Source: Mucilaginibacter glaciei
GTDB lineage: Bacteria; Bacteroidota; Bacteroidia; Sphingobacteriales; Sphingobacteriaceae
Assembly (NCBI RefSeq): GCF_014773245.1
Contig: NZ_JACWMX010000002.1
Location: 248,001 to 312,000, forward strand
Direction of reading: 5' to 3'
DNA: 64,000 nt
Part shown: positions 1-64,000 of the stretch, piece by piece
Layout: the number at the start of each line of letters is the position of its first letter
Numbering within the stretch: the stretch's first letter is position 1
The notes under the pieces: generated by a model
The model's database searches: none
Told to the model about the DNA's origin: nothing
Seen by the model: only the letters and a program-made list of their open reading frames with translations
Program-made: the position numbers and the translations under genes

Positions 1-893
1 TTACCGCCATCATCGGATCGAGCGGTAGCGGGAAAAGTACCTTGTTGAAATTGCTGTACGGGCTGATGTCGCCGGATGAGGGGGTGGTGAACTTTAGGGG
101 CGAACGCATCTGGGGGCCCGAAGAAAAACTGATCCCCGGCCACGATTCCATGAAGATGGTAACCCAGCACACCGACGACCTGAACCTTTTTGCCAACGTT
201 TGGGATAACGTGGCTGCTATGCTGCCCAGCACCAATGTAAAGCTGAAAGAAGAAAAAACCGAGCAGGTGCTCACCCAGCTCAACATGATGCAGCTGGTGA
301 AACAACGCGTTGCCGACCTGAGCGGCGGCGAGAAACAACGGGTTGCCATTGCCCGCGCCATCATCACCCGGCCGGAAGTTTTATTGCTGGATGAACCCTT
401 TAACCAGGTAGATACGTCGTTCCGGGAAGGCCTGCAGCACGATATCAGGCAGATAGTAAAGGAAACCGGCCTTACCGTGGTCATGGTATCGCACGACCCG
501 GCGGAGGTGCTCTCTATGGCCGATGAACTGATCGTGATCAAAGATGGCGGAATAGTAGAAAGCGGCCACCCTAAATCGCTTTACAAAAATCCGCTTAACT
601 TATACACTGCCGAGCTATTAAGTAACTGCAACATACTGAACACCGAAGAAGCCAAAGTTTGCGGGATGCAAACAGCAAAAGAATACATAGTGGTTTACCC
701 GGAATGGATCAGGATAAGTAAGGTACTTGCAACCAATAGCTGGACGGTTAAACAGGTACTCTTCAAAGGCTTTTACGAAGACCTGATACTGGAGAACCAG
801 GGCGTATTACTGCGCGTGGTAAATGACGAAAGCGAGAAATATACCGAAGGCGACCTGATCGGCATCCGCATCAAAAAATGGCTGGAGTATTAA
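1..893 (+). CDS. ABC importer ATPase subunit (5' end outside window)
   Basis: Cytoplasmic ATPase subunit of an ABC transporter; the window opens inside the gene. The frame is open from base 3 and the Walker A loop GSSGSGKST is encoded at bases 15-41, ahead of any in-window start. Next come a Q-loop (VTQ), the signature LSGGEKQRVAIARA, Walker B VLLLDEPF and the H-loop VSHD. The last ~65 residues lie beyond the ATPase fold and look like the TOBE-type barrel of PotA/CysA/FbpC importers, so uptake of a small solute is more likely than export. The permease and binding protein would lie upstream, so the substrate cannot be told. The gene converges on the PfkB kinase gene across a shared terminator. 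Confidence 0.88.
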   Translation, partial: TAIIGSSGSGKSTLLKLLYGLMSPDEGVVNFRGERIWGPEEKLIPGHDSMKMVTQHTDDLNLFANVWDNVAAMLPSTNVKLKEEKTEQVLTQLNMMQLVKQRVADLSGGEKQRVAIARAIITRPEVLLLDEPFNQVDTSFREGLQHDIRQIVKETGLTVVMVSHDPAEVLSMADELIVIKDGGIVESGHPKSLYKNPLNLYTAELLSNCNILNTEEAKVCGMQTAKEYIVVYPEWIRISKVLATNSWTVKQVLFKGFYEDLILENQGVLLRVVNDESEKYTEGDLIGIRIKKWLEY

Positions 894-1002
894 GTCTTCA
901 AAGAACCCATAACCTTTCCCGATAAAACTATGGTGGCGCAATCATGTCAGTAAACGGGATGATGAATTTCGATAATAGCCTCGTTATCAAATGTTCATGA
1001 AT

Positions 1003-1032
1003 GTTCACGATGTTCATGCGGTGAACGTGAAC
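1003..1032. repeat. 30-bp interrupted palindrome, copy 1
   Basis: The outer arms GTTCACG/CGTGAAC enclose a second inverted pair GTTCA/TGAAC around TGCGG. The same 30 bases recur at 56468-56497 with one mismatch. A further half-site (ATGTTCATGA) precedes this copy. Function unknown; it could be a protein-binding palindrome or a short dispersed repeat. Confidence 0.75.
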
Positions 1033-1064
1033 AATTTTTGGTGAAAATTGGAGATAATCAGAGA

Positions 1065-1113
1065 TTTATAAAAGAACCCCGTTATTTGTTAGATAACGGG
1101 GTTCTTTTATAAA
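1065..1113. terminator. Bidirectional intrinsic terminator
   Basis: A perfect 21-bp stem (arms 1065-1085 and 1093-1113) closes on a 7-base loop. The core AGAACCCCGTTAT is flanked by A/T runs on both sides. It sits between the convergent ABC ATPase and PfkB genes, so it can end both transcripts. Confidence 0.9.
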
Positions 1114-1143
1114 TTAAATAGGAATTATAGCAATAATTGCCTC

Positions 1144-2058
1144 TTAGATCTCAAATTTCGACAGGCTTACAAACTCCTGTACACGTGCAGTGATCTCATC
1201 CTGTGAAAGATCCCTGATTTTCTCCGTACCAAATTTCTCTACGCAAAACGATGCCAACGCCGATCCGAAGATGATGGCATTCTTCATGTTGTTGAAGTTA
1301 ACCGTACCAACTTTAGCCATATAACCGATAAAGCCACCTGCGAATGTATCACCGGCACCGGTTGGGTCAAACACCTCGGCCAGTGGCAATGCCGGTGCCG
1401 AGAATATATGATCTTCATGGAACAACAGTGCGCCATGCTCGCCTTTTTTAATAATGAGGTATTTAGGGCCCATCGTCAAAATTTTACGTGCAGCTTTCAC
1501 CAGCGAGTACTCGCCTGATAGCTGGCGTGCTTCCGCATCGTTAATGGTGAGTACATCTATCAGTTTAATAGTTGCCAGTAACTCCTCCATCGCAATATCC
1601 ATCCAGAAGTTCATGGTATCCATCACGATCAGTTTAGGGCGGTTTTTAAGGCGCTCAATAACCGTTTGCTGCACTTGCGGGCTCAAATTACCCAGCATCA
1701 AAAAGTCGCAGTCCTGGTAGCTTTCCGGGATGATCGGGTCAAAATCGGCCAATACGTTCAGGTCTGTAACCAAAGTATCGCGACTATTCATATCATTATG
1801 GTACTTACCGCTCCAGAAGAAAGACTTCTCGCCTGCTTTAACCTGCAAACCTTCGGTATTAACTTTGTGCTTATTCAGGTCTGCAATTTCTTCTTCAGGG
1901 AAGTCGTCACCTACTACCGCTACGATATTAACCTTGTCATAAAAGTACGATGCGGCCAAACTTGCGTATGTAGCGGCTCCGCCAACAATTTTATCTGTTT
2001 TCCCGAAAGGGGTTTCGATTGCGTCAAACGCCACAGTACCAATCACTAACAAACTCAT
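1144..2058 (-). CDS. PfkB/ribokinase-family carbohydrate kinase
   Basis: ATP-dependent kinase of the PfkB family, 304 aa, which phosphorylates a sugar or nucleoside in the cytoplasm; the substrate is not evident. The N-terminal glycine-rich motif VGGAATYASLAAS and the C-terminal signature DPTGAGDTFAGGF with the catalytic Asp of GAGD are both intact. The DTMNFW segment near residue 147 is typical of a subgroup found in many Bacteroidota. Length is normal. The start follows a long A/T run with no Shine-Dalgarno sequence. The gene stands alone, divergent from tRNA-Asn and convergent with the ABC gene. Confidence 0.88.
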   Translation of the reverse strand: MSLLVIGTVAFDAIETPFGKTDKIVGGAATYASLAASYFYDKVNIVAVVGDDFPEEEIADLNKHKVNTEGLQVKAGEKSFFWSGKYHNDMNSRDTLVTDLNVLADFDPIIPESYQDCDFLMLGNLSPQVQQTVIERLKNRPKLIVMDTMNFWMDIAMEELLATIKLIDVLTINDAEARQLSGEYSLVKAARKILTMGPKYLIIKKGEHGALLFHEDHIFSAPALPLAEVFDPTGAGDTFAGGFIGYMAKVGTVNFNNMKNAIIFGSALASFCVEKFGTEKIRDLSQDEITARVQEFVSLSKFEI

Positions 2059-2090
2059 GTAAATTTTTTTTAATTTTTTTTTTACAAATA

Positions 2091-2121
2091 TTGTGAAATT
2101 ACATCAGAAATCATACTTTTG
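2091..2121 (+). promoter_or_regulatory. Bacteroidota-type promoter for tRNA-Asn
   Basis: TTG at 2091-2093, a 20-base spacer, then TACTTTTG at 2114-2121 match the Bacteroidota consensus TTTG-N19-21-TAnnTTTG. The tRNA begins 24 bases after the -7 box. Confidence 0.75.
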
Positions 2122-2144
2122 CACCACTCCAAACCGGAAAACAC

Positions 2145-2218
2145 TCCTGAGTAGCTCAGCTGGTTAGAGCATCTGACTGTTAATCAGAGGGTCCCTGGTT
2201 CGAGTCCAGGCTCAGGAG
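2145..2218 (+). tRNA. tRNA-Asn (GTT)
   Basis: Full cloverleaf: acceptor stem TCCTGAG/CTCAGGA, D-arm GCTC..GAGC, anticodon stem TCTGA/TCAGA with loop CTGTTAA (anticodon GTT), T-arm CCTGG-TTCGAGT-CCAGG, discriminator G. CCA is not encoded. It has its own promoter upstream and terminator downstream. Confidence 0.97.
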
Positions 2219-2225
2219 CTTAATG

Positions 2226-2262
2226 CAAAAAACCCTTACCATGTCCGGTAAGGGTTTTTTTG
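2226..2262 (+). terminator. Intrinsic terminator after tRNA-Asn
   Basis: Stem AACCCTTACC/GGTAAGGGTT with loop ATGTCC, followed by seven or more T; begins eight bases after the tRNA. Confidence 0.93.
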
Positions 2263-2636
2263 TTTGTCATCGATCATCTGTGTTCGCACCAAGCAAGCTA
2301 ATGGTTGTCTTGTTTTACAGCCTTCTGCGTCAATAATTGTGGGTAATTAGTTGGCGCATCCATTTAAAATTTGCAGTATTCATTACCATGACACGCTATT
2401 AGGTTTGTTTACACTGTGTCTGTTTTCCCAACCTGCGTAACTCGCTTTTGCAAATCTTCCATAATGACAAAAAAGCGTTCCGTTTTGAAAAATCTCAGAA
2501 CAAATCATTTCTGCTAAGTCGAATAAATTATTTTAAATAATTGTTAAACAATGTTTTAGCAAATGGTATGATTGGTTGGCATTGTTTCCGATAGTAATCG
2601 CGTAACCAGTCAGGAATTAGACAGCAACAGATAAAA
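2263..2636. other. Intergenic stretch without a visible gene
   Basis: No reading frame with coding character and no convincing RNA gene. It becomes AT-rich toward 2520-2600, where the promoter of the following membrane-protein gene should lie; no clear TAnnTTTG box was found. Confidence 0.5.
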
Positions 2637-3116
2637 ATGAGGAACACTTACCGGGAATATCAAAAGATTAACGCAAGGATCCGCTTTATACTTTTAGTGC
2701 TTAGCGTTTTCTTAGCTTTGCTTTTAACTGTGTGTAACTATTTAAATTTCAATCCAAACGTAACCATACTCATCTTATCTTTGGTGGTAGTACTCGCATA
2801 CGTCTTAACCATCATTTTTAAATTTACTACTATTATTTATTCCGAACGGATCTATATCAGCTTCTGGCCTTTTTTTAACACCAGTATCAAAATTTCTACC
2901 ATCAGAAAAATGGAAGTGGTGCATTACGATCTGCCGGGTTTTGGCGTACGGTACGATATCCCAAATTCGGTTACCTATTATAAAGCATCGGGAGATATAG
3001 GGTTATCCCTTACCTTAGTTAACAACAAAACAGTTGTTATAGGTACTGCGAAAGCCACCGAAATGATCAAACATCTGGAGGGATTAAAACCATTATCGCC
3101 CCCGGCGCCTAATTAA
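2637..3116 (+). CDS. Small membrane protein, possible PH-like domain
   Basis: 159-aa protein of unknown function. Two membrane helices (about residues 15-35 and 42-63) form an N-terminal hairpin, followed by a ~90-residue soluble region rich in beta-strand patterns with a final amphipathic helix (TEMIKHLEGL). That layout resembles bacterial PH-domain membrane proteins, but this is inference from pattern only. It lies nine bases upstream of the aspartokinase gene on the same strand, so the two are probably co-transcribed; no functional link is apparent. Confidence 0.7.
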   Translation: MRNTYREYQKINARIRFILLVLSVFLALLLTVCNYLNFNPNVTILILSLVVVLAYVLTIIFKFTTIIYSERIYISFWPFFNTSIKISTIRKMEVVHYDLPGFGVRYDIPNSVTYYKASGDIGLSLTLVNNKTVVIGTAKATEMIKHLEGLKPLSPPAPN

Positions 3117-3125
3117 GAATATACT

Positions 3126-4508
3126 ATGCTAACCGTAGAAAAAATTGGCGGCACATCCATGAGTGCACTATCTGACGTCATCAACAATATTATCTTTTAC
3201 CAGCGCAGCGGTGATAAATTATACAATCGTGTTTTTGTGGTCTCCGCGTTTTCGGGAGTAACCGACTTACTTTTAGAAAACAAAAAAAACGGGCAACCGG
3301 GCGTTTACCACCGCATTGCAGGTTACCGCGATTTTCACACCCAGTTAAAAAGCCTTATTGTACGCCTTAAGGTAATCAATAAAACGTACGCCGACATCGG
3401 GCTGAATTTGGCTATGGCAGATTCATTTGTAGAAAACCATGTGCAACAGGCGCAAAAGTACCTCGAGAATCTCGCCAATATCCTGGCATCCGGATACGTG
3501 AGCAAGGATGGAATATTGCTGGCAGCACGCGAGATTTTGGCGTCGATAGGCGAGAGCCACTCGGCATTTGTTTTAACGAACATCCTTCAGGGCAAAGGGC
3601 TCAATGCAAAATTGATTGACCTAAGTGGTTTTTCGGATCACAAAGCTTACACAATCAATCAGCGGATCAAGCAGGCATTCAGGGGAATTGACCTCAAAAG
3701 AACAATTTGTATCGTCACGGGCTATGCAAAGGGTACTGAAGGGATCATGCGCGAATTTGACCGGGGGTATTCTGAAGTTACCTTTAGTAAGATCGCCGAA
3801 ATACTAAAGCCGAAAGAAGTTATCATTCATAAAGAATACCACCTTTCTACCGCCGATCCGGGCATGGTGGGGATTGAAAATTGCTGTCCTGTCGGGTTTA
3901 CCAGTTTTGACATTGCAGACCAGCTTGCCGATGTAGGCATGGAAGCCATACACCCAAAAGCTTCCAAACCGCTCGAAATAAACAATATCAATCTTCGTAT
4001 AAAAAACACTTTTGACCCCGCACATCAGGGCACATTGATAACGCGCGATTACATATCCGAAAACAAGCGGGTTGAAATGATCACCGGAACAGATAAACTT
4101 TTGATTATTGACGTATACGACCCGCTAATGGTTGGGCAGGTGGGCAGCGACCATAAGATCATGGCAATATTTCTTAAACACCACATTAGCTACACCTTTA
4201 AATCAACCAGCGCTAACAGCATCTCCATCGTAATTTGGGAACGGGATTTTGTTAAAAAGCTCATTAATGAGCTGGAAGATGAGTTCGAAAAGATCACGGT
4301 AGAAAAGGTTGCTTTAGTTTGTTTGTTAGGCTCAAATATGGATCAGCCGGGTTTGTTGGCCAAAAGCGCGGCTGCACTCACAGAAGCCAACATCAATATT
4401 AAAAGTGCAGGCTTTGCGTTGCGAAAAGTGAATATTCAGTTTTTAATTGAACGGGAACAATTTAAAACAGCTATTATCGCATTAAATGATGCCATGGGTA
4501 CCCACTAA
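3126..4508 (+). CDS. Aspartate kinase, ectoine-type (Ask_Ect-like) variant
   Basis: Cytoplasmic kinase making aspartyl phosphate, the first step toward Lys, Met, Thr and diaminopimelate; 460 aa. The N-terminus VEKIGGTSM carries the KxGGTS motif of aspartokinases, a serine-rich VSAFSGVT motif follows, and the C-terminal ~140 residues hold two ACT-like regulatory domains (LVCLLGSNMDQPGLLAKSA begins the second). The loop that is usually GRGGSDTTA reads DRGYSEVTF here, and the start VEKIGGTSM is unlike the common KFGGTS form; both features recall the aspartokinases linked to ectoine operons. No ectoine gene lies nearby. It follows the small membrane protein gene by nine bases. Confidence 0.85.
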   Translation: MLTVEKIGGTSMSALSDVINNIIFYQRSGDKLYNRVFVVSAFSGVTDLLLENKKNGQPGVYHRIAGYRDFHTQLKSLIVRLKVINKTYADIGLNLAMADSFVENHVQQAQKYLENLANILASGYVSKDGILLAAREILASIGESHSAFVLTNILQGKGLNAKLIDLSGFSDHKAYTINQRIKQAFRGIDLKRTICIVTGYAKGTEGIMREFDRGYSEVTFSKIAEILKPKEVIIHKEYHLSTADPGMVGIENCCPVGFTSFDIADQLADVGMEAIHPKASKPLEINNINLRIKNTFDPAHQGTLITRDYISENKRVEMITGTDKLLIIDVYDPLMVGQVGSDHKIMAIFLKHHISYTFKSTSANSISIVIWERDFVKKLINELEDEFEKITVEKVALVCLLGSNMDQPGLLAKSAAALTEANINIKSAGFALRKVNIQFLIEREQFKTAIIALNDAMGTH

Positions 4509-4531
4509 GGTTAATGGTTAGCGGTTACTTT

Positions 4532-5404
4532 CTATTTATCTCCTTTGACTAATGCAACAACCTTTTTACCGCCTTCCATTATTGCGACAACTACCAAACC
4601 GGCAGCTAAACCGAGTCCAAATTCTTTTACCATCACAGGTAACGATGGTAGCAGATCATGAAAATAGGCAATATTGTGTGCAAAGATACCACCAGATACT
4701 AGGAGCAGGGCAATTGTACCAACAATGCTTAAAATTTTAATGATGACAGGTAAGGCCTTAACAAGTAACGAACCAAGTAAAAAAAAGAAACCTTTGCTAT
4801 TTGAACTTTTGATCAACTTGTAGCCGGCATCGTCCATCCGAACGATCAGGGCAACTATGCCGTATACACCTATCGTAGCAATAATTGCAACAGCAGCAAC
4901 AGTTACGGCCTGAATGACCGGGGTTTTTCCTTCAACGGCACCCAATGCGATAATCACTATTTCAATAGAGAGTATAAAATCTGTGGTGATAGCCGATTTC
5001 ACCTTTGCCTTTTCGGCAGTATCATTATTCTCTTTAACTTCGGTTTTTTCTGGTTGGGTAGCTTTTGGCCGATGGAAAAAATACTCCACTATTTTTTCGG
5101 CTCCCTCGTAAGCCAGGTAAAATCCCCCTAAAATTAAAATGATTTTTATCGCCGCCGGGAAAAATGCGTTTAAAAGCAAAGCTATAGGTACTATGATGAT
5201 CTTATTAAGCCCTGAGCCTTTGGTTATAGCCCAAAGTACGGGCAACTCACGCGAGGAGAGAAACCCCGTAGCCTTCTCGGCATTCACCGCCAGGTCGTCA
5301 CCCAGTATGCCTGCGGTCTTCTTTGCGGCTACTTTCGTAGCTACCGCAACGTCATCCATTAAAACGGCAATATCATCTAAAACTGCAAAAAAACCTGATG
5401 CCAT
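4532..5404 (-). CDS. DUF808 (YedI) family membrane protein
   Basis: 290-aa inner-membrane protein of unknown function. The N-terminus MASGFFAVLDDIAVLMDDVA is the hallmark of DUF808/YedI, and the family length is normal. Hydrophobic segments lie near residues 70-100, 145-190, 205-240 and 255-280. A charged Lys/Glu-rich loop (about residues 112-137) separates the first group. It converges on the aspartokinase gene with a gap of 23 bases and diverges from the permease gene. Confidence 0.88.
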   Translation of the reverse strand: MASGFFAVLDDIAVLMDDVAVATKVAAKKTAGILGDDLAVNAEKATGFLSSRELPVLWAITKGSGLNKIIIVPIALLLNAFFPAAIKIILILGGFYLAYEGAEKIVEYFFHRPKATQPEKTEVKENNDTAEKAKVKSAITTDFILSIEIVIIALGAVEGKTPVIQAVTVAAVAIIATIGVYGIVALIVRMDDAGYKLIKSSNSKGFFFLLGSLLVKALPVIIKILSIVGTIALLLVSGGIFAHNIAYFHDLLPSLPVMVKEFGLGLAAGLVVVAIMEGGKKVVALVKGDK

Positions 5405-5598
5405 ACTTAAAACCGATTATTGTTAACCTTAGGCTAAACCCATTTTAGAGCTTTAAGTTTATCCTATCCCGATATTTATAAATTATAGCATAGTTGCCGT
5501 TGTGTAATCCGTAATAAACCAGCGCACCAGTCAAAATATTACCAGGGTTATCAAAATAATATTATCTTAATCGCAGATATTGACCGCCAAACTTTATA

Positions 5599-6942
5599 AT
5601 GATTAAAAGCAGCTTACAAAGCCCACCCAAATTAAAAAAAGTGTTAGGTGTTGCCTTTGGTATATCTATAGTTATAGGCAGCACCATTGGCGCGGGCATA
5701 TTACGGGCACCGGGTAGCATAGCCTCATTGTTACCCAATAGCACGCTTATCCTATCTTGCTGGTTTTTAACGGGTATTTACATCTTATTATGTGCCAGCT
5801 CCTACGCGGAATTGACCACCATGCTACCCAAAGCAGGCGGCGCATTCAATTATATTGAAAGGGCCTTTGGCACATACACCGGCTTCGTTTCGGGCTGGTT
5901 TGATTTCATCCAAAACATATTGGCCCCCGCTTTCTTTTGCGTTGTACTGGGCGAATACACCCTGTTGCTCTTTCCGCAGTTAGCCGGTCACGGCACGGCT
6001 GTCGCCTTAAGCTTTTTAACCATATTCACGCTGATCAATTTACCCGGCGTAAAGGGCGGTAGCGCCACGCAGCAAGTAACCAGCCTACTTAAAGTTGTTT
6101 TGTTGCTGGTACTGATAACGGCCTGTTTTTTCGCAAAGCCTATTAAAATAGAATCAATTTCGGCCACTAAAACACCCATGCTAACCGGTGCATTGGTCAT
6201 TGATTTTTTTAAGGCGATGCAATTAATTTTAGGTACTTATGATGGATGGATGTCGGTATCCTTTTTTGCAGAAGAAGACGATAACCCCGGTAAAAACATA
6301 CCCCGCTCCTACTTTATTGGTGCCATTACCATTATCGTTTTATACGTATTGTTTAATGCCGCTATCCTGTATGTGTTGCCAATTGCTACCATAGCTAAAT
6401 CGCCATTAGCGGCCTCTGCAGCCGCTGCTGTAGTATTTGGCAGTTGGAGTTCCGTATTTATCAATATTGTTTCGTTGTTAGCTGTGATCAGCATCCTGAA
6501 CGCTTATATGATGATTCCGTCCCGCATACTTTTCGGGTTAAGCCGCGAAGGATTTTTTATTAAACAAGGCACTTATGTGAACAAGGGCGGCACGCCTTAC
6601 TATTGCATGTTGATTTGCTACGCCATAACCGTTATATTTATTGTGTTTAACTCTTACGAGCAATTGTTCGGGTTGGCGGCAGTAATGCTCACCGTGGTTA
6701 CTTCTTTTTCTTTTGCTTCGCTGATGTGGTTGCGTAAAAAAGAGCCTGAACTCCCCAGGCCCTATCGCGCATGGGGATATCCGTATGTCACCACCATTGC
6801 AATGGCGGTTTCGGTAATACTGTTTATCGGCTTTGCCATAAGTGACCTGCGGAGTTTTATAATAGTGATATCACTTTTTATAGCCTCTTATCCTTTTTAC
6901 CGGTTAATCATCAAGGCAAACGGAGTTAAGGCAAATGATTAA
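5599..6942 (+). CDS. APC-family amino acid permease
   Basis: 447-aa transporter with about twelve hydrophobic segments. The first helix contains GIVIGSTIGAGILRAPG (one residue varies from this core), the conserved glycine-rich substrate loop of the APC superfamily. The usual R/W-rich cytoplasmic motif before helix 11 is RPYRAWGYPY. Substrate probably a neutral amino acid, but not decidable. It lies 24 bases upstream of a secreted amidohydrolase on the same strand, so import of the hydrolase product is a reasonable guess. Confidence 0.88.
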   Translation: MIKSSLQSPPKLKKVLGVAFGISIVIGSTIGAGILRAPGSIASLLPNSTLILSCWFLTGIYILLCASSYAELTTMLPKAGGAFNYIERAFGTYTGFVSGWFDFIQNILAPAFFCVVLGEYTLLLFPQLAGHGTAVALSFLTIFTLINLPGVKGGSATQQVTSLLKVVLLLVLITACFFAKPIKIESISATKTPMLTGALVIDFFKAMQLILGTYDGWMSVSFFAEEDDNPGKNIPRSYFIGAITIIVLYVLFNAAILYVLPIATIAKSPLAASAAAAVVFGSWSSVFINIVSLLAVISILNAYMMIPSRILFGLSREGFFIKQGTYVNKGGTPYYCMLICYAITVIFIVFNSYEQLFGLAAVMLTVVTSFSFASLMWLRKKEPELPRPYRAWGYPYVTTIAMAVSVILFIGFAISDLRSFIIVISLFIASYPFYRLIIKANGVKAND

Positions 6943-6966
6943 ACGCCCTAAATTAAATGAGTTACC

Positions 6967-8232
6967 ATGAAAGTATTTTTGTTATTTGCTTTTTCGCTGG
7001 GTTTGCAAGCAGTTACCTTCGGCCAATCTGCAGGGTACACTTTAATTAAACCCGACAGGGTTTTCGACGGGCAGGAAATGCACAGCAATTGGTGGGTGTT
7101 GGTCAACGGTAAAAAAATAGAGGCCGTGGGCGATGCCGCATCGATTCATTTTCCTGCGGATGCAAAGATCATCGAACTTAAAGGCGCCACGCTAATGCCG
7201 GGAATGATAGAAGGGCATTCGCACCTGTTCCTTCATCCCTACAATGAAACCAGCTGGAATGACCAGGTGCTTACCGAGAGCCGCGCCGAACGTACCGCCC
7301 GCGCCGTACAACATGCTAAAGCAACGTTAATGGCAGGGTTTACAACCGTACGTGATTTAGGTACCGAAGGTGCAGGATATGACGATGCCGGATTAAAAAT
7401 GGCCATCAATAAAGGCATCACACCCGGTCCACGAATGCTGATCGCTACCCGCGCTATTGTTGCCACCGGCAGTTACGGGCCAAAAACTGATGTGACGGAA
7501 TCTACACTACCAACCGGGGCCGAAGCGGCCGACGGTGTAGAGGGCTTAACCCGGGCGATCCGTTTGCAGATTGGACACGGGGCCGATGTGATAAAACTTT
7601 ACGCCGACTACCGATGGGGCATCAATAATACACCGGCACCCACCTTTACCGAAGAAGAACTAAAAACCGCGGTACAGGTTGCGGGCAGCAGCGGCAGGCA
7701 GGTTGTGGTGCATTCGGGAACGGAAGAGGGCATGCGCCGCGCCATTGCAGCCAATGTACGCACCATTGAACATGGTGATGGTGGTACCCCCGAGTTGTTC
7801 AGGCAGATGAAGGCTAAAGACATTGCCCTTTGCCCTACCCTTGCGGCTACAGAATCCATCAGCATTTATAAAGGTTGGAGAAAAGGGATAGATGCCGATC
7901 CCGAAGTAGTGAAACACAAACACGAGATCTTTACTGATGCACTTAAAGCCGGAGTTACCATTTGTATGGGTGGTGATGTTGGCGTGTTTACCCACGGCGA
8001 TAATGCTAAAGAAATGCTTTTAATGGTAGAGTACGGAATGAAACCCATAGAGGTGTTACGATCTGCCACTTCGGTAAACGCGCGGGTGTTCGGGTTGAAA
8101 GAATTGGGGAATATCAAACCCGGTTATCTCGCCGACATAGTAGCCATTGAAGGCAACCCTGTTGAAGATATTAAAACGGTTAAACAAGTGAAGTTTGTAA
8201 TGAAGGATGGGGTGATTTATTTACAGAAGTAA
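6967..8232 (+). CDS. Exported amidohydrolase (imidazolonepropionase/prolidase-like)
   Basis: 421-aa metal-dependent hydrolase with an N-terminal signal peptide (cleavage near TFGQ-SAG). Metal ligands of the amidohydrolase fold are visible: HxH in EGHSHLF (residues ~80), a lysine in DVIKLYADYRWG, histidines in VVHSGT and TIEHGDGG, and Asp in MGGDVG. The C-terminal segment GYLADIVAIEGNPVEDI is the usual beta-sandwich ending. Relatives include secreted prolidase-like and imidazolonepropionase-like enzymes that cleave N-blocked or proline dipeptides. Probably co-transcribed with the preceding permease. Confidence 0.87.
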   Translation: MKVFLLFAFSLGLQAVTFGQSAGYTLIKPDRVFDGQEMHSNWWVLVNGKKIEAVGDAASIHFPADAKIIELKGATLMPGMIEGHSHLFLHPYNETSWNDQVLTESRAERTARAVQHAKATLMAGFTTVRDLGTEGAGYDDAGLKMAINKGITPGPRMLIATRAIVATGSYGPKTDVTESTLPTGAEAADGVEGLTRAIRLQIGHGADVIKLYADYRWGINNTPAPTFTEEELKTAVQVAGSSGRQVVVHSGTEEGMRRAIAANVRTIEHGDGGTPELFRQMKAKDIALCPTLAATESISIYKGWRKGIDADPEVVKHKHEIFTDALKAGVTICMGGDVGVFTHGDNAKEMLLMVEYGMKPIEVLRSATSVNARVFGLKELGNIKPGYLADIVAIEGNPVEDIKTVKQVKFVMKDGVIYLQK

Positions 8233-8246
8233 AACTGATAATTTAA

Positions 8247-8275
8247 ATGTGTATATTTATAAAAAATATACACAT
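8247..8275. promoter_or_regulatory. Palindromic operator of the VapBC pair
   Basis: Perfect 12-bp inverted repeat ATGTGTATATTT/AAATATACACAT around ATAAA. It ends on the start codon of vapB (8274), the right position for autorepression by a VapBC complex. Confidence 0.75.
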
Positions 8276-8453
8276 GAGAACTAACATAGAAATCGATGAT
8301 GAATTGATGTCTAAAGTTTTGAAAAACTCTAACATTAAAACAAAAAAAGAAGCTGTAGAGAAAGGGCTGGAGTTATTACTGAGCCTGCAAAATCAATCTA
8401 AAATAATTGCGCTACGCGGTAAGATTCAATTTGACGAGGAAGCCTTTAAATAA
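8274..8453 (+). CDS. vapB: VapB-type antitoxin
   Basis: 59-aa antitoxin. The start MRTNIEIDDELM is the N-terminal DNA-binding strand of VapB/ribbon-helix-helix antitoxins, and the C-terminal part (residues 35-59) should wrap the toxin. An in-frame ATG lies 27 bases upstream, but it sits inside the palindromic operator and would add a non-conserved peptide, so the start at 8274 is preferred. Stop and toxin start overlap as TAATG. Confidence 0.87.
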   Translation: MRTNIEIDDELMSKVLKNSNIKTKKEAVEKGLELLLSLQNQSKIIALRGKIQFDEEAFK

Positions 8454-8854
8454 TGGATATTGTTTTAATAGACACATCCGTTTGGATAAACTACCTCAAA
8501 AAGTTTGATACGTTGGCAACCGGATATCTTGAAAATCAAATGGAGCAAATGATTATCGCTACATGTCCAACGATCTTACAAGAGGTATTGCAGGGTGTTT
8601 TAATTGATAGCGATTATCAATCAATTAAAAGTTATTTTGATGGATTGCTCATTCTCAATAATGACCCATACCAATTAGCGGTAGAAGCTGCACAATTATA
8701 TAGATCGCTCAGAAAAAATGGTGTAACGATACGAAAACCAAACGATTGTTTAATTGCGGCCTATGCAATAAAAAACAATGTACCTCTTTTGCATGAGGAC
8801 AGGGACTTCTCACACATAGCCATGCACAACAATTTAAGGGTTATCAAACCCTGA
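8453..8854 (+). CDS. vapC: VapC-type PIN-domain toxin ribonuclease
   Basis: 133-aa PIN-domain RNase, the toxin partner of the upstream antitoxin. The acidic site residues are in place: Asp7 in LIDTSVW, Glu in ILQEVLQG, Asp in RKPNDCLIAA and Asp in HEDRDF. VapC toxins usually cut tRNA or rRNA; the target here is unknown. It overlaps vapB by one base, so the two are translationally coupled. The pair lies between the amidohydrolase gene and the heme cluster and is AT-richer than its neighbours, consistent with acquisition by transfer. Confidence 0.92.
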   Translation: MDIVLIDTSVWINYLKKFDTLATGYLENQMEQMIIATCPTILQEVLQGVLIDSDYQSIKSYFDGLLILNNDPYQLAVEAAQLYRSLRKNGVTIRKPNDCLIAAYAIKNNVPLLHEDRDFSHIAMHNNLRVIKP

Positions 8855-8860
8855 TCAAAC

Positions 8861-9394
8861 CTACTTCTTCCCCCTCAAAAGCTTATAGATCTTCACAGCC
8901 GACATGAGGATCAAACTGAAAACAATTATACCCACTACGCCGAAGATCCAATTAACGGCACTTTTCAGTACCACCAGAAAAACAACCGCGAAGAGTATCA
9001 CAGTAGCGAGTTCGTTCCATAAACGGAGTTGGATGGATGTCCATTTGAAAATACCTTTCGCCATTTGCTTCATCATCTTTTGGCAGATGAAATGGTAAAC
9101 TATTAGCCCAACAACGAACAGCAACTTTACATGCAGCCAGGGTTGTGTCCAGTAATAGGGGTTAAGATGTAACATGGTAGCACCTGCAATAATTACGAGG
9201 TACATACTGGGCGTAGCAATTGCCCACCAAAGCCTGCGCTCCAGTATCTCAAACTGCTCGCACAGAATACTTTTAGCCGGTTCTGGTTTCTCCTGCGCTT
9301 CGGTATGGTAAACAAAAAGGCGCACCCCATAAAATAGCCCCGCCATCCAGCAGACTACAAATATGATATGTATGGCTAATACGTATTGGTACAT
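8861..9394 (-). CDS. hemJ: Protoporphyrinogen IX oxidase HemJ
   Basis: 177-aa membrane enzyme of the HemJ/UPF0093 family, oxidising protoporphyrinogen to protoporphyrin. Four or five helices are visible. The conserved histidine in AIHIIFVVCWMAGLFYG and the lysine in WLHVKLLFVVG match the two key residues known for HemJ. It is the last gene of the minus-strand heme cluster, 109 bases after hemE, with a palindromic repeat in the gap. No HemG or HemY is present in the window. Confidence 0.87.
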   Translation of the reverse strand: MYQYVLAIHIIFVVCWMAGLFYGVRLFVYHTEAQEKPEPAKSILCEQFEILERRLWWAIATPSMYLVIIAGATMLHLNPYYWTQPWLHVKLLFVVGLIVYHFICQKMMKQMAKGIFKWTSIQLRLWNELATVILFAVVFLVVLKSAVNWIFGVVGIIVFSLILMSAVKIYKLLRGKK

Positions 9395-9409
9395 GTGGCG
9401 TATAATGAT

Positions 9410-9492
9410 GTCATTGAGCTATAGCGTGGCAATCTCATCGCACGGCTATTGAAGGCGATGGGATTGCCGCGTCGCTACGCTCCTCGAAATGA
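9410..9492. repeat. Palindromic GTCATT-type intergenic repeat (copy A)
   Basis: Between hemJ and hemE. The inner stem GGCAATCTCATCGC/GCGATGGGATTGCC has one mismatch, and the outer ends read GTCATTGAG and CTCGAAATGA. Member of the same family as 14096-14174, 55571-55676 and 56235-56342. Confidence 0.75.
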
Positions 9493-9503
9493 ATGGTTTT
9501 TAT

Positions 9504-10529
9504 TTAATATCTAAACTCCTTGATCACCTCAACGGCGTACTTCACATTATCAAAAGGGATATCCGGCATAATACCGTGGCCCAGGTTGAAAATGAACCCC
9601 GGCTCGCCACGCATGCGTTCAAACAAGCGGTGGATGCGGTCTTTGATCACCGGTTTATCGGCATATAAAATATGCGGATCGAGGTTACCCTGCACAGCCA
9701 TACCTGTAGGTAAACGCTTTTTAATATCCAGCAGATCAACATTCCAGTCGATAGAAATTATATCCGGTTTTGCCTCCGCCATTAACGGCGCGAAAACCGA
9801 GCTGCCTTTACAGAACGATATCACCGGGATATCCTTCCTGTTTAATTTACTGATGATCTCCAAAATGTAACGGTGCGAAAATTCTGTATAATCATCCCAT
9901 GATAAGGCCTGTGCCCAGCTATCAAAGATCTGTACAGCGTTTACGCCTGCCGCAATTTGCAGGTTCAGGTAATCGGCAGTAACGGTGGCAATTTTCGATA
10001 ATAACTGGTGCGCCATTTCCGGGTGGTTATGCAGCATCAGTTTGGTCAGTTTAAAATCTTTAGACGAGCCGCCCTCCACCAGATAACTCATTACCGTGAA
10101 CGGTGCACCTGCAAAACCTATCAGCGGGATGCGGCCGTTTAAACGCTGTTGGATAACCTTTATCGCACCAGCTACATATTGCAGCCTGTCGCCTACGTCG
10201 GTTTGCAGGTTGTCAATATCTGCCTGGGTACGTACCGGATTGGCAAACTTAGGGCCAACACCTTGGGTAAAGCTCAGATCGCCACCCATAGCTTCGCCCG
10301 TAACTAAAATGTCCGAGAATAAAATGGCGGCGTCAATATCTAACAGATCAACCGGCAGCATGGTAACATCTGCGGCAATCTCGGGCGTTTTGCACATTTC
10401 CAAAAAGGAGTACTTGTTTTTGATCTCCCAATACTGCGGCATAAATCGGCCTGCCTGGCGCATCATCCATACCGGCGGGCGTTCTGTTTCCTTTGAAAAT
10501 GCGGCTTTTAAAAATAACGAGTCTTTCAT
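9504..10529 (-). CDS. hemE: Uroporphyrinogen decarboxylase
   Basis: 341-aa cytoplasmic enzyme that removes four carboxyl groups from uroporphyrinogen III to give coproporphyrinogen III. The signature RPPVWMMRQAGRFMPQYWE is complete, the substrate-binding Asp lies in DAAILFSDILV, and the conserved ending GFIFNLGHGI is present. Normal length. It lies downstream of the TPR gene in the heme cluster with a purine/pyrimidine-rich hairpin between them. Confidence 0.97.
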   Translation of the reverse strand: MKDSLFLKAAFSKETERPPVWMMRQAGRFMPQYWEIKNKYSFLEMCKTPEIAADVTMLPVDLLDIDAAILFSDILVTGEAMGGDLSFTQGVGPKFANPVRTQADIDNLQTDVGDRLQYVAGAIKVIQQRLNGRIPLIGFAGAPFTVMSYLVEGGSSKDFKLTKLMLHNHPEMAHQLLSKIATVTADYLNLQIAAGVNAVQIFDSWAQALSWDDYTEFSHRYILEIISKLNRKDIPVISFCKGSSVFAPLMAEAKPDIISIDWNVDLLDIKKRLPTGMAVQGNLDPHILYADKPVIKDRIHRLFERMRGEPGFIFNLGHGIMPDIPFDNVKYAVEVIKEFRY

Positions 10530-10536
10530 ATTTATA

Positions 10537-10600
10537 ACGGAGAGGGAGCGGAAGATAAAAGAGCTATGAATCTATCTTTTGCCCTTCTTCTTTCGTCCTT
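10537..10600. repeat. Purine/pyrimidine-rich imperfect hairpin
   Basis: Purine-rich words on one arm (10537-10563, ending GAAGATAAAAGAG) face pyrimidine-rich words on the other (10571-10600, CTATCTTTTGCCCTTCTTC). Pairing is imperfect with small offsets. It fills the hemE/TPR gap. Confidence 0.55.
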
Positions 10601-10604
10601 AATC

Positions 10605-11129
10605 TTATTTGTGTTTTCTTAATTCCTGTTCTACCTTGTCAATCACATCCCGCATTTTGGCCGTGATGCTTTCCTTGTGTTTTTCGGCTAATGACAGGTA
10701 GGCACGTGCCTTATCATAATTACCATTGCGCACGTTGATGTTGGCTACGTGTACCAATGCGGCTACGTGGTCATTGGCCGTACGTAACGGGTATTGAGCG
10801 GCTAATTCATAATGTTGCTCAGCTTCTTCATAAGCCTGCTTTTGCAGGCAAACGCCGCCGTATATAAATTCGTAAAACCCGCGTCGCTTCTTGCTTAACC
10901 ATTCCGCTCGGGCAACCTGCTTCAATAAGTCTTCCGCTTTGGCATAATCCTTTTGATGAAAGGCTTTAGCAGCTAAAACGATAGTGCCCTGCTTGAAATA
11001 GCCCCATATCAGCAACGCAATAAATAGTACTGCTACCGCTGCCAATTCATAAACCCCCATTTTGAGGATAACGGCCAGTAGTATCACAAAAAGCCCTATT
11101 ACTAAAATACGTGCCCTATTTGTGAACAT
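10605..11129 (-). CDS. Membrane-anchored TPR protein
   Basis: 174-aa protein of unknown role. Two hydrophobic segments near residues 8-40 anchor it; the rest is a chain of TPR-like helices (AKAEDLLKQVARAEW, AEQHYELAAQYPLR, DKARAYLSLAEKHK). It starts three bases after the response regulator stop and lies in the heme cluster, so it is very probably part of that transcript. It could be a scaffold for membrane-associated partners; no enzyme motif is visible. Confidence 0.75.
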   Translation of the reverse strand: MFTNRARILVIGLFVILLAVILKMGVYELAAVAVLFIALLIWGYFKQGTIVLAAKAFHQKDYAKAEDLLKQVARAEWLSKKRRGFYEFIYGGVCLQKQAYEEAEQHYELAAQYPLRTANDHVAALVHVANINVRNGNYDKARAYLSLAEKHKESITAKMRDVIDKVEQELRKHK

Positions 11130-11132
11130 TAA

Positions 11133-11843
11133 TTAGTGCTGGTTATCGGTAAATTTATAGCCTACACCGCGGATCGAGTGAAAATAAACCGGGTTTTTAG
11201 GATCCGGCTCAAAATACTTACGGAAGGTTAGGATAAAGTTATCGATTGTACGGGTAGATGGGTACACGTCATAGTTCCATACCGTTTCCAGGATCTGCTC
11301 GCGCGATACGGCCTCGTTACGGCGCTCAATTAAAAGCTTTAATAACATGGTTTCTTTTTTGGTAAGCGGCGTGATGCTCTCATCTTCATTAACCAACTCA
11401 AACGAGTTAAAGTGGATGATTTTTTCCCCTATTTTATAGCTGTTGAATTCTTTCAGATCATCACCTTTCAGGCTGCGTTTAACAAGGTTGTTCACACGCA
11501 AAATTAATTCTTCCAGGTTGAACGGCTTGGTCAGATAATCATCAGCACCTTTTTTAAGGCCCGAGATCTTATCCTCGTTTGTATTCTTGGCGGTAAGAAA
11601 CATGATAGGCACCTCGGAGTTTTCCAAGCGGATGGTCTCGGCAACTACAAAGCCGTCAATCTCCGGCATCATCACATCTAAGATCACCAGGTTAAAACGC
11701 TCTTCTTTAAATATCTGAAGGGCTTTTTTACCATTATTAGCTGTAGAAACTTTATAACCTTCCAGCTCCAGGTTTAATTTGATGGCTTCTAACAAATGAT
11801 CTTCGTCTTCAGCTAATAAAATTCTTTTTTTGTTGGGCATCAT
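11133..11843 (-). CDS. OmpR-family response regulator
   Basis: 236-aa two-component regulator. The receiver domain (1-120) has the acidic pair in LLAEDEDH, the phospho-acceptor Asp in LVILDVMMPEIDGF and Lys in YLTKPFN. The C-terminal winged helix (about 140-232) ends TFRKYFEPDPKNP..RGVGYKF. The frame extends 13 codons further upstream into the kinase gene, but the conserved start is MPNKKRILLAEDE; two adjacent ATG codons (11843, 11840) are possible. The gene follows the kinase stop by 13 bases, and the two form one system. Confidence 0.93.
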   Translation of the reverse strand: MMPNKKRILLAEDEDHLLEAIKLNLELEGYKVSTANNGKKALQIFKEERFNLVILDVMMPEIDGFVVAETIRLENSEVPIMFLTAKNTNEDKISGLKKGADDYLTKPFNLEELILRVNNLVKRSLKGDDLKEFNSYKIGEKIIHFNSFELVNEDESITPLTKKETMLLKLLIERRNEAVSREQILETVWNYDVYPSTRTIDNFILTFRKYFEPDPKNPVYFHSIRGVGYKFTDNQH

Positions 11844-11856
11844 ATCTAATTTAGGT

Positions 11857-12735
11857 TTATGCAAAAACAACTTCAAAAACACTACCGGCGGGGCGGTTGT
11901 CTTTCACTTTAATGCTGGCCTGATGTTTATCAAGCACCTCTTTAACAATGTACAAGCCTAAGCCTGTACCTTTTGTGTTGCGGGTATCTTCGCTGCCTAC
12001 CCGGTAAAACTTATCAAAGATCCGGCCTTTCTCATTATCGGCAATCCCGATGCCATGATCGGCCACCTGGAAATGGATCTTACCTTCTTTTTCAAACAGC
12101 TTAACGTTTACCGTTTCACAAGGGTTAGAGTACTTTACGGCATTCTCTACCAGGTTAGTCACAACTGATGTCAACGCAAATTTATCACCTATGATCTCTA
12201 TTTTAGGTTCTATCTCCGCATTGATGATCTGCTGGTTGCAATCGCACTTGCTTATTTGCAGGCGGTTAACAATGCTATCTACCAATACAGAAAGATTAAA
12301 TTCAGCTTTAGGAAAAGTGTATGAGCGGTTTTCAATTTTTGATGCCAGCAGCATATTCTCCACCATATCGTCCAGGCGCTCTACATCTAACAGGGATTTG
12401 TCAATAAAGTTTAGCACCTGCGCTTTAGTGAGGTCGCGCTTTTGGATCGTTTGCAATAAGATCTTGATAGATGCCAGCGGCGATTTTAATTCATGTGTTA
12501 CCGATAGCAGGAAGTTTTTTTTCTGCTCCTGTAACTTTTGCTCCTTGTTCATGGATTTATGCAGGAAATAAGCCCCTATCAAAAACACAACCACAAACAT
12601 CGAGCCTTCGCCCATGATCATACCTGTGCGGCTTGGATTTAATTTTACCAGCATATAGCCCCACCACATCAATTCGGCAACCGCGTATATGATAATGGCA
12701 TAGAATATAACAAGCGACTTTTTCATGAACTTCAT
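11857..12735 (-). CDS. Sensor histidine kinase
   Basis: 292-aa membrane kinase with two helices at the N-terminus (residues 7-30 and 40-60) and almost no periplasmic loop, so it probably senses the membrane or the cytoplasm. HisKA has the phospho-His in VTHELKSPLAS, and the ATPase domain shows NLVENAVKYS, DHGIGI and GTGLGLYIV. It is transcribed with the OmpR-type regulator and lies directly after hemL (11-base gap). Targets are unknown. Confidence 0.93.
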   Translation of the reverse strand: MKFMKKSLVIFYAIIIYAVAELMWWGYMLVKLNPSRTGMIMGEGSMFVVVFLIGAYFLHKSMNKEQKLQEQKKNFLLSVTHELKSPLASIKILLQTIQKRDLTKAQVLNFIDKSLLDVERLDDMVENMLLASKIENRSYTFPKAEFNLSVLVDSIVNRLQISKCDCNQQIINAEIEPKIEIIGDKFALTSVVTNLVENAVKYSNPCETVNVKLFEKEGKIHFQVADHGIGIADNEKGRIFDKFYRVGSEDTRNTKGTGLGLYIVKEVLDKHQASIKVKDNRPAGSVFEVVFA

Positions 12736-12746
12736 GGCTGTAGCGT

Positions 12747-14066
12747 TTAATTGGTGCTGTTGCTAAATACAATATCCAGACTATCAAATATAGCTGTTTT
12801 TGTTGTTTCCAAATCAGCCAATGTATGCGCAGCAGATATAAAGCCAACCTCGTACCCTGAAGGACCTAAATAAACGCCCCTGTTGATCAGTTCGCGGTGC
12901 ATTTCTTTAAATTTAAGCATACTCAAAGGGTCAATTTGTTCGGCCGTACTAATCGCTTCCTGATCGGTAAAGGCAAACCAAAAGATAGAACCAACGGTAA
13001 ATATCTTTAAGTTGTAACCACGTTCGGCCACAAAATCTTGTATTGCCTTTACAAAGCCGGCAGTTTTTGCCTGCAATTCTTCATAAAAGCCGGGTTTTAA
13101 CAATTCGCTTAGCTGGGCTATACCTGCTGCCATAGCGACCGGGTTACCTGATAAGGTACCTGCCTGGTAAACCGACCCAACCGGCGAAATATGATCCATC
13201 ACCTCTGCCGATGCTCCGTAGGCACCAACAGGTAAACCACCGCCGATGATCTTACCATAAGTAAGGATATCCGGCTGAATGCCATAATAACCGGCGGCAC
13301 CTTCAAACCCTACGCGGAAGCCAGAGATCACTTCATCGAATATCAGCAGGGTGCCGTTTTCCGTACATATTTCACGCAGATATTGTAAATAATCCTTGCT
13401 TTGTAACAACAACCCGTTATTTGCGGGAATAGGTTCGATAATAACTGCAGCAATTTGCCCTTTAAACTCATCAAAGGCCGCGCGTAAGGCTTCCATATCA
13501 TTTAGTGATACTACAATCGTTTCATCGGCAAAAGCCTTTGGCACGCCGGCCGACGAGCTTTCGCCAAAGGTTACCAGGCCCGAGCCTGCCTTTACCAGCA
13601 GCGCATCGGTATGGCCGTGGTAGCAGCCTTCAAATTTCAGGATCTTATCGCGCTTGGTGTAGCCACGTGCCAGCCTAATGGCCGACATAACCGCTTCGGT
13701 ACCAGAGCTTACAAACCTTATCTTTTCGATAAAACGATTGTTGCTCAGTATCAATTCTGCCAGTTCATTCTCCAGCGCTGTAGGCGCGCCGAACGACATA
13801 CCGTTTTGCATCACCTCCATCACCTTATTGCGTACCGATGCATTATTATGGCCTAAAATTAGCGGGCCCCATGAGCAGCAAAAATCAACAAACTCATTAC
13901 CGTCGGCGTCCCAAATATGGCTGCCATCGCCTTTCTCGATAAAAAGCGGGGTACCATAAACAGATTTAAATGCCCTTACCGGGGAGTTTACCCCGCCCGG
14001 GAAATAGGTTTTTGCCCGTTCGTATAATGCTGCAGATTTTTCTCTGCTGATATCTGGTATACTCAT
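12747..14066 (-). CDS. hemL: Glutamate-1-semialdehyde 2,1-aminomutase
   Basis: 439-aa PLP enzyme converting glutamate-1-semialdehyde to 5-aminolevulinate, the second step of the C5 pathway begun by HemA. The PLP lysine is Lys272 in TYGKIIGGGLPVGAYG, and the family start FPGGVNSPVRAFKSV and the SSGTEAVMSAIRLAR helix are intact. Length is close to the usual 425-430. It follows hemB in the cluster, with a palindromic repeat in the 121-base gap. Confidence 0.97.
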   Translation of the reverse strand: MSIPDISREKSAALYERAKTYFPGGVNSPVRAFKSVYGTPLFIEKGDGSHIWDADGNEFVDFCCSWGPLILGHNNASVRNKVMEVMQNGMSFGAPTALENELAELILSNNRFIEKIRFVSSGTEAVMSAIRLARGYTKRDKILKFEGCYHGHTDALLVKAGSGLVTFGESSSAGVPKAFADETIVVSLNDMEALRAAFDEFKGQIAAVIIEPIPANNGLLLQSKDYLQYLREICTENGTLLIFDEVISGFRVGFEGAAGYYGIQPDILTYGKIIGGGLPVGAYGASAEVMDHISPVGSVYQAGTLSGNPVAMAAGIAQLSELLKPGFYEELQAKTAGFVKAIQDFVAERGYNLKIFTVGSIFWFAFTDQEAISTAEQIDPLSMLKFKEMHRELINRGVYLGPSGYEVGFISAAHTLADLETTKTAIFDSLDIVFSNSTN

Positions 14067-14095
14067 TTTATATATTAACTACATGTATCGCCCTC

Positions 14096-14174
14096 ATGTC
14101 ATTGCGAGGAACAAAGCAATCTCACAGGACACCCGGATATGCTGAGATTGCCACACTATCGCTCGCAATGACAT
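14096..14174. repeat. Palindromic GTCATT-type intergenic repeat (copy B)
   Basis: Perfect 13-bp ends ATGTCATTGCGAG/CTCGCAATGACAT with an inner pair GCAATCTCA/TGAGATTGC. About 79 bp, no coding capacity; lies between hemL and hemB. The form is that of a small MITE or REP-like element. Confidence 0.85.
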
Positions 14175-14187
14175 ACTTGTTAATGGA

Positions 14188-15159
14188 CTATAACCACTTA
14201 TTCAACAACACCTCTTTTGCGTGATAGGTTAAAATAGCCGTTGCCCCCGCCCTGCGGATGCTGGTAAGCACCTCGGTAATGGCGCGTTGCTCGTTCAACC
14301 AGCCTTTTTGTATGGCTGCCTTTATCATCGCGTATTCGCCACTTACGTTATAGGCCGCAACCGGCAATTCGGTATTGTCTTTTATTAATTTAATTACATC
14401 CAAGTAGGGTAATGCCGGTTTTACCATCAGGAAATCGGCACCTTCCAGTTCATCCAGGTTGGCTTCAATTAAAGCCTCGCGCTGGTTGGCGGGGTTCATC
14501 TGGTAACTTTTTTTATCACCAAACTTAGGGGCCGAATTCAGGGCATCCCTAAACGGACCATAAAATGCGCTGGCATATTTTGCCGAGTACGACATGATGG
14601 ATACATTGGTGAATTGATGATCATCGAGCACCTTGCGGATGTACCCTACACGCCCGTCCATCATATCGCTTGGTGCAATTATATCTGCACCGCTACGCGC
14701 ATGAGCCAATGCCATTTTGCCTAAAACTTCTAAAGTTTCATCATTCAAGATCTCGCCGTTCTCCACAATGCCATCGTGCCCGTCGCTACTGTACGGATCC
14801 ATCGCTACATCAGTGATCACACATGACTCCGGGAAGTTTTTCTTTACCTCGCGGATAGCGCGCAGGTATAAACTTTCTTCACGGTGGCTTTCGGTAGCAT
14901 ATTTATCTTTAAAAGAATCGTCGATATTAGGGAACAGGTCAAACGAGTGTAAACCGAGGTTCATGCACTCCTCCACCTCACGCAGTAAATTATCTATCGA
15001 ATAGCGAAAAATACCTGGCATAGATGACACCTCGGTCTTTTGATTTACGCCGTCGACAATAAACAGCGGGAAGATCAAATTAGCAGCGCTCACATGCGTT
15101 TCCTGCACCATTTGGCGTATCACTTCACTTTTCCGGTTTCTTCTTGGTCGTTGTAACAT
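14188..15159 (-). CDS. hemB: Porphobilinogen synthase (zinc-free active-site type)
   Basis: 323-aa enzyme condensing two 5-aminolevulinates to porphobilinogen. The Schiff-base lysines are in SYSAKYASAFYGPFR and FLMVKPALPYLDV. The metal-loop reads VAMDPYSSDGHDG, where zinc enzymes carry three cysteines, so this is the magnesium/non-zinc class. Family length normal. It lies between hemCD and hemL in the heme cluster. Confidence 0.96.
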   Translation of the reverse strand: MLQRPRRNRKSEVIRQMVQETHVSAANLIFPLFIVDGVNQKTEVSSMPGIFRYSIDNLLREVEECMNLGLHSFDLFPNIDDSFKDKYATESHREESLYLRAIREVKKNFPESCVITDVAMDPYSSDGHDGIVENGEILNDETLEVLGKMALAHARSGADIIAPSDMMDGRVGYIRKVLDDHQFTNVSIMSYSAKYASAFYGPFRDALNSAPKFGDKKSYQMNPANQREALIEANLDELEGADFLMVKPALPYLDVIKLIKDNTELPVAAYNVSGEYAMIKAAIQKGWLNEQRAITEVLTSIRRAGATAILTYHAKEVLLNKWL

Positions 15160-15161
15160 AA

Positions 15162-15264
15162 TTAGCTCATTGGTTCATCAGCTCATTGGTTCATTAGTGA
15201 TGTTCTCAGGCATAACTTCTAAAAGTGATACCAATGAACTAATGAACCAGTTAACAAATGAACT
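15162..15264. repeat. Word-built hairpin between hemB and hemCD
   Basis: The left arm holds two near-tandem words AGCTCATTGGTTCAT (15164-15178, 15180-15194). The right arm (15229-15264) carries complementary words such as ACTAATGAACCA. Pairing is partial, and no frame is open. Confidence 0.7.
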
Positions 15265-15266
15265 AT

Positions 15267-16841
15267 TTAAATCCCAAACACCGCCTCGGCCAAACCAACT
15301 TCGTCTGGCGAGAAAGGCAGGGTATACTTTACACCCATTTCATCAAACTTTTTACCTGTCGATTTACCTATCGCTATCACCTTTTGCTGTGGCTCCAGCA
15401 GGTTATCTGCAAAATAAGCTTCCACATTGCTCGGACTGGTAAATACCAGTATCTCGGCACCACTGGCCTCTACGCCTTCTTCGAGCACGGTTTCGTAAAC
15501 AGGCAGGTCAATAATTTTTGTATCGGCAGATAAGCCGTGCTGAATGCTCCTCATGGGGTTATCAGCACCCGGGAATAAAATGTGGCTACCATTGGCCAAC
15601 GCGGCAAAATCGGCAGCTACATTGGCTGTATCATTACTTTCGCCAACAAAATCGGCAAAGTGGCCGTTGCGGCGCAGCATATCTTCACTGCCTGCTCCCA
15701 TTACCCCAAACTTTACTTTTTTAGGAAATTGCGGGCCGAGTTTAAAGAAATACTCCACCGCATTTTTACTGGTAAAGAACACCCAATCCATATTTCGCAA
15801 AATGTACGAATCAAATTTGGTGATCACCGGCACTGTACGGATCAGCGAACGGGCCTCAATCTGGATCTTATTTTTCTCGAGCGCACGGCGGAAATAACTC
15901 GTTGCCGATATATCGCGCGAAATAAAAACCTTGCCTGCAAACTTTCTGTCCTTTGCAAAACGGGCAAGGATTTTTTCGGTAACACCATCTAATGTATCCG
16001 ACTCAATAAACAATCTGTCCGGGAAATCTTCAGCGCTTTCTGCCTTCGAGGTAAACACTTGAAATTTACCCTCGTCGCGGCGGCAATAAACACCCAAAGG
16101 TAAATGGCAACCGCCACCAAAGGCTTTTAATACGCCACGCTCCATCGCCAGTTCTTCCACCACATCCGGATGGTTCAGGGCCTGTAATGATTCGAATAAA
16201 GCATGATCGCTCTCGCGGATCTGGATAGCCAGTGCACCCTGTGCAGGCGCCGGGATAAATTCTGTAGGGGTTAATTCCTCTACGTGAAACTCGCTCAGGT
16301 CGATCCCTAAACGGCTAACACCGGCTTTTGCCAACATAATGGCATCATACTTTTCATCACGCAGCTTACCAATACGGGTTGGCACATTGCCACGCAATTC
16401 ATCTATCTCCAGGTCGGGGCGTATGGCCAGCAATTGTGCCTTGCGCCTATTAGATGATGTACCAACCAAACCTCCAAATTTAACAGACAGTTTCTGGTGC
16501 ACATCAACAACACCTTTCAGCATCAACAGCAGTTCAGCCGGGTCTTCCCGTTCTGAAACTGCTGCGATAATGAGTCCCGGAGGGTTTTCGGTAGGCAAAT
16601 CTTTGTGCGAGTGTACCGCAACATCAATGGTGCCTGCCAACAATTCTTCTTCTAATTCTTTGGTAAAAAACCCTTTGCCTTCCAGCTTATCAAAGCTAAG
16701 GTTAAGCAGGCGGTCGCCCTGGGTTTTGATGATCTTTAGTTCGGCGGTAATATTAATTGCGGCCAGGCTGTCTTTTACAAAGTTGGCCTGCCATAAAGCT
16801 AAGTCGCTGCCACGCGTTCCAATTATTATCTTTCTATCCAA
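15267..16841 (-). CDS. hemCD: Fused hydroxymethylbilane synthase / uroporphyrinogen-III synthase
   Basis: 524-aa two-domain enzyme covering two successive steps, porphobilinogen to hydroxymethylbilane to uroporphyrinogen III. Residues 1-~300 are HemC: IIIGTRGSDLALWQA start, HSHKDLPT, and the dipyrromethane cofactor cysteine in GGGCHLPLGVY. Residues ~305-524 look like HemD (VFISRDISATSYFRRAL; VFTSPSNVEAYFADN; AIGKSTGKKFDEMG). The start must be TTG at 16841: a stop lies five codons upstream in frame and no ATG precedes the conserved IIIGTRG. A TAAATTTG box lies about 20 bases ahead. Separated from hemA only by the transposase unit. Confidence 0.93.
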   Translation of the reverse strand: MDRKIIIGTRGSDLALWQANFVKDSLAAINITAELKIIKTQGDRLLNLSFDKLEGKGFFTKELEEELLAGTIDVAVHSHKDLPTENPPGLIIAAVSEREDPAELLLMLKGVVDVHQKLSVKFGGLVGTSSNRRKAQLLAIRPDLEIDELRGNVPTRIGKLRDEKYDAIMLAKAGVSRLGIDLSEFHVEELTPTEFIPAPAQGALAIQIRESDHALFESLQALNHPDVVEELAMERGVLKAFGGGCHLPLGVYCRRDEGKFQVFTSKAESAEDFPDRLFIESDTLDGVTEKILARFAKDRKFAGKVFISRDISATSYFRRALEKNKIQIEARSLIRTVPVITKFDSYILRNMDWVFFTSKNAVEYFFKLGPQFPKKVKFGVMGAGSEDMLRRNGHFADFVGESNDTANVAADFAALANGSHILFPGADNPMRSIQHGLSADTKIIDLPVYETVLEEGVEASGAEILVFTSPSNVEAYFADNLLEPQQKVIAIGKSTGKKFDEMGVKYTLPFSPDEVGLAEAVFGI

Positions 16842-16971
16842 AGGAGTACAATTTTACTCTGCAAATTTAATTTTTTATGCACAGTAATACAGTATTAATT
16901 AAGGATATGAAAGTAGGCTGACTAATGGTTGTTTAGCGGATAGATTAACTGTATACATTGCACTGGGCTGT

Positions 16972-16998
16972 CGCGAGTTTAGCGCAGCGTAACTCGTG
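16972..16998. repeat. Left REP-type inverted repeat of the RAYT unit
   Basis: 27 bp, an exact reverse complement of 17624-17650. It is itself an imperfect hairpin (CGCGAGTT/AACTCGTG around a GC-rich middle). The pair brackets the tyrosine transposase gene. Confidence 0.9.
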
Positions 16999-17004
16999 AC
17001 TGGC

Positions 17005-17033
17005 CATGGGTAAAGCTTTCAGCTTTACCCATG
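17005..17033. repeat. Perfect hairpin upstream of the RAYT gene
   Basis: 13-bp perfect stem CATGGGTAAAGCT/AGCTTTACCCATG with loop TTC. Its core AAGCTTTCAGCTT is the reverse complement of the core of the hairpin at 17594-17612. Confidence 0.85.
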
Positions 17034-17051
17034 ATTTATTAATTTAACATC

Positions 17052-17603
17052 GTGAGCAGCAACTACAAATTCCGCAATCAGGAACGACCGCATTTTGTAA
17101 CATTCTCTGTCATCCGATGGATTGACGTATTTACCCGGCGCGAATACAAAAATATCCTTGTGGCAAGCTTGAGCTATTGCATAAAAAACAAGGGGCTTGA
17201 ACTTTATGCATGGGTTATGATGAGTAATCATATTCACCTAATCATCGGCACTAATAACAAACCGATGCAGGATATTTTAAGGGATATTAAAAGGCACACT
17301 TCAAAAGCAATCATTAAAGCAATTATCGACAACCCTCAGGAAAGCAGAAAAGACTGGCTGATCTGGTTTTTCGAACGGGATGGGAAGAAAAACCCTAACA
17401 ATGAATTTTACCAATTTTGGCAGCAAGGCAACCATCCAATTGAATTATGGAGCGATGAGGTGATCACGCAAAAGCTGGATTATATTCACCATAATCCGGT
17501 TAAAGCAGGATGGGTAGATATACCAGAGCATTATCTTTACAGTAGTGCACGCGATTACGCAGGTGAGAAAGGTTTAATTGATGGATTGCTTTTGTTAAGC
17601 TGA
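17052..17603 (+). CDS. REP-associated tyrosine transposase (RAYT, Y1_Tnp)
   Basis: 183-aa single-domain HUH nuclease of the IS200/IS605-related REP-associated family, which cuts and joins single-stranded DNA at hairpins. The HUH motif is NHIHLIIG near residue 60, and the C-terminal LDYIHHNPVKAGWV segment is characteristic and carries the region of the catalytic tyrosine. The start codon is GTG. The gene is flanked by a perfect inverted 27-bp repeat, and its stop codon TGA lies in the loop-side of the downstream hairpin. It is on the opposite strand to the heme genes and interrupts the hemA-hemCD gap. Confidence 0.9.
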   Translation: MSSNYKFRNQERPHFVTFSVIRWIDVFTRREYKNILVASLSYCIKNKGLELYAWVMMSNHIHLIIGTNNKPMQDILRDIKRHTSKAIIKAIIDNPQESRKDWLIWFFERDGKKNPNNEFYQFWQQGNHPIELWSDEVITQKLDYIHHNPVKAGWVDIPEHYLYSSARDYAGEKGLIDGLLLLS

Positions 17604-17612
17604 AAGCTTAAC
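17594..17612. repeat. Hairpin over the RAYT stop codon
   Basis: 8-bp perfect stem GTTAAGCT/AGCTTAAC with loop GAA. The TGA stop of the transposase lies at its centre. Inverted counterpart of the hairpin at 17005-17033. Confidence 0.8.
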
Positions 17613-17623
17613 TTCATGTATCC

Positions 17624-17650
17624 CACGAGTTACGCTGCGCTAAACTCGCG
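17624..17650. repeat. Right REP-type inverted repeat of the RAYT unit
   Basis: 27 bp, an exact reverse complement of 16972-16998, located 20 bases after the transposase stop. Confidence 0.9.
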
Positions 17651-17690
17651 GGAGCGATGACTAATAAGCGTGAGCAAGAAAACTTAAGTA

Positions 17691-18917
17691 TTAATTATTA
17701 TTGATCAGGATATCCTTGGCCATGATCATAGGTACGCTGATGTACTTCTTTTCCATGTAGTTCATCACTTTTTCCAGGATCTCGCGCGATTCTTTATCCA
17801 TCCCCTGCACCTCTTCGGCAAATACGGTATTTACGGCGTTATTACGGATCTCTTTGATCTTCTCAGGCACCTGGCGCATCGCCAGCTCAATTTTACGTTG
17901 TTTCAGCATCACCAGAAACTCGGCAATATTTTGTTCGATAATCGCTTCGGCATGCACCAGTTCATGGTAACGTTCCTGCAGGTTTTTCTTAGCAACCTCG
18001 TTCAATGAATGTACCTCAATGAAGTTTACATCATGTTGCTCTAAAACCTCCGGTGCGGTATCATTAGGGATAGCCAGATCAACAATGGTTTTCTTGCCTT
18101 CCTCGCCTTGTAATAACGAAGTATATACTTCTGCTGTAATAATTGGGTCAATTGCAGACGTACAGGTGATAATAGCATCAAACCCTTTATTAAAGGTTTT
18201 CAGGTCGGCTAAATCAAAAGCCTCACCGCCTAAATCTGCCGCTAATTTTTGGGCATTGGCTAGCGTACGGTTAAATACCGAAAAATTAGAGAATTTATGT
18301 TTTTGCAGATACTTGGCAATATTTCTGTTGGTTTCACCTGCGCCTATGATCAGGATGCGTGCGTTAGTACAAAGCTTCAAATCGCGCAACTTGCGGTAAG
18401 CCAACGATACCACGGAAATAGGATTTTTTGAAATATTGGTATGCGTGTAAACCTCTTTAGCGGTTTTCACAATGCAGTTCATCACCACTCGCAACGAGTC
18501 GCCGGTCAGGCCTGCTTCTCTGCAACTATCGTAGGCTTTACGTAACTGGGCTAAAATTTCTTTTTCGCCAACAATTAAGCTTTCTAAAGAGCATGAGGTG
18601 CGTAACAAATGATTCATTGCCTCCTGCCCTTCATAAATAGAAGCTGCCTCTATAAAGGCACTGGCTGAATGCGTGCAAAGACCCATTTGAAGATCTTGCA
18701 GAAAAGCATGAGCAAACTCTTTGTCAACAATTTGCGGTGTCGACATTACGAACTCGACACGGTTACAGGTAGAAAGGTAAAAGATCTCTGAAATACCAAA
18801 ACGTGCTTTAGCATCACGAAGTTTTTCGGTCAGATTTTCCTGGCACATTACCAACTTCCCCAATTCCTTCAGCTCAATGTGTTTATGCGTAAAAGCTATT
18901 ACCTTTAGATACTTCAA
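17691..18917 (-). CDS. hemA: Glutamyl-tRNA reductase
   Basis: NADPH-dependent reductase of glutamyl-tRNA, the committed step of heme synthesis by the C5 route. The catalytic Cys is in FYLSTCNRVEF, the tRNA/NADPH region has SCSLESLIVGEKEILAQ and ARILIIGAGETNRNIA, and the C-terminus forms the long dimer helix. The chosen start is TTG at 18917, giving 408 aa and placing the catalytic Cys at residue 51, as in the family. An ATG 57 bases upstream (18974) is in frame, but it lies upstream of a TACTTTTG promoter box and would add a non-family peptide. First gene of the heme cluster. Confidence 0.95.
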   Translation of the reverse strand: MKYLKVIAFTHKHIELKELGKLVMCQENLTEKLRDAKARFGISEIFYLSTCNRVEFVMSTPQIVDKEFAHAFLQDLQMGLCTHSASAFIEAASIYEGQEAMNHLLRTSCSLESLIVGEKEILAQLRKAYDSCREAGLTGDSLRVVMNCIVKTAKEVYTHTNISKNPISVVSLAYRKLRDLKLCTNARILIIGAGETNRNIAKYLQKHKFSNFSVFNRTLANAQKLAADLGGEAFDLADLKTFNKGFDAIITCTSAIDPIITAEVYTSLLQGEEGKKTIVDLAIPNDTAPEVLEQHDVNFIEVHSLNEVAKKNLQERYHELVHAEAIIEQNIAEFLVMLKQRKIELAMRQVPEKIKEIRNNAVNTVFAEEVQGMDKESREILEKVMNYMEKKYISVPMIMAKDILINNN

Positions 18918-18940
18918 AGCAGTTTTTATTTTCGACCCAA

Positions 18941-18968
18941 CAAAAGTAACATACCAAGCAGGATGCAA
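18941..18968 (-). promoter_or_regulatory. Promoter for hemA (-7 box TACTTTTG)
   Basis: On the minus strand TACTTTTG lies at 18948-18941 and a TTG at 18968-18966, with a 17-base spacer that is shorter than ideal. Transcription would begin near 18935, giving a leader of about 18 bases to the TTG start. Confidence 0.5.
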
Positions 18969-19085
18969 TGTCAACGCTATGTCAAACAGAAGTATTTAGA
19001 ATGTTTATAAATTGAGCCGAAATGCTAAAAAAACCCATCACATTTCGCTATAAATTCGTTTTTTAAAATATCTGAAGCGTCAAAA

Positions 19086-19463
19086 ATGAAAATATTCAAA
19101 AAGATAAGTCTTATAATTTTAATTGCAGGCTACTTAATTGCCGGCGCCAATCATTTTTATAATCCAGTATCCTACTATCACATTATTCCAAAATATTTAC
19201 CGTTCCCAGTTATCCTGAATATTCTTGCAGGCGTTTTCGAGATCCTGTTTGCAATACTATTAATTAGCCCTAAAACACGTCACATCGGCTCCTATGGAAT
19301 AATACTGATGCTCATCGCTTTTATTCCTGTACATGTACAAATGGTGATTGATGCCCCCTTCCTTTTGGGCGGCAAATGGGTTGTTACGCCCGTGATTGCA
19401 TGGTTGCGGCTAATCGTTTTCCAGCCCTTGCTAATTGCCTGGGTATGGTGGCACCGTAAATAG
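19086..19463 (+). CDS. DoxX-like small membrane protein
   Basis: 125-aa inner-membrane protein with four hydrophobic segments (about 7-25, 42-60, 67-87, 100-122). The spacing and the motif GANHFYNPVSYYHIIPKYLP recall the DoxX/DoxD-like family; function unknown. It is divergent from hemA. No catalytic residues are visible. Confidence 0.75.
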   Translation: MKIFKKISLIILIAGYLIAGANHFYNPVSYYHIIPKYLPFPVILNILAGVFEILFAILLISPKTRHIGSYGIILMLIAFIPVHVQMVIDAPFLLGGKWVVTPVIAWLRLIVFQPLLIAWVWWHRK

Positions 19464-19570
19464 TTGTAAGTAATAAGTGGTGTGTTTAGGCTTCTATACG
19501 GATTACTCAAAATTTCATACTAACATCCCCTCAAAAACAAACAATTCCGCCCCCTTGCCGTTACAGCAAA

Positions 19571-21097
19571 ATGGATCTGCAAAGTATTGAAATGCGTAAC
19601 CTGGAGGTTCAGGACTACCAGGAGTTAAAAAAGTCAATGAAATCGGCCTATATGGATATGGACGAGGATTATTGGGATGCCGCATCTATAAAAAAACTCA
19701 TCAAACTCTTTCCGGAAGGGCAAATATGCGTTACCGTTAACAACGAAGTGGTGGGCTGCGCGCTTTCTATTATCGTTGATTATGTTAAATACGGCGATAC
19801 CCATACTTACAAACAAATTACCGGCGACAGCAGCTTTAAAACCCATAATGATAAGGGTGATGTGCTGTATGGTATAGATATCTTCGTCCACCCAAAATAC
19901 AGGGGGTTGCGCCTTGCCCGCCGTTTATATGATGCCCGCAAAGCCCTGTGCGAAAAACTGAACCTGAAAAGTATCATTGCAGGCGGACGCATCCCCAATT
20001 ACCAAAAATTCCAGAATGATCTTACCCCTAAGCAATACATAGACAAGGTAAAATATAAAGAGATCTATGACCCTACGCTATCGTTCCAGCTATCGAATGA
20101 TTTTCACGTTCGTAAGATCCTTAAAAATTACCTGCCCGAGGATAGTCGTTCAAAGGGTTTCGCCACTTTAATAGAGTGGAATAACGTTTATTATGAAGAA
20201 ATCAGCTCGGTCATTAATAATAAAATGCAAGTGCGTATCGGGCTGGTTCAATGGCAAATGCGGCCATACAGTAACATTAGCGAGCTAATGAAACACGCCG
20301 AATATTTTGTTGATGCGGTGAGCGACTACCAGTCTGACTTTTTACTGTTCCCCGAGTTGTTCAACACCCCGTTAATGGCCGATTATAACCACATGGATGC
20401 AGCGAAGGCTATGCGCGAACTTGCACAGTATACGCAACCCATAGTAGAGGCTTTTTCTAAACTTGCGGTATCCTACAACGTTAATATTATTGCAGGCAGT
20501 ATGCCAAAGATCGAAGATGATTCGATGTATAACGTGTCCTATCTTTTCAGGCGTAATGGTAGTATGGAAATGACCACAAAAATACACCCTACCCCTGCCG
20601 AGATCAGTTCATGGGGGATGCGGGGTGGCGATGAGGTGATCGCTTTTGATACCGACTCCGGCAAAATTGGAATTTTAATTTGTTACGACGTTGAGTTCCC
20701 TGAATTGTCGCGCATCCTGGCTAGCCAGGATATGCAGATTTTGTTTGTGCCCTTCCTTACCGATACCCAAAACGGTTACAACCGGGTGAAGTTTTGCGCC
20801 CAGGCACGCGCGGTGGAGAATGAATGTTATGTAGCCATTGCGGGCTGCGTGGGTAATCTGCCTAACGTAAATAACATGGGGATTTCCTATGCGCAATCAG
20901 CTGTGTTTACCCCGTCAGATTTTGGTTTCCCTACAAACGGCATTCAAAGTGAGGCTACGCCAAACAGCGAGATGATCGTTATTGCCGACGTAGATCTTTC
21001 TGCACTCGATGCCTTACATGAGTATGGCAGTGTACAGAATTTGAAAGACAGGCGTACCGATTTGTATGGAATAACTTTTAACGGCAAGAAAGTATAA
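19571..21097 (+). CDS. Fused GNAT acetyltransferase and carbon-nitrogen hydrolase
   Basis: 508-aa cytoplasmic bifunctional protein. Residues 1-~200 are a GNAT acyltransferase (VGCALSIIVDYV; acetyl-CoA loop HPKYRGLRLARRLYDARK). Residues ~220-508 are a nitrilase-superfamily amidase with the Glu-Lys-Cys triad: Glu in LLFPELF, Lys in TTKIHPTP, Cys in ILICYDVEFPEL. Transfer and hydrolysis of acyl groups on one nitrogen compound is a plausible theme, but the substrate is unknown. Its stop codon lies inside a long hairpin that runs to the next gene's start. Confidence 0.92.
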   Translation: MDLQSIEMRNLEVQDYQELKKSMKSAYMDMDEDYWDAASIKKLIKLFPEGQICVTVNNEVVGCALSIIVDYVKYGDTHTYKQITGDSSFKTHNDKGDVLYGIDIFVHPKYRGLRLARRLYDARKALCEKLNLKSIIAGGRIPNYQKFQNDLTPKQYIDKVKYKEIYDPTLSFQLSNDFHVRKILKNYLPEDSRSKGFATLIEWNNVYYEEISSVINNKMQVRIGLVQWQMRPYSNISELMKHAEYFVDAVSDYQSDFLLFPELFNTPLMADYNHMDAAKAMRELAQYTQPIVEAFSKLAVSYNVNIIAGSMPKIEDDSMYNVSYLFRRNGSMEMTTKIHPTPAEISSWGMRGGDEVIAFDTDSGKIGILICYDVEFPELSRILASQDMQILFVPFLTDTQNGYNRVKFCAQARAVENECYVAIAGCVGNLPNVNNMGISYAQSAVFTPSDFGFPTNGIQSEATPNSEMIVIADVDLSALDALHEYGSVQNLKDRRTDLYGITFNGKKV

Positions 21098-21133
21098 TAT
21101 CAATTCATACATTTAGTGTATAATTGATATTAT
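21094..21133. promoter_or_regulatory. Long AT-rich hairpin bridging two genes
   Basis: Arms ATAATATCAATT (21094-21105) and AATTGATATTAT (21122-21133) are exact complements, and the inner pair ATACA/TGTAT extends the stem after one bulged base. It covers the stop codon of the GNAT fusion gene and the first bases of the RDD start codon. There is no T-run, so a translational or operator role fits better than termination. Confidence 0.7.
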
Positions 21134-21584
21134 GAAATTTTACACCGTTGAACCTAAACCTTACATTAAACAGAAAATAATTGCTACCCTAATTGATTAC
21201 ACGATATATTTTATAGTTTTTTGTATTTACACATCTGTATTTGATGAGAACCCTGAAACAGGAAAATCGACAGTTACTGGTTTAGCTGCTTTACCATTAA
21301 TAATATTTTGGATTTTATACTTCCCTTTTTTGGAATTTGTAAATCAGGCTACTCCGGGACATGATATCTGTAAGTTGAAAGTTTACACCTTAAGTGGTGG
21401 CAAACCATCTTTTTCAATGTGCTTTAAGCGTAGATTAGTTGATTTCTTAGATATTTTCATGTACGGCATTCCCGCTTTTATATGCATCTCAAACACCCCT
21501 AAACATCAACGATTAGGTGACTTGTGGGCAAAGACGGTTATTGTTAAAAACAGCGATATTTTAGAAAAAGAGGTTATCTTTTAA
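21132..21584 (+). CDS. RDD-family membrane protein
   Basis: 150-aa membrane protein of the RDD family; function unknown, sometimes transport-related. The RDD-like start KQKIIATLIDYTIYF and the later GHDICKLKVYTLSGGKPSF and QRLGDLWAKTVIV segments are typical. Three hydrophobic segments. It is AT-richer than the neighbouring genes. The gene lies 34 bases after the GNAT fusion and six before the alpha/beta hydrolase, so an operon is likely. Confidence 0.83.
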   Translation: MKFYTVEPKPYIKQKIIATLIDYTIYFIVFCIYTSVFDENPETGKSTVTGLAALPLIIFWILYFPFLEFVNQATPGHDICKLKVYTLSGGKPSFSMCFKRRLVDFLDIFMYGIPAFICISNTPKHQRLGDLWAKTVIVKNSDILEKEVIF

Positions 21585-21589
21585 TTCCC

Positions 21590-22420
21590 ATGATCCGCAA
21601 AAACAACTATACTATCCCGGGTGCCAAAGGCCGTGCTATGCTGGCCGATATTACCTTCGATCATGCTAATCCAAAGGCACCGCTGGTGATATTTGCACAC
21701 GGCATCCGCGGGTTTAAGGACTGGGGGGCGCACAATTTAGTGGCCGAATACTTTGCACAGAACGGGTTCCGGTTTTTAAAGTTCAACTTCTCGCACAACG
21801 GCACCACCACCGATCACCCTACGGAGTTTGCAGATCTGATCGCCTTTGGCGATAACACCTTTAGTATGGAACTGGAGGATTTGAACGCGGTAATCAACTT
21901 CGCCTGCGGTGGCTCCTACATTCCGGCCGTAAGGGAGGTTTATTTAATAGGCCATAGTATGGGCGGCGGTATCAGCATTATTAAAACAGCAGAGGATAAA
22001 CGCGTTGCCAAACTGGTTACCGAGGCGGCCATCTCCAGCTTTTATAACCTGTGGCCCAAACAAGCTGAAGCGCAATGGAAACTACAGGGCGTAATGTACC
22101 TGCCTAACTCCCGTACCGGGCAAAACATGCCTTACAAGGTAAGTTTGCTTAACGATTTGGAGAATAATGCCGAGCGGTTGGATATACCAGGCAAAGCGGC
22201 GCAAATAACACAACCCTGGCTAATTGTTCATGGCGACGAGGATAAAAGCGTGCCGTTAAGCCATGCCAAAGAATTACATAAGGCACAACCCAATGCCGGG
22301 CTTGTTGTAATTAACGGTGCCGACCATGTATTTAACGCTACCCACCCTTACTTAGAAACCACATTGCCAGCTCAGCTAAAAGAGTTTTGTGACGCTTCAA
22401 TTGCATTTCTGCAAAAATAA
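21590..22420 (+). CDS. Alpha/beta hydrolase (dienelactone hydrolase-like)
   Basis: 276-aa cytoplasmic hydrolase. The nucleophile elbow is GHSMGGG with Ser123, the oxyanion segment is IFAHGIRGFKDWG, and the late Asp and His are in IVHGDEDKSVPL and NGADHVF. No signal peptide. The substrate could be an ester or a peptide-like bond. Starts six bases after the RDD gene. A strong hairpin follows the stop. Confidence 0.85.
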   Translation: MIRKNNYTIPGAKGRAMLADITFDHANPKAPLVIFAHGIRGFKDWGAHNLVAEYFAQNGFRFLKFNFSHNGTTTDHPTEFADLIAFGDNTFSMELEDLNAVINFACGGSYIPAVREVYLIGHSMGGGISIIKTAEDKRVAKLVTEAAISSFYNLWPKQAEAQWKLQGVMYLPNSRTGQNMPYKVSLLNDLENNAERLDIPGKAAQITQPWLIVHGDEDKSVPLSHAKELHKAQPNAGLVVINGADHVFNATHPYLETTLPAQLKEFCDASIAFLQK

Positions 22421-22436
22421 CAGTGTTTTTAATCAA

Positions 22437-22463
22437 CTAATAACGATCCTGAATCGTTATTAG
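22437..22463. terminator. Hairpin between hydrolase and MBL-fold genes
   Basis: 11-bp perfect stem CTAATAACGAT/ATCGTTATTAG with loop CCTGA, with additional outer complementarity GTGTTT/AAACAC. No clear U-run after it, so a terminator or an operator are both possible. Confidence 0.5.
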
Positions 22464-22489
22464 ATAAACACACATACTCTATACTTACT

Positions 22490-23485
22490 ATGAATTTAGC
22501 GGGTTCCACCAAAAAAGGTAAAAAATTCCAAAACCCTATCCCGACCGACGAGGCAGGCTTTGATAAAATGATCCCCATTATGAAGGATTATTGGAATAAT
22601 AAAGCCGAAAGCACCCCAAAAAAGCAACTGGGTCCCTTTAAAACCGATATATCTGTTTATCAAACCCCACCATATAGCGGTTTACGCATCACCTGGGTAG
22701 GCCATTCGAGTTTATTGATAGAGGTAGATGGTATCAGGATATTGACAGACCCTGTTTGGAGCGATCGCGTTTCATTTACACAGTTAATGGGGCCTAAACG
22801 GTTCTTTGCACCGCCACTGGCATTATCAGACTTGCCGCCGCTGGATGTGGTCATTGTATCGCATGACCATTATGACCACCTGGATAGCGGAACAATACAG
22901 TTTTTTAAAGATAAACAGATACATTTTATTACCCCCTTAGGTGTTTGTGATATTTTAAAAGACCTTGGCATTCAAGAAAATTATATCCATGAGGTTGACT
23001 GGGGGGATAGCATTATGATTGGCGACTGTAATATTACGGCCACTCCATCGCGGCATTTTTCGGGCAGGGGGATCGCCGGGCGCAACCAAACCTTGTGGGC
23101 CTCATTTGTAATTAAAGGGCCAAAGCATAATATATTCTTTGGTGCCGATTCGGGTTGGTTTCCGGGTTTTGCAGATATTGGCGAACAGTTCGGGCCGTTT
23201 GACCTGACCATGCTGGAGATAGGCGCTTACGGCCACAACTGGGCCGATATACATATGGGCCCAGATAACGCCAGCAACGCGCATATCGCCCTGAAAGGCG
23301 ATATCATGATGCCGATACACTGGGGTACATTTAACCTGGCCCTGCACGCCTGGTACGAGCCTGTAGAAAGATTGGTTGAGTTTGCGAAACAAAAGAATAT
23401 TAAGTTATTTTTACCTGAGCCCGGCAAACCTACCGATGTCAAAACCACTTACAACTCGGAGTGGTGGAAACGTTTTATGAGTTGA
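22490..23485 (+). CDS. MBL-fold hydrolase (UlaG/NAPE-PLD-like)
   Basis: 331-aa metallo-beta-lactamase-fold hydrolase. The zinc motif HDHYDHLD follows WVGHSSLLIEVDG and ILTDPVWSDR, and further ligands are in SRHFSGRG, FGADSGW and MPIHWGTF. This layout matches the NAPE-phospholipase D and UlaG-like group, so a phosphodiester or lactone substrate is likely. There is no signal peptide. Its companion downstream gene is a secreted esterase-like hydrolase 22 bases away. Confidence 0.88.
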   Translation: MNLAGSTKKGKKFQNPIPTDEAGFDKMIPIMKDYWNNKAESTPKKQLGPFKTDISVYQTPPYSGLRITWVGHSSLLIEVDGIRILTDPVWSDRVSFTQLMGPKRFFAPPLALSDLPPLDVVIVSHDHYDHLDSGTIQFFKDKQIHFITPLGVCDILKDLGIQENYIHEVDWGDSIMIGDCNITATPSRHFSGRGIAGRNQTLWASFVIKGPKHNIFFGADSGWFPGFADIGEQFGPFDLTMLEIGAYGHNWADIHMGPDNASNAHIALKGDIMMPIHWGTFNLALHAWYEPVERLVEFAKQKNIKLFLPEPGKPTDVKTTYNSEWWKRFMS

Positions 23486-23507
23486 GGGTAAAACTAATCT
23501 CGTACCC

Positions 23508-24383
23508 ATGAAGACCGTCAAATTTTTCAGCATAGCTTTGACATCACTGCTGGTTCACTCGTTCGCTGCAAATGCACAAACAGTTATCCCCCTATGGGCA
23601 AAAGGCGCACCTGGTTTTGAAAGCCGCCGTAACGAGCCAGAGCAGGCTAAAGATTATTGGGTAAAAAACATCCACAATCCGTCGTTAACAGTATACCCGG
23701 CCCCGGCCGACAAAGCTACCGGTGCGGCCATAGTGGTTTGCCCGGGCGGCGGGCACCGCCTGCTGGTTTATAATGCGGAGGGTGTGATACCTGCAAAATT
23801 CTTAAATAGCTTGGGCATTACGGTTTTCGTTTTGAAATATCGCCTGGGCCGCGATACGCTATCGCCCTATAAAATTGATGTGCATGCCAAGGCCGATGGT
23901 TACCGCGCCATGCGTTTAGTACACAGCCGTGCGGCCGAGTTTGGGATAGATACCAACCGCATCGGGCTGATGGGCTTTTCGGCGGGCGGCGAGGTGGTGG
24001 ATATGATCGCTTTTAAAGATACCAAAGGCAACCCCAGCGCGGCCGACCCGATAGACCGGGCCAGCGCCAAACCCAACTTTATTATCCAGGTTTATCCCGG
24101 GCCGGGGTATATGCCCGAGGTGATCCCTGCCGATGCGCCGCCTGCATTTTTAGTAGCCGCCAATGATGATGTTTGCTGCTCACCTCCGCTCATCCAGCTG
24201 TTGCAAAAATATCGCGACGCAAAAGTACCTGTCGAGATGCACCTGTACGCCAGAGGCGATCATGCCTTTAACATGGGTACAAACCGCAAATTAGTGTCTA
24301 TCAACAACTGGCCGCAGCGCCTTGCCGACTGGCTGCAGGATAGCCATATTTTAAAGCCCGAATTAAGAAAGGTGCTGCATTAA
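23508..24383 (+). CDS. Exported alpha/beta hydrolase (esterase-like)
   Basis: 291-aa secreted hydrolase; the signal peptide ends near ANAQ-TVIPLW. The Ser nucleophile is Ser158 in GLMGFSAGGEV, the glycine-rich oxyanion motif is VVCPGGGHRLL, and the late Asp and His are AANDDVCC and GDHAFN. This is the pattern of acetyl-xylan esterase and BD-FAE-like deacylases secreted by Bacteroidota for glycan deacylation. It ends before a bidirectional terminator shared with efp. Confidence 0.87.
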   Translation: MKTVKFFSIALTSLLVHSFAANAQTVIPLWAKGAPGFESRRNEPEQAKDYWVKNIHNPSLTVYPAPADKATGAAIVVCPGGGHRLLVYNAEGVIPAKFLNSLGITVFVLKYRLGRDTLSPYKIDVHAKADGYRAMRLVHSRAAEFGIDTNRIGLMGFSAGGEVVDMIAFKDTKGNPSAADPIDRASAKPNFIIQVYPGPGYMPEVIPADAPPAFLVAANDDVCCSPPLIQLLQKYRDAKVPVEMHLYARGDHAFNMGTNRKLVSINNWPQRLADWLQDSHILKPELRKVLH

Positions 24384-24407
24384 CAGCCTGCTTAGGCTTT
24401 ATAATGC

Positions 24408-24440
24408 AACAGGCCCCGTTCCAAAGAACAGGGCCTGTTT
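24408..24440. terminator. Bidirectional intrinsic terminator
   Basis: 14-bp stem with one mismatch, AACAGGCCCCGTTC/GAACAGGGCCTGTT, around CAAA and flanked by short T-runs. It separates the convergent esterase and efp genes. Confidence 0.85.
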
Positions 24441-24460
24441 ATATTGTACTGTTTGTGGCC

Positions 24461-25021
24461 TTATTTAACGCGTTCTACGTAATCGCCGGTGCGGGTATCA
24501 ACTTTAATTCTATCACCCTGGTTCACAAATAGGGGTACCCTGATCTCCACACCGTTCTCTGTAGTGGCCATTTTTAAGGCGCCTGATGATGTATCGCCTT
24601 TAACAGCAGGCTCGGTGTAAGTGATCTCTAATTCTACATGGTTGGGTGCAGTTGCCATGATGGGTTCTTCGCTTTCGAAAGACACAATCACATTCATACC
24701 TTCTTTAAGGAATTTAACGGCCGGTCCAAACAATGCCTTCGGGATGTTATGCTGATCATAAGTGGTATTATCCATGATCACCATATAGTCGCCCTCTTCA
24801 TACAGGTATTGAAAATCGTTGGTTTCTACCCTGCAAATTTCCACCTGCTCGTCGGTAGCTAAACGAGCTTCTACAATTTTGCCGGTTTTAATGTTCCTGA
24901 ATTTGTCTAAATAAAAAGCGCCGCCCTTACCCGGGGTGCGGTGCAGCACTTCTGTAACGGTTACCAATTCACCGTTATAACGTAAAATATTTCCTACTTT
25001 AATTTCAGATGCCTTTGCCAT
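24461..25021 (-). CDS. efp: Elongation factor P
   Basis: 186-aa translation factor that relieves stalling at polyproline stretches, acting at the ribosomal E site. The N-terminal domain carries the loop HRTPGKGGAFY with Lys32, the position modified in other EF-Ps; two OB-fold domains follow and the protein ends TRTGDYVERVK. Length is normal. Divergent from trxA. No EF-P modifying enzyme is visible in the window. Confidence 0.96.
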   Translation of the reverse strand: MAKASEIKVGNILRYNGELVTVTEVLHRTPGKGGAFYLDKFRNIKTGKIVEARLATDEQVEICRVETNDFQYLYEEGDYMVIMDNTTYDQHNIPKALFGPAVKFLKEGMNVIVSFESEEPIMATAPNHVELEITYTEPAVKGDTSSGALKMATTENGVEIRVPLFVNQGDRIKVDTRTGDYVERVK

Positions 25022-25227
25022 ATAAATACAATTGTAAAATTTTGCCTGCGAAGATAAGTTAAGTTATGGTAAAGGTTAGCATGTAAACGAGTTACATTTT
25101 ATAAAGATTGATACCCGCCCTATAATTAGGGGAAATCACTTCATAGATTCGTAAAAATCGCGCTTCCTGTATACTTTGCTAAAACGTATTTACTATCCGT
25201 TGGTTAATACTAAAAGGAGAAAAAATA

Positions 25228-25527
25228 ATGGCAAACTTTCAGGACATCATCGCATCAGACAAACCTGTATTAGTTGATTTTAGTGCCGAGTGGTGCGGCC
25301 CGTGTAAAATGATGCCGCCTATTTTAAAGCAGGTTAAAGATGCCCTTGGCGATCAGGTGACGGTCATTAAAATAGATATCGATAAAAACCCCGCTGCGGC
25401 CAGTGCCTATCACGTGCAAAGCGTACCCACGCTAATCGTTTTCCAGAACGGGCAAAGTAAATGGCGGCAAAGCGGCGTTGTACAGGCCCGCCAGCTACAG
25501 CAAATCATCCAACAGTATATTAAGTAG
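25228..25527 (+). CDS. trxA: Thioredoxin
   Basis: 99-aa cytoplasmic thioredoxin reducing protein disulfides. The active site is WCGPCK (Cys23 and Cys26), the cis-proline is in SVPTLIVF, and there is no signal peptide. Length is slightly short but complete. It has one of the few clear Shine-Dalgarno sequences of the window, AAGGAG about nine bases before the ATG. Four tandem GGTTAGA units begin on its stop codon. Confidence 0.95.
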   Translation: MANFQDIIASDKPVLVDFSAEWCGPCKMMPPILKQVKDALGDQVTVIKIDIDKNPAAASAYHVQSVPTLIVFQNGQSKWRQSGVVQARQLQQIIQQYIK

Positions 25528-25556
25528 GTTAGAGGTTAGAGGTTAGAGGTTAGAGG
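25527..25556 (+). repeat. Heptamer tandem repeat
   Basis: Four exact copies of GGTTAGA plus two bases, starting on the last base of the trxA stop. No complementary arm was found nearby. Confidence 0.95.
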
Positions 25557-25694
25557 AAATCGATTCAGTTACCTATCGTTTTAATTTGTGGAGAGAGTAC
25601 TCATTTTATAAATAACTGTGATACCATTACGTATGAGATTGGCGGGCGGAGAAACTTATCTTACAATGTTAAACCTCATTTGCCAGTTACACTA

Positions 25695-26363
25695 CTATTG
25701 TCTTTCAGGAATGGGAGCCTCTTCGCTATCAGCTTTTTTTCGCAGATAAAACCATGATAACAGGGCTAAACAAAGCACACCAAGTAGAAAACCGCCCAGT
25801 ACATCGGTAAACCAATGGGCACCCAGGTAGATGCGCGATATAGGGATAGTAAATATCATAAACAGGCTTATCCCGCCTACTATCAAACGGATAGCTTTGT
25901 TGATGTGTTCCAGCTGAACCATTAGCAAAACCAAAAAGCCAAAGTATACCACATAGAACAACACATGCCCGCTGGGGAAACTTTGCTGCGTGGTTTTGTA
26001 AACAATACGCACCAGGGTGTCTGACGGGCGCGGCCGGTTCACCAATGCTTTTACTACCGTACTTACCAAGCCTGCAAGCATGGTCAACAGCGCATAAACC
26101 GACGCCTTTTTAAATTTAAAAACAAAGAGAATTAAACTTGTCAGCACGATCATTATAAGCGACTCGGGAAAATAGCCCGGGGCACTTATCAGGTACATAA
26201 CCCTATCAAAAAATGGGTTTTGATGTTCTTGGATCTCTTTTGAAAACTTAACATCTAAAGCAGATTGCGGGAAAAAATGTACCAGCATGGTCAATACCAC
26301 AAACCCTACTGTGATTACCGATAGTAAAAGTATGATTATTTGCTGCCTGCGCTTCGTCATCAA
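25695..26363 (-). CDS. PAP2-superfamily membrane phosphatase
   Basis: 222-aa inner-membrane acid phosphatase of the PAP2 type, acting on lipid phosphates such as undecaprenyl diphosphate or phosphatidic acid. The three motifs are visible: KALVNRPRP, FPSGH, and SRIYLGAHWFTDVLGG. Five or six helices. Its start directly abuts the stop of the upstream PoxB-like gene, so both are co-transcribed. Confidence 0.9.
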   Translation of the reverse strand: MMTKRRQQIIILLLSVITVGFVVLTMLVHFFPQSALDVKFSKEIQEHQNPFFDRVMYLISAPGYFPESLIMIVLTSLILFVFKFKKASVYALLTMLAGLVSTVVKALVNRPRPSDTLVRIVYKTTQQSFPSGHVLFYVVYFGFLVLLMVQLEHINKAIRLIVGGISLFMIFTIPISRIYLGAHWFTDVLGGFLLGVLCLALLSWFYLRKKADSEEAPIPERQ

Positions 26364-28100
26364 TTAGATCAGATCCTTTATGTGTTTATAATTTGCCTTG
26401 ATTGTATATACCACTTCATCCATCCGGCCGTTAAGCATCATTTTAGTCATGGATAAAGCCATGCCCTTAACCTGCCCTAACTCTACCTTCGGCGGCATAG
26501 CTAACGCGTTAGGATCTGTAAATATATTAACTAATGCCGGCCCATTATACATTAAAGCTTCGCGCAGGGCTTGCTTAGCTTCATCAGGGTCGGTTACTGT
26601 GATACCTTTCATACCCATTGCTTGGGCTACCATTGCAAAATCGGGGTTGTGCATATCAGTTTGCCAGTCGGGCAGGCCGGCAACCTCCATCTCCAGCTTA
26701 ACCATTCCTAACGACCGGTTATTAAAAACGATGATCTTGATAGGTAATTTGTATTGTGTGATCGTGGCCAGGTCGCCCAGCAACATGCTCAGGCCACCAT
26801 CGCCACATAAGGCAATCACCTGCCTGCCCGGCATTGCCAGGGCCGCGCCGATAGCCTGTGGCATAGCGTTAGCCATAGAGCCGTGGTTAAATGAGCCTAT
26901 CATTTTTCTTTTGCCCGTGGCGTTGATGTAGCGAGCGCCCCAAACACATGACATTCCCGTATCAACCGTAAAAATGGCATCGTCTGTAGCTAACTCATCA
27001 ATTAAACTGGCCACAAACTCGGGGTGAATATTCTCTTTTTTCCCGGTATCAGCCACATAAGTGTGCATATTTTTTTTGACCTCGGCATAAAAATCAAGTT
27101 GCGCTTTCAGAAAGCTGTAGTCATCATGCTGTTGCACCATTGGCATTAACGCAGTAAGGGTGTCTTTAACTGTTCCGCACAACCCTACAGCTACTTTGGC
27201 CCGGCGGCCAATGCGCTCGGGTTTAATATCTACCTGTACAATTGTACAATTGGAGGGCATAAACGGTGTATACGGGAAATCGGTACCCAACAAAACCAGC
27301 AAATCGCTCTCCTGCATACTGTGGTACGCCGAAGGCAACCCTAAAAGACCCGTCATGCCTACTTCATTCGGGTTATCGTACTGGATATCCATTTTGGCCC
27401 TGAACGAGTAACCTACGGGCGCATTGAGTAATTTAGAAAGTGCTACAATCTCATCGTGCGCATCAGCGCAGCCAATGCCGCAAAACAAGGTTATCTTTTT
27501 ATGCTGATTAAGCATTCCTGCTAACTTAGCCAGATCCTCATCATTTGGTTTGATGACAGGGATAGGGTTGTAATTAACGGTAGATGTTAAAATCTCTGCG
27601 GTATCTACGCTTGTCAGATCGCCGGGTACCCCAACAACAGCCACACCTTTACGATGGATAGCTGCCTGGATCCCCGCCTGCAACATCCTTGGGAATTGTT
27701 TAGGAGTGGTAGCTACCTGATTATAATAACTGCAATCATCAAATAACTTGATGGTATTGGTTTCCTGGAAATATTCAGTACCATACTCAAAACTGGGGAT
27801 GGTTGATGCAATGGCAATGACCGGCGCGCCCGAACGGTGGGCATCATACAAACCATTGATCAGATGCACATGGCCAGGTCCGCTGCTGCCTGCACAACAA
27901 GCCAGCTGACCAGTTACCTGTGCCTCTGCACCAGCGGCGTAGGCACCAGCCTCTTCATGCCGCACATGCACCCATTGGATAGAGCCTTCGCGCCTAACGG
28001 CATCATTTACCTCGTTTAGGCTATCACCTGTAACGGCGTATATTCTTTTAATGCCTGCGTTTACCAGCATTTGAACCATCTGGTCTGCTATGTTTGCCAT
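26364..28100 (-). CDS. Pyruvate oxidase/dehydrogenase (PoxB-like ThDP enzyme)
   Basis: 578-aa thiamin-diphosphate enzyme of the pyruvate oxidase/acetolactate synthase family. The N-terminal domain starts with RIYAVTGDSLNEVND, the catalytic Glu lies in VRHEEAGAYAAG, and the ThDP site is CGDGGLSMLLGDL followed by FNNRSLGMV. The match is best to PoxB (pyruvate:quinone oxidoreductase to acetate); the quinone preference is inferred. The C-terminus lacks a clear lipid-binding helix. Transcribed with the PAP2 phosphatase. Confidence 0.88.
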   Translation of the reverse strand: MANIADQMVQMLVNAGIKRIYAVTGDSLNEVNDAVRREGSIQWVHVRHEEAGAYAAGAEAQVTGQLACCAGSSGPGHVHLINGLYDAHRSGAPVIAIASTIPSFEYGTEYFQETNTIKLFDDCSYYNQVATTPKQFPRMLQAGIQAAIHRKGVAVVGVPGDLTSVDTAEILTSTVNYNPIPVIKPNDEDLAKLAGMLNQHKKITLFCGIGCADAHDEIVALSKLLNAPVGYSFRAKMDIQYDNPNEVGMTGLLGLPSAYHSMQESDLLVLLGTDFPYTPFMPSNCTIVQVDIKPERIGRRAKVAVGLCGTVKDTLTALMPMVQQHDDYSFLKAQLDFYAEVKKNMHTYVADTGKKENIHPEFVASLIDELATDDAIFTVDTGMSCVWGARYINATGKRKMIGSFNHGSMANAMPQAIGAALAMPGRQVIALCGDGGLSMLLGDLATITQYKLPIKIIVFNNRSLGMVKLEMEVAGLPDWQTDMHNPDFAMVAQAMGMKGITVTDPDEAKQALREALMYNGPALVNIFTDPNALAMPPKVELGQVKGMALSMTKMMLNGRMDEVVYTIKANYKHIKDLI

Positions 28101-28184
28101 ATGTACTTTGTTTGATACAATAACTTAACCTGATAAGGTGGCGGGGGTTTTGTTTTTTAGTAATTTACATTGAAAATGATATTT

Positions 28185-28502
28185 ATGGGACGAATAGTAA
28201 TAGTTGCTTACAAACCTAAAGAAGACAAAGCCGACGCGTTAAGACTTTTGGTGAAAACTCATGTACCGCGGTTGTTGAAGTTGGGACTGGTTACCGACCG
28301 AGAACCCGTGATTGTAGAGAGCGAAGACGGGACGATTGTAGAGATCTTTGAATGGCTATCGGCAGAGGCTATCCAGCAGGCGCACTCCAACCTTGTGGTG
28401 CACCAAATGTGGAGTGAATTTGCAGAGGTATGCGATTATGTGCCGTTAAAGACGCTTAATGAAACGGCTAATATGTTTGCGGAGTTTAAAATTTTGGAAT
28501 AA
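28185..28502 (+). CDS. Small conserved protein, ferredoxin-like (ABM-type) fold likely
   Basis: 105-aa cytoplasmic protein of unknown function. The pattern (strand RIVIVAYKP, helix, strand TDREPVIVESEDGTIVEIFEW, helix AIQQAHSN..VHQMWSEFAEVCDYV) suggests a dimeric alpha-beta barrel like antibiotic-biosynthesis monooxygenases. Upstream in-frame TTG and ATG codons exist (28170, 28176); the ATG at 28185 gives the conserved start MGRIVIVAYKP. It is divergent from poxB. Confidence 0.75.
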   Translation: MGRIVIVAYKPKEDKADALRLLVKTHVPRLLKLGLVTDREPVIVESEDGTIVEIFEWLSAEAIQQAHSNLVVHQMWSEFAEVCDYVPLKTLNETANMFAEFKILE

Positions 28503-28544
28503 AATGTCAGGTAAACCTGTCGAACCATTAGCGTACTAAGTCTT

Positions 28545-28587
28545 CGACAAGCTCAGACTGACACGGTCGACAAGCTCAAACTGACAC
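28545..28587 (+). repeat. Direct repeat CGACAAGCTC, two units
   Basis: Two 20-base units, CGACAAGCTCAGACTGACAC and the same with one change, separated by three bases. They lie between the small ABM-like gene and the rplQ terminator. Confidence 0.8.
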
Positions 28588-28597
28588 CGTTATTAAG

Positions 28598-28627
28598 CAA
28601 AAAAGCCCCGGTTATTCACCAGGGCTC
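28598..28627 (-). terminator. Terminator of the ribosomal superoperon
   Basis: On the minus strand a stem AGCCCTGGT/ACCGGGGCT (one mismatch) with loop GAATA is followed by a T-run. It lies 25 bases after the rplQ stop. Confidence 0.8.
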
Positions 28628-28651
28628 TCTGTATTTTAAAGGAGTAAATAA

Positions 28652-29221
28652 TTACTCGCCTTTTTCAGCATTGTTTTCCTTTTCTTCGGCAGTTGTTGCC
28701 TCAGTGGCAGGAGTTTCAACTTCTGGCGTTGCTTCAGCAACCGGGGCAGCAGCTACAGCTTCTTCAGCTACAGGAGCACCCTCAGTTTTTGCTTTAGTTG
28801 CACCACCACGACGGCGGGTTGATTTTTTCTCAGTCTTAGCAGCTACATCTTTACCGTAAACAGTGTTGTAATCTACTAATTCAATGATAGCCATTTCAGC
28901 GTTATCGCCTAAACGGTTTTCTAACTTCACAATACGTGTGTAACCACCCGGGCGGTTAGCAATTTTCACAGCAATTTCACGGAACAGGATGTTCGTCGTG
29001 TCTTTGTCTTGCAAGTAGCTAAATACAGTACGGCGTGAGTGCGTAGTATCGTTTTTTGATTTTGTTAATAATGGTTCAACGTAACCACGTAAAGCTTTGG
29101 CTTTAGCTAAGGTTGTTGTAATACGCTTGTGTAAGATAAGCGAAGATGCCATGTTAGACATCATCGCTTTACGATGGCTGTCTGTGCGGCCTAAATGGTT
29201 TACTTTTCTACCGTGTCTCAT
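28652..29221 (-). CDS. rplQ: 50S ribosomal protein L17, with long acidic tail
   Basis: Large-subunit protein near the tunnel exit, 189 aa. The core (1-~120) starts [12 protein letters not shown] and contains [15 protein letters not shown]; a basic stretch (KKSTRRRGG) then leads to a ~50-residue Ala/Glu/Pro/Thr-rich tail absent from enterobacterial L17. Last gene of the superoperon, separated from rpoA by a gap with a hairpin. Confidence 0.97.
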
Positions 29222-29313
29222 TTGATTGTTAATTTGTGCACGTGCATACCGTTGGGCGAATAAATTATCAAGCCCGCGGAATTATGCCCTCGCTTATTTA
29301 TTAGTATTTTAGT

Positions 29314-29354
29314 AAGGTTGTACGTTTAACCTATTGAGTGATCCGTACAACCTT
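29314..29354 (-). promoter_or_regulatory. Hairpin in the rpoA-rplQ spacer
   Basis: 11-bp perfect arms AAGGTTGTACG and CGTACAACCTT with a 19-base loop, starting six bases after the rpoA stop. There is no T-run; it may stabilise the rpoA transcript end or act as an attenuator. Confidence 0.65.
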
Positions 29355-29359
29355 GCTGA

Positions 29360-30352
29360 TTATTCTTCGTCTAACTTAAATTTAGACAAGTTCATACCAA
29401 AAGATAAACCTTTTGATTTAACCAGATCCTGAATTTCAGTTAATGATTTTTTACCAAAGTTCCTGAATTTTAACATATCAGCAACATCGTAAGATACCAG
29501 GTCGGCAAGGCTACGGATATCGGCAGCTTTTAAGCAATTTAATGCACGAACAGACAGGTCAAGATCAACCAACTCAGTTTTAAGGATCTTACGCATATGT
29601 AAAATTTCCTCGTCAACTTCCTTAGTTTCTTCTTTAGCCTGTGCTTCAAGCATCATGTTCTCGTCAGAGAACAGCATAAAGTGCTGGATAAGAATTTTTG
29701 CAGCTTGTTTTAGCGCATCTTCCGGGTGGATAGAACCATCTGTAGAGATATCAAGGATCAATTTTTCGTAATCCGTTTTTTGCTCAACACGATAGTTTTC
29801 AAGCGTGTATTTAACATTCTTGATAGGCGTAAAGATAGAATCGATAGCGATCACACCTACGTTAGCATCAGGGTTTTTGTTTTCCTCGTTGCTGATGTAA
29901 CCACGGCCTTTGGCAACAGTAAGCTCTACTTCTAAAGTTACTGATGAATCCATGTTACAAATAACAAGGTCAGGGTTCAATACCGTAAAGTTGTTTGAAA
30001 ACTTGGTAATGTCACCTGCACTAAAAGTGTCCTGGCCGTTAACGATCACAAATACCTTCTCATTATCGCCAGACTCGCCTGTTTTTTTGAAACGTACTTG
30101 TTTCAGGTTCAGGATTATCTCCGTAACGTCTTCAACCACACCTTTTATGGTCGAAAACTCATGCATTACGCCTGAGATACGTACAGATGTAATAGCATAA
30201 CCTTCTAATGAAGAAAGTAAGATACGACGAAGAGCATTACCAATGGTTATACCGAATCCTGGTTCTAACGGACGAAACTCAAACGTGCCATCAAAATCGT
30301 TCGATTTCTGCATGATAACCTTGTCTGGTTTTTGAAATGCTAAAATTGCCAT
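29360..30352 (-). CDS. rpoA: RNA polymerase alpha subunit
   Basis: 330-aa assembly platform of RNA polymerase. N-terminal dimerisation domain with [20 protein letters not shown] (residues ~25-45); linker about 235-250; C-terminal DNA/activator-contact domain with [18 protein letters not shown] and [13 protein letters not shown]. Usual length. It lies between rpsD and rplQ. Confidence 0.98.
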
Positions 30353-30400
30353 TTATATCTTTTGTTTATTGTTTGATGATTGAATAGATATAACCACGAA

Positions 30401-30427
30401 AATGATTGACATAATATGCCAATCATT
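30401..30427. promoter_or_regulatory. Near-perfect palindrome in the rpsD-rpoA spacer
   Basis: Arms AATGATTG and CAATCATT with CATA/TATG inside; 27 bases with one non-pairing position per arm. Lies 20 bases after the rpsD stop on the transcribed strand. Confidence 0.65.
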
Positions 30428-30446
30428 GCGCGGGTAAGTATCGTTA

Positions 30447-31055
30447 TTATTTTGAGTACAACTCCACAATAAGGTTTTCCTTAATGTTTTCTGGAATCTC
30501 ATCACGGTTTGGATAGTTTAAGAATTTACCTTTTAATTCGGCAGCATCCCATTCTAACCAGCTGTATTTATTGATCTTGCGGCCGGCAACTGAATTAGAG
30601 ATAGCCTCAAGAGTTTTTGATTTTTCGCGCACTGCGATCACATCACCTGCTCTTAACTGGTATGATGCAATGTTTACGACGCTACCGTTAACGGTAATGT
30701 GTTTGTGGCCAACTAACTGGCGTGCACCAGAACGTGTAGGGGCGATACCTAAACGGTAAACCGCGTTATCTAAACGTGCTTCTAAGAATTTCAACAGGTT
30801 TTCACCGGTGATACCTTCTTTAGCTGATGCAGTATGGAATAAGTTTTCGAACTGACGTTCTAATACACCGTAAGTGTATTTAACTTTTTGTTTTTCCATT
30901 AACTGTACTGCGTACTCAGATTGCTTACCTCTTCTTTTAGAAGGGCCGTGCATACCTGGTCCGTAGTTTTTTCTTTCTAACGCTTTATCCGGACCGAAGA
31001 TCGGCTCGCGGAACCTACGCGCAATTTTTGATTTAGGGCCTGTATATCTTGCCAT
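30447..31055 (-). CDS. rpsD: 30S ribosomal protein S4 (zinc-free form)
   Basis: 202-aa primary 16S rRNA-binding protein and 5' domain nucleator. The S4 RNA-binding domain is [27 protein letters not shown]. The N-terminal region (residues 1-45) has no cysteine, so it is the zinc-free variant. Between rpsK and rpoA. Confidence 0.98.
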
Positions 31056-31122
31056 TGTTGTGTGTTTTAAAGTATCAAGCAGCCTGTAGCTGCCGAATCT
31101 TAGCTTTAAAAATTTGTGTTAA

Positions 31123-31512
31123 TTAAACTCTTCTGCGTTTTGACGGACGGCAACCATTGTGTGGAAGCGGTGTAATGTCCTTTATAGTAGTTACCTCGAT
31201 ACCTGTTGTTTGCAGGGTACGGATAGCAGACTCGCGGCCTGAACCCGGGCCTTTAACAAATACTTCAACTTTACGTAAACCTAAGTCATACGCGGTTTTA
31301 CCGCAATCGCCGGCAGCTTGACCTGCAGCGTAAGGGGTGTTCTTTTTAGAACCTTTGAAACCCATTTTACCTGCAGAAGACCAAGAAATTGCTTGACCGC
31401 TTTTGTTGGTAAGGGTGATGATGATGTTGTTAAAGGTTGCGTTGATGTGTGCTTCGCCAACCGACTCCACAATTACAATACGCTTTTTGGTAACTTTTTT
31501 GCTTTTAGCCAT
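31123..31512 (-). CDS. rpsK: 30S ribosomal protein S11
   Basis: 129-aa protein of the 30S platform. The glycine-rich region [17 protein letters not shown] and the ending [17 protein letters not shown] are typical. Located between rpsM and rpsD, as in the alpha operon. Confidence 0.98.
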
Positions 31513-31530
31513 TTTATCTTTTAATTATTG

Positions 31531-31657
31531 ATCTAATGAATTAGTGAGTTAGTGATGTCATAACCCGGACCCATTAATCGTCTTTATAATTTTTATATTC
31601 CTGGCAAATAACGACGCGGCAACTAATCACCACCCACTACTCACCAATCACTTACTA
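31531..31657. repeat. Word-built hairpin in the rpsM-rpsK spacer
   Basis: Left words such as TTAGTGAGTTAGTGA (31540-31555) face complementary words such as TCACCAATCACTTACTA (31641-31657). Imperfect pairing, a loop of about 65 bases, no open frame; the right arm overlaps the stop of rpsM. Confidence 0.6.
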
Positions 31658-32032
31658 TTTAGTAGCTTTCTTTTTGTTAGCAACTGTCTTACGTTTTCCT
31701 TTACGGGTACGTGAGTTGTTTTTAGTGCGCTGACCACGTAAAGGCAAGCCCTTACGGTGACGGGTGCCCCTGTAGCAACCGATATCCATTAAACGTTTAA
31801 TGTTCAACTGAACTTCTGAACGTAATGAACCTTCAACTTTGATCTGATCGTTGATGATGGTACGGATAGCTGTTAACTGATCATCATTCCAATCCTGAAC
31901 CTTGATATTCTCATCAATGTCAGCTTGTTTCAAGATCAACTCAGCAGTTGAGCGTCCGATTCCATAGATGTAGGTTAAACCTATAACACCTCTTTTATTT
32001 TTTGGTAAATCAATACCTGAAATTCTTGCCAT
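31655..32032 (-). CDS. rpsM: 30S ribosomal protein S13
   Basis: 125-aa protein of the 30S head that contacts P-site tRNA with its basic tail. Start [20 protein letters not shown] and helix-hairpin-helix [13 protein letters not shown] intact. The C-terminus ends [18 protein letters not shown]. Located after rpmJ. Confidence 0.98.
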
Positions 32033-32053
32033 GTTTTTTGTTTGTGTTTTAAC

Positions 32054-32093
32054 GTAATACCGAACGGCGGGCCACCGTTGTGCGGTCTATTAC
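32054..32093. promoter_or_regulatory. Compound hairpin in the rpmJ-rpsM spacer
   Basis: Outer arms GTAATACCG and CGGTCTATTAC surround inner arms AACGG/CCGTT. Occupies most of the 71-base spacer. Confidence 0.5.
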
Positions 32094-32103
32094 AAATTTC
32101 TTA

Positions 32104-32220
32104 TTATCCCTGACGCTGTTTAAACTTAGGGTTCTTTTTGTTTATCACATAAAGTTTCCCGTTACGGCGGATGATCTTGCAATCAACGCTGCGCTTTTTA
32201 ATGGATGCTCTAACTTTCAT
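32104..32220 (-). CDS. rpmJ: 50S ribosomal protein L36 (zinc-free form)
   Basis: 38-aa protein, [17 protein letters not shown] and an ending NPKFKQRQG. It keeps a single cysteine, so the zinc ligand set (three Cys, one His) is absent. It lies seven bases after infA and is clearly coding despite its short length. Confidence 0.95.
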
Positions 32221-32227
32221 CTCGTGT

Positions 32228-32446
32228 TTATTTATATCTGTAGGTTATTCTTCCTTTTGTTAAATCATACGGGCTCATCTCTAATTTAACCCTGTCGCCA
32301 GGTAAAATTTTGATATAGTGCATCCGCATTTTTCCGGATATGTGTGCAATAATCTCGTGGCCATTTTCAAGTTCAACTCTAAACATGGCGTTAGATAACG
32401 CTTCGCGAATTGTACCATCTTGCTCAATCGAGGATTGTTTTGCCAT
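32228..32446 (-). CDS. infA: Translation initiation factor IF-1
   Basis: 72-aa OB-fold factor occupying the A site during initiation. The core [20 protein letters not shown] and [17 protein letters not shown] are typical, ending KGRITYRYK. Between map and rpmJ. Confidence 0.97.
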
Positions 32447-32509
32447 ATTTTACTGATTATTACTTGATTATCCACCCCAAAACCGGGATGCAAAATTAAT
32501 AAAAATATT

Positions 32510-33301
32510 TTATATTTTATTCTTTTCTTCTAAAACTTTATCAATGTATGAAAACGTCGATAAAACATCTGCTTTTCCCTTTTTTACAGCAACCGTATGT
32601 TCGTAATGGGCGGACACCTTTTTATCAACCGTAGATACGGTCCATCCATCGTCCCAGAACTTAACACCAGCGCGGCCTGCATTGATCATCGGTTCAATGG
32701 CAATTACCATCCCTTCCTCTAATTTGATACCTGCACCACGTTTACCGTAATTAGGTACTTCTGGCTTCTCATGCAGGCGGGTACCTACACCATGGCCAAC
32801 CAACTCTTTAACAACACCAAAGCCATTCTTCTCTGCATGCTCCTGTACGGCAAAGCCTATATCACCTATACGCATGCCAACCACAGCCTTCTCTACACCA
32901 AGGTCTAAACATTCGCGGGTTACACGCATTAGCTTTTGAGTAGCCTCACTAACCTCGCCAATGGCAAATGTAAAGGCTGAGTCGCCAACGTATTTGTTCA
33001 GGATCACACCACAATCAACCGATACCAGATCTCCCTCAACCAAAACATTTTTACTTGGGAAACCGTGTACTACCTGATCATTTAGTGATATACATAACGA
33101 GTAGGGGAAACCGTTATAATTTAAAAATGCCGGAACCCCACCATTATCTCTGATAAAGGTTTCGGCAAGTTTATTTAGTTCGAGTGTAGTAACACCGGGG
33201 CCTATAACTTTAGCTATCTCCCCGTGTGTTTTGGAAACAAGTAAAGAACTTTCTCTTATGAGTTCTATCTCTTCGACAGACTTATAGATGATCTTTGACA
33301 T
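32510..33301 (-). CDS. map: Type I methionine aminopeptidase
   Basis: 263-aa metallopeptidase removing N-terminal Met from nascent proteins. The five metal ligands are visible: Asp in SVDCGV, Asp in YVGDSAFTF, His in ELVGHGVGTRLHE, Glu in AIEPMI and Glu in YEHTVAV. Between secY and infA. Confidence 0.97.
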   Translation of the reverse strand: MSKIIYKSVEEIELIRESSLLVSKTHGEIAKVIGPGVTTLELNKLAETFIRDNGGVPAFLNYNGFPYSLCISLNDQVVHGFPSKNVLVEGDLVSVDCGVILNKYVGDSAFTFAIGEVSEATQKLMRVTRECLDLGVEKAVVGMRIGDIGFAVQEHAEKNGFGVVKELVGHGVGTRLHEKPEVPNYGKRGAGIKLEEGMVIAIEPMINAGRAGVKFWDDGWTVSTVDKKVSAHYEHTVAVKKGKADVLSTFSYIDKVLEEKNKI

Positions 33302-33309
33302 GTATAATA

Positions 33310-34653
33310 TTAAATAACCGGCGGTGTTGCTCCTGCAGCTGTAGGTACACTTGAACGGCCTTTGATCCTGCCTGTTTTCATCAATCCGTCGTAATGGCGC
33401 ATTAACAAATGGCTTTCTATCTGCTGTAAAGTATCTAAAACTACGCCTACAAGGATGATCAATGATGTACCACCAAAGAACCTTGCAAACAAACTGCTAA
33501 CCCCTACCATACTGGCAAATGCCGGTAAAATAGCGATGATAGCCAGGAATATAGAGCCAGGTAACGTGATCTTTGATATCACAGCATCGATATAATCAGC
33601 TGTTGAATTACCCGGCTTAACACCCGGTATAAAACCACCGTTCTTTTTCATATCATCAGCCATCTGGTTAGGGTTAACCGTAATAGCTGTGTAGAAATAA
33701 GTGAACAGGATGATCAATATCGCAAACACTGCGTTGTGACCCCATGAGTTTGAATTTGACAACGCCATTAAAATGCCGTTTGATGCTGCGTTAGGGAAAA
33801 ACTGTGCAACTGTAGCGGGGATAAACATTAATGCCTGCGCAAAAATGATCGGCATAACACCTGCAGCATTCACCTTTAATGGGATATACTGGCGCACGCC
33901 ACCGTATTGTTTATTACCTACAATACGCTTGGCGTATTGCACGGCAATTTTCCGGGTACCCTGCACAATCAATATCGTAAACATGATCACACCAAGCAGT
34001 GCTACAAGTTCAACAATGAAAGTTATTAAACCACCCGGGCCACCTGTACGTGATTGGAATTCCAATACAAACGCGTTTGGCAACTCGGCGATGATACCCG
34101 TCATGATAATTAACGATATACCGTTACCGATACCCTTATCTGTGATCTTTTCACCTAACCACATTACAAATAAGGTACCTGCGGTCAATACAAATACGTT
34201 TAATATGGTAAAGTATGGGTTGGGCAACAGCATCGTATCAGCTGTAATTTGCGAGCGCAGGTAACCTACAGCTTGCGCAGCAGTAATAACGATAGTAAGG
34301 TACCTTGTCCATTGGTTAAGCTTGTTACGGCCGCTTTCACCCTCTTTTTGCAGTTTAATAAAGTATGGCACTGCTATACCCAATAACTGCAGCACAATAG
34401 AGGCAGAGATGTAAGGCATAACACCCAATGCAAAAATAGAGGAACGTGAAAACGAACCTCCTGCAAACATATTTAATAAACCTACCAGCCCCTCTTTAGC
34501 CTTAGCCGAGTGTAATGCCGCAGCATTAACACCTGGTAAAACAATAAAAGAACCTACCCGGTATATCAAAAGAAATAAGATTGTGTTTGTGATACGCAAT
34601 CTTAGATCTTCAATTTTCCAAATATTGGATAATGTGGTGAAAAATTTCTTCAT
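33310..34653 (-). CDS. secY: Preprotein translocase subunit SecY
   Basis: 447-aa inner-membrane channel of the Sec pathway, about ten transmembrane helices. The plug region near residues 55-75 (GLLNMFAGGSFSRSSIFALG) and cytoplasmic loops (NKLNQWTRYLT; RKIAVQYAKRI) are typical. Starts eight bases after rplO. Confidence 0.98.
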   Translation of the reverse strand: MKKFFTTLSNIWKIEDLRLRITNTILFLLIYRVGSFIVLPGVNAAALHSAKAKEGLVGLLNMFAGGSFSRSSIFALGVMPYISASIVLQLLGIAVPYFIKLQKEGESGRNKLNQWTRYLTIVITAAQAVGYLRSQITADTMLLPNPYFTILNVFVLTAGTLFVMWLGEKITDKGIGNGISLIIMTGIIAELPNAFVLEFQSRTGGPGGLITFIVELVALLGVIMFTILIVQGTRKIAVQYAKRIVGNKQYGGVRQYIPLKVNAAGVMPIIFAQALMFIPATVAQFFPNAASNGILMALSNSNSWGHNAVFAILIILFTYFYTAITVNPNQMADDMKKNGGFIPGVKPGNSTADYIDAVISKITLPGSIFLAIIAILPAFASMVGVSSLFARFFGGTSLIILVGVVLDTLQQIESHLLMRHYDGLMKTGRIKGRSSVPTAAGATPPVI

Positions 34654-34660
34654 CGAAAAT

Positions 34661-35107
34661 TTATAGCTTAACTATGGTTCCGCCGGCTGCTTCAATAGCT
34701 TTTTGTGCAGTAGCAGTAAATGCATGTGCTGTAACTTCTAATTTGGCAGTTAATTCGCCACGGCCCATTATCTTAACAAGACCGTTCTTAGAAACTAAAC
34801 CATGTTCTTTCAGTGTATCGAAGTTAACTGTTGTTAATGTATATTTTTCAGTCAATGCCTGTAATACGTCAAGGTTAACACCAACATACTCTACACGGTT
34901 AGGGTTCTTGAAACCTACCTTAGGCACACGGCGTTGTAATGGCATCTGGCCACCTTCAAATCCAATCTTAGTAGATGTACCTGAACGTGAACCTGCACCT
35001 TTATGGCCACGGGTTGATGTACCGCCACGGCCAGAACCTGTACCACGGCCAATTCTTTTCCTATTTTTAGTAGAACCTTCTGCAGGTTTTAAATTACTTA
35101 AATTCAT
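34661..35107 (-). CDS. rplO: 50S ribosomal protein L15
   Basis: 148-aa protein. Basic glycine-rich N-terminus with KRIGRGTGSGRGGTSTRGHK, then the L18e-like domain. Lies between rpmD and secY. Confidence 0.98.
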   Translation of the reverse strand: MNLSNLKPAEGSTKNRKRIGRGTGSGRGGTSTRGHKGAGSRSGTSTKIGFEGGQMPLQRRVPKVGFKNPNRVEYVGVNLDVLQALTEKYTLTTVNFDTLKEHGLVSKNGLVKIMGRGELTAKLEVTAHAFTATAQKAIEAAGGTIVKL

Positions 35108-35111
35108 GATA

Positions 35112-35291
35112 TTAAATGTTTTCTACTGCTACGAGGTGGTTCACTTTCCTAACCATACCTATAATAGCTGCAGTGGCTTCAACTTCCACACTGTGGTTTA
35201 TTTTCTTAAGGCCTAAAGCCTCAACAGTTCTTTTCTGGCGCTCGCTTCTGTCGATAACGCTTTTAATCTGTGTTATTTTAATTTTCGACAT
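35112..35291 (-). CDS. rpmD: 50S ribosomal protein L30
   Basis: 59-aa protein, start MSKIKITQIKSVIDRSERQK and the conserved TVEALGLKKINHSV segment, ending VRKVNHLVAVENI. Lies between rpsE (six bases upstream) and rplO (four bases downstream). Confidence 0.95.
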   Translation of the reverse strand: MSKIKITQIKSVIDRSERQKRTVEALGLKKINHSVEVEATAAIIGMVRKVNHLVAVENI

Positions 35292-35297
35292 GACTGC

Positions 35298-35816
35298 TTA
35301 TCCGTTAAATACTTTACCTAAACTAATACCGCGTTGCTGGGCTACGGTAACCGCATCACGCAATTGTGATAATGCAGATACAGTTGCCTTAACTACGTTG
35401 TGTGGGTTTGATGATCCTTTTGATTTTGCCAATACGTTATGTATACCGGCACTCTCTAAAACTGCACGCATCGCACCACCGGCTATAACACCAGTACCGT
35501 TTGCAGCAGGTTTTAAGAATACAAAACCACCAGAGAATTTACCAATTTGCTCATGCGGGATAGTGTTGTTGATAATCGGAACTTTAACTAAGTTCTTTTT
35601 AGCATCATCAATACCTTTTGCAATTGCTTCAGTAACTTCTTTCGCTTTACCTAAACCATATCCTACAACACCGTTCTCATCACCTACTACCACAATGGCA
35701 GAAAAGCTGAATGTACGGCCACCCTTGGTTACTTTGGCTACACGTTGTATGCTTACCAGGCGATCTTTTAATTCGATCTCGCTGGTTTTTACTCTTTTTA
35801 TGTTGATTGTTGACAT
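35298..35816 (-). CDS. rpsE: 30S ribosomal protein S5
   Basis: 172-aa protein involved in decoding accuracy; N-terminal dsRBD-like domain ([20 protein letters not shown]) and C-terminal domain with [21 protein letters not shown]. Lies between rplR and rpmD. Confidence 0.98.
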
Positions 35817-35828
35817 TTCCGTTTTCGA

Positions 35829-36173
35829 TTAAAAGTTTAAACCGCCTTCACGTGCACCTTCAGCCAGTGATTTAACACGGCCATGGTACAGGTAACCATT
35901 CCTATCAAAAACTACGTCTTTGATACCTGCAGCAATAGCTTTTTCAGCTACTAATTTACCTACTGCTACTGATTGATCAGATTTTGAACCATCAGCAGTA
36001 AACTCTTTTGACAGCGATGAAGCTGATACTAAGGTTTTACCGGTAACATCGTCAATAATTTGAGCATAGATGCCTTTGTTGCTTCTGAATACAGATAAGC
36101 GTGGGCGTGCTGTTGATCCTGAAAGGCGCTTTCTGATACCTTTTTTAATCCTGTCTCTTCTTGATAATTTCAT
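35829..36173 (-). CDS. rplR: 50S ribosomal protein L18
   Basis: 114-aa 5S rRNA-binding protein with [20 protein letters not shown] and the ending [17 protein letters not shown]. Five bases after rplF. Confidence 0.98.
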
Positions 36174-36178
36174 GACGA

Positions 36179-36736
36179 TTATTTTTTAGATGCTGATTTA
36201 CCTGCTTTTCTTCTCAATACTTCGCCTACAAACTTGATACCTTTACCCTTGTAAGGCTCTGGTGTACGTAACGAACGAATCTTCGCAGCTACTTGTCCTA
36301 TCAATTGTTTATCGTTCGACTCCAGGATGATGGTTGGGTTTTTACCCTTCTCAGCAGTGGTTGTAACTTTAATTTCTTCTGGTAATTGGAATACATAGTG
36401 GTGAGAGTAACCTAACACCAAATCTAATGTATTACCGGTATTAGTTGCGCGGTAACCCACACCAACTAATTCCTGTTGAATTTTGTAACCTTCTGTTACA
36501 CCAACAACCATGTTATTTAAAAGCGAGCGGTATAAACCGTGCAGCGCTTTATGACGTTTTTGGTCAGACGGGCGTTTAACCAATAAATTTCCGTCTTCTT
36601 GCTCGATGATGATATCTCTATCAACGGCCTGTTGCAATTCACCTTTCGGGCCTTTTACAGTAACTACATTTTCTGCAGATACGGTAACAGTTACGCCGGC
36701 GGTTAATGCTATAGGTGCTTTTCCTATTCTTGACAT
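36179..36736 (-). CDS. rplF: 50S ribosomal protein L6
   Basis: 185-aa protein, start [15 protein letters not shown], two repeated domains, and the conserved [21 protein letters not shown] near the end. Lies between rpsH and rplR. Confidence 0.98.
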
Positions 36737-36753
36737 TGCTTAATTTCCTCCTA

Positions 36754-37152
36754 TTAATAAACGAAGCATAAAACTTCGCCACCTACATTTTGTGAACGTG
36801 CCTCTTTATCCGTCATAACACCTTTAGATGTTGACAGGATAGCGATGCCTAAACCATTTAATACGCGTGGCAGGGTATCCATACCTGCGTATTTCCTCAA
36901 ACCTGGTTTACTAATACGCGAAATGCTGCGGATAGCAGGGATCTTAGTTATCGGGTGGTACTTCAATGCAACTTTAATGCTGCCTTGTGGTCCGTTATCC
37001 TCAAACTTGTAATTAGCGATGTAACCTTTTTCGAAAAGCACTTTAGTGATTTCCTTTTTCAGATTTGATGCAGGAATTTCAACAACCCTATGGTTGGCTT
37101 TAATAGCATTCCTTACTCTGGTAAGATAATCTGCGATTGGATCTGTATTCAT
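36754..37152 (-). CDS. rpsH: 30S ribosomal protein S8
   Basis: 132-aa central 16S rRNA-binding protein; [19 protein letters not shown] start and the ST[K/S]GVMTDKEAR motif at the end ([20 protein letters not shown]). S8 represses its own operon in other bacteria. Upstream, a 153-base gap with an AT-rich terminator-like hairpin separates it from rpsN. Confidence 0.98.
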
Positions 37153-37246
37153 TATTGTTGTTTATGATAGTGGTTTCCTTCCGGTAACATCCCGGGCGAC
37201 CTTCTATCGGTTAATTCATTTAAATTTAGAGCCGCGAAATTACAAA

Positions 37247-37280
37247 AAATTCAAAACATATTGTTGTATGTTTTGAATTT
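37247..37280 (-). terminator. AT-rich internal terminator or attenuator before rpsH
   Basis: 14-bp perfect stem AAATTCAAAACATA/TATGTTTTGAATTT around a six-base loop. On the transcribed minus strand it is followed by a T-run (AATTTTTTG). It lies 26 bases after the rpsN stop, inside the spc block. Confidence 0.65.
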
Positions 37281-37305
37281 ACTTAAGCTCTAATAAATTT
37301 GCTGC

Positions 37306-37575
37306 TTACCAGCTTGCTTTTTTCACTCCCGGTATCTTGCCATCAAGTGCCATTTCACGGAATGTTACGCGTGAAATACCAAACTGACGCATGTAACCAC
37401 GAGGGCGGCCCGTTAATTTACAACGGTTGTGCAATTTTACCGGTGATGACGCCTTAGGTAATTTATCTAAACCTATGTAGTCACCAGCCGCTTTAAGCGC
37501 TGCTCTTTTTTCAGCATATTTTGCTACTAACTTAGCACGTTTTACTTCACGTGCTTTTACACCTTCTTTAGCCAT
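37306..37575 (-). CDS. rpsN: 30S ribosomal protein S14 (zinc-free form)
   Basis: 89-aa protein; start [16 protein letters not shown] and the [18 protein letters not shown] core. The longer, cysteine-poor form does not bind zinc. The frame extends 12 codons upstream, but the conserved ATG is at 37575. It overlaps the end of rplE by eight bases (ATGGCTAA), so translation is coupled. Confidence 0.97.
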
Positions 37576-38137
37576 TGTTAGTTGGAGTTTGATTTTTAAA
37601 AGGTAATCCAAATTGTTTTAACAACTCTAATGCTTCAACATCATTAGTTGCCGAGGTTACAAAAGTAATATCCATACCCTGTATCTTGTTGATCTTGTCA
37701 ATGTTGATCTCAGGGAAAATGATTTGCTCTGTAATACCCAACGTATAGTTTCCGCGGCCGTCAAAACCTTTATCGTTGATGCCTTTAAAATCACGTATAC
37801 GTGGAAGGGCAACAGCTATTAAACGGTCTAAAAACTCATACATTGTATTATCACGTAAAGTTACACGTACGCCGATAGGCATGTTTTTACGTAATTTAAA
37901 GTTCGAGATATCCTTTTTAGATTTTGAAGATACCGCTTGCTGGCCAGTGATGGTTGTTAACTCGGTTATGGTGTTCTCGATAAGTTTTTTATCGGTAGTA
38001 GCACCGCCAACACCCTGGTTGATAGCGATCTTCTGTAACTTAGGGACCTGCATTACGCTTTTGTACTGGAATTTATCTTTCAGTGCGGTGCGGATCTCGT
38101 CCTTATATTTTGTTTTTAATCTTGGTATGTAAGTCAT
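37568..38137 (-). CDS. rplE: 50S ribosomal protein L5
   Basis: 189-aa 5S rRNA-binding protein. [19 protein letters not shown] start; the loop [19 protein letters not shown] is conserved. Overlaps rplX by one base (TAATG) at its start and rpsN by eight bases at its end. Confidence 0.98.
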
Positions 38138-38478
38138 TACTTAATTTCCTCCCCTGATTTTTTTGATACTCTAACTAATTTGCCGGCATCGTTTAATTTA
38201 CGGCCAACACGGGTTGTTTTACCTGTTGAAGGTTCAACCAGTGCCAGGTTAGATATGTGTATCGCAGCTTCCTGCTTTACAATACCACCGTTAGGGTTGG
38301 CTGCATTAGGCTTGGTGTGTTTTGATACCATATTGGCACCTTCAACAACAGCCCTGTTCTTATCAATGATAATTTCAACTATCTTACCTTGTGATCCTTT
38401 TGAATCTCCGGCTATTACCTTTACTAAATCACCCTTGCGGATCTTTAATTTAGCAGGTTTTGCGTTTTTCTTTTCCAT
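38137..38478 (-). CDS. rplX: 50S ribosomal protein L24
   Basis: 113-aa assembly initiator. KOW motif [20 protein letters not shown] near the start; ends [17 protein letters not shown]. Starts immediately after rplN. Confidence 0.97.
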
Positions 38479-38479
38479 A

Positions 38480-38848
38480 TTACAATACCTCCGGTGCTAA
38501 TGATACAATTTTCATAAATTGTTTTTCACGTAATTCTCTGGCAACAGGGCCAAATATACGTGTGCCCCTAGGCTCATCCTGGTTGTTTAACAAAACGGCT
38601 GCGTTATCGTCAAAACGGATATATGAACCATCTTTCCTGCGGATCTCTTTCTTGGTTCTAACCACTACGGCTTTAGATACAGTACCTTTTTTTACGTTAC
38701 CTGATGGTAAAGCACTTTTTACGGTAACTACGATCTTATCACCTATAGAGGCATATCTTTTACCGGTACCACCTAATACGCGTATTACTAAAACTTCTTT
38801 AGCACCGCTGTTATCAGCTACATTTAATCTTGATTCCTGTTGTACCAT
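38480..38848 (-). CDS. rplN: 50S ribosomal protein L14
   Basis: 122-aa protein; [19 protein letters not shown] start and the late [19 protein letters not shown] segment are canonical. One base after rpsQ. Confidence 0.98.
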
Positions 38849-38849
38849 G

Positions 38850-39104
38850 TTATTTAGCCCTCTCTAAAATTTGAACTAATCTCCAGTTTTTGCTTTTGCT
38901 CAACGGACGGGTTTCCATAATCAATACGGTATCGCCAATACCACAGGTATTTGCTTCGTCATGAGCCATAAATTTGGTAGTTTTCTTTACGAATTTACCA
39001 TAGATGGGGTGCTTCACCTTCCGCTCTACAGCAACCACAATAGACTTTTCCATCTTATTGCTTACTACCAGGCCGGTACGTGTTTTTCTTAAATTTCTTT
39101 CCAT
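38850..39104 (-). CDS. rpsQ: 30S ribosomal protein S17
   Basis: 84-aa OB-fold protein; [19 protein letters not shown] start, [20 protein letters not shown] end. Follows rpmC by 19 bases. Confidence 0.98.
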
Positions 39105-39123
39105 TGTTTTCCGACGCTTAAAA

Positions 39124-39333
39124 TTAATTCTGTTCAGAAGCTGACGCCGCCTTGCGTTTTGTTAATTCAGTATTTAAACGAGCGATATCCTTGCGCACTT
39201 TTGTAATGCGGGTTGGGTTCTCTATCGCTGAAACTGCGTGTGCAAATTTCAGCTTGGTTAGAGTTGATTTTTCCTCGCTCAGTCTTCCTGACAATTCTTC
39301 GGTTGAAAGCTCTAAAATTTCTGAGTTCTTCAT
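39124..39333 (-). CDS. rpmC: 50S ribosomal protein L29
   Basis: 69-aa helical protein at the tunnel exit. Start [18 protein letters not shown]; core [20 protein letters not shown]. Separated from rplP by a 106-base gap with a word-built hairpin. Confidence 0.97.
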
Positions 39334-39354
39334 GTTCTTTTTTCTTAGTTATAA

Positions 39355-39435
39355 TGGTTGAAGAGGTTGTAAAGGTTGACTAATCTTGATGGAATACATC
39401 CAACTTTTACAACCCTTTTAACTCTTACAACTTTT
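39355..39435. repeat. Word-built hairpin in the rplP-rpmC spacer
   Basis: Left words GAGGTTGTAAAGGTTG (39363-39378) face CAACTTTTACAACC (39401-39414) and a second, weaker CTTACAACTTTT. The loop is about 22 bases; no frame is open. Confidence 0.65.
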
Positions 39436-39439
39436 AAAT

Positions 39440-39862
39440 TTATGCTTCTACGTAATCCCTACGTGTTACAAATCTGGTTTGCACCGGCAATTTCTGTGCT
39501 GCCAGGCGTAAAGCTTCTTTGGCCACCTCTAAAGGCACACCTTCTGCTTCAAATATCATCCTGCCCGGGCGTACAACTGCAACCCAATACTCAGGCGCAC
39601 CTTTACCTTTACCCATACGTACCTCTGCTGGTTTCTTGGTTACGGGCTTGTCAGGAAATATCCTGATCCACACCTGGCCTTCACGTTTCATGAAACGTGT
39701 TACAGCAATACGTGCAGCCTCGATCTGGCGGCTGGTAATCCAGGCTGCTTCGAGTGATTTTATACCGAAAGATCCGAATGAAAGCTCGGTGCCACGACTG
39801 GCTAACCCTTTCATTCTGCCTTTTTGCATCTTTCTGAACTTCGTTCTTTTTGGCTGTAGCAT
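39440..39862 (-). CDS. rplP: 50S ribosomal protein L16
   Basis: 140-aa protein at the A-site/5S contact. Start [19 protein letters not shown], core [20 protein letters not shown]. Downstream of rpsC. Confidence 0.98.
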
Positions 39863-39914
39863 TTTATTAAACTTTTATATCCTCACGGATATGTCTTTTC
39901 TACTTATATTAATA

Positions 39915-40808
39915 TTACCTTCTTCCGGGGCCGCCTGGACGGTTACCACCACCTTGACCACCCGGGCGGTTACCACCACCCTGGCCACCTGGACGGTTAC
40001 CCGCGCCTGGTCCACCTGGACGGCCACCACCTGCACCTGGTTTGCGATCGCCTCTGCGTTCGCCACCTCTTTCGCCGCCACGTGCATTATCACGTCCGCC
40101 AAAACCGGCTGTGCCACCTTCAGGGCGCCCACCTTTACCGCTTGCGCTGCTTGTACCACCAATGTTTGGAGATAGATCGCGCTTGCCGTAAACCTCACCT
40201 TTACAGATCCATACTTTAACACCTATTTTACCATAAGTAGTTAAGGCTTCGGCCAAAGCATAGTCAATATCGGCACGGAAAGTGTGCAAAGGAATTCTTC
40301 CTTCTTTATATTGTTCGGTACGTGCCATCTCAGCGCCACCTAAACGGCCTGATGTCATCACCTTAATTCCTTCAGCACCCATTCTCATGGTCGAAGCAAT
40401 TGTGGTTTTCATGGCACGACGGAAAGAGATACGTGCTTCCAATTGTTTAGCAATACCTTCGGCAACTAACTGGGCATCAAGCTCAGGGCGTTTTATCTCG
40501 AAGATGTTGATCTGAACATCTTTTTTTGTTAATTTTTTTAACTCTTCCTTGATCTTATCAACCTCGGCGCCACCTTTACCAATTACAATACCCGGGCGGG
40601 CAGTGTGAATGGTTACAGTGATGCGTTTTAAAGTACGTTCTATAACTACTTTAGATACACCACCTTTGTTGATACGTGCTGATAAATACTTGCGGATCTT
40701 TTCGTCTTCAACTAATTTGTCGGCATAGTGATTTCCACCGAACCAATTAGAATCCCAACCACGGATGATCCCTAACCTGTTACCTATTGGATGTGCTTTT
40801 TGTCCCAT
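39915..40808 (-). CDS. rpsC: 30S ribosomal protein S3 with Gly/Arg/Pro-rich extension
   Basis: 297-aa protein of the mRNA entry channel. Residues 1-~215 are a standard S3: start [20 protein letters not shown] domain with [15 protein letters not shown]-domain with [13 protein letters not shown]. The last ~80 residues are low-complexity, first RGGERRGDR and then repeats of the type GGQGGGNRP, ending GPGRR. This RGG-like tail is encoded by near-tandem GC-rich DNA. Between rplV and rplP. Confidence 0.97.
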
Positions 40809-40814
40809 TTCAAA

Positions 40815-41243
40815 TTAGTTGTTATCGTTTTTACTATCCACAATCAAAGTTACATGGTTAGAACGTTTGCGGATACGGAAACCTCTACCTTGCGGTGCAG
40901 GGCGCAGTCTTTTTAACTGACGGCCGCCACCAACTGATACTTCTTTAACAAACAGGGCGCTATCTTCAACACGTTTGCCTTCATTTTTTGCTTCCCAGTT
41001 TTTGATGGCTGATAACAAAAGTTTCTCTACACGTATTGCCGCTTCTTTATTAGTGAACTTTAAGATGTATAACGCTTTCTCAACGTTTTCACCGCGGATC
41101 AGGTCAACCACCAAACGCATTTTGCGGGGTGAAGTTGGACAGTTCTGTAGTTTAGCAACTGAAGAGCCACCCACTACGAGTTTAGCTGCTTCTTTTTGTT
41201 GCCTGATTAATACAGACTTTTTGATTTTAGTTGTTGCTTCCAT
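40815..41243 (-). CDS. rplV: 50S ribosomal protein L22
   Basis: 142-aa protein lining the exit tunnel. Core [20 protein letters not shown] and the tunnel hairpin [19 protein letters not shown]. The first ~25 residues are an unusual basic extension. Follows rpsS by three bases. Confidence 0.98.
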
Positions 41244-41246
41244 GCC

Positions 41247-41513
41247 TTATTTTTTCTTTTCTGCGTGACCGCGGAATGTGCGGGTTGGTGCAAATTCTCC
41301 CAACTTGTGACCAACCATGTTTTCTGTTACGTACACAGGGATAAATTTATTACCGTTGTGTACTGCGAATGTATGACCAACGAAATCAGGAGAGATCATG
41401 CTACGGCGCGACCATGTTTTAACAACTGATTTTTTACTTGCATCATTCAAGGTCAGAACTTTTCTTTCCAGGTTATGATCTATGTAAGGTCCTTTTTTAA
41501 TTGAACGTGCCAT
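41247..41513 (-). CDS. rpsS: 30S ribosomal protein S19
   Basis: 88-aa protein; start [19 protein letters not shown] and the conserved [20 protein letters not shown]. Between rplB and rplV. Confidence 0.98.
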
Positions 41514-41515
41514 TA

Positions 41516-42343
41516 TTATTTCTTCCTTCTTTCAATGATATAACGATCTGACCCTTTTTTCTTGTCACGAGTTTTAAAGCCCTTAGCTAACAAACCTTTA
41601 CGTGAACGTGGATGACCACCTGATGATCTACCCTCACCACCACCCATAGGGTGATCTACCGGGTTCATGGCAACACCACGTACCCTTGGGCGACGGCCTA
41701 ACCACCGGTTACGGCCAGCTTTACCTAACACTGCGTTCGCTTTCTCGCCGTTTGAAACGGTACCGATAGTTGCCAAACAAGTTGACAGTATCATACGTGT
41801 TTCGCCCGATGGCAATTTGATGATGGCATATTTACCATCACGTGCAGATAGCTGAGCATAAGTACCGGCGCTGCGGGCAATAACACCACCCTGGCCAGGG
41901 TTTAACTCAATGTTGTGAATGATAGAACCTAACGGGATGTTTTTCAAAGGCATGGTATTACCAACCTCTGGTGCAGCACCTTCGCCAGACACAACCATTG
42001 TACCAACGGTTAAGCCTTCCGGAGCGATCATATATCGTTTTTCACCATCAACAAAGTGTAACAGGGCTATACGTGCAGATCTGTTTGGATCATACTCAAT
42101 AGTTGCAACCTTTGCAGGGATGTCAAATTTATTACGTTTAAAATCAATTAACCTATACGCCTGTTTGTGACCACCACCTAAGTAGCGCATTGTCATTTTA
42201 CCGCTATGATTACGACCACCTGATCTGGTGTTGGCTGATACAACCAACGATTTTTCAGGAACGTTTGTTGTAATATCAGAATTGATTACATCAATCCTGA
42301 AACGTGTACCCGGGGTAACCGGTTTAAATCTCTTTACTGCCAT
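41516..42343 (-). CDS. rplB: 50S ribosomal protein L2
   Basis: 275-aa protein near the peptidyl-transferase centre. [20 protein letters not shown] carries the conserved loop near residue 220. Follows rplW. Confidence 0.98.
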
Positions 42344-42350
42344 GTCTTAA

Positions 42351-42641
42351 TTATATATTGCTGTAAAAATCTATTGTTTCACCATCCTTAAGCGTAACGA
42401 TGGCCTTTTTATAAGCTGCGGCGCGGCCTGTAACTGCACCTGCTTTTGTGTTGCGGCTTTTAAGCTTGCCCATGTATTTCATAGTATTAACAGCTGTGAT
42501 GTTAACACCGTACATAGCCTCAATAGCGCCTTTGATCTGAATTTTGTTGGCTCTGTGATCAACTTTGAAAGCATAACGGTTAAGCTTCTCAGTTAATTGA
42601 GTTACCTTTTCAGTAAGTAAGGGTTTCTTTAAAATTTCCAT
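42351..42641 (-). CDS. rplW: 50S ribosomal protein L23
   Basis: 96-aa protein at the tunnel exit, docking site for trigger factor and SRP. Start MEILKKPLLTEKVTQLTEKL, core YAFKVDHRANKIQIKGAIEA. Two bases after rplD. Confidence 0.98.
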   Translation of the reverse strand: MEILKKPLLTEKVTQLTEKLNRYAFKVDHRANKIQIKGAIEAMYGVNITAVNTMKYMGKLKSRNTKAGAVTGRAAAYKKAIVTLKDGETIDFYSNI

Positions 42642-42643
42642 AA

Positions 42644-43276
42644 TTACTTAGCTAATGCTTCCTCCAAAGTTTTAACAGCACCTGTAGTAAGGATCAGTTT
42701 GCCTGCGTTTAACACATCATAAGTGTTAAGCTGCTCAACAGAGATCACCTTGGTTTTTTTCAGGTTACGGCTTGATAAATACACATTGTTGTTTTCTACA
42801 CCTGCTAATACTAATAACGTTTTATCGTTAGTAACATTCAGGTCAGCTTCCATCTGGATATAAGTCTTGGTTTTGATGGCGTCAAAGTTGAAGTCTTCAA
42901 GAACCAGGATGTTGTTATCCTGTGCTTTGTATGATAAGGCAGATGCACGTGCTAATGATTTAAGCTTTTTGTTCAGCTTAAAGCTATAGTCGCGCGGTTG
43001 CGGGCCAAATACACGGCCACCACCATTAAACAATGGCGATTTGATGCTACCTGCACGGGCGCCGCCTGTACCTTTTTGTTTATGTAATTTGCGGGTACTA
43101 CCTGCAATTTCATTACGTTGTTTTGATTTGTGCGTACCCTGGCGCTGGTTAGCTAAGAACTGCTTTACATCTAAGTAAATAGCATGATCGTTTGGCTCTA
43201 CACCGAATACGGACTCAGGCAGCTGCACCTTGGCACCTGTTTCTTTACCTGATAGATTTAATACGTTGATTTCCAT
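42644..43276 (-). CDS. rplD: 50S ribosomal protein L4
   Basis: 210-aa tunnel protein and, in other bacteria, repressor of the S10 operon. The loop [20 protein letters not shown] is canonical. One base after rplC. Confidence 0.98.
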
Positions 43277-43277
43277 C

Positions 43278-43895
43278 TTATTTATCCACTATTACGAATG
43301 AACCCTTAGCTCCGGGAATAGAACCTTTAACAACAATTAAGTTTTGCTCAGTAAATACTTTGACAATCTGAAGATTTTGTACTTTAACACGAACATTACC
43401 CATTTGACCTGCCATACGCATACCTTTAAATACACGTGAAGGCCATGAAGACGCACCCAGTGAACCTGGTGCACGTAAACGATTGTGCTGACCGTGAGTT
43501 TGCATACCCACACCACCAAAACCGTGACGTTTTACAACACCCTGAAATCCTTTACCTTTTGAAGTACCAACCACATCTACGTAATCACCTGCGGCAAAAA
43601 TCTCGACAGTGACCGTGTCACCAAGAGCTTTTTCGTCTTCGAATGTTTTAAATTCAACAAGTTTACGTTTTGGGGTAGTACCGGCTTTTTGGAAATGGCC
43701 TTTTAACGGACCAGAGGTGTTTTTTTCCTTCTTCTCGCCATACGCTAACTGAACAGCAGCGTAACCGTCTGTATCAACAGAGCGGATCTGAGTTACCACG
43801 CAAGGGCCAGCTTCGATTACTGTACAAGGAATGTTTTTCCCTGTCTCATCGAAAATGCTGGTCATTCCTACTTTTTTACCAATTATTCCTGACAT
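43278..43895 (-). CDS. rplC: 50S ribosomal protein L3
   Basis: 205-aa protein; start [20 protein letters not shown] and the core [13 protein letters not shown]. An in-frame upstream extension exists, but it overlaps the predicted promoter and leader hairpin, so the ATG at 43895 is used. First gene of the block because rpsJ has been separated by an 8-kb segment. Confidence 0.97.
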
Positions 43896-43919
43896 TTTCT
43901 TTATTTTATTTGTGCCCAT

Positions 43920-43937
43920 CGAAGCAGTAGGGCTTCG
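43920..43937 (-). promoter_or_regulatory. Leader hairpin upstream of rplC
   Basis: Perfect 6-bp stem CGAAGC/GCTTCG within the ~70-base leader. Outer pairs TGCC/GGCA may extend it. Candidate site for autogenous control. Confidence 0.5.
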
Positions 43938-43970
43938 TTCAAGGCATATTATTTCCCCCTTAAGGGACGG

Positions 43971-44001
43971 CAAAGATAGGAATTTTGTATTAATTGTCAA
44001 A
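43971..44001 (-). promoter_or_regulatory. Strong Bacteroidota promoter for rplC operon
   Basis: On the minus strand: TTTG at 44001-43998, a 19-base spacer, TATCTTTG at 43978-43971; a full consensus match. Transcription should begin near 43965. Confidence 0.85.
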
Positions 44002-44235
44002 TACTTAACAAGTTATTTTTAAATAAATATTCAATAACCTAAATTAGTTGATTAAGAGTGCGATTGATGGGTGTCGCCTAAATCGTTCAACAGAAAATAT
44101 CACCCCGATTATTACAGTTTTAAGTAGATTATTGCGCAAGCCGCAAATACCTCCCTGGCGGCTTGGCGCCTTTACGTACGAAAGAGTTTCTTTTGGGCGT
44201 TGCCTTTGCCCGGGCTATCCACTTATACTACACAA

Positions 44236-44268
44236 GCCTTAGCCACAAGGCCGGTATCCGCTGCTATC
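44236..44268 (+). repeat. 33-bp dispersed repeat, copy 1
   Basis: A 33-base segment containing CCGGTATCCGCTGC recurs at 56172-56204 with two mismatches. In both places it lies at the edge of ribosomal blocks in non-coding DNA. Confidence 0.75.
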
Positions 44269-44309
44269 CCTAACGCAATTGATTAGCAAGTTTTTTGTTA
44301 ATTTGCCCC

Positions 44310-44705
44310 ATGAATTTTTATACCCGCAAATGGGTTAAACCCGAAGACCTCAACGCACATGGCACCCTGTTTGGCGGCCGTATATTAAGCTGGATTGATG
44401 AGGAGGCTGCTATTTACGCCATTATTCAGTTAGGAACCAACGGCTGCGTAACCAAATATATGTCCGAGATCAACTTTGTAAGCTCGGCCAAGCAAGGCGA
44501 TATTATTGAGCTGGGCATCAAAGCCACCGGTTTCGGCCATACCTCTATCAGCTTAACCTGCCAGGTACGTAATAAGATCACACAGCGCGTTATTGTAACA
44601 GTTGACAAGATCGTGTTTGTAAGCCTTGATGAATATGGCAAACCTATAGCGCATAACAAAACGGCTATCCATTACACGGATGAACGGTTGAGGGAAAATG
44701 ATTAG
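44310..44705 (+). CDS. Acyl-CoA thioesterase (hotdog fold)
   Basis: 131-aa hotdog-fold thioesterase of the YciA/BACH type, hydrolysing acyl-CoA. Start MNFYTRKWVKPEDLNAHGTL; LFGGRILSWIDEEAAIYA holds the catalytic acidic residue region; ending RVIVTVDKIVFVSLDE. An in-frame TTG lies 15 bases upstream, but the ATG gives the family start. First gene of the 8-kb segment between ribosomal blocks. Confidence 0.88.
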   Translation: MNFYTRKWVKPEDLNAHGTLFGGRILSWIDEEAAIYAIIQLGTNGCVTKYMSEINFVSSAKQGDIIELGIKATGFGHTSISLTCQVRNKITQRVIVTVDKIVFVSLDEYGKPIAHNKTAIHYTDERLREND

Positions 44706-44854
44706 ATGTTATTAATACATTGCGCTCGTTGCTAAAACAGGCTTCGCAAGGCCTAACGTTTTCTCCACACCGCGATAAAATCACAAAGACCATAACCGAA
44801 TTCGTTTGAAATAGGCGCAAATTGATTGGTTCATTGAAGCTTTCTCAATTTATC
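44706..44854. other. Intergenic DNA without a visible gene
   Basis: Low-complexity AT-rich sequence with no coding pattern; it leads into the inverted-repeat pair and the sigma54-like promoter ahead of the serine hydrolase gene. Confidence 0.4.
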
Positions 44855-44891
44855 GTTCATTTTTGAACAAACACCGTCTGTTTTCGAACAG
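44855..44891. promoter_or_regulatory. Two spaced palindromes (enhancer-site candidates)
   Basis: GTTCA-TTTT-TGAAC (44855-44868) and CTGTT-TTCG-AACAG (44878-44891), centres 23 bases apart, in the position of an enhancer-binding protein upstream of the -24/-12-like site. Confidence 0.45.
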
Positions 44892-44942
44892 TTTAGTCAC
44901 TTGTATCTCAGCAAATACCTTACTATCAATATTTTATGTCAA

Positions 44943-44957
44943 GGCATGTACTTTGTG
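44943..44957 (+). promoter_or_regulatory. Sigma54-like promoter candidate
   Basis: GGCATG-TACT-TTGTG resembles TGGCACG-N4-TTGCW: -24 GG intact with correct spacing, but the -12 GC reads GT. It lies about 60 bases before the hydrolase start codon. Confidence 0.35.
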
Positions 44958-45016
44958 ATATATTTTACAGACCATCAATTTTATTAATGCTGAACCTTTA
45001 GGAACAAATTCAGATC

Positions 45017-46512
45017 ATGATAAAGAAACTTTCTATACTAATTGGGATACAAATACTCTCCTTGAATTGGTTGCAGGCGCAGTCAAAAAAAGACTTTCAA
45101 CAGGCTCAATTTGAAAACAGTTTACAATTGCCCGCAAGTTTTGTATTTGCCGATAGTGTGGTTAAGAAATATAATATATTGGAGCGTATGAGTTACCATA
45201 ATATTCCATCTGTATCTATCGCCGTTATAGATAACGGCAAAGTAGTATGGGCTAAAGCGTATGGTTATTCAAATGATTCATTAAAAATACCCGCTACTAT
45301 AAACACCATGTATCAAGCTGCTTCGATAAGCAAGTCGGTGAACGCAATTTGTATTATTAAACTTGTACAGGATGGAAAGCTATCTTTAACTATGGATATT
45401 CGCCAGTATCTTAAAACTTGGAAATTTCCTGACAACGGATTTTCAAAAGGTAAAGATATAACGTTGTCAAATTTACTAAGCCATACGGCAGGTCTTGGCA
45501 CAAGCGGTTTTATAGGATACCCCCACAATAGTACGCTTCCTAATACCGACCAGATGTTAGATGGCATGGCACCGGCAAATAGTGAAGCTGTAAAACCGGT
45601 TATTGCACCCAATACAAAGTGGCTTTACTCGGGCGGTGGTACACTAATAACCAAAAAAATTCTGAATGACAATATATCTGCTGATTATGCAGCGCTATTG
45701 ATGCAACAAGTGTTAAAACCGTTAAAAATGCAAAATAGCACTTTTGAACAACCCCTCCCCGCGAGATATAAAGATCACGCTATAGCATATAACAATGAAA
45801 AAAAACCGATACCGGGCGGTTATAACGTTTATCCGGAACAGGCACCAGATGGATTATGGACAACACCTACCGACTATGCACAATTTATCTTGTCGGTACA
45901 AAGCTCGCTTGCCGGAAAAAAAAGTTTACTAAACAAGGCGATGGCCGAAGTAATGCTAAAACCTGTCTTAGCAGTATCTAATGCCGCACTTGGGGTTAAT
46001 GTTAAAGAAGTAGGCGGAGAAAAATATTTCTTTCATAGTGGAACAACATTGGCTATCAGAGCATCTATTATGGAAGCTTTACTACCGGAAAAGGAGTGGT
46101 TATATTGACGAACTCAAATAACAGCCTGATTTTAGATGAGATTGTTAATAGCGTAGCTTCAACTTACAATTGGAAAGACTTTTATAAACCTGAAATTAGA
46201 AAGCTCATAGTGCTCTCTGATAGCCTTGCCAATAATTACGCCGGAGATTTTAAAAGTGATAGCCCAGTCTTAAATATCAAAATAAGAAGAAAAAACGGAG
46301 GCCTGCAATTGACAACAAAGGGTGAAAGCAGGTTCGAGAAAATGTATTTTACAAGTGATAGTGACTTCTTTTTATCATCGTCGCCTAATAACAAATGTCG
46401 CTTTTTTAAGGTAAGCGATAACGACGGTTACACTTTACAGGTAAAACAAGGTGAACAGATATTGTTTCAGCAAAAAAACAATAAGAAAAGCTGCTTAATT
46501 TACGCCTATTGA
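45017..46512 (+). pseudogene. Serine hydrolase (class C beta-lactamase-like), frameshifted
   Basis: Exported beta-lactamase-fold hydrolase with signal peptide (cleavage near LQAQ-SKK). The SxxK motif is AASISKSV and the second motif is KWLYSGGG. The frame 45017-46108 runs to GALLPEK-like EALLPEK and then stops at EWLY; a second frame (46096-46512) continues with GVVILTNS. One A missing from the AAAA run at 46089-46092 would restore PEKGVVILTNS, so these are one gene with a one-base deletion or a sequencing error. The C-terminal region has the extra beta-domain typical of Bacteroidota serine hydrolases. Confidence 0.85.
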
Positions 46513-46666
46513 AAATAAAGAGGAAATAATTTCAACTTAGACAGCTAAGCCAGTCACGAACAATGTTTAAACGAGCGCTATTTAAGGAAGGTATCAAGAG
46601 CTGTAGTAATCATTTAGTAATTAATCCTTAGCCTTTTTTTATTACTTTAGTTTCAAATTAAATTAC

Positions 46667-47194
46667 ATGAAAAAATTAATACTTATCATCGTTTTATTCC
46701 TTCCTTTTATTGCGTCGGCGCAAAAACTGCAGAAGCCAACTATTGACAAACTTACCGGAGACACTACCTGGACTACTTCGAGAGAAAAACTCTTTATGCA
46801 TGGCAATTATCTAACCGGCCAGGGCGAAGTTGCTCTTTGTTTTTTAAGAGCAGCTAAAGGTTCAAAGGATCTCATTATTAACCTGCAGGTAGTAAATAAA
46901 TCAAATTTCCCATCAATGCTTACGGGAAGCAAAGCTTATTTTAAATTGGCAGATAATTCAACGATTCCACTTACTTGCGCAGCTAATGATTACCATATTT
47001 CGGGCAGTGACCTGGCTGTGGCAGGAAGCGCTTATGGTTTATATACGTTAACTGCTAATGATATTGCCAAGTTAACTTCGTCAGACCTGACGTTTTTAAG
47101 AGTTGAAACTACTTCAGGAAACTTTGATTGCGACATAAAACCGAAAAATGCGGAAATGTTTAAAAAGCAATTTGCTTTGATTGCAGGCCATTAA
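46667..47194 (+). CDS. Exported protein of unknown function
   Basis: 175-aa protein with a signal peptide (cleavage near IASAQ-KLQK). No recognised domain; the body is rich in beta-strand-like alternation with one Cys pair (CFLRAA, CDIKPK). A TACTTTAG box about 18 bases before the start resembles TAnnTTTG with one mismatch. Ends before a bidirectional terminator. Confidence 0.75.
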   Translation: MKKLILIIVLFLPFIASAQKLQKPTIDKLTGDTTWTTSREKLFMHGNYLTGQGEVALCFLRAAKGSKDLIINLQVVNKSNFPSMLTGSKAYFKLADNSTIPLTCAANDYHISGSDLAVAGSAYGLYTLTANDIAKLTSSDLTFLRVETTSGNFDCDIKPKNAEMFKKQFALIAGH

Positions 47195-47211
47195 TTTTTT
47201 AGGAATTACTA

Positions 47212-47244
47212 ATGAAAGCCTGTGTTTTTTACATAGGCTTTCAT
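47212..47244. terminator. Bidirectional intrinsic terminator
   Basis: 13-bp stem with one G-T pair, ATGAAAGCCTGTG/CATAGGCTTTCAT, around TTTTTTA, between convergent genes. Confidence 0.85.
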
Positions 47245-47268
47245 TTACAATTAAATTTCAATCCTTAC

Positions 47269-48534
47269 TTACCCCATCATCAGCCTTCTAATCAGCTCGG
47301 CACTTTGCTTGTTGCCCTCTTCTAACCTGCCCTGAAAAAAAGCCTGCACTTCGTTAAAGTGCTTTTTATAGCCTTCCATATCGCCATAACCGATGATGGC
47401 ACTCCATTCGCGTACTGCCGAGTGGAACTCCAGATCATCACCGCGGATGGTTTTATCGTAAAGGGCTGTCTGGATAGATTCTTCTAACAATTCCTCGTTC
47501 TTGAACAGGTATTCGGCAATCCCCAAACGCAACCGGAACGGTGGTGTCTGGCAGATCAGGTTATCGTACGGGTTTACAGCCAGGTGGTACCAGGCATCTA
47601 CCATGCTCAATATACTCAAGTGCGAGTTTGGCTTTTGGTGCCCGGCATTCTTTGCTAATGAAAACTCGCGCATTATGGCATCGTTAAACATAATAGGCTT
47701 TCGGCTTTCATGAAAAACAAAGTCGCGGGCCTTGTAGATGCGCTCCCTAAAGGCCTGCTCCTCTTCTTTGATCATCAGCTTAAATAAGGCCGACTCGGAG
47801 TTGGCATATTGCTTTACATGCTGCCGGGCATAAGGGTTTAATATGGCCAGCCCGGCATACACATGGGCCTTGTAACTAAAAATGCGTAGCGTGGTCAGGA
47901 TCTTAACATTATCGATACCACCGGCGTAAGAGGCATTTTCCCAGGGGAAAAACCCGGCGGCCTTCCAGGCGGTACCCATACTCTCGAAACCCACGTGGGT
48001 TACAGCCTGGGTATCGGCCACGATCTTATCATGTTCGTGGTAATCGGCAATCTCCACAATATCCGTCTCTATCGAGGTAAACAAATCAAACATGCGTTGG
48101 TAAGCATCCTTCTCATTTCGGTGTGGGATCAAGATCAACTTTTGCCCCTTCGGCTCAAAGCCCGGGCCGTGCATAGCGTGAAAAGTAATGATTTGCGCAT
48201 CGGCAGGCAGGTACTTTTCAAAAATGGCAATTTCGGGGTGCTTAACAGAAGTTTGCCCTGCCACAATAGCACCGTATTTGGTTGATGCGCCACACTCGGC
48301 CACTACCATCTCCAGTTTATCAGCCTCTACTGAATAAATAATCAGGTCGCTAACGCGGGATACATCTTTACCTTCGTCCATCAGTTTAATACCAAAGGGG
48401 TCAAGCTCCTGCTCCAGGCGCTCGCGGTTGGCGGGCAAGTCGCACCCGCAAACGGTATAACCTGCTTTAGCAAACGTTTTGGCGTATAAGCGCCCCATAT
48501 CCCCTAACCCTATAAAACCTATTTGCATGCTCAT
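47269..48534 (-). CDS. Prephenate dehydrogenase, yeast Tyr1-like type
   Basis: 421-aa NAD(P)-dependent dehydrogenase that should convert prephenate to 4-hydroxyphenylpyruvate on the way to tyrosine. The Rossmann loop is IGFIGLGDMGRLYA. Motifs recalled from fungal TYR1 enzymes recur in order: SDLIIYSVEA, HGPG, EEHDKI-like YHEHDKIVADTQAVTH, GG..NVK, HVYAGLAILNPYA, PNSHLSIL, NPYDNLICQTPPFR and DDLEFHSAVREWS. The usual bacterial TyrA is shorter and different. It is not near other aromatic amino acid genes. Confidence 0.82.
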   Translation of the reverse strand: MSMQIGFIGLGDMGRLYAKTFAKAGYTVCGCDLPANRERLEQELDPFGIKLMDEGKDVSRVSDLIIYSVEADKLEMVVAECGASTKYGAIVAGQTSVKHPEIAIFEKYLPADAQIITFHAMHGPGFEPKGQKLILIPHRNEKDAYQRMFDLFTSIETDIVEIADYHEHDKIVADTQAVTHVGFESMGTAWKAAGFFPWENASYAGGIDNVKILTTLRIFSYKAHVYAGLAILNPYARQHVKQYANSESALFKLMIKEEEQAFRERIYKARDFVFHESRKPIMFNDAIMREFSLAKNAGHQKPNSHLSILSMVDAWYHLAVNPYDNLICQTPPFRLRLGIAEYLFKNEELLEESIQTALYDKTIRGDDLEFHSAVREWSAIIGYGDMEGYKKHFNEVQAFFQGRLEEGNKQSAELIRRLMMG

Positions 48535-48738
48535 AAATAAAAAGCCTAAGATATATGCTTTTGTTAATTACATACTATTATATGTGGTTAACATTATACA
48601 CTAAGCCCTGCTATATAAAGAAACCGTTGCGCTTTCACATTTAAAACCACATTTATTTATAAACTTTAAATAAAATTGGTACGTTTAAATATTAATGAAC
48701 TCATAGCAGATTTCTATACCCCCGTACACCTCTTTATT

Positions 48739-49512
48739 ATGATGAAGCTTTTTAAAATACCGGCCCTTGTTTTAGCCCTGATCGTTTTAGCTAACACGAA
48801 CCCCGGTTACGCACAGGATACTACAAAAAAAGCAAAGACTGCAGCTGCTACCAGTAAAGCGGCCGTTTATAACCCCTACACCAAAAAGTATTATTATAAA
48901 AAACCGGCAGGTGCGGCAGCGCAAACGCCGGGCGCCGTAACACCTGCAGGTACCGCACAAGTTACCCCGGCAAAATTAAATGAAGTAACCCCACCTGTTG
49001 CTGCGCCGGTTGATAAAACTCTGCGGGGCCAATATGCCTACCTGCTTACCAAAGTTTACAACTACCAACAGCCATTGGTTGCCGCGCTGTTTAAAAACTA
49101 CTCGGATACGCTAAACGTAACACGCCGCCAGCTTAAAGAAGCTAATTCCACGCTCGCTATTCAAACCAAAACGATAGACACGCTGAAAACCTCTGTTAGC
49201 ACTAAGGACCAAACGCTGGCCCAATCGCAAGCTAAAGTTGATGAGGTGAGCCTGTTAGGTATGCCCATCAAAAAATCAACCTATAACTTGATTATGTGGG
49301 GTTTGGTAATAGTGTTTGGCGTTATTGCAGCTATTGTTATTGCCCGCTCGGGCAGCCACAGCCGTGAGGCTAAGTACCGCATTAAACTTTACGAGGAACT
49401 GGAAGAAGAATACAAAACCTACAAGGCAAAAGCCAACGAAAAGGAAAAGAAACTTGCCCGCGAATTGCAAACCGAACGCAATAAACTGGATGACCTATTG
49501 GGGAACGGCTAA
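48739..49512 (+). CDS. Exported/anchored protein with coiled coil, unknown function
   Basis: 257-aa protein. Signal peptide MMKLFKIPALVLALIVL (cleavage near GYAQ-D), a Pro/Ala/Thr-rich region, a helical region with heptad-like spacing (residues ~115-185), a transmembrane helix (LIMWGLVIVFGVIAAIVIA) and a charged coiled-coil tail. Start ATG at 48739 or 48742; a longer frame begins with TTG but the signal peptide argues for these. Downstream gene 12 bases away. Confidence 0.75.
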   Translation: MMKLFKIPALVLALIVLANTNPGYAQDTTKKAKTAAATSKAAVYNPYTKKYYYKKPAGAAAQTPGAVTPAGTAQVTPAKLNEVTPPVAAPVDKTLRGQYAYLLTKVYNYQQPLVAALFKNYSDTLNVTRRQLKEANSTLAIQTKTIDTLKTSVSTKDQTLAQSQAKVDEVSLLGMPIKKSTYNLIMWGLVIVFGVIAAIVIARSGSHSREAKYRIKLYEELEEEYKTYKAKANEKEKKLARELQTERNKLDDLLGNG

Positions 49513-49524
49513 TTGATCTGCTTG

Positions 49525-49902
49525 ATGAAATTTTTGTTTATTACGCTTTTGATTGTGGGAGGTTGTGTTGCAGCTAATGCACAAAGCTGCCTTAAGTTTA
49601 AAAATGGCGTTTTCAGAAGCAGTTATAATGGCTCGAGCGTTATTATCAGGCGAATGGGTAATTACCAGCGCGAGGATTATATCGATCCGAAAGCATCCGT
49701 ATCTTTCACCGTAACCTGGGTAGATGACTGCACCTACACGCTTAAGCCAAATGAAGATTACTTCACCCGCTTCCCAAACACGCCCAAAAACGCGCAAAGT
49801 ACCATACACATTTCATACCCTGGGGTGAATACTTACACACAGACAACCACTTCAAGTTTCGGAAAGGCGCCATCAACTGCCGAAGTAACAAAAATAGACT
49901 AA
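49525..49902 (+). CDS. Exported small protein, unknown function
   Basis: 125-aa protein with a signal peptide (MKFLFITLLIVGGCVAANAQ-). After cleavage it begins SCLKFKNGVF, with a second Cys in WVDDCTY; such Cys spacing fits a small extracytoplasmic domain. No family recognised. Close to the previous exported protein, so co-transcription is likely. Confidence 0.75.
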   Translation: MKFLFITLLIVGGCVAANAQSCLKFKNGVFRSSYNGSSVIIRRMGNYQREDYIDPKASVSFTVTWVDDCTYTLKPNEDYFTRFPNTPKNAQSTIHISYPGVNTYTQTTTSSFGKAPSTAEVTKID

Positions 49903-49917
49903 CGTTGTATATTACGT

Positions 49918-50373
49918 ATGACAAAAGCCTATCTGTTTGGATGGAACCCAACCAAGTTTGCCTGGGACAACATTGATAACGATATCCAAAAATTGAAAAC
50001 TACCGGCGAACTGGTGGATAACTGGAGCGTAGCCAGCCATAAAACCATCCAAACCGGCGACAGGGCCTATATCATACGCTTGGGGATGGAGCCACGGGGC
50101 ATCTTTGCTTCCGGATATGTCAAATCTGAACCTTACCTGGCATCCCGCAAGGGGCGGATCTATCACCGCATCGATATCGCGCTGGATGTTTTGCTGAACC
50201 CTGCCAGAGAGCGCATCCTCACCTTCGACATCTTAAAGACCGGTAACCTGGCCGAGCAAACCTGGGCACCACAAGCATCGGGCATTTCTATCAGGCCGCA
50301 TTTGTTTGATGAACTGGAAGGCGTATGGCTCGATTTTTTAGACGGGCATGAGCATTTTGGATCTTTGGTTTAG
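49918..50373 (+). CDS. EVE-domain-like (PUA-type) protein
   Basis: 151-aa cytoplasmic protein. The start AYLFGWNPTKFAWDNI and the later GDRAYIIRLGMEPRGIFASGYV resemble the EVE/PUA-like fold that binds modified bases and is found in restriction and anti-phage proteins such as HNH endonuclease fusions. Here it stands alone; no nuclease domain follows. Confidence 0.65.
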   Translation: MTKAYLFGWNPTKFAWDNIDNDIQKLKTTGELVDNWSVASHKTIQTGDRAYIIRLGMEPRGIFASGYVKSEPYLASRKGRIYHRIDIALDVLLNPARERILTFDILKTGNLAEQTWAPQASGISIRPHLFDELEGVWLDFLDGHEHFGSLV

Positions 50374-50385
50374 GATTGCTAATTA

Positions 50386-50412
50386 CCGAGTCACCTATAT
50401 TGTAAGACCTCC
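50386..50412 (+). repeat. Direct repeat flanking the acyltransferase gene, copy 1
   Basis: The 27 bases match 51680-51706 with four mismatches. The two copies lie on either side of the acyltransferase gene, in the same orientation. Confidence 0.55.
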
Positions 50413-50448
50413 GTTCCGCAATAAAACACCGCAACAAGTGGGTTTTAC

Positions 50449-51588
50449 TTACTCAATGGCCCGAGTGAAGCGATACCTGCTTTTGAGCCTCAAAAATAAC
50501 GACTCAAACCTATAGGAGGCTATTGCTATAATAATAATCGCTAATAGTTTCACCATCATTAACGTCCATATAGGCAAGGCCCTAAAGGTAACCAGCCAGG
50601 GCTGCCACGCAACCAAGCCGATAAAAAGCTCCTGCCAAATGTATATGCTGTAAGAGAGTACCCCTATCCGCCTTAATAACTTACTGCTTAGGATTAATGA
50701 TAAAAAATCCTTACGGTTAATGGTAAAGGTGATCACCATCGCTATCATTATTGCCGACAGGAACTCGGACGTGTACTTGCTGTAAAGCAAAAAACGGGGA
50801 TATTGAATGGCAATGGCCGACAGTAATAATATAAAACTCAAAAAAAAACCGCCCCTTATTTTTTCGGGGCTAACAATCCCTTTGAATACCAACAATGCCA
50901 TCACCGAACCTATTAAAATAATAACAGGACCTTTCCAAAATGCATACATACATAATTTAGACAGCAGCAAGCCATAGCTGTTATCATTTAAAGCAGATAG
51001 CCCCAGGTAACTAAGTATGCATACCGCAGGGACTATTACCACAATACTCATCGATAAAACCAAATACCGGTTGGTGTTGAATGCCAGTACAGCCGGAAAG
51101 GTGAGATAAAATTGTTGCTCGACCGCTAATGACCAAAAGTGCGCCGTATAGGGCTCGTTGGGCATGGGCAAGTTTTTGTAAAAAAGGAAGGAAGCAATAA
51201 AATCGGCCGGGGCTATCTTTAATTGATACACCTGATTAAGTATAATTAAAACCACCAAAAACAAGTAGGCCACCGGTAATATCCGCAGTGCGCGCCGCAT
51301 ATAAAATCTTCTTAAAGAAACACCGCCGCTGGCCAGTTTCTCTTTTAAAAGCAAAGTAGTAATTAAAAAGCCGCTAATCACGAAAAAGATGTGCACCCCT
51401 GTTGCGCTCTGCAGATAAAAGCCCATATGCCATAAATATCTGTTTAAACCAACATGCGCTAACAATACAAAAAGTATTGCCACGCCACGCAACCCATCCA
51501 AGGCCGGATAGTGGCCGCCCAGTAATGCTGGTGATGGTGTTTTAATATCGGCAAGGAGCTTTTGGTAGGTAGTTGTTAAAAAGTTCAA
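50449..51588 (-). CDS. Acyltransferase 3 family membrane enzyme
   Basis: 379-aa inner-membrane O-acyltransferase of the OafA/YrhL (Acyl_transf_3) family, which acylates surface polysaccharides or cell-wall sugars. About ten hydrophobic segments; the catalytic-type HVGLNRY, RRFYMRRALRILP and FFVISGFLITTLLL segments are present, as is the EQQFYLTFP stretch. Substrate unknown. Flanked by direct repeats. Confidence 0.88.
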   Translation of the reverse strand: MNFLTTTYQKLLADIKTPSPALLGGHYPALDGLRGVAILFVLLAHVGLNRYLWHMGFYLQSATGVHIFFVISGFLITTLLLKEKLASGGVSLRRFYMRRALRILPVAYLFLVVLIILNQVYQLKIAPADFIASFLFYKNLPMPNEPYTAHFWSLAVEQQFYLTFPAVLAFNTNRYLVLSMSIVVIVPAVCILSYLGLSALNDNSYGLLLSKLCMYAFWKGPVIILIGSVMALLVFKGIVSPEKIRGGFFLSFILLLSAIAIQYPRFLLYSKYTSEFLSAIMIAMVITFTINRKDFLSLILSSKLLRRIGVLSYSIYIWQELFIGLVAWQPWLVTFRALPIWTLMMVKLLAIIIIAIASYRFESLFLRLKSRYRFTRAIE

Positions 51589-51662
51589 TGTTTGTTTCTC
51601 TTTAGGGGCGGCTCAATACGTTTCTAAAGATAGGCATTAAACTAAAAAATGTTGCTTTTTTG

Positions 51663-51690
51663 AAGTCACTCGGCAAGAGCCGAGTGACTT
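51663..51690. repeat. Hairpin 1 of a cluster of three
   Basis: Perfect 12-bp stem AAGTCACTCGGC/GCCGAGTGACTT around AAGA. Confidence 0.8.
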
Positions 51691-51706
51691 ATATTATAAG
51701 GCCTCC
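51680..51706 (+). repeat. Direct repeat flanking the acyltransferase gene, copy 2
   Basis: Overlaps the right arm of hairpin 1; same orientation as copy 1 at 50386-50412. Confidence 0.55.
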
Positions 51707-51717
51707 AGCCACATCAC

Positions 51718-51734
51718 GGCGGCAAGATGCCGCC
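51718..51734. repeat. Hairpin 2 of the cluster
   Basis: 7-bp perfect stem GGCGGCA/TGCCGCC around AGA. Confidence 0.7.
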
Positions 51735-51742
51735 TGATAGTG

Positions 51743-51766
51743 GTCACTCGGCAGGAGCCGAGCGAC
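51743..51766. repeat. Hairpin 3 of the cluster
   Basis: GTCACTCGGC-AGGA-GCCGAGCGAC; a near-copy of hairpin 1 with one non-canonical pair. Confidence 0.75.
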
Positions 51767-51835
51767 TGCTTAAACCCAGTTAACGAAGTGTAGTCGCCGC
51801 TTCATAACCAGCTTCACTGTGCTCAATCCCTTCCA

Positions 51836-51871
51836 AACAAAAAAGCCACTCTTTTTCAAGAATGGCTTTTT
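51836..51871 (-). terminator. Terminator of the str block after rpsJ
   Basis: Stem AGCCATTCTT/AAGAGTGGCT (one mismatch) with loop GAAA and A/T-runs on both sides; lies 21 bases after the rpsJ stop on the minus strand. Confidence 0.8.
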
Positions 51872-51891
51872 GTATAGATCTTCCGGTATAG

Positions 51892-52197
51892 TTACACTTT
51901 GATCTCTACTTCAACACCGCTTGGCAATTCAAGCTTCATCAGCGCATCTACAGTCTTAGAGTTTGAGCTGTAGATATCCAATAAACGCTTGTAAGAGCAT
52001 AACTGGAATTGCTCACGTGCTTTTTTGTTAACGTGTGGTGAACGTAAAACAGTGAAAATTTTCTTTTCGGTTGGTAACGGAAGTGGTCCGCTAACTACAG
52101 CACCCGTAGGTTTTACTGTCTTTACGATCTTCTCGGCAGATTTATCTACCAAGTTGTAATCGTACGATTTTAATTTGATCCTGATTCTTTGGCTCAT
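51892..52197 (-). CDS. rpsJ: 30S ribosomal protein S10
   Basis: 101-aa head protein and NusE transcription factor component. Core [20 protein letters not shown] and the ending [14 protein letters not shown] are canonical. It follows fusA, as in other Bacteroidota, but is cut off from rplC by an 8-kb segment and by its own terminator. Confidence 0.98.
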
Positions 52198-52214
52198 TTT
52201 GTTTGTTGTTAATG

Positions 52215-52250
52215 ACCGATCCTAAGAGCTATTTATTAGGGTCTGTCGGT
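52215..52250. promoter_or_regulatory. Imperfect hairpin in the fusA-rpsJ spacer
   Basis: Arms ACCGATCCTAA (52215-52225) and TTAGGGTCTGTCGGT (52236-52250) pair with internal bulges. A second small pair GATTGGT/ACCAATC follows at 52270-52297. Confidence 0.4.
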
Positions 52251-52310
52251 TGTTTATTTTATAAAAGCTGATTGGTAAAAATCTCTAATCACCAATCAAC
52301 TCATCTCTAA

Positions 52311-54422
52311 TTATGCGTTTGCAGCAGCTCTTTTGCCTTTTGCTTTAGCAACTACTTCTTCCTGTACATTACGTGGTGCTTCAGCATAGTGATCAAACTC
52401 CATGGTTGAAGTAGCACGGCCAGATGTGATAGTACGTAACTGGGTTACATAACCAAACATTTCTGAAAGTGGTACAGTAGCTTTAATTACCTGTGCACCT
52501 GCACGTGAATCCATACCTAAAAGCTGGCCACGACGACGGTTCATATCACCGATAACATCACCCATGTTTTCTTCAGGGGTTAAGATCTCAATCTTCATGA
52601 TCGGCTCTAACAATACCGGTTTACAACGTGGCAATGCCTCGCGGTAAGCCATCTTAGCAGCTAATTCGAACGATAAAGCATCTGAATCGACCGCGTGGAA
52701 TGAACCATCAATCAAACGTACTTTTAAGCTGGTTAAAGGGTAACCTGCCAACACACCATTCACCATTGAAGCGGCAAAGCCTTTTTCAACAGATGGGATA
52801 AACTCACGGGGGATAGAACCACCGCTAATTTCGTTAACAAATTGTAAACCTTCTTTACCTTCGTCGTTAGGTGATAATATCACCTGGATATCGGCAAATT
52901 TACCACGGCCACCGGTTTGTTTCTTGTATGTTTCGCGGTGTTGGATAGTACCTGTGATAGACTCTTTATAAGCTACTTGTGGCGCACCCTGGTTAACCTC
53001 AACCTTAAACTCGCGTTTAAGACGGTCCATGATGATATCCAGGTGAAGCTCTCCCATACCTGATATTACAGTTTGGCCGGTTTCTTCGTCAGATTTTACG
53101 TGGAAGGTTGGATCCTCTTCAGCTAATTTACCTAAAGCCATACCTAATTTATCAACGTCTGCCTGAGTTTTAGGCTCGATAGCTAAACCGATAACCGGCT
53201 CTGGGAAGTTCATTGATTCCAGGATGATAGGGTGTTTCTCATCACAAAGTGTATCACCTGTTTTGATATCTTTAAAGCCTACTACCGCAGCAATATCACC
53301 TGCACCTACATTAGGGATAGGGTTTTGCTTGTTAGCGTGCATCTGGAAGATACGGCTGATACGCTCTTTGTTATCAGAACGCATGTTGTGTACATATGAA
53401 CCAGCCTCTAAGTTACCAGAGTATACGCGGATAAAACACAAACGGCCTACGAAAGGATCCGTTGCGATTTTAAACGCTAATGCTGCAAATGGCTCTTTTT
53501 CTGATGGTTTACGTAAGATCTCTTCGTTAGTATCAGGGTGGTGACCGATGATACCTTCAACATCCATAGGTGAAGGAAGTAACTCCATCACATAATCAAG
53601 CATGGTTTGTACACCTTTGTTTTTGAAAGATGAACCACATACCATCGGTACGATCTTAGCATCTAACACTGCTTTACGCAATGCATCTAAAATTTCGCGT
53701 TCGGTGATTGACTCTGGCGCGTCAAAGAATTTCTCCATTAACGTTTCATCGTAATCAGCTACCGATTCAAGCAATTTCTCTCTCCACTCGGTTGCTTCTT
53801 CGATCATATCCTCAGGGATAGGCACTTCAGTAAAGGTCATACCTTTATCATGCTCATTCCAAACAATACCTCTCCAGTTAATTAAATCAACCACACCTGT
53901 AAATTTCTCTTCAGCACCGATAGGTAACTGTAAAGGTACAGCGTTGCTGCCTAACATGCTTTTTACCTGTTTTACAACATTTAAAAAGTCGGCACCGCTA
54001 CGGTCCATTTTGTTAACAAAACCTATACGGGCAACGTTGTAGTTGTTGGCAAGCCTCCAGTTAGTTTCAGATTGTGGCTCAACACCATCAACCGCACTAA
54101 ATAAAAACACTAAACCATCTAACACACGTAAGCTGCGGTTTACCTCAACGGTAAAATCCACGTGGCCCGGCGTATCAATAATGTTGATATGGTATTTTTG
54201 TCCTCTGTAGTTCCAGTCTACTGTTGTAGCAGCAGATGTAATGGTAATACCACGCTCCTGCTCTTGCGCCATCCAGTCCATTGTTGCAGCACCTTCGTGC
54301 ACTTCGCCAATTTTGTGACTTACGCCCGAGTAATAAAGGATACGCTCGGTAGTAGTAGTTTTACCGGCATCAATGTGAGCGGCAATACCTATGTTTCTTG
54401 TATATCTAAGATCTCTTGACAT
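52311..54422 (-). CDS. fusA: Elongation factor G
   Basis: 703-aa translocase GTPase. G1 loop [16 protein letters not shown]3 DTPGHVDFT and G4 NKMD are intact; domain IV region with [10 protein letters not shown] and the ending [12 protein letters not shown] follow. Length normal. Between rpsG and rpsJ. Confidence 0.98.
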
Positions 54423-54455
54423 GTTATTTGTTTTTTGATTTAGCCGATGTTAAAT

Positions 54456-54517
54456 GATTACACCGATAATGCAATCATAACAAAATCGGTGTAATTCAAT
54501 ATTAAATCGGTGTAATC
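54456..54517. repeat. Iterated GATTACACCGAT words in the rpsG-fusA spacer
   Basis: GATTACACCGAT (54456-54467) is followed by two inverted copies, ATCGGTGTAAT at 54485-54495 and a full 12-base match at 54506-54517. Either inverted copy can pair with the first, giving alternative hairpins. Confidence 0.75.
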
Positions 54518-54525
54518 CTTTTTGT

Positions 54526-54993
54526 TTAGAAACGGAAGTGAGAGAACGCCTTGTTAGCCTCAGCCATTTTGTGCGTATCTTCTTTCTTCTTCACAGCAGC
54601 ACCTTCACCTTTAGCAGCAGATATGATCTCGCCGGCTAATTTCTCCATCATGGTTTTTTCACCACGACGACGGGCATAGCTGATCAGCCATTTCATACCC
54701 AGGGCCACCTTACGTTCAGGGCGAACCTCTGTAGGTACCTGGAAGTTAGCACCACCAACACGGCGGCTCTTTACTTCAACAGCCGGCATTACATTGTTTA
54801 AAGCTTTTTTCCAGCTATCTAAACCGTTTTCGCTGGTTTTCTTTTCAACAATGTCAATTGCGTTGTAAAATATAGTATATGCGGTAGATTTTTTACCGTC
54901 AAACATCATGTTATTAACAAACCTGGTTACCAAAACTTCGTTAAATTTTGGATCAGGAAGAAGGATTCTTTTTTTTGGTTTTGATTTTCTCAT
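54526..54993 (-). CDS. rpsG: 30S ribosomal protein S7
   Basis: 155-aa 16S 3' domain nucleator. Start [20 protein letters not shown], core [21 protein letters not shown]. Between rpsL and fusA. Confidence 0.98.
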
Positions 54994-55012
54994 TATTACT
55001 ATCCTCCGTTAA

Positions 55013-55432
55013 TTATTTCTTTTTCTTTGGTGCACCTTTTGCCGGGGCAGCTGCCTGTCCTGGTTTAGGGCGTTTAGTTCCGTATTTAGAGCGGCGTTGG
55101 TTACGGCCCGCAACACCAGATGTATCTAACGCACCACGGATGATGTGATAACGTACACCAGGTAAATCTTTAACACGACCACCACGGATCAGTACAATAG
55201 AGTGTTCCTGTAAGTTGTGGCCTTCACCAGGGATGTAGGCGTTAACTTCTTTACCATTTGTAAGGCGCACACGTGCAACTTTACGCATTGCTGAGTTTGG
55301 TTTTTTAGGGGTAGTGGTGTACACACGGGTGCACACGCCTCTTCGCTGTGGACAGCTGTCCAACGCTGGCGACTTACTCTTGTCGACCATAGCTACTCTA
55401 CCTTTTCTAACTAATTGCTGAATAGTAGGCAT
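55013..55432 (-). CDS. rpsL: 30S ribosomal protein S12 with basic tail
   Basis: 139-aa decoding-centre protein. [20 protein letters not shown] start; the streptomycin loop [20 protein letters not shown] has Lys at the usual position. A C-terminal extension ([15 protein letters not shown]) is an addition to the core. First gene of the str block. Confidence 0.98.
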
Positions 55433-55477
55433 TTTTCCTTTTTTGTATTAACTGTTTTATCCTTATTTTAAGGACTG

Positions 55478-55507
55478 CAAAGGTAGCTACTATTTTTTGA
55501 TTTTCAA
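55478..55507 (-). promoter_or_regulatory. Bacteroidota promoter for the str block
   Basis: On the minus strand: TTG at 55507-55505, a 19-base spacer, TACCTTTG at 55485-55478. The leader to rpsL is about 40 bases. Confidence 0.8.
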
Positions 55508-55570
55508 GGGCTTGTATAAAAATCTTTTTTGTAATGGATTGATTAGGTGGAGGGAGCCTACAAGCCCCGC

Positions 55571-55676
55571 TGTCATTTTGAACGAGGTACGACGAGAAAT
55601 CCTCTTAGATATAAAAGTTGGCGAACATAGCATTACGTAGAAGATCTCTCCTCGCTATCGCTCGTTCGAAATGACA
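55571..55676. repeat. Palindromic GTCATT-type intergenic repeat (copy C)
   Basis: 106 bp. Ends TGTCATTTTGAACGAG and CTCGTTCGAAATGACA pair with one mismatch, and the inner parts AGAAATC/GATCTCTCCT are partly complementary. Closely related to the copy at 56235-56342. Confidence 0.85.
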
Positions 55677-55683
55677 AGCGACT

Positions 55684-56069
55684 TTGATTTTCATTGCTTG
55701 CGCCGTTGTTTGTGTTGTCACCAACAAGTTTCCGAAAGATTATAAATATTCATCTGCCAGGTTTTATGAAATGGGAATTGATGAGTTTGGCTTCCTTAAA
55801 CACCATGCTGGAGATTGATTTGCAGGCGGCTTGTTGGTGACAACACCAACAAGGGCATAAGTCTATTAGAAGAAGAACATAAAGATGCCGTTATCAGCAA
55901 TAACGCTGAATGCGCGTTTTTTGAAACTATTAATAAAAATAACATATATTGGAGATATTGGTTGTTAAAAAATGAAGAAAGCGTATTTTTTATTTCTTAC
56001 AACTGCCGAGCAGGTGACATGGGAATAGAGAAACAGATTATCGATAGTATAATCAGTACAATTATTTGA
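55684..56069 (+). pseudogene. Probable remnant of a small gene, unrecognised
   Basis: Two short frames overlap: one running into a TGA at 55816-55818 (coding KFPKDYKYSSARFYEMG and nearby residues), the second an 84-aa frame at 55815-56069 (GISLLEEEHKDAVISN..EKQIIDSIISTII). The latter has protein-like composition but no known family. A 17-bp inverted repeat (55712-55728 and 55830-55846) crosses the junction. Reading it as a decayed gene is the simplest view. Confidence 0.4.
55712..55846. repeat. 17-bp inverted repeat with ~101-bp spacer
   Basis: GTGTTGTCACCAACAAG (55712-55728) and its exact reverse complement (55830-55846). Confidence 0.85.
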
Positions 56070-56171
56070 TAACCCAATTACTAAGCAATAATCAACGTTT
56101 ACGGAATCATTTTAAAACAAGTGCATCGCTCCTATCTCCAGCCAGCCCCGCTTTCCGCTAATACTGCACGG

Positions 56172-56204
56172 GCCTTAGCCACAACGCCGGTATCCGCTGC
56201 AATC
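56172..56204 (+). repeat. 33-bp dispersed repeat, copy 2
   Basis: Matches 44236-44268 with two mismatches; contains CCGGTATCCGCTGC. Confidence 0.75.
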
Positions 56205-56234
56205 GGGTTTAGGCGCCGGGAATTTTATTGATGC

Positions 56235-56342
56235 TGTCATTTCGAAACGAGGTACGAGGAGAAATCCTCTTAGATTAAACAAGGTGACGAACTAAGCATA
56301 TCGAAGATGATCTCTCCTCGCTATCGCTAGTTCGAGATGACA
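56235..56342. repeat. Palindromic GTCATT-type intergenic repeat (copy D)
   Basis: 108 bp. TGTCATTTCGAAACGAG at one end and CTAGTTCGAGATGACA at the other; inner text GAGGAGAAATCCTCTTAGAT is shared with copy C except for one base. Confidence 0.85.
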
Positions 56343-56467
56343 AGCGGTTTTGATTTGCATTTCACAAAAAACCGTTAAAACTTAATTTTAATTATTGGTG
56401 GCAAAGGTGTGTCAGTAATTTAGCATTATCAAATATGCAAATAACTGATTATCAAGTATTCATATAT

Positions 56468-56497
56468 GTTCACGGTGTTCATGCGGTGAACGTGAAC
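56468..56497. repeat. 30-bp interrupted palindrome, copy 2
   Basis: Differs from 1003-1032 by one base in 30. Lies about 30 bases before the tRNA-Gly promoter. Confidence 0.75.
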
Positions 56498-56524
56498 ACC
56501 GAAACGGGTACTTTTTCAAAATAA

Positions 56525-56556
56525 TTTCCATCATTCGGGCAAAAATTATACTTTTG
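56525..56556 (+). promoter_or_regulatory. Promoter for tRNA-Gly
   Basis: -7 box TACTTTTG at 56549-56556; a TTTC at 56525-56528 stands at the -33 distance (20-base spacer). The -7 box is identical to that of tRNA-Asn. Confidence 0.65.
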
Positions 56557-56566
56557 CCACCCCAAC

Positions 56567-56639
<73 letters not shown>

Positions 56640-56641
56640 CC

Positions 56642-56672
56642 AAAGCCCTTCAGCAACCCTGAAGGGCTTTAT
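56642..56672 (+). terminator. Terminator after tRNA-Gly
   Basis: Stem AAAGCCCTTCAG/CTGAAGGGCTTT with loop CAACC, then ATTATTT. Confidence 0.85.
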
Positions 56673-56732
56673 TATTTCCGCTGATTTTTAATTGCCGGTT
56701 ATTGCTATCTTCAACCTACAAACCAATAACTC

Positions 56733-56930
56733 ATGAAAACAGATTTTTACACCAAAGTGATCCTAACCATCATCGCAGTAGCGCTAACCCTTAACCTGGT
56801 AAAAAGCAGCATCACCCCTGCCATGGCCGATACTAAAAAATACGTTACCCTGCCCTTAAACCCGGATGGGAGCATTAACGTGAACATCAATAAAATGAAC
56901 GAGACGATGGATGTGAGTATTAAAGCGTAG
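56733..56930 (+). CDS. Small exported or membrane-anchored protein
   Basis: 65-aa protein. An N-terminal helix (residues 8-25) and a possible cleavage at AMA-D; the mature part repeats short strand-like residues (YVTLPLNPDGSINVNI). Such small proteins occur widely in this group; no function assigned. Antisense frames over it have no support. Confidence 0.65.
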   Translation: MKTDFYTKVILTIIAVALTLNLVKSSITPAMADTKKYVTLPLNPDGSINVNINKMNETMDVSIKA

Positions 56931-57093
56931 ACCGCGGGGCGTTTTACTACGTGGCACCTATCCCGGTGAAGGTTACGCAATAGTTGAAAGTCAGTTTTAA
57001 ATAAAAAGCACTTAGCCAATGCGATAAAACTGCATTATGATAAGTGCTCTTAATAATCTATACGGCAATTACCTTGATGGTAAGCATCGTGGT

Positions 57094-58266
57094 TTATCTG
57101 AGTACTTCCCTCGCGATTACGATCTTCTGGATCTCTGACGTACCCTCGCCAATAGTGCATAATTTGGCATCACGATAAAATTTTTCTACAGGGAAATCTT
57201 TCGTATAACCATACCCGCCAAATATCTGTAGGGCCTCGTTGGCACACCGCACGGCCACTTCCGATGCAAAATATTTAGCCATAGCAGATTGCTTGGTTAC
57301 CGGCAGGTGTCGATTTTTCAGATCTGCGGCCTGCATGATCAGCAACTCGGCGGCCTCTATCTCGGTTGCCATATCGGCCAGTTTAAAAGAGATCCCCTGA
57401 AAACTGCTGATGGGCTGGCCAAACTGGTGGCGCTCTTTTGAGTAAGCAACCGCCGCTTCAAAAGCCCCTTTGGCAATACCTAAAGATAATGCCGCGATTG
57501 AAATGCGGCCGCCGTCTAATACCTTCATAGCTTGTTTAAAACCCTCGCCTTCGGCGCCTAATAGATTTTCTTTCGGCACACGGCAATTATCAAATATCAA
57601 CTCTGTAGTTTCTGAAGCCCGCATGCCCAGTTTGTTCTCCTTTTTACCAGCCGTGAAGCCGGGTGTACCACGCTCTATCACAATGGCAGAGATCCCTTTG
57701 GAGTCACCCTTCTCGCCGGTGCGTACCATTACTACGGCAACATCACCACTTTTACCATGGGTGATCCAGTTTTTTGATCCGTTAACAATATAGTGGTCGC
57801 CATCTAAAACGGCCGTGGTATTCATCCCCATGGCATCGCTGCCGGTATTGGCTTCGGTTAACCCCCAGGCACCAATCCATTCGGCAGTAGCCAGTTTAGG
57901 TAACCAACTTTGTTTTTGCTCACTATTTGCAAAAGCCAAAATATGACCGGTACATAAAGAATTATGTGCCGCTACCGATAAGCCTATCGATCCACACACT
58001 TTTGCTATCTCTACGATAACAGTTACATATTCCGCATAGCCAAAGCCCGACCCGCCGTACTCTTCGGGCACCATTACACCCATCATACCGGTTTCGCCTA
58101 ATTGCTTAAACAAGTCTATCGGGAAGTACTGCTCCTCGTCCCACTTCATCACGTTTGGTCGGATGTGCTTTTCGGCAAAGTCTTTGGCCATGCGGCCTAT
58201 CATTTGCTGATTTTCTGTTAAAGAAAAATCATAACCTGCGGGGCTATCTGTTAATAAATGATCCAT
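57094..58266 (-). CDS. Acyl-CoA dehydrogenase (short/branched-chain type)
   Basis: 390-aa FAD flavoenzyme that oxidises acyl-CoA to trans-2-enoyl-CoA. The catalytic glutamate is in [12 protein letters not shown] near the C-terminus, and the FAD-contact region has [17 protein letters not shown]. Likely substrate a short or branched acyl-CoA. An in-frame TTG lies 54 bases upstream, but a TAATTTTG promoter box (58303-58296) lies between it and this ATG, so the ATG at 58266 (MDHLLTDSP) is preferred. Confidence 0.93.
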
Positions 58267-58295
58267 TTTAAAAGTAAATTTATAATTGGTTGCAG

Positions 58296-58303
58296 CAAAA
58301 TTA
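58296..58303 (-). promoter_or_regulatory. -7 box for the acyl-CoA dehydrogenase gene
   Basis: TAATTTTG on the minus strand; no good -33 element at the expected distance, so moderate support. Gives a leader of about 25 bases. Confidence 0.45.
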
Positions 58304-58320
58304 ACGATTAAAAATTGCAA

Positions 58321-58827
58321 TCGTTTACCGTAGAATGCCCGTTTAAACTATAACCAAACGGTATTTGGTATATAAAGATGCTTTAGGCCACGCCTGACTA
58401 ATTTACTATGCATGCATAGCATTTAAAATATTTTTATTTTTTTTATTATGCAATATCCTGCTGCGCCTTAAGCGCATTATTCTGTTAAATATAACTAACC
58501 ATGTCTAAAATCACCATTTTTAACAAAATCTCATTTTTTTCAATTTATATTCAAAATAATACTAAATAATAAATACTTTAATCAAATAAAAAGATCGCAA
58601 GACGAATAATAATACTTTTAGTTGCATCATATCATTGACTTTTTAGTAAAAATGACTTTTAACGACATTTAAACATTCCTAAAAATTCATTTTGATAAAT
58701 ATTATGTTAAATAAATGTTAAATTTTATATGATATTCTTATTAAAAAAGAATAATTAATGAATTAATAGAAATATTTAATACCATAAAGTCTTAGTTTTT
58801 GATAATAGTGTAAAACTTGACAGGCGA
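58321..58827. other. AT-rich spacer without a gene
   Basis: Very AT-rich stretch before susC; no coding frame. It probably holds upstream control sites for the susC promoter; none could be identified by eye. Confidence 0.5.
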
Positions 58828-58858
58828 TTTGTAATGTAAATGTTACAATATATATTGC
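58828..58858 (+). promoter_or_regulatory. Promoter for the susCD pair
   Basis: TTTG at 58828-58831, a 19-base spacer, TATATTGC at 58851-58858 (one mismatch to TAnnTTTG). Start codon 35 bases later. Confidence 0.65.
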
Positions 58859-58892
58859 ATCTGTTTAATACCCTAACTAAAACTAATGATTT

Positions 58893-61800
58893 ATGAAAAA
58901 AAGTTTCCTCAAAAATTTACTTGGGATATTATTGGCCTTATGCTGCCAATATACTTATGCCCAGGCACAAACCGTAACCGGTATTGTTACCGCTAAAGAA
59001 GACGGCTTACCCGTACCAGGGGTAAGCGTTGTGGTGAAAGGTTCAAGAATAGGCGCCCAAACCTCAGTTGCAGGTAAATTCACGTTGCCCGTGTCAGGCC
59101 CCGGCACCTTGGTATTCTCATTTATTGGCTATGTGACCAAGGAGGTGCCCTTTACCCCCGGCGAAAACCTGGCTGTAATGATTATAACCAACTCAAAATT
59201 ACTGAGCGAAGTTGTTGTTACCGGTTCTGGTGTGGCAACAAGTAAAACCAAGCTGGGCATCTCGGTCGAATCTGTATCTGCGTCGCAGTTACCTGCTGCA
59301 CCAACAGCCTCTATTGATCAGGCCCTGGTAGGTAAAATTCCCGGCGCGCAAATTTCCAGCGTTAACGGTAACCCGGGCCAGCAGGTTAACATTGTGCTGC
59401 GCGGTATCAATAGCATACAGGGCGGTACAAAACCATTGATATTGATTGATGGGGTGCAGTTAGCCGCTACCGACCTGAACTCTATCGACCTGAGCAACAT
59501 TGACCGTGTAGAGATTGTACAGGGTGCAGCCGGTGGTACCATATATGGTGCCCAGGGTGCAAATGGTGTTATCCAGTTATTCACCAAAAAAGGCAAGGCC
59601 GGTTCCATGCACATCGATATATCATCAAGCGCGGCTTCAAATGAGCTGATCAACAAAGGCGATGTGCACAAAGCCCGGTTTTTAAGTTTGGTTACCGATG
59701 CACAGGGAAATGTGCTGGGTTCGGCAACGGGCACTCCTTTAAAATTCGACCCGGCATTGAGCTATTACCCGGAGAATGTTACATGGAACAGCCTCGACCC
59801 AACCAACCTAAATAACAAGCCGTACACTAACTTAACTTATTACGATCATTACAAAGAGTTTTTTAGTAAGGCGGCAACCCTAAACAACTCCCTTAATATT
59901 TACGGCGGTACCGAAAAGATAGACTACAATATATCGGCATCTAACAGTTATCAAAATACTGTTTTTAAAAACAATGGCGATTATAAACGTTCTAATTTGT
60001 CGGCTAACATCGGCATCCAGTTATTCAAAGGTTTAAAATTCCGTACCAATACGCAGTTGATCTACACGCAGAACAACCTGCTCGATCAAACCGGCCGCGG
60101 CATTTTATACTCGTTAAATAACTCGCGCCCTTTTGCCAATTATAATTATGTAGACCCGCAAGGTAACTACGGTGCCTATTTTGGTGATGCCGTTGGTGTA
60201 AATGGTTACAACCCAAATTACAACACCCAGTACACCAACAGCCGTACCGCTAAGATAGACCTGCTTCAAAACTTCAATTTAAACTACGCTTTCCCAAGGT
60301 TTGTTGAACTGGATGCCAAGTACGGCCTTAACTACAACACCAACCATAACATTTACACTGTTAAACCCCAGGATAATAACGCTAACGCCGGCTTTACCGA
60401 TAGTTATTTAACTAACTACTACTCGGCAGCAACCATTGGCCAAACCGGCGAAACTACAAATGATTATGGAACGACAACCTTCCAGAACTTTGTAGGTACA
60501 GCCTATTTCCGTACCGATTTTTTAAATGATTTCCATTTAAATATCCCTTTAAAAACGTCGACACAATTAACTTACGATTATCGCAAAAACGTTTATAAAG
60601 ACTTTATCACCTACGGCGCAGATGCACCGTCATATACACCCTTTAACTCAACCAATTATTTGGTATTTAAAACAGTTTATGATTATGTGGAACCCTTTAT
60701 AACCTATGGTTACCTGGTTAACCAAAAATTTGATTATGGCGAATACGGAGGTATCTCGGGTGGTTTCAGAAGCGATTACTCATCTGCATTCGGCAGGGGG
60801 TCAAAGCCGTTCACCTTCCCAAGGGCCGATGCATACTTCAGGTTATCGTCATTCAGTTTCTGGAAAGACAAGGGGATTGGCGAGATCATACCAGAAGTTA
60901 AATTCCGCGCTGCTTATGGCGAGGCGGGTATCCAGCCAGGCGCCTTTCAGCGTTACGTAACACTTAACACCAAAAACGTGGGCGGGTCAAGCGCATTCTT
61001 CTTGTCGCCTAACCAGCCAAACCCCGATCTGGGTGTTGAAGTATCGAAGGAAAAGGAAATTGGTATGGATATCGCCATTAACGGTATGAAAAATGGCAAC
61101 TGGTTTAAAGATTTCACCATATCTGCCAGTTACTGGAATCGCAAAACAGAAAACGCCATTTACGGTGTTGATGCGGCCCCATCAACCGGCTTAGGTACCA
61201 TTCTGCAAAACTCATTTGGGTTAGCATCAAACGGTATACAGGCTTCCATCAACTTTTCGGGTTATAAAAGCCCAAAGTTTAACTGGAACTTTACAGCCAA
61301 CTTTGGTCACTCTACCTCTATCATCTCGTCGGTTATCGGACAGCCGGTTGTTATCACCTCAGCCGCGGGTAGCTCTAATTACATCTTAAAGGCGGGCGAA
61401 AAAATCGGCCAGCTTTACGGTTACAAAATGCTGCACTCGGTTACCGAAACCGCCCCGGATGGCACACCATTTATACCAACCGCGCAACAGGCACAATATT
61501 CTGTTGCCAGTAACGGCTGGGTAGTAAATAATACAACCAAACAACCGTTTGTCACATCATCACAATACAGCTTTGGCGATCCTAACCCTAAGTTCAACAT
61601 GTCGTTTATAAACAACTTCTCTTATAGCAACATATTTAACCTTTCTTTCCAGGTTGATTGGGTTTACGGCAGCCACGTTTATAATCAAACCAAAGAGTGG
61701 ATGTACCGCGATGGTATTAGCGGTGATTACGATAAGCCGATCACTATCAACGGCGAAACCGGCGCTTATACGGCCTTTTACCGCGGTGTTTATGCCCAGG

Positions 61801-62084
61801 TATCGCGTAACGGTACTAAAAACTACTTTTACGAGGATGCATCTTTTGCCCGTTTAAGAAACGTATCGTTTGCGCTTAATCTGCATTCGGTATTCCACAG
61901 TAAATCTGTTAAAAAACTGCAGTTAGTACTAAGCGGCCGCAACCTGGTAACTATAACCAAATACACGGGTTACGATCCGGAGGTTAGCTCTGGTACGGGT
62001 AATTCATCTTTCGACAGAGGGGTTGACCATAATACGATCCCTAACACCAGGACCTATCAGGTTGGCTTAAACATTGGTTTATAA
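58893..62084 (+). CDS. SusC/RagA-family TonB-dependent outer-membrane protein
   Basis: 1063-aa outer-membrane importer, the channel half of a SusCD pair that takes up oligosaccharides or peptides. Signal peptide (cleavage near TYAQA-QTVTG), an N-terminal CarboxypepD_reg-like domain (GIVTAKEDGLPVPGVSVVVKG), then the TonB box area SEVVVTGSG and the plug (PAAPTASIDQALVGKIPGAQ..VNIVLRGINSIQGG). The rest is the 22-strand barrel. Its substrate is unknown. The usual sensor or sigma/anti-sigma genes and glycan enzymes are not within the window. Confidence 0.96.
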   Translation: MKKSFLKNLLGILLALCCQYTYAQAQTVTGIVTAKEDGLPVPGVSVVVKGSRIGAQTSVAGKFTLPVSGPGTLVFSFIGYVTKEVPFTPGENLAVMIITNSKLLSEVVVTGSGVATSKTKLGISVESVSASQLPAAPTASIDQALVGKIPGAQISSVNGNPGQQVNIVLRGINSIQGGTKPLILIDGVQLAATDLNSIDLSNIDRVEIVQGAAGGTIYGAQGANGVIQLFTKKGKAGSMHIDISSSAASNELINKGDVHKARFLSLVTDAQGNVLGSATGTPLKFDPALSYYPENVTWNSLDPTNLNNKPYTNLTYYDHYKEFFSKAATLNNSLNIYGGTEKIDYNISASNSYQNTVFKNNGDYKRSNLSANIGIQLFKGLKFRTNTQLIYTQNNLLDQTGRGILYSLNNSRPFANYNYVDPQGNYGAYFGDAVGVNGYNPNYNTQYTNSRTAKIDLLQNFNLNYAFPRFVELDAKYGLNYNTNHNIYTVKPQDNNANAGFTDSYLTNYYSAATIGQTGETTNDYGTTTFQNFVGTAYFRTDFLNDFHLNIPLKTSTQLTYDYRKNVYKDFITYGADAPSYTPFNSTNYLVFKTVYDYVEPFITYGYLVNQKFDYGEYGGISGGFRSDYSSAFGRGSKPFTFPRADAYFRLSSFSFWKDKGIGEIIPEVKFRAAYGEAGIQPGAFQRYVTLNTKNVGGSSAFFLSPNQPNPDLGVEVSKEKEIGMDIAINGMKNGNWFKDFTISASYWNRKTENAIYGVDAAPSTGLGTILQNSFGLASNGIQASINFSGYKSPKFNWNFTANFGHSTSIISSVIGQPVVITSAAGSSNYILKAGEKIGQLYGYKMLHSVTETAPDGTPFIPTAQQAQYSVASNGWVVNNTTKQPFVTSSQYSFGDPNPKFNMSFINNFSYSNIFNLSFQVDWVYGSHVYNQTKEWMYRDGISGDYDKPITINGETGAYTAFYRGVYAQVSRNGTKNYFYEDASFARLRNVSFALNLHSVFHSKSVKKLQLVLSGRNLVTITKYTGYDPEVSSGTGNSSFDRGVDHNTIPNTRTYQVGLNIGL

Positions 62085-62101
62085 TTTATAACAATAAAAT
62101 C

Positions 62102-63754
62102 ATGAATAGATTAAAAATATATATAACGGCTGCCTTCTTTACCGCAGCAATAGCATCATGCAAAAAAGAGCTTGATGTAAAAAACCCCAACTCGCCCACG
62201 GTAGATAATGCTACCAGCGAATCGGGCATTGTATCATTTGCACAGGGCGGCGTTTACGAAGATGGTTTCCGCACGCTAAAATACGGTGATGGTATTTACG
62301 GCCTGTTTTACTCGGGCGCGGTTGGCTTTCACGAAATGATGGGTGATGTAATTGGAGCAGAAGCCGCGAATGGATACATCAACCAGATTGGTTGCCCTGA
62401 CTACGTAATTTTAGATAACGGCAACAAGGTGAATAACCCAAGTTCGCCAGCTAAACAGCACGATTTGCTGCGGGCCATCAATCAAAATTCAAACCAGGGC
62501 CAAAACACTACTTATTACGAGTGGGCATATATGTATCAACTAAACAATGTTTGCAATAACATATTAGATTTGATACCTAAAGCGACCCTATCCGGTGATG
62601 TTGCTTCGAAAAAAGCAACCCTTACTGCGTGGGCTTATTGGTGGAAAGGTTTTGCCTATGCCCGCATAGGTTCTATTTACTACGCTGGTTTAATTAACAA
62701 TACTACAGGTGCTACCAATGGCAATTATGTAACTAAAGAAGCTATCATTGCCGAGTCGAACGCCAATTTAGATAAAGCTGCCGCTGCATTATCATCGGTA
62801 ACCAACGCTGGCGAATACACTGCGCTTTTAACAAAATTGATCCCTGATTTCACACAGGTTGGTAATGGCGGCGTATTAACTATCGATGCCTGGAAACGCA
62901 ATATCAACACCCTTAAAGCGCGCAACCTTTTGGTAAACACCCCCGTTGCTACCATGACGCAAGCCCAGTGGACCAGCATTTTAACTTTAGCTACAGCCGG
63001 TATACAACAGGGCGATAAGGTTTTCACCCTGCGATCAAACGCTACCAATGACCTGTTAGATGCCTTAAGCGGGTCTGTAGCGGCAAAAACTACGGCTACT
63101 GCTGCAGGTGGTAATACCTACAAACTAAGCGAACGCTTTGTGCAGGATTTTAAAGCCGGCGATAAACGCCTGGCTAACGTTAAACAAACCGTTACCTGGT
63201 TAGGTAATGCAGATAGGGGCAACTCGTTCAACACCCGTTATACATTAGTTGATGCAGGTGTTACTGCAAATGCTTTCCCTGCAGGGGTTATCCAGTTTAC
63301 CAACCGCACAACCGGTGGTTATGAACTATTTTTAGCAGGAAGTTTTGAAGAGAACGAACTAATGAAGGCCGAAGCTAACATCTATCTGAATAATTTACCG
63401 CTGGCACTGGCAAGTATTGATAAGGTACGTACTACCGAGGGTGCAGGCCTTACTGCCGTAACCGGCACCACCACCGATGCTACTGTGGTGAAAGAAGAGT
63501 TGCGTAAAGAACGCCGCATTGGTTTAGCCTTTAGAGGTTTATCGTTTTACGATGCACGCCGCTGGGGTGTTATCAACGATGTTACCGCAGGTGGCGGGCG
63601 TACAAAAGCAGTGGTTATTAGCAATAGTAATGTGGTGAGCACCAACGCCACCATAAACTATAACTTTTTAGATTACTGGGATGTTCCGGATAATGAGTTG
63701 GCTTACAACCCGGCGTCTGCAACAAGTTCCCCTGTAAAAAATCCTAAGCCATAG
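62102..63754 (+). CDS. SusD/RagB-family nutrient-binding lipoprotein
   Basis: 550-aa surface lipoprotein that pairs with the SusC channel as a lid. Lipobox AIASC with Cys20; conserved SusD start KKELDVKNPNSP; helical TPR-like core (WAYMYQLNNVCNNILDLIP); and the C-terminal ELRKERRIGLAFRGLSFYDARRWG motif. 17 bases after susC. Binding residues for a substrate cannot be read from sequence. Confidence 0.95.
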   Translation: MNRLKIYITAAFFTAAIASCKKELDVKNPNSPTVDNATSESGIVSFAQGGVYEDGFRTLKYGDGIYGLFYSGAVGFHEMMGDVIGAEAANGYINQIGCPDYVILDNGNKVNNPSSPAKQHDLLRAINQNSNQGQNTTYYEWAYMYQLNNVCNNILDLIPKATLSGDVASKKATLTAWAYWWKGFAYARIGSIYYAGLINNTTGATNGNYVTKEAIIAESNANLDKAAAALSSVTNAGEYTALLTKLIPDFTQVGNGGVLTIDAWKRNINTLKARNLLVNTPVATMTQAQWTSILTLATAGIQQGDKVFTLRSNATNDLLDALSGSVAAKTTATAAGGNTYKLSERFVQDFKAGDKRLANVKQTVTWLGNADRGNSFNTRYTLVDAGVTANAFPAGVIQFTNRTTGGYELFLAGSFEENELMKAEANIYLNNLPLALASIDKVRTTEGAGLTAVTGTTTDATVVKEELRKERRIGLAFRGLSFYDARRWGVINDVTAGGGRTKAVVISNSNVVSTNATINYNFLDYWDVPDNELAYNPASATSSPVKNPKP

Positions 63755-63797
63755 ATATTTGTTCGTTCTTTATATCAGTTAAAATTAATACCTCTAC

Positions 63798-63829
63798 AAA
63801 GGCCGTGCATGCAAATTGCGCGGCCTTTT
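63798..63829 (+). terminator. Terminator after susD
   Basis: Stem AAAGGCCGTGCA/TGCGCGGCCTTT (one mismatch), then T-rich. About 44 bases after the stop. Confidence 0.8.
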
Positions 63830-64000
63830 CTATGTAGCGTCTATCCGCTGATTTTTGCTGGTCGTTTGATAAGGAAACAGAAGCTTATCAAAATAATAAG
63901 ATTTTGACGGTTTTAATTAGAAATATTAAGAGAATTAAAGATTTTTAAATATTCCTGCTGACTGACATAGGGCTGTCATTATCCGGTTGTTTCTTTGACT

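Follow-up and report, generated by a model that had tools for sequence, protein, structure and literature searches.

A REPtron-like RAYT unit between hemA and hemC of Mucilaginibacter glaciei, probably an old resident of its site

Anatomy of the RAYT-REP unit

The DNA analysed is a stretch of 64,000 nt of Mucilaginibacter glaciei (contig NZ_JACWMX010000002.1, positions 248,001 to 312,000), here called the window and numbered from its first letter. Between hemA and a hemC-hemD fusion gene it contains a gene for a REP-associated tyrosine transposase (RAYT, or TnpA-REP) with an inverted REP at either end. Genomes and loci used for comparison are denoted by G and L numbers. The following features were identified.

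15267..16841, minus strand: hemC-hemD fusion gene, flanking (Pfam Porphobil_deam and HEM4)
16862..16869, minus strand: TAnnTTTG promoter-like box of hemC, outside the unit (box position across gaps)
16967..17655, no strand given: whole RAYT-REP unit (REPtron-like), 689 bp, GCT foot to AGC foot
16967..17001, plus strand: left REP, foot GCTG and bulged hairpin, head TAGCGCAGCGTA (R1 78.3 bits, fold, family covariation)
17005..17033, plus strand: left inner hairpin, 13-bp stem, loop TTC (repeat and fold analysis)
17052..17603, plus strand: RAYT (TnpA-REP) gene, 183 aa, GTG start, NHIH and YIHHNP motifs, intact (NF047646, PF01797, 4ER8 fold match, low pN/pS)
17594..17612, no strand given: right inner hairpin, 8-bp stem, containing the RAYT stop codon TGA at 17601-17603 (repeat and fold analysis)
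17621..17655, minus strand: right REP, inverted, foot GCTC (R1 78.1 bits)
17691..18974, minus strand: hemA (glutamyl-tRNA reductase), flanking, tail to tail with the RAYT gene (Pfam GlutR domains)

The initial annotation had described a RAYT flanked by inverted REPs between hemA and hemCD, and this was confirmed by repeat analysis, by the covariance model R1 and by family matches. The 27-mer at 16972-16998 recurs in exact reverse complement at 17624-17650 and is found once on either strand of the window. These 27-mers bracket the gene as claimed, but the true limits of the unit are wider, at 16967 and 17655; they fall where the REP profile breaks off sharply and match, within a few bases, the limits of most alignments among units at different places. 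When extended, the inverted pair measures 32 nt with 94% identity. The small hairpin proposed on each side was also found, as was the RAYT stop codon inside the downstream one.

Model R1, whose training set includes the two REPs of the window, gave two strong matches in the window, at 16967-17029 (plus strand, 78.3 bits) and 17593-17655 (minus strand, 78.1 bits), and two weaker ones of 15-16 bits which are the inner hairpins read on the opposite strand. Folded as single-stranded DNA, the left end (67 nt) reached a z-score of -7.5 and the right end (66 nt) one of -4.7, with none of 200 shuffles equally stable in either case. The left 35-nt REP alone folds more weakly (z -2.2, 8 of 200 shuffles equally stable). 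At the gathering score, Rfam matches in the window consisted of two tRNAs only.

The RAYT gene and its product

The RAYT protein scored 99.1 bits against NF047646, the model for REP-associated tyrosine transposases (cut-off 80). Residues H60, H62 and Y144 are invariant across 19 RAYT proteins and correspond to the HUH motif and the single catalytic tyrosine. The predicted structure has a mean pLDDT of 77.7, with the C-terminal 40 residues mostly below 50. Its best fold match was 4ER8, the E. coli TnpA-REP bound to a REP hairpin (E 1.4e-5, TM 0.58/0.63), followed by the transposases of ISDra2 and IS608; with an rmsd of 5-15 Å these matches concern the fold and not the detail. A phmmer search of the PDB sequences with the single protein gave no match at E 0.001. 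The RAYT profile retrieved 4ER8 at E 6e-6 over the whole chain, though single stretches reached only 0.17 and 0.48, and ISDra2 at E 0.0017.

Close relatives found by the RAYT search were mostly from Mucilaginibacter, and no RAYT in the other genomes searched exceeds 82% identity to that of the window. Its own genome (4.6 Mb, 22 contigs) has one intact RAYT copy; three others, partial or broken and 39-50% identical, belong to other subfamilies (C18:447767-448255, C18:208295-208651 and C11:67123-67488). The median pN/pS was 0.137 (range 0.05-0.214) over 15 RAYT genes and 105 pairs, and 0.135 among the seven hemA-site genes (21 pairs); these ratios are rough, as most pairs are close to synonymous saturation (lowest hemA-site pS 0.67). 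G055 was excluded from this set, its internal stop being dropped by MAFFT with a shift of the codons. The values suggest that selection constrains the gene for as long as it persists.

The REP family

From the fetched loci 116 distinct REP flanks were gathered, selected for no more than one mismatch in six inner pairs. The REP profile begins abruptly at the foot, which reads GCTG in 79 copies and contains CT in 113. Only two of the 116 have GT[AG]G near the foot, and the family is not one of canonical GTAG REPs. Two outer pairs outside the selection were paired more often than in shuffles, pair -3/25 in 114 of 116 copies (85.0 in shuffles) and pair -4/26 in 109 (93.9 in shuffles); a perfect inner stem of at least five was present in 104 copies, compared with 22 shuffled. 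Two bases of the stem are unpaired, of which the T is invariant in the 116 copies and the G as well, the latter having been required by the search expression itself.

The two-hairpin structure was assessed on 53 diverse copies, from which R1 was also built. In these, 96.0% of the cells were paired versus 83.5% in shuffles, a favourable figure since the 53 were picked by hand from 66 and the 13 dropped included decayed copies. Two-sided changes occurred at 14 of 21 pairs, and slid controls reached at most 38%. The loop of the inner hairpin, TTC or TCC when read inward, was identical at both ends in the eight units readable at both ends (G000, G020, G041, G053, G055, G062, G069 and G107), and mixed in REPINs of G023, G045 and G077. 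Near a RAYT gene with an internal stop in G055 (L108/L223), three tandem REP-hairpin repeats adjoin the gene, 99 bp apart.

In the M. glaciei genome 12 R1 matches were found. Two are the unit itself and the other ten, from 76 to 27 bits, are mostly weak. The 23-nt core recurs at two further places with one and three mismatches, and across the 22 contigs there is no other exact copy of the 27-mer. R1 matches occur in 114 of 149 genomes of the genus (E 0.01). Out of 201 genomes drawn from the order, 44 matched at E 1e-4, of which 34 are Mucilaginibacter; among the other ten only G301 was strong. This genome, of the same family and another genus, has 14 REP matches at E 1e-4 or better (best 4.3e-15), and the REP family may therefore have crossed genera.

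REPINs, here inverted REP pairs with a short spacer at dispersed places, were found in G044, G023, G045 and G036 and in the M. glaciei genome itself (C18:368149-368260). Of 20 REPIN places fetched, a script recognised one symmetric pair and the other 19 were read by eye. Several dispersed REPINs among L272-L286 (G077, G033, G030), for instance L276-L281 and L284, have unlike ends, one with the TAGCGnAGCGTA head and the other a short-loop hairpin, on the same foot.

REP number and RAYT presence

The RAYT clade of the window, defined at E 1e-80 or better, is present in 36 of the 149 genomes. All 36 have REPs, with a median of 24 per genome among the matches listed (best 36 per genome). The median among the matches listed was 4 in the 94 genomes with other RAYTs only, and 0 in the 19 genomes without any RAYT match; the counts use strict filters. 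REP matches persist in 78 of the 113 genomes that do not carry this clade. The Mann-Whitney test gave 1.1e-10, which overstates the evidence because kinship is ignored. REP number follows the RAYT in the genus, as a specific enzyme-substrate pair predicts.

The hemA site across the genus

Of 148 genomes with a HemA match, the hemA 3′ region was fetched for 110; some of the other 38 end at a contig end there. A RAYT unit follows hemA in 10 of these 110 Mucilaginibacter genomes, in one orientation in all ten, with the gene intact in seven and broken in G053, G055 and G077. Eleven further genomes lack the RAYT there but have a REP or REPIN, oriented alike, 4-20 bp past the hemA stop; the matches of G071 (19 bits) and G078 (25 bits) are weak, and the REPINs of G023, G044 and G045 are in effect the unit minus its gene. 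Ten others (G001, G015, G024, G031, G039, G047, G052, G056, G111 and G121) have REP matches farther off, in the opposite orientation or of a GAAG type, and GAAG-stem REPs were not counted as relics of the RAYT unit. The R1 search found no REP match in 79 of the 110 gaps. The nearest HemA relatives of M. glaciei, G112 and G114, lack both RAYT and REP at hemA.

Other sequences were also seen in this region. In G015 and G052 (L113, L114) a different REPIN with a GAAG stem and a CTGG foot lies about 117 bp after hemA, and single GAAG-stemmed REPs follow hemA in G024, G031 and G121 (L124, L112, L117), which means that the REPs arriving there are not all of one type. The hemA-hemC gaps of G145 (L103) and G064 (L099) hold an insert of about 500-750 bp with a palindrome-like TTACTTTCTTTTCTCTCAAAAGAAAGT stretch, without a Rfam match at the gathering score; L066 and L076 share about 250 bp of this insert at 78%. 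A small ORF, membrane-protein-like by eye, is present in the gap of G007 and G056 (L098, L102).

On the HemA tree the genomes with a hemA-site unit did not cluster (9 changes, shuffled mean 9.3, 264 of 500 shuffles as low) and were spread over three HemA lineages with a weakly supported backbone. A single old gain followed by many losses is compatible with this scatter, and so are repeated gains. The RAYT tree did group the hemA-site units (6 changes against a shuffled mean of 9.1, with 2 of 500 shuffles as low), a result made easier by related rows, in a tree whose base is mostly without resolution. Each of the five other sites with several units forms one branch of the RAYT tree, and its genomes are also together on the HemA tree.

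That the 3′ end of hemA is a hot spot, at which units arrived several times independently, would agree with the scattered HemA tree and with the GAAG-stemmed REPIN and single REPs that lie there as well. The single orientation of all ten units and their clustering on the RAYT tree argue against it, and we consider repeated arrival rather unlikely, though it would be compatible with the rest of the explanation preferred below. One old gain followed by many losses is the simplest reading of the site; it is less sure than the identity of the unit, its link to the REPs and its age. The unit at hemA is probably an old resident.

Units at other sites

By their flanks, 38 units in the genus fall into 17 sites, with 10 units at hemA, then 5, 5, 3, 2 and 2, and 11 single ones. 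The comparison of sites took in roughly 1.6 kb of flank, or less where a contig ended, and some of the single sites may therefore be identical. Most alignments between units with unlike flanks have both limits inside the unit or no more than a few bases from the REP feet.

Two of these sites were examined for an empty state, and an empty counterpart was found for both. The first lies between genes that we take from their sequence to be DUF4349-like and comB-like, where G048 and G056 carry a unit. Ten of the other 16 genomes searched have the site empty, with the genes overlapping by a few bases or 5-17 bp apart; in the remaining six, the M. glaciei genome included, the search did not find the DUF4349-like gene at the site. 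G048, with its unit at this new site, retains a lone REP and hairpin at hemA. The second lies between presumed dinB-like and GNAT-like genes, likewise named from sequence, and is occupied in five genomes, none of which has a REP match at hemA; G063 has a broken copy after dinB with a different neighbour. Only G069 (71% complete) has this site empty, with the genes 117 bp apart, and its unit sits at hemA. The neighbourhood was not comparable in 13 of 20 genomes.

With these two empty sites in relatives, whole units seem to change place. They could do so by transposition, or by transfer between species with recombination. In the excerpts available from the literature, REPtrons apparently do not move whole (PMC6006769), and a second RAYT at a novel site in some strains is ascribed to duplication or horizontal acquisition (PMC3686654). 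A stronger version is that the unit is a true mobile element transposing whole, with its cut site at the CT of the GCTG foot, ends and mechanism common to units and REPINs, and the hemA-hemC gap as the ancestral home, the source of the units at 16 or more other sites. This we put forward tentatively, as a possibility somewhat short of an even chance.

Relation to the heme genes

A TAnnTTTG box, presumably the Bacteroidota promoter element, was sought in 34 hemA-hemC gaps, a subset of 69 with hemC next in line that comprises eight gaps with the unit and 26 of up to 437 bp. It starts 25-33 nt before hemC in 31 of the 34, seven of eight with the unit and 24 of 26 without, as a raw count with no chance control. 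In the window the unit lies upstream of this box, which is placed between unit and hemC. The initial annotation had supposed that the insert cuts the heme cluster and may affect hemCD. This received no support, the unit being probably old at the site and the promoter-like box lying on the hemC side; an effect of the unit on the heme genes is not supported.

Retention of the unit as a regulator of the heme genes, with the REPs serving, for example, to terminate transcription or stabilise mRNA between hemA and hemC, would account for the REPs that persist beside hemA in 11 genomes without a RAYT there. It is improbable in view of the 79 gaps without any REP match, the presence of the unit at 16 other sites with different flanking genes and the promoter-like box of hemC itself. 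Slightly more doubtful still is a recent mobile-element insertion in M. glaciei with harm to the heme cluster. In its favour, G112 and G114, closest by HemA, lack the unit and the flanking REPs are nearly perfect copies of each other; it is made unlikely by the ten of 110 genomes that have the unit at this place in this orientation and the 11 more with a REP in place, and also by the divergence of the RAYT from those of the other genomes searched (at most 82% identity) and by the retained box.

The earlier suggestion that a 27-mer without further copies, together with an insert shared by all relatives, would speak for domestication was borne out in its first half, with no other exact copy in the genome, and not in its second, the insert being absent from some relatives (G112, G114). 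The truth lies between recent insertion and full domestication.

Comparison with known systems

By its motifs and the published description, the RAYT appears to fit the little-described Bacteroidota subclass 2.6 of TnpA-REP (group 5 of Bertels). In PMC6006769 this subclass is characterised by its occurrence in Bacteroidota, a median length of 179 aa, the motifs NHxH, WQ and YIHxNP, and flanking atypical structures with copies elsewhere and no GT[AG]G. The window RAYT has FWQQ and YIHHNP, one letter off the subclass motif YIH[QN]NP, and several relatives have YIHNNP. The structures are there only termed atypical and were found by manual inspection, as far as that text goes (PMC6006769), whereas here the repeat family, its covariation, the GCTG foot, the second hairpin and the REPIN forms are worked out and moves of the whole unit are indicated.

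The unit resembles the REPtrons of E. coli, Stenotrophomonas and Marinomonas, as set out in the excerpts of PMC8266576 and PMC2817692, in its Y1 HUH enzyme and in the inverted REP pair around the gene; the bulged hairpin of E. coli and cut sites at CT are further points of likeness. It differs in the foot, GTAG there and GCTG here, with the CT inside the foot. According to the accessible part of PMC8266576, the E. coli and Stenotrophomonas enzymes cut at CT beside the REP, and the E. coli enzyme requires GTAG and the stem bulge. REPINs as described in the portion of PMC3116915 available share the two inverted REPs, the short spacer and the dispersal; those found here are in Bacteroidota, are low in number and include several copies with unlike ends. 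No publication on Mucilaginibacter REPs or REPINs was among the literature matches listed.

An ordinary IS200/IS605 insertion sequence, to which the Y1 fold, the end hairpins and the ISDra2 and IS608 fold matches would lend themselves, is hardly credible given 22.9 bits for the IS200 model NF033573 (cut-off 55) where the REP model passes, a single intact copy in the genome in place of many near-identical ones, and inverted ends, which known members lack according to the part of PMC2817692 consulted.

Preferred explanation and significance

We are fairly confident that the locus is a REPtron-like unit, composed of a Y1 HUH RAYT and the end REPs that it most likely recognises, taking its identity, its link to the REPs and its age together. 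The small number of REPs in the M. glaciei genome and the three broken RAYTs among the ten at hemA count against this explanation. Arrival of the unit's ancestor in the hemA-hemC gap probably dates from the early days of the genus. Some lineages would since have inherited it at hemA, others would have lost it there or kept just a REPIN or a single REP, and in further lineages it would live elsewhere. The RAYT would bind the bulged REP hairpin in single-stranded DNA, cut at the CT of the foot, which is the edge of the unit, through Tyr144 of the YIHHNP motif, and the cut ends would be joined into a new place. Short REP and REPIN copies may spread often in this way and the whole unit rarely. The data show directly the anatomy, the stem covariation, the gene family and predicted fold, the tie of REP numbers to the RAYT, the common site and the empty sites elsewhere. 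Cutting, choice of strand and transposition, like a single old gain behind the common site, are what we infer from these patterns.

This Bacteroidota genus offers one common and probably old site, 17 sites in total, two empty sites and REP numbers that track the enzyme. For a subclass whose repeats were only termed atypical, a defined REP substrate would become available, and whether a RAYT moves its own gene becomes testable in ordinary soil bacteria.
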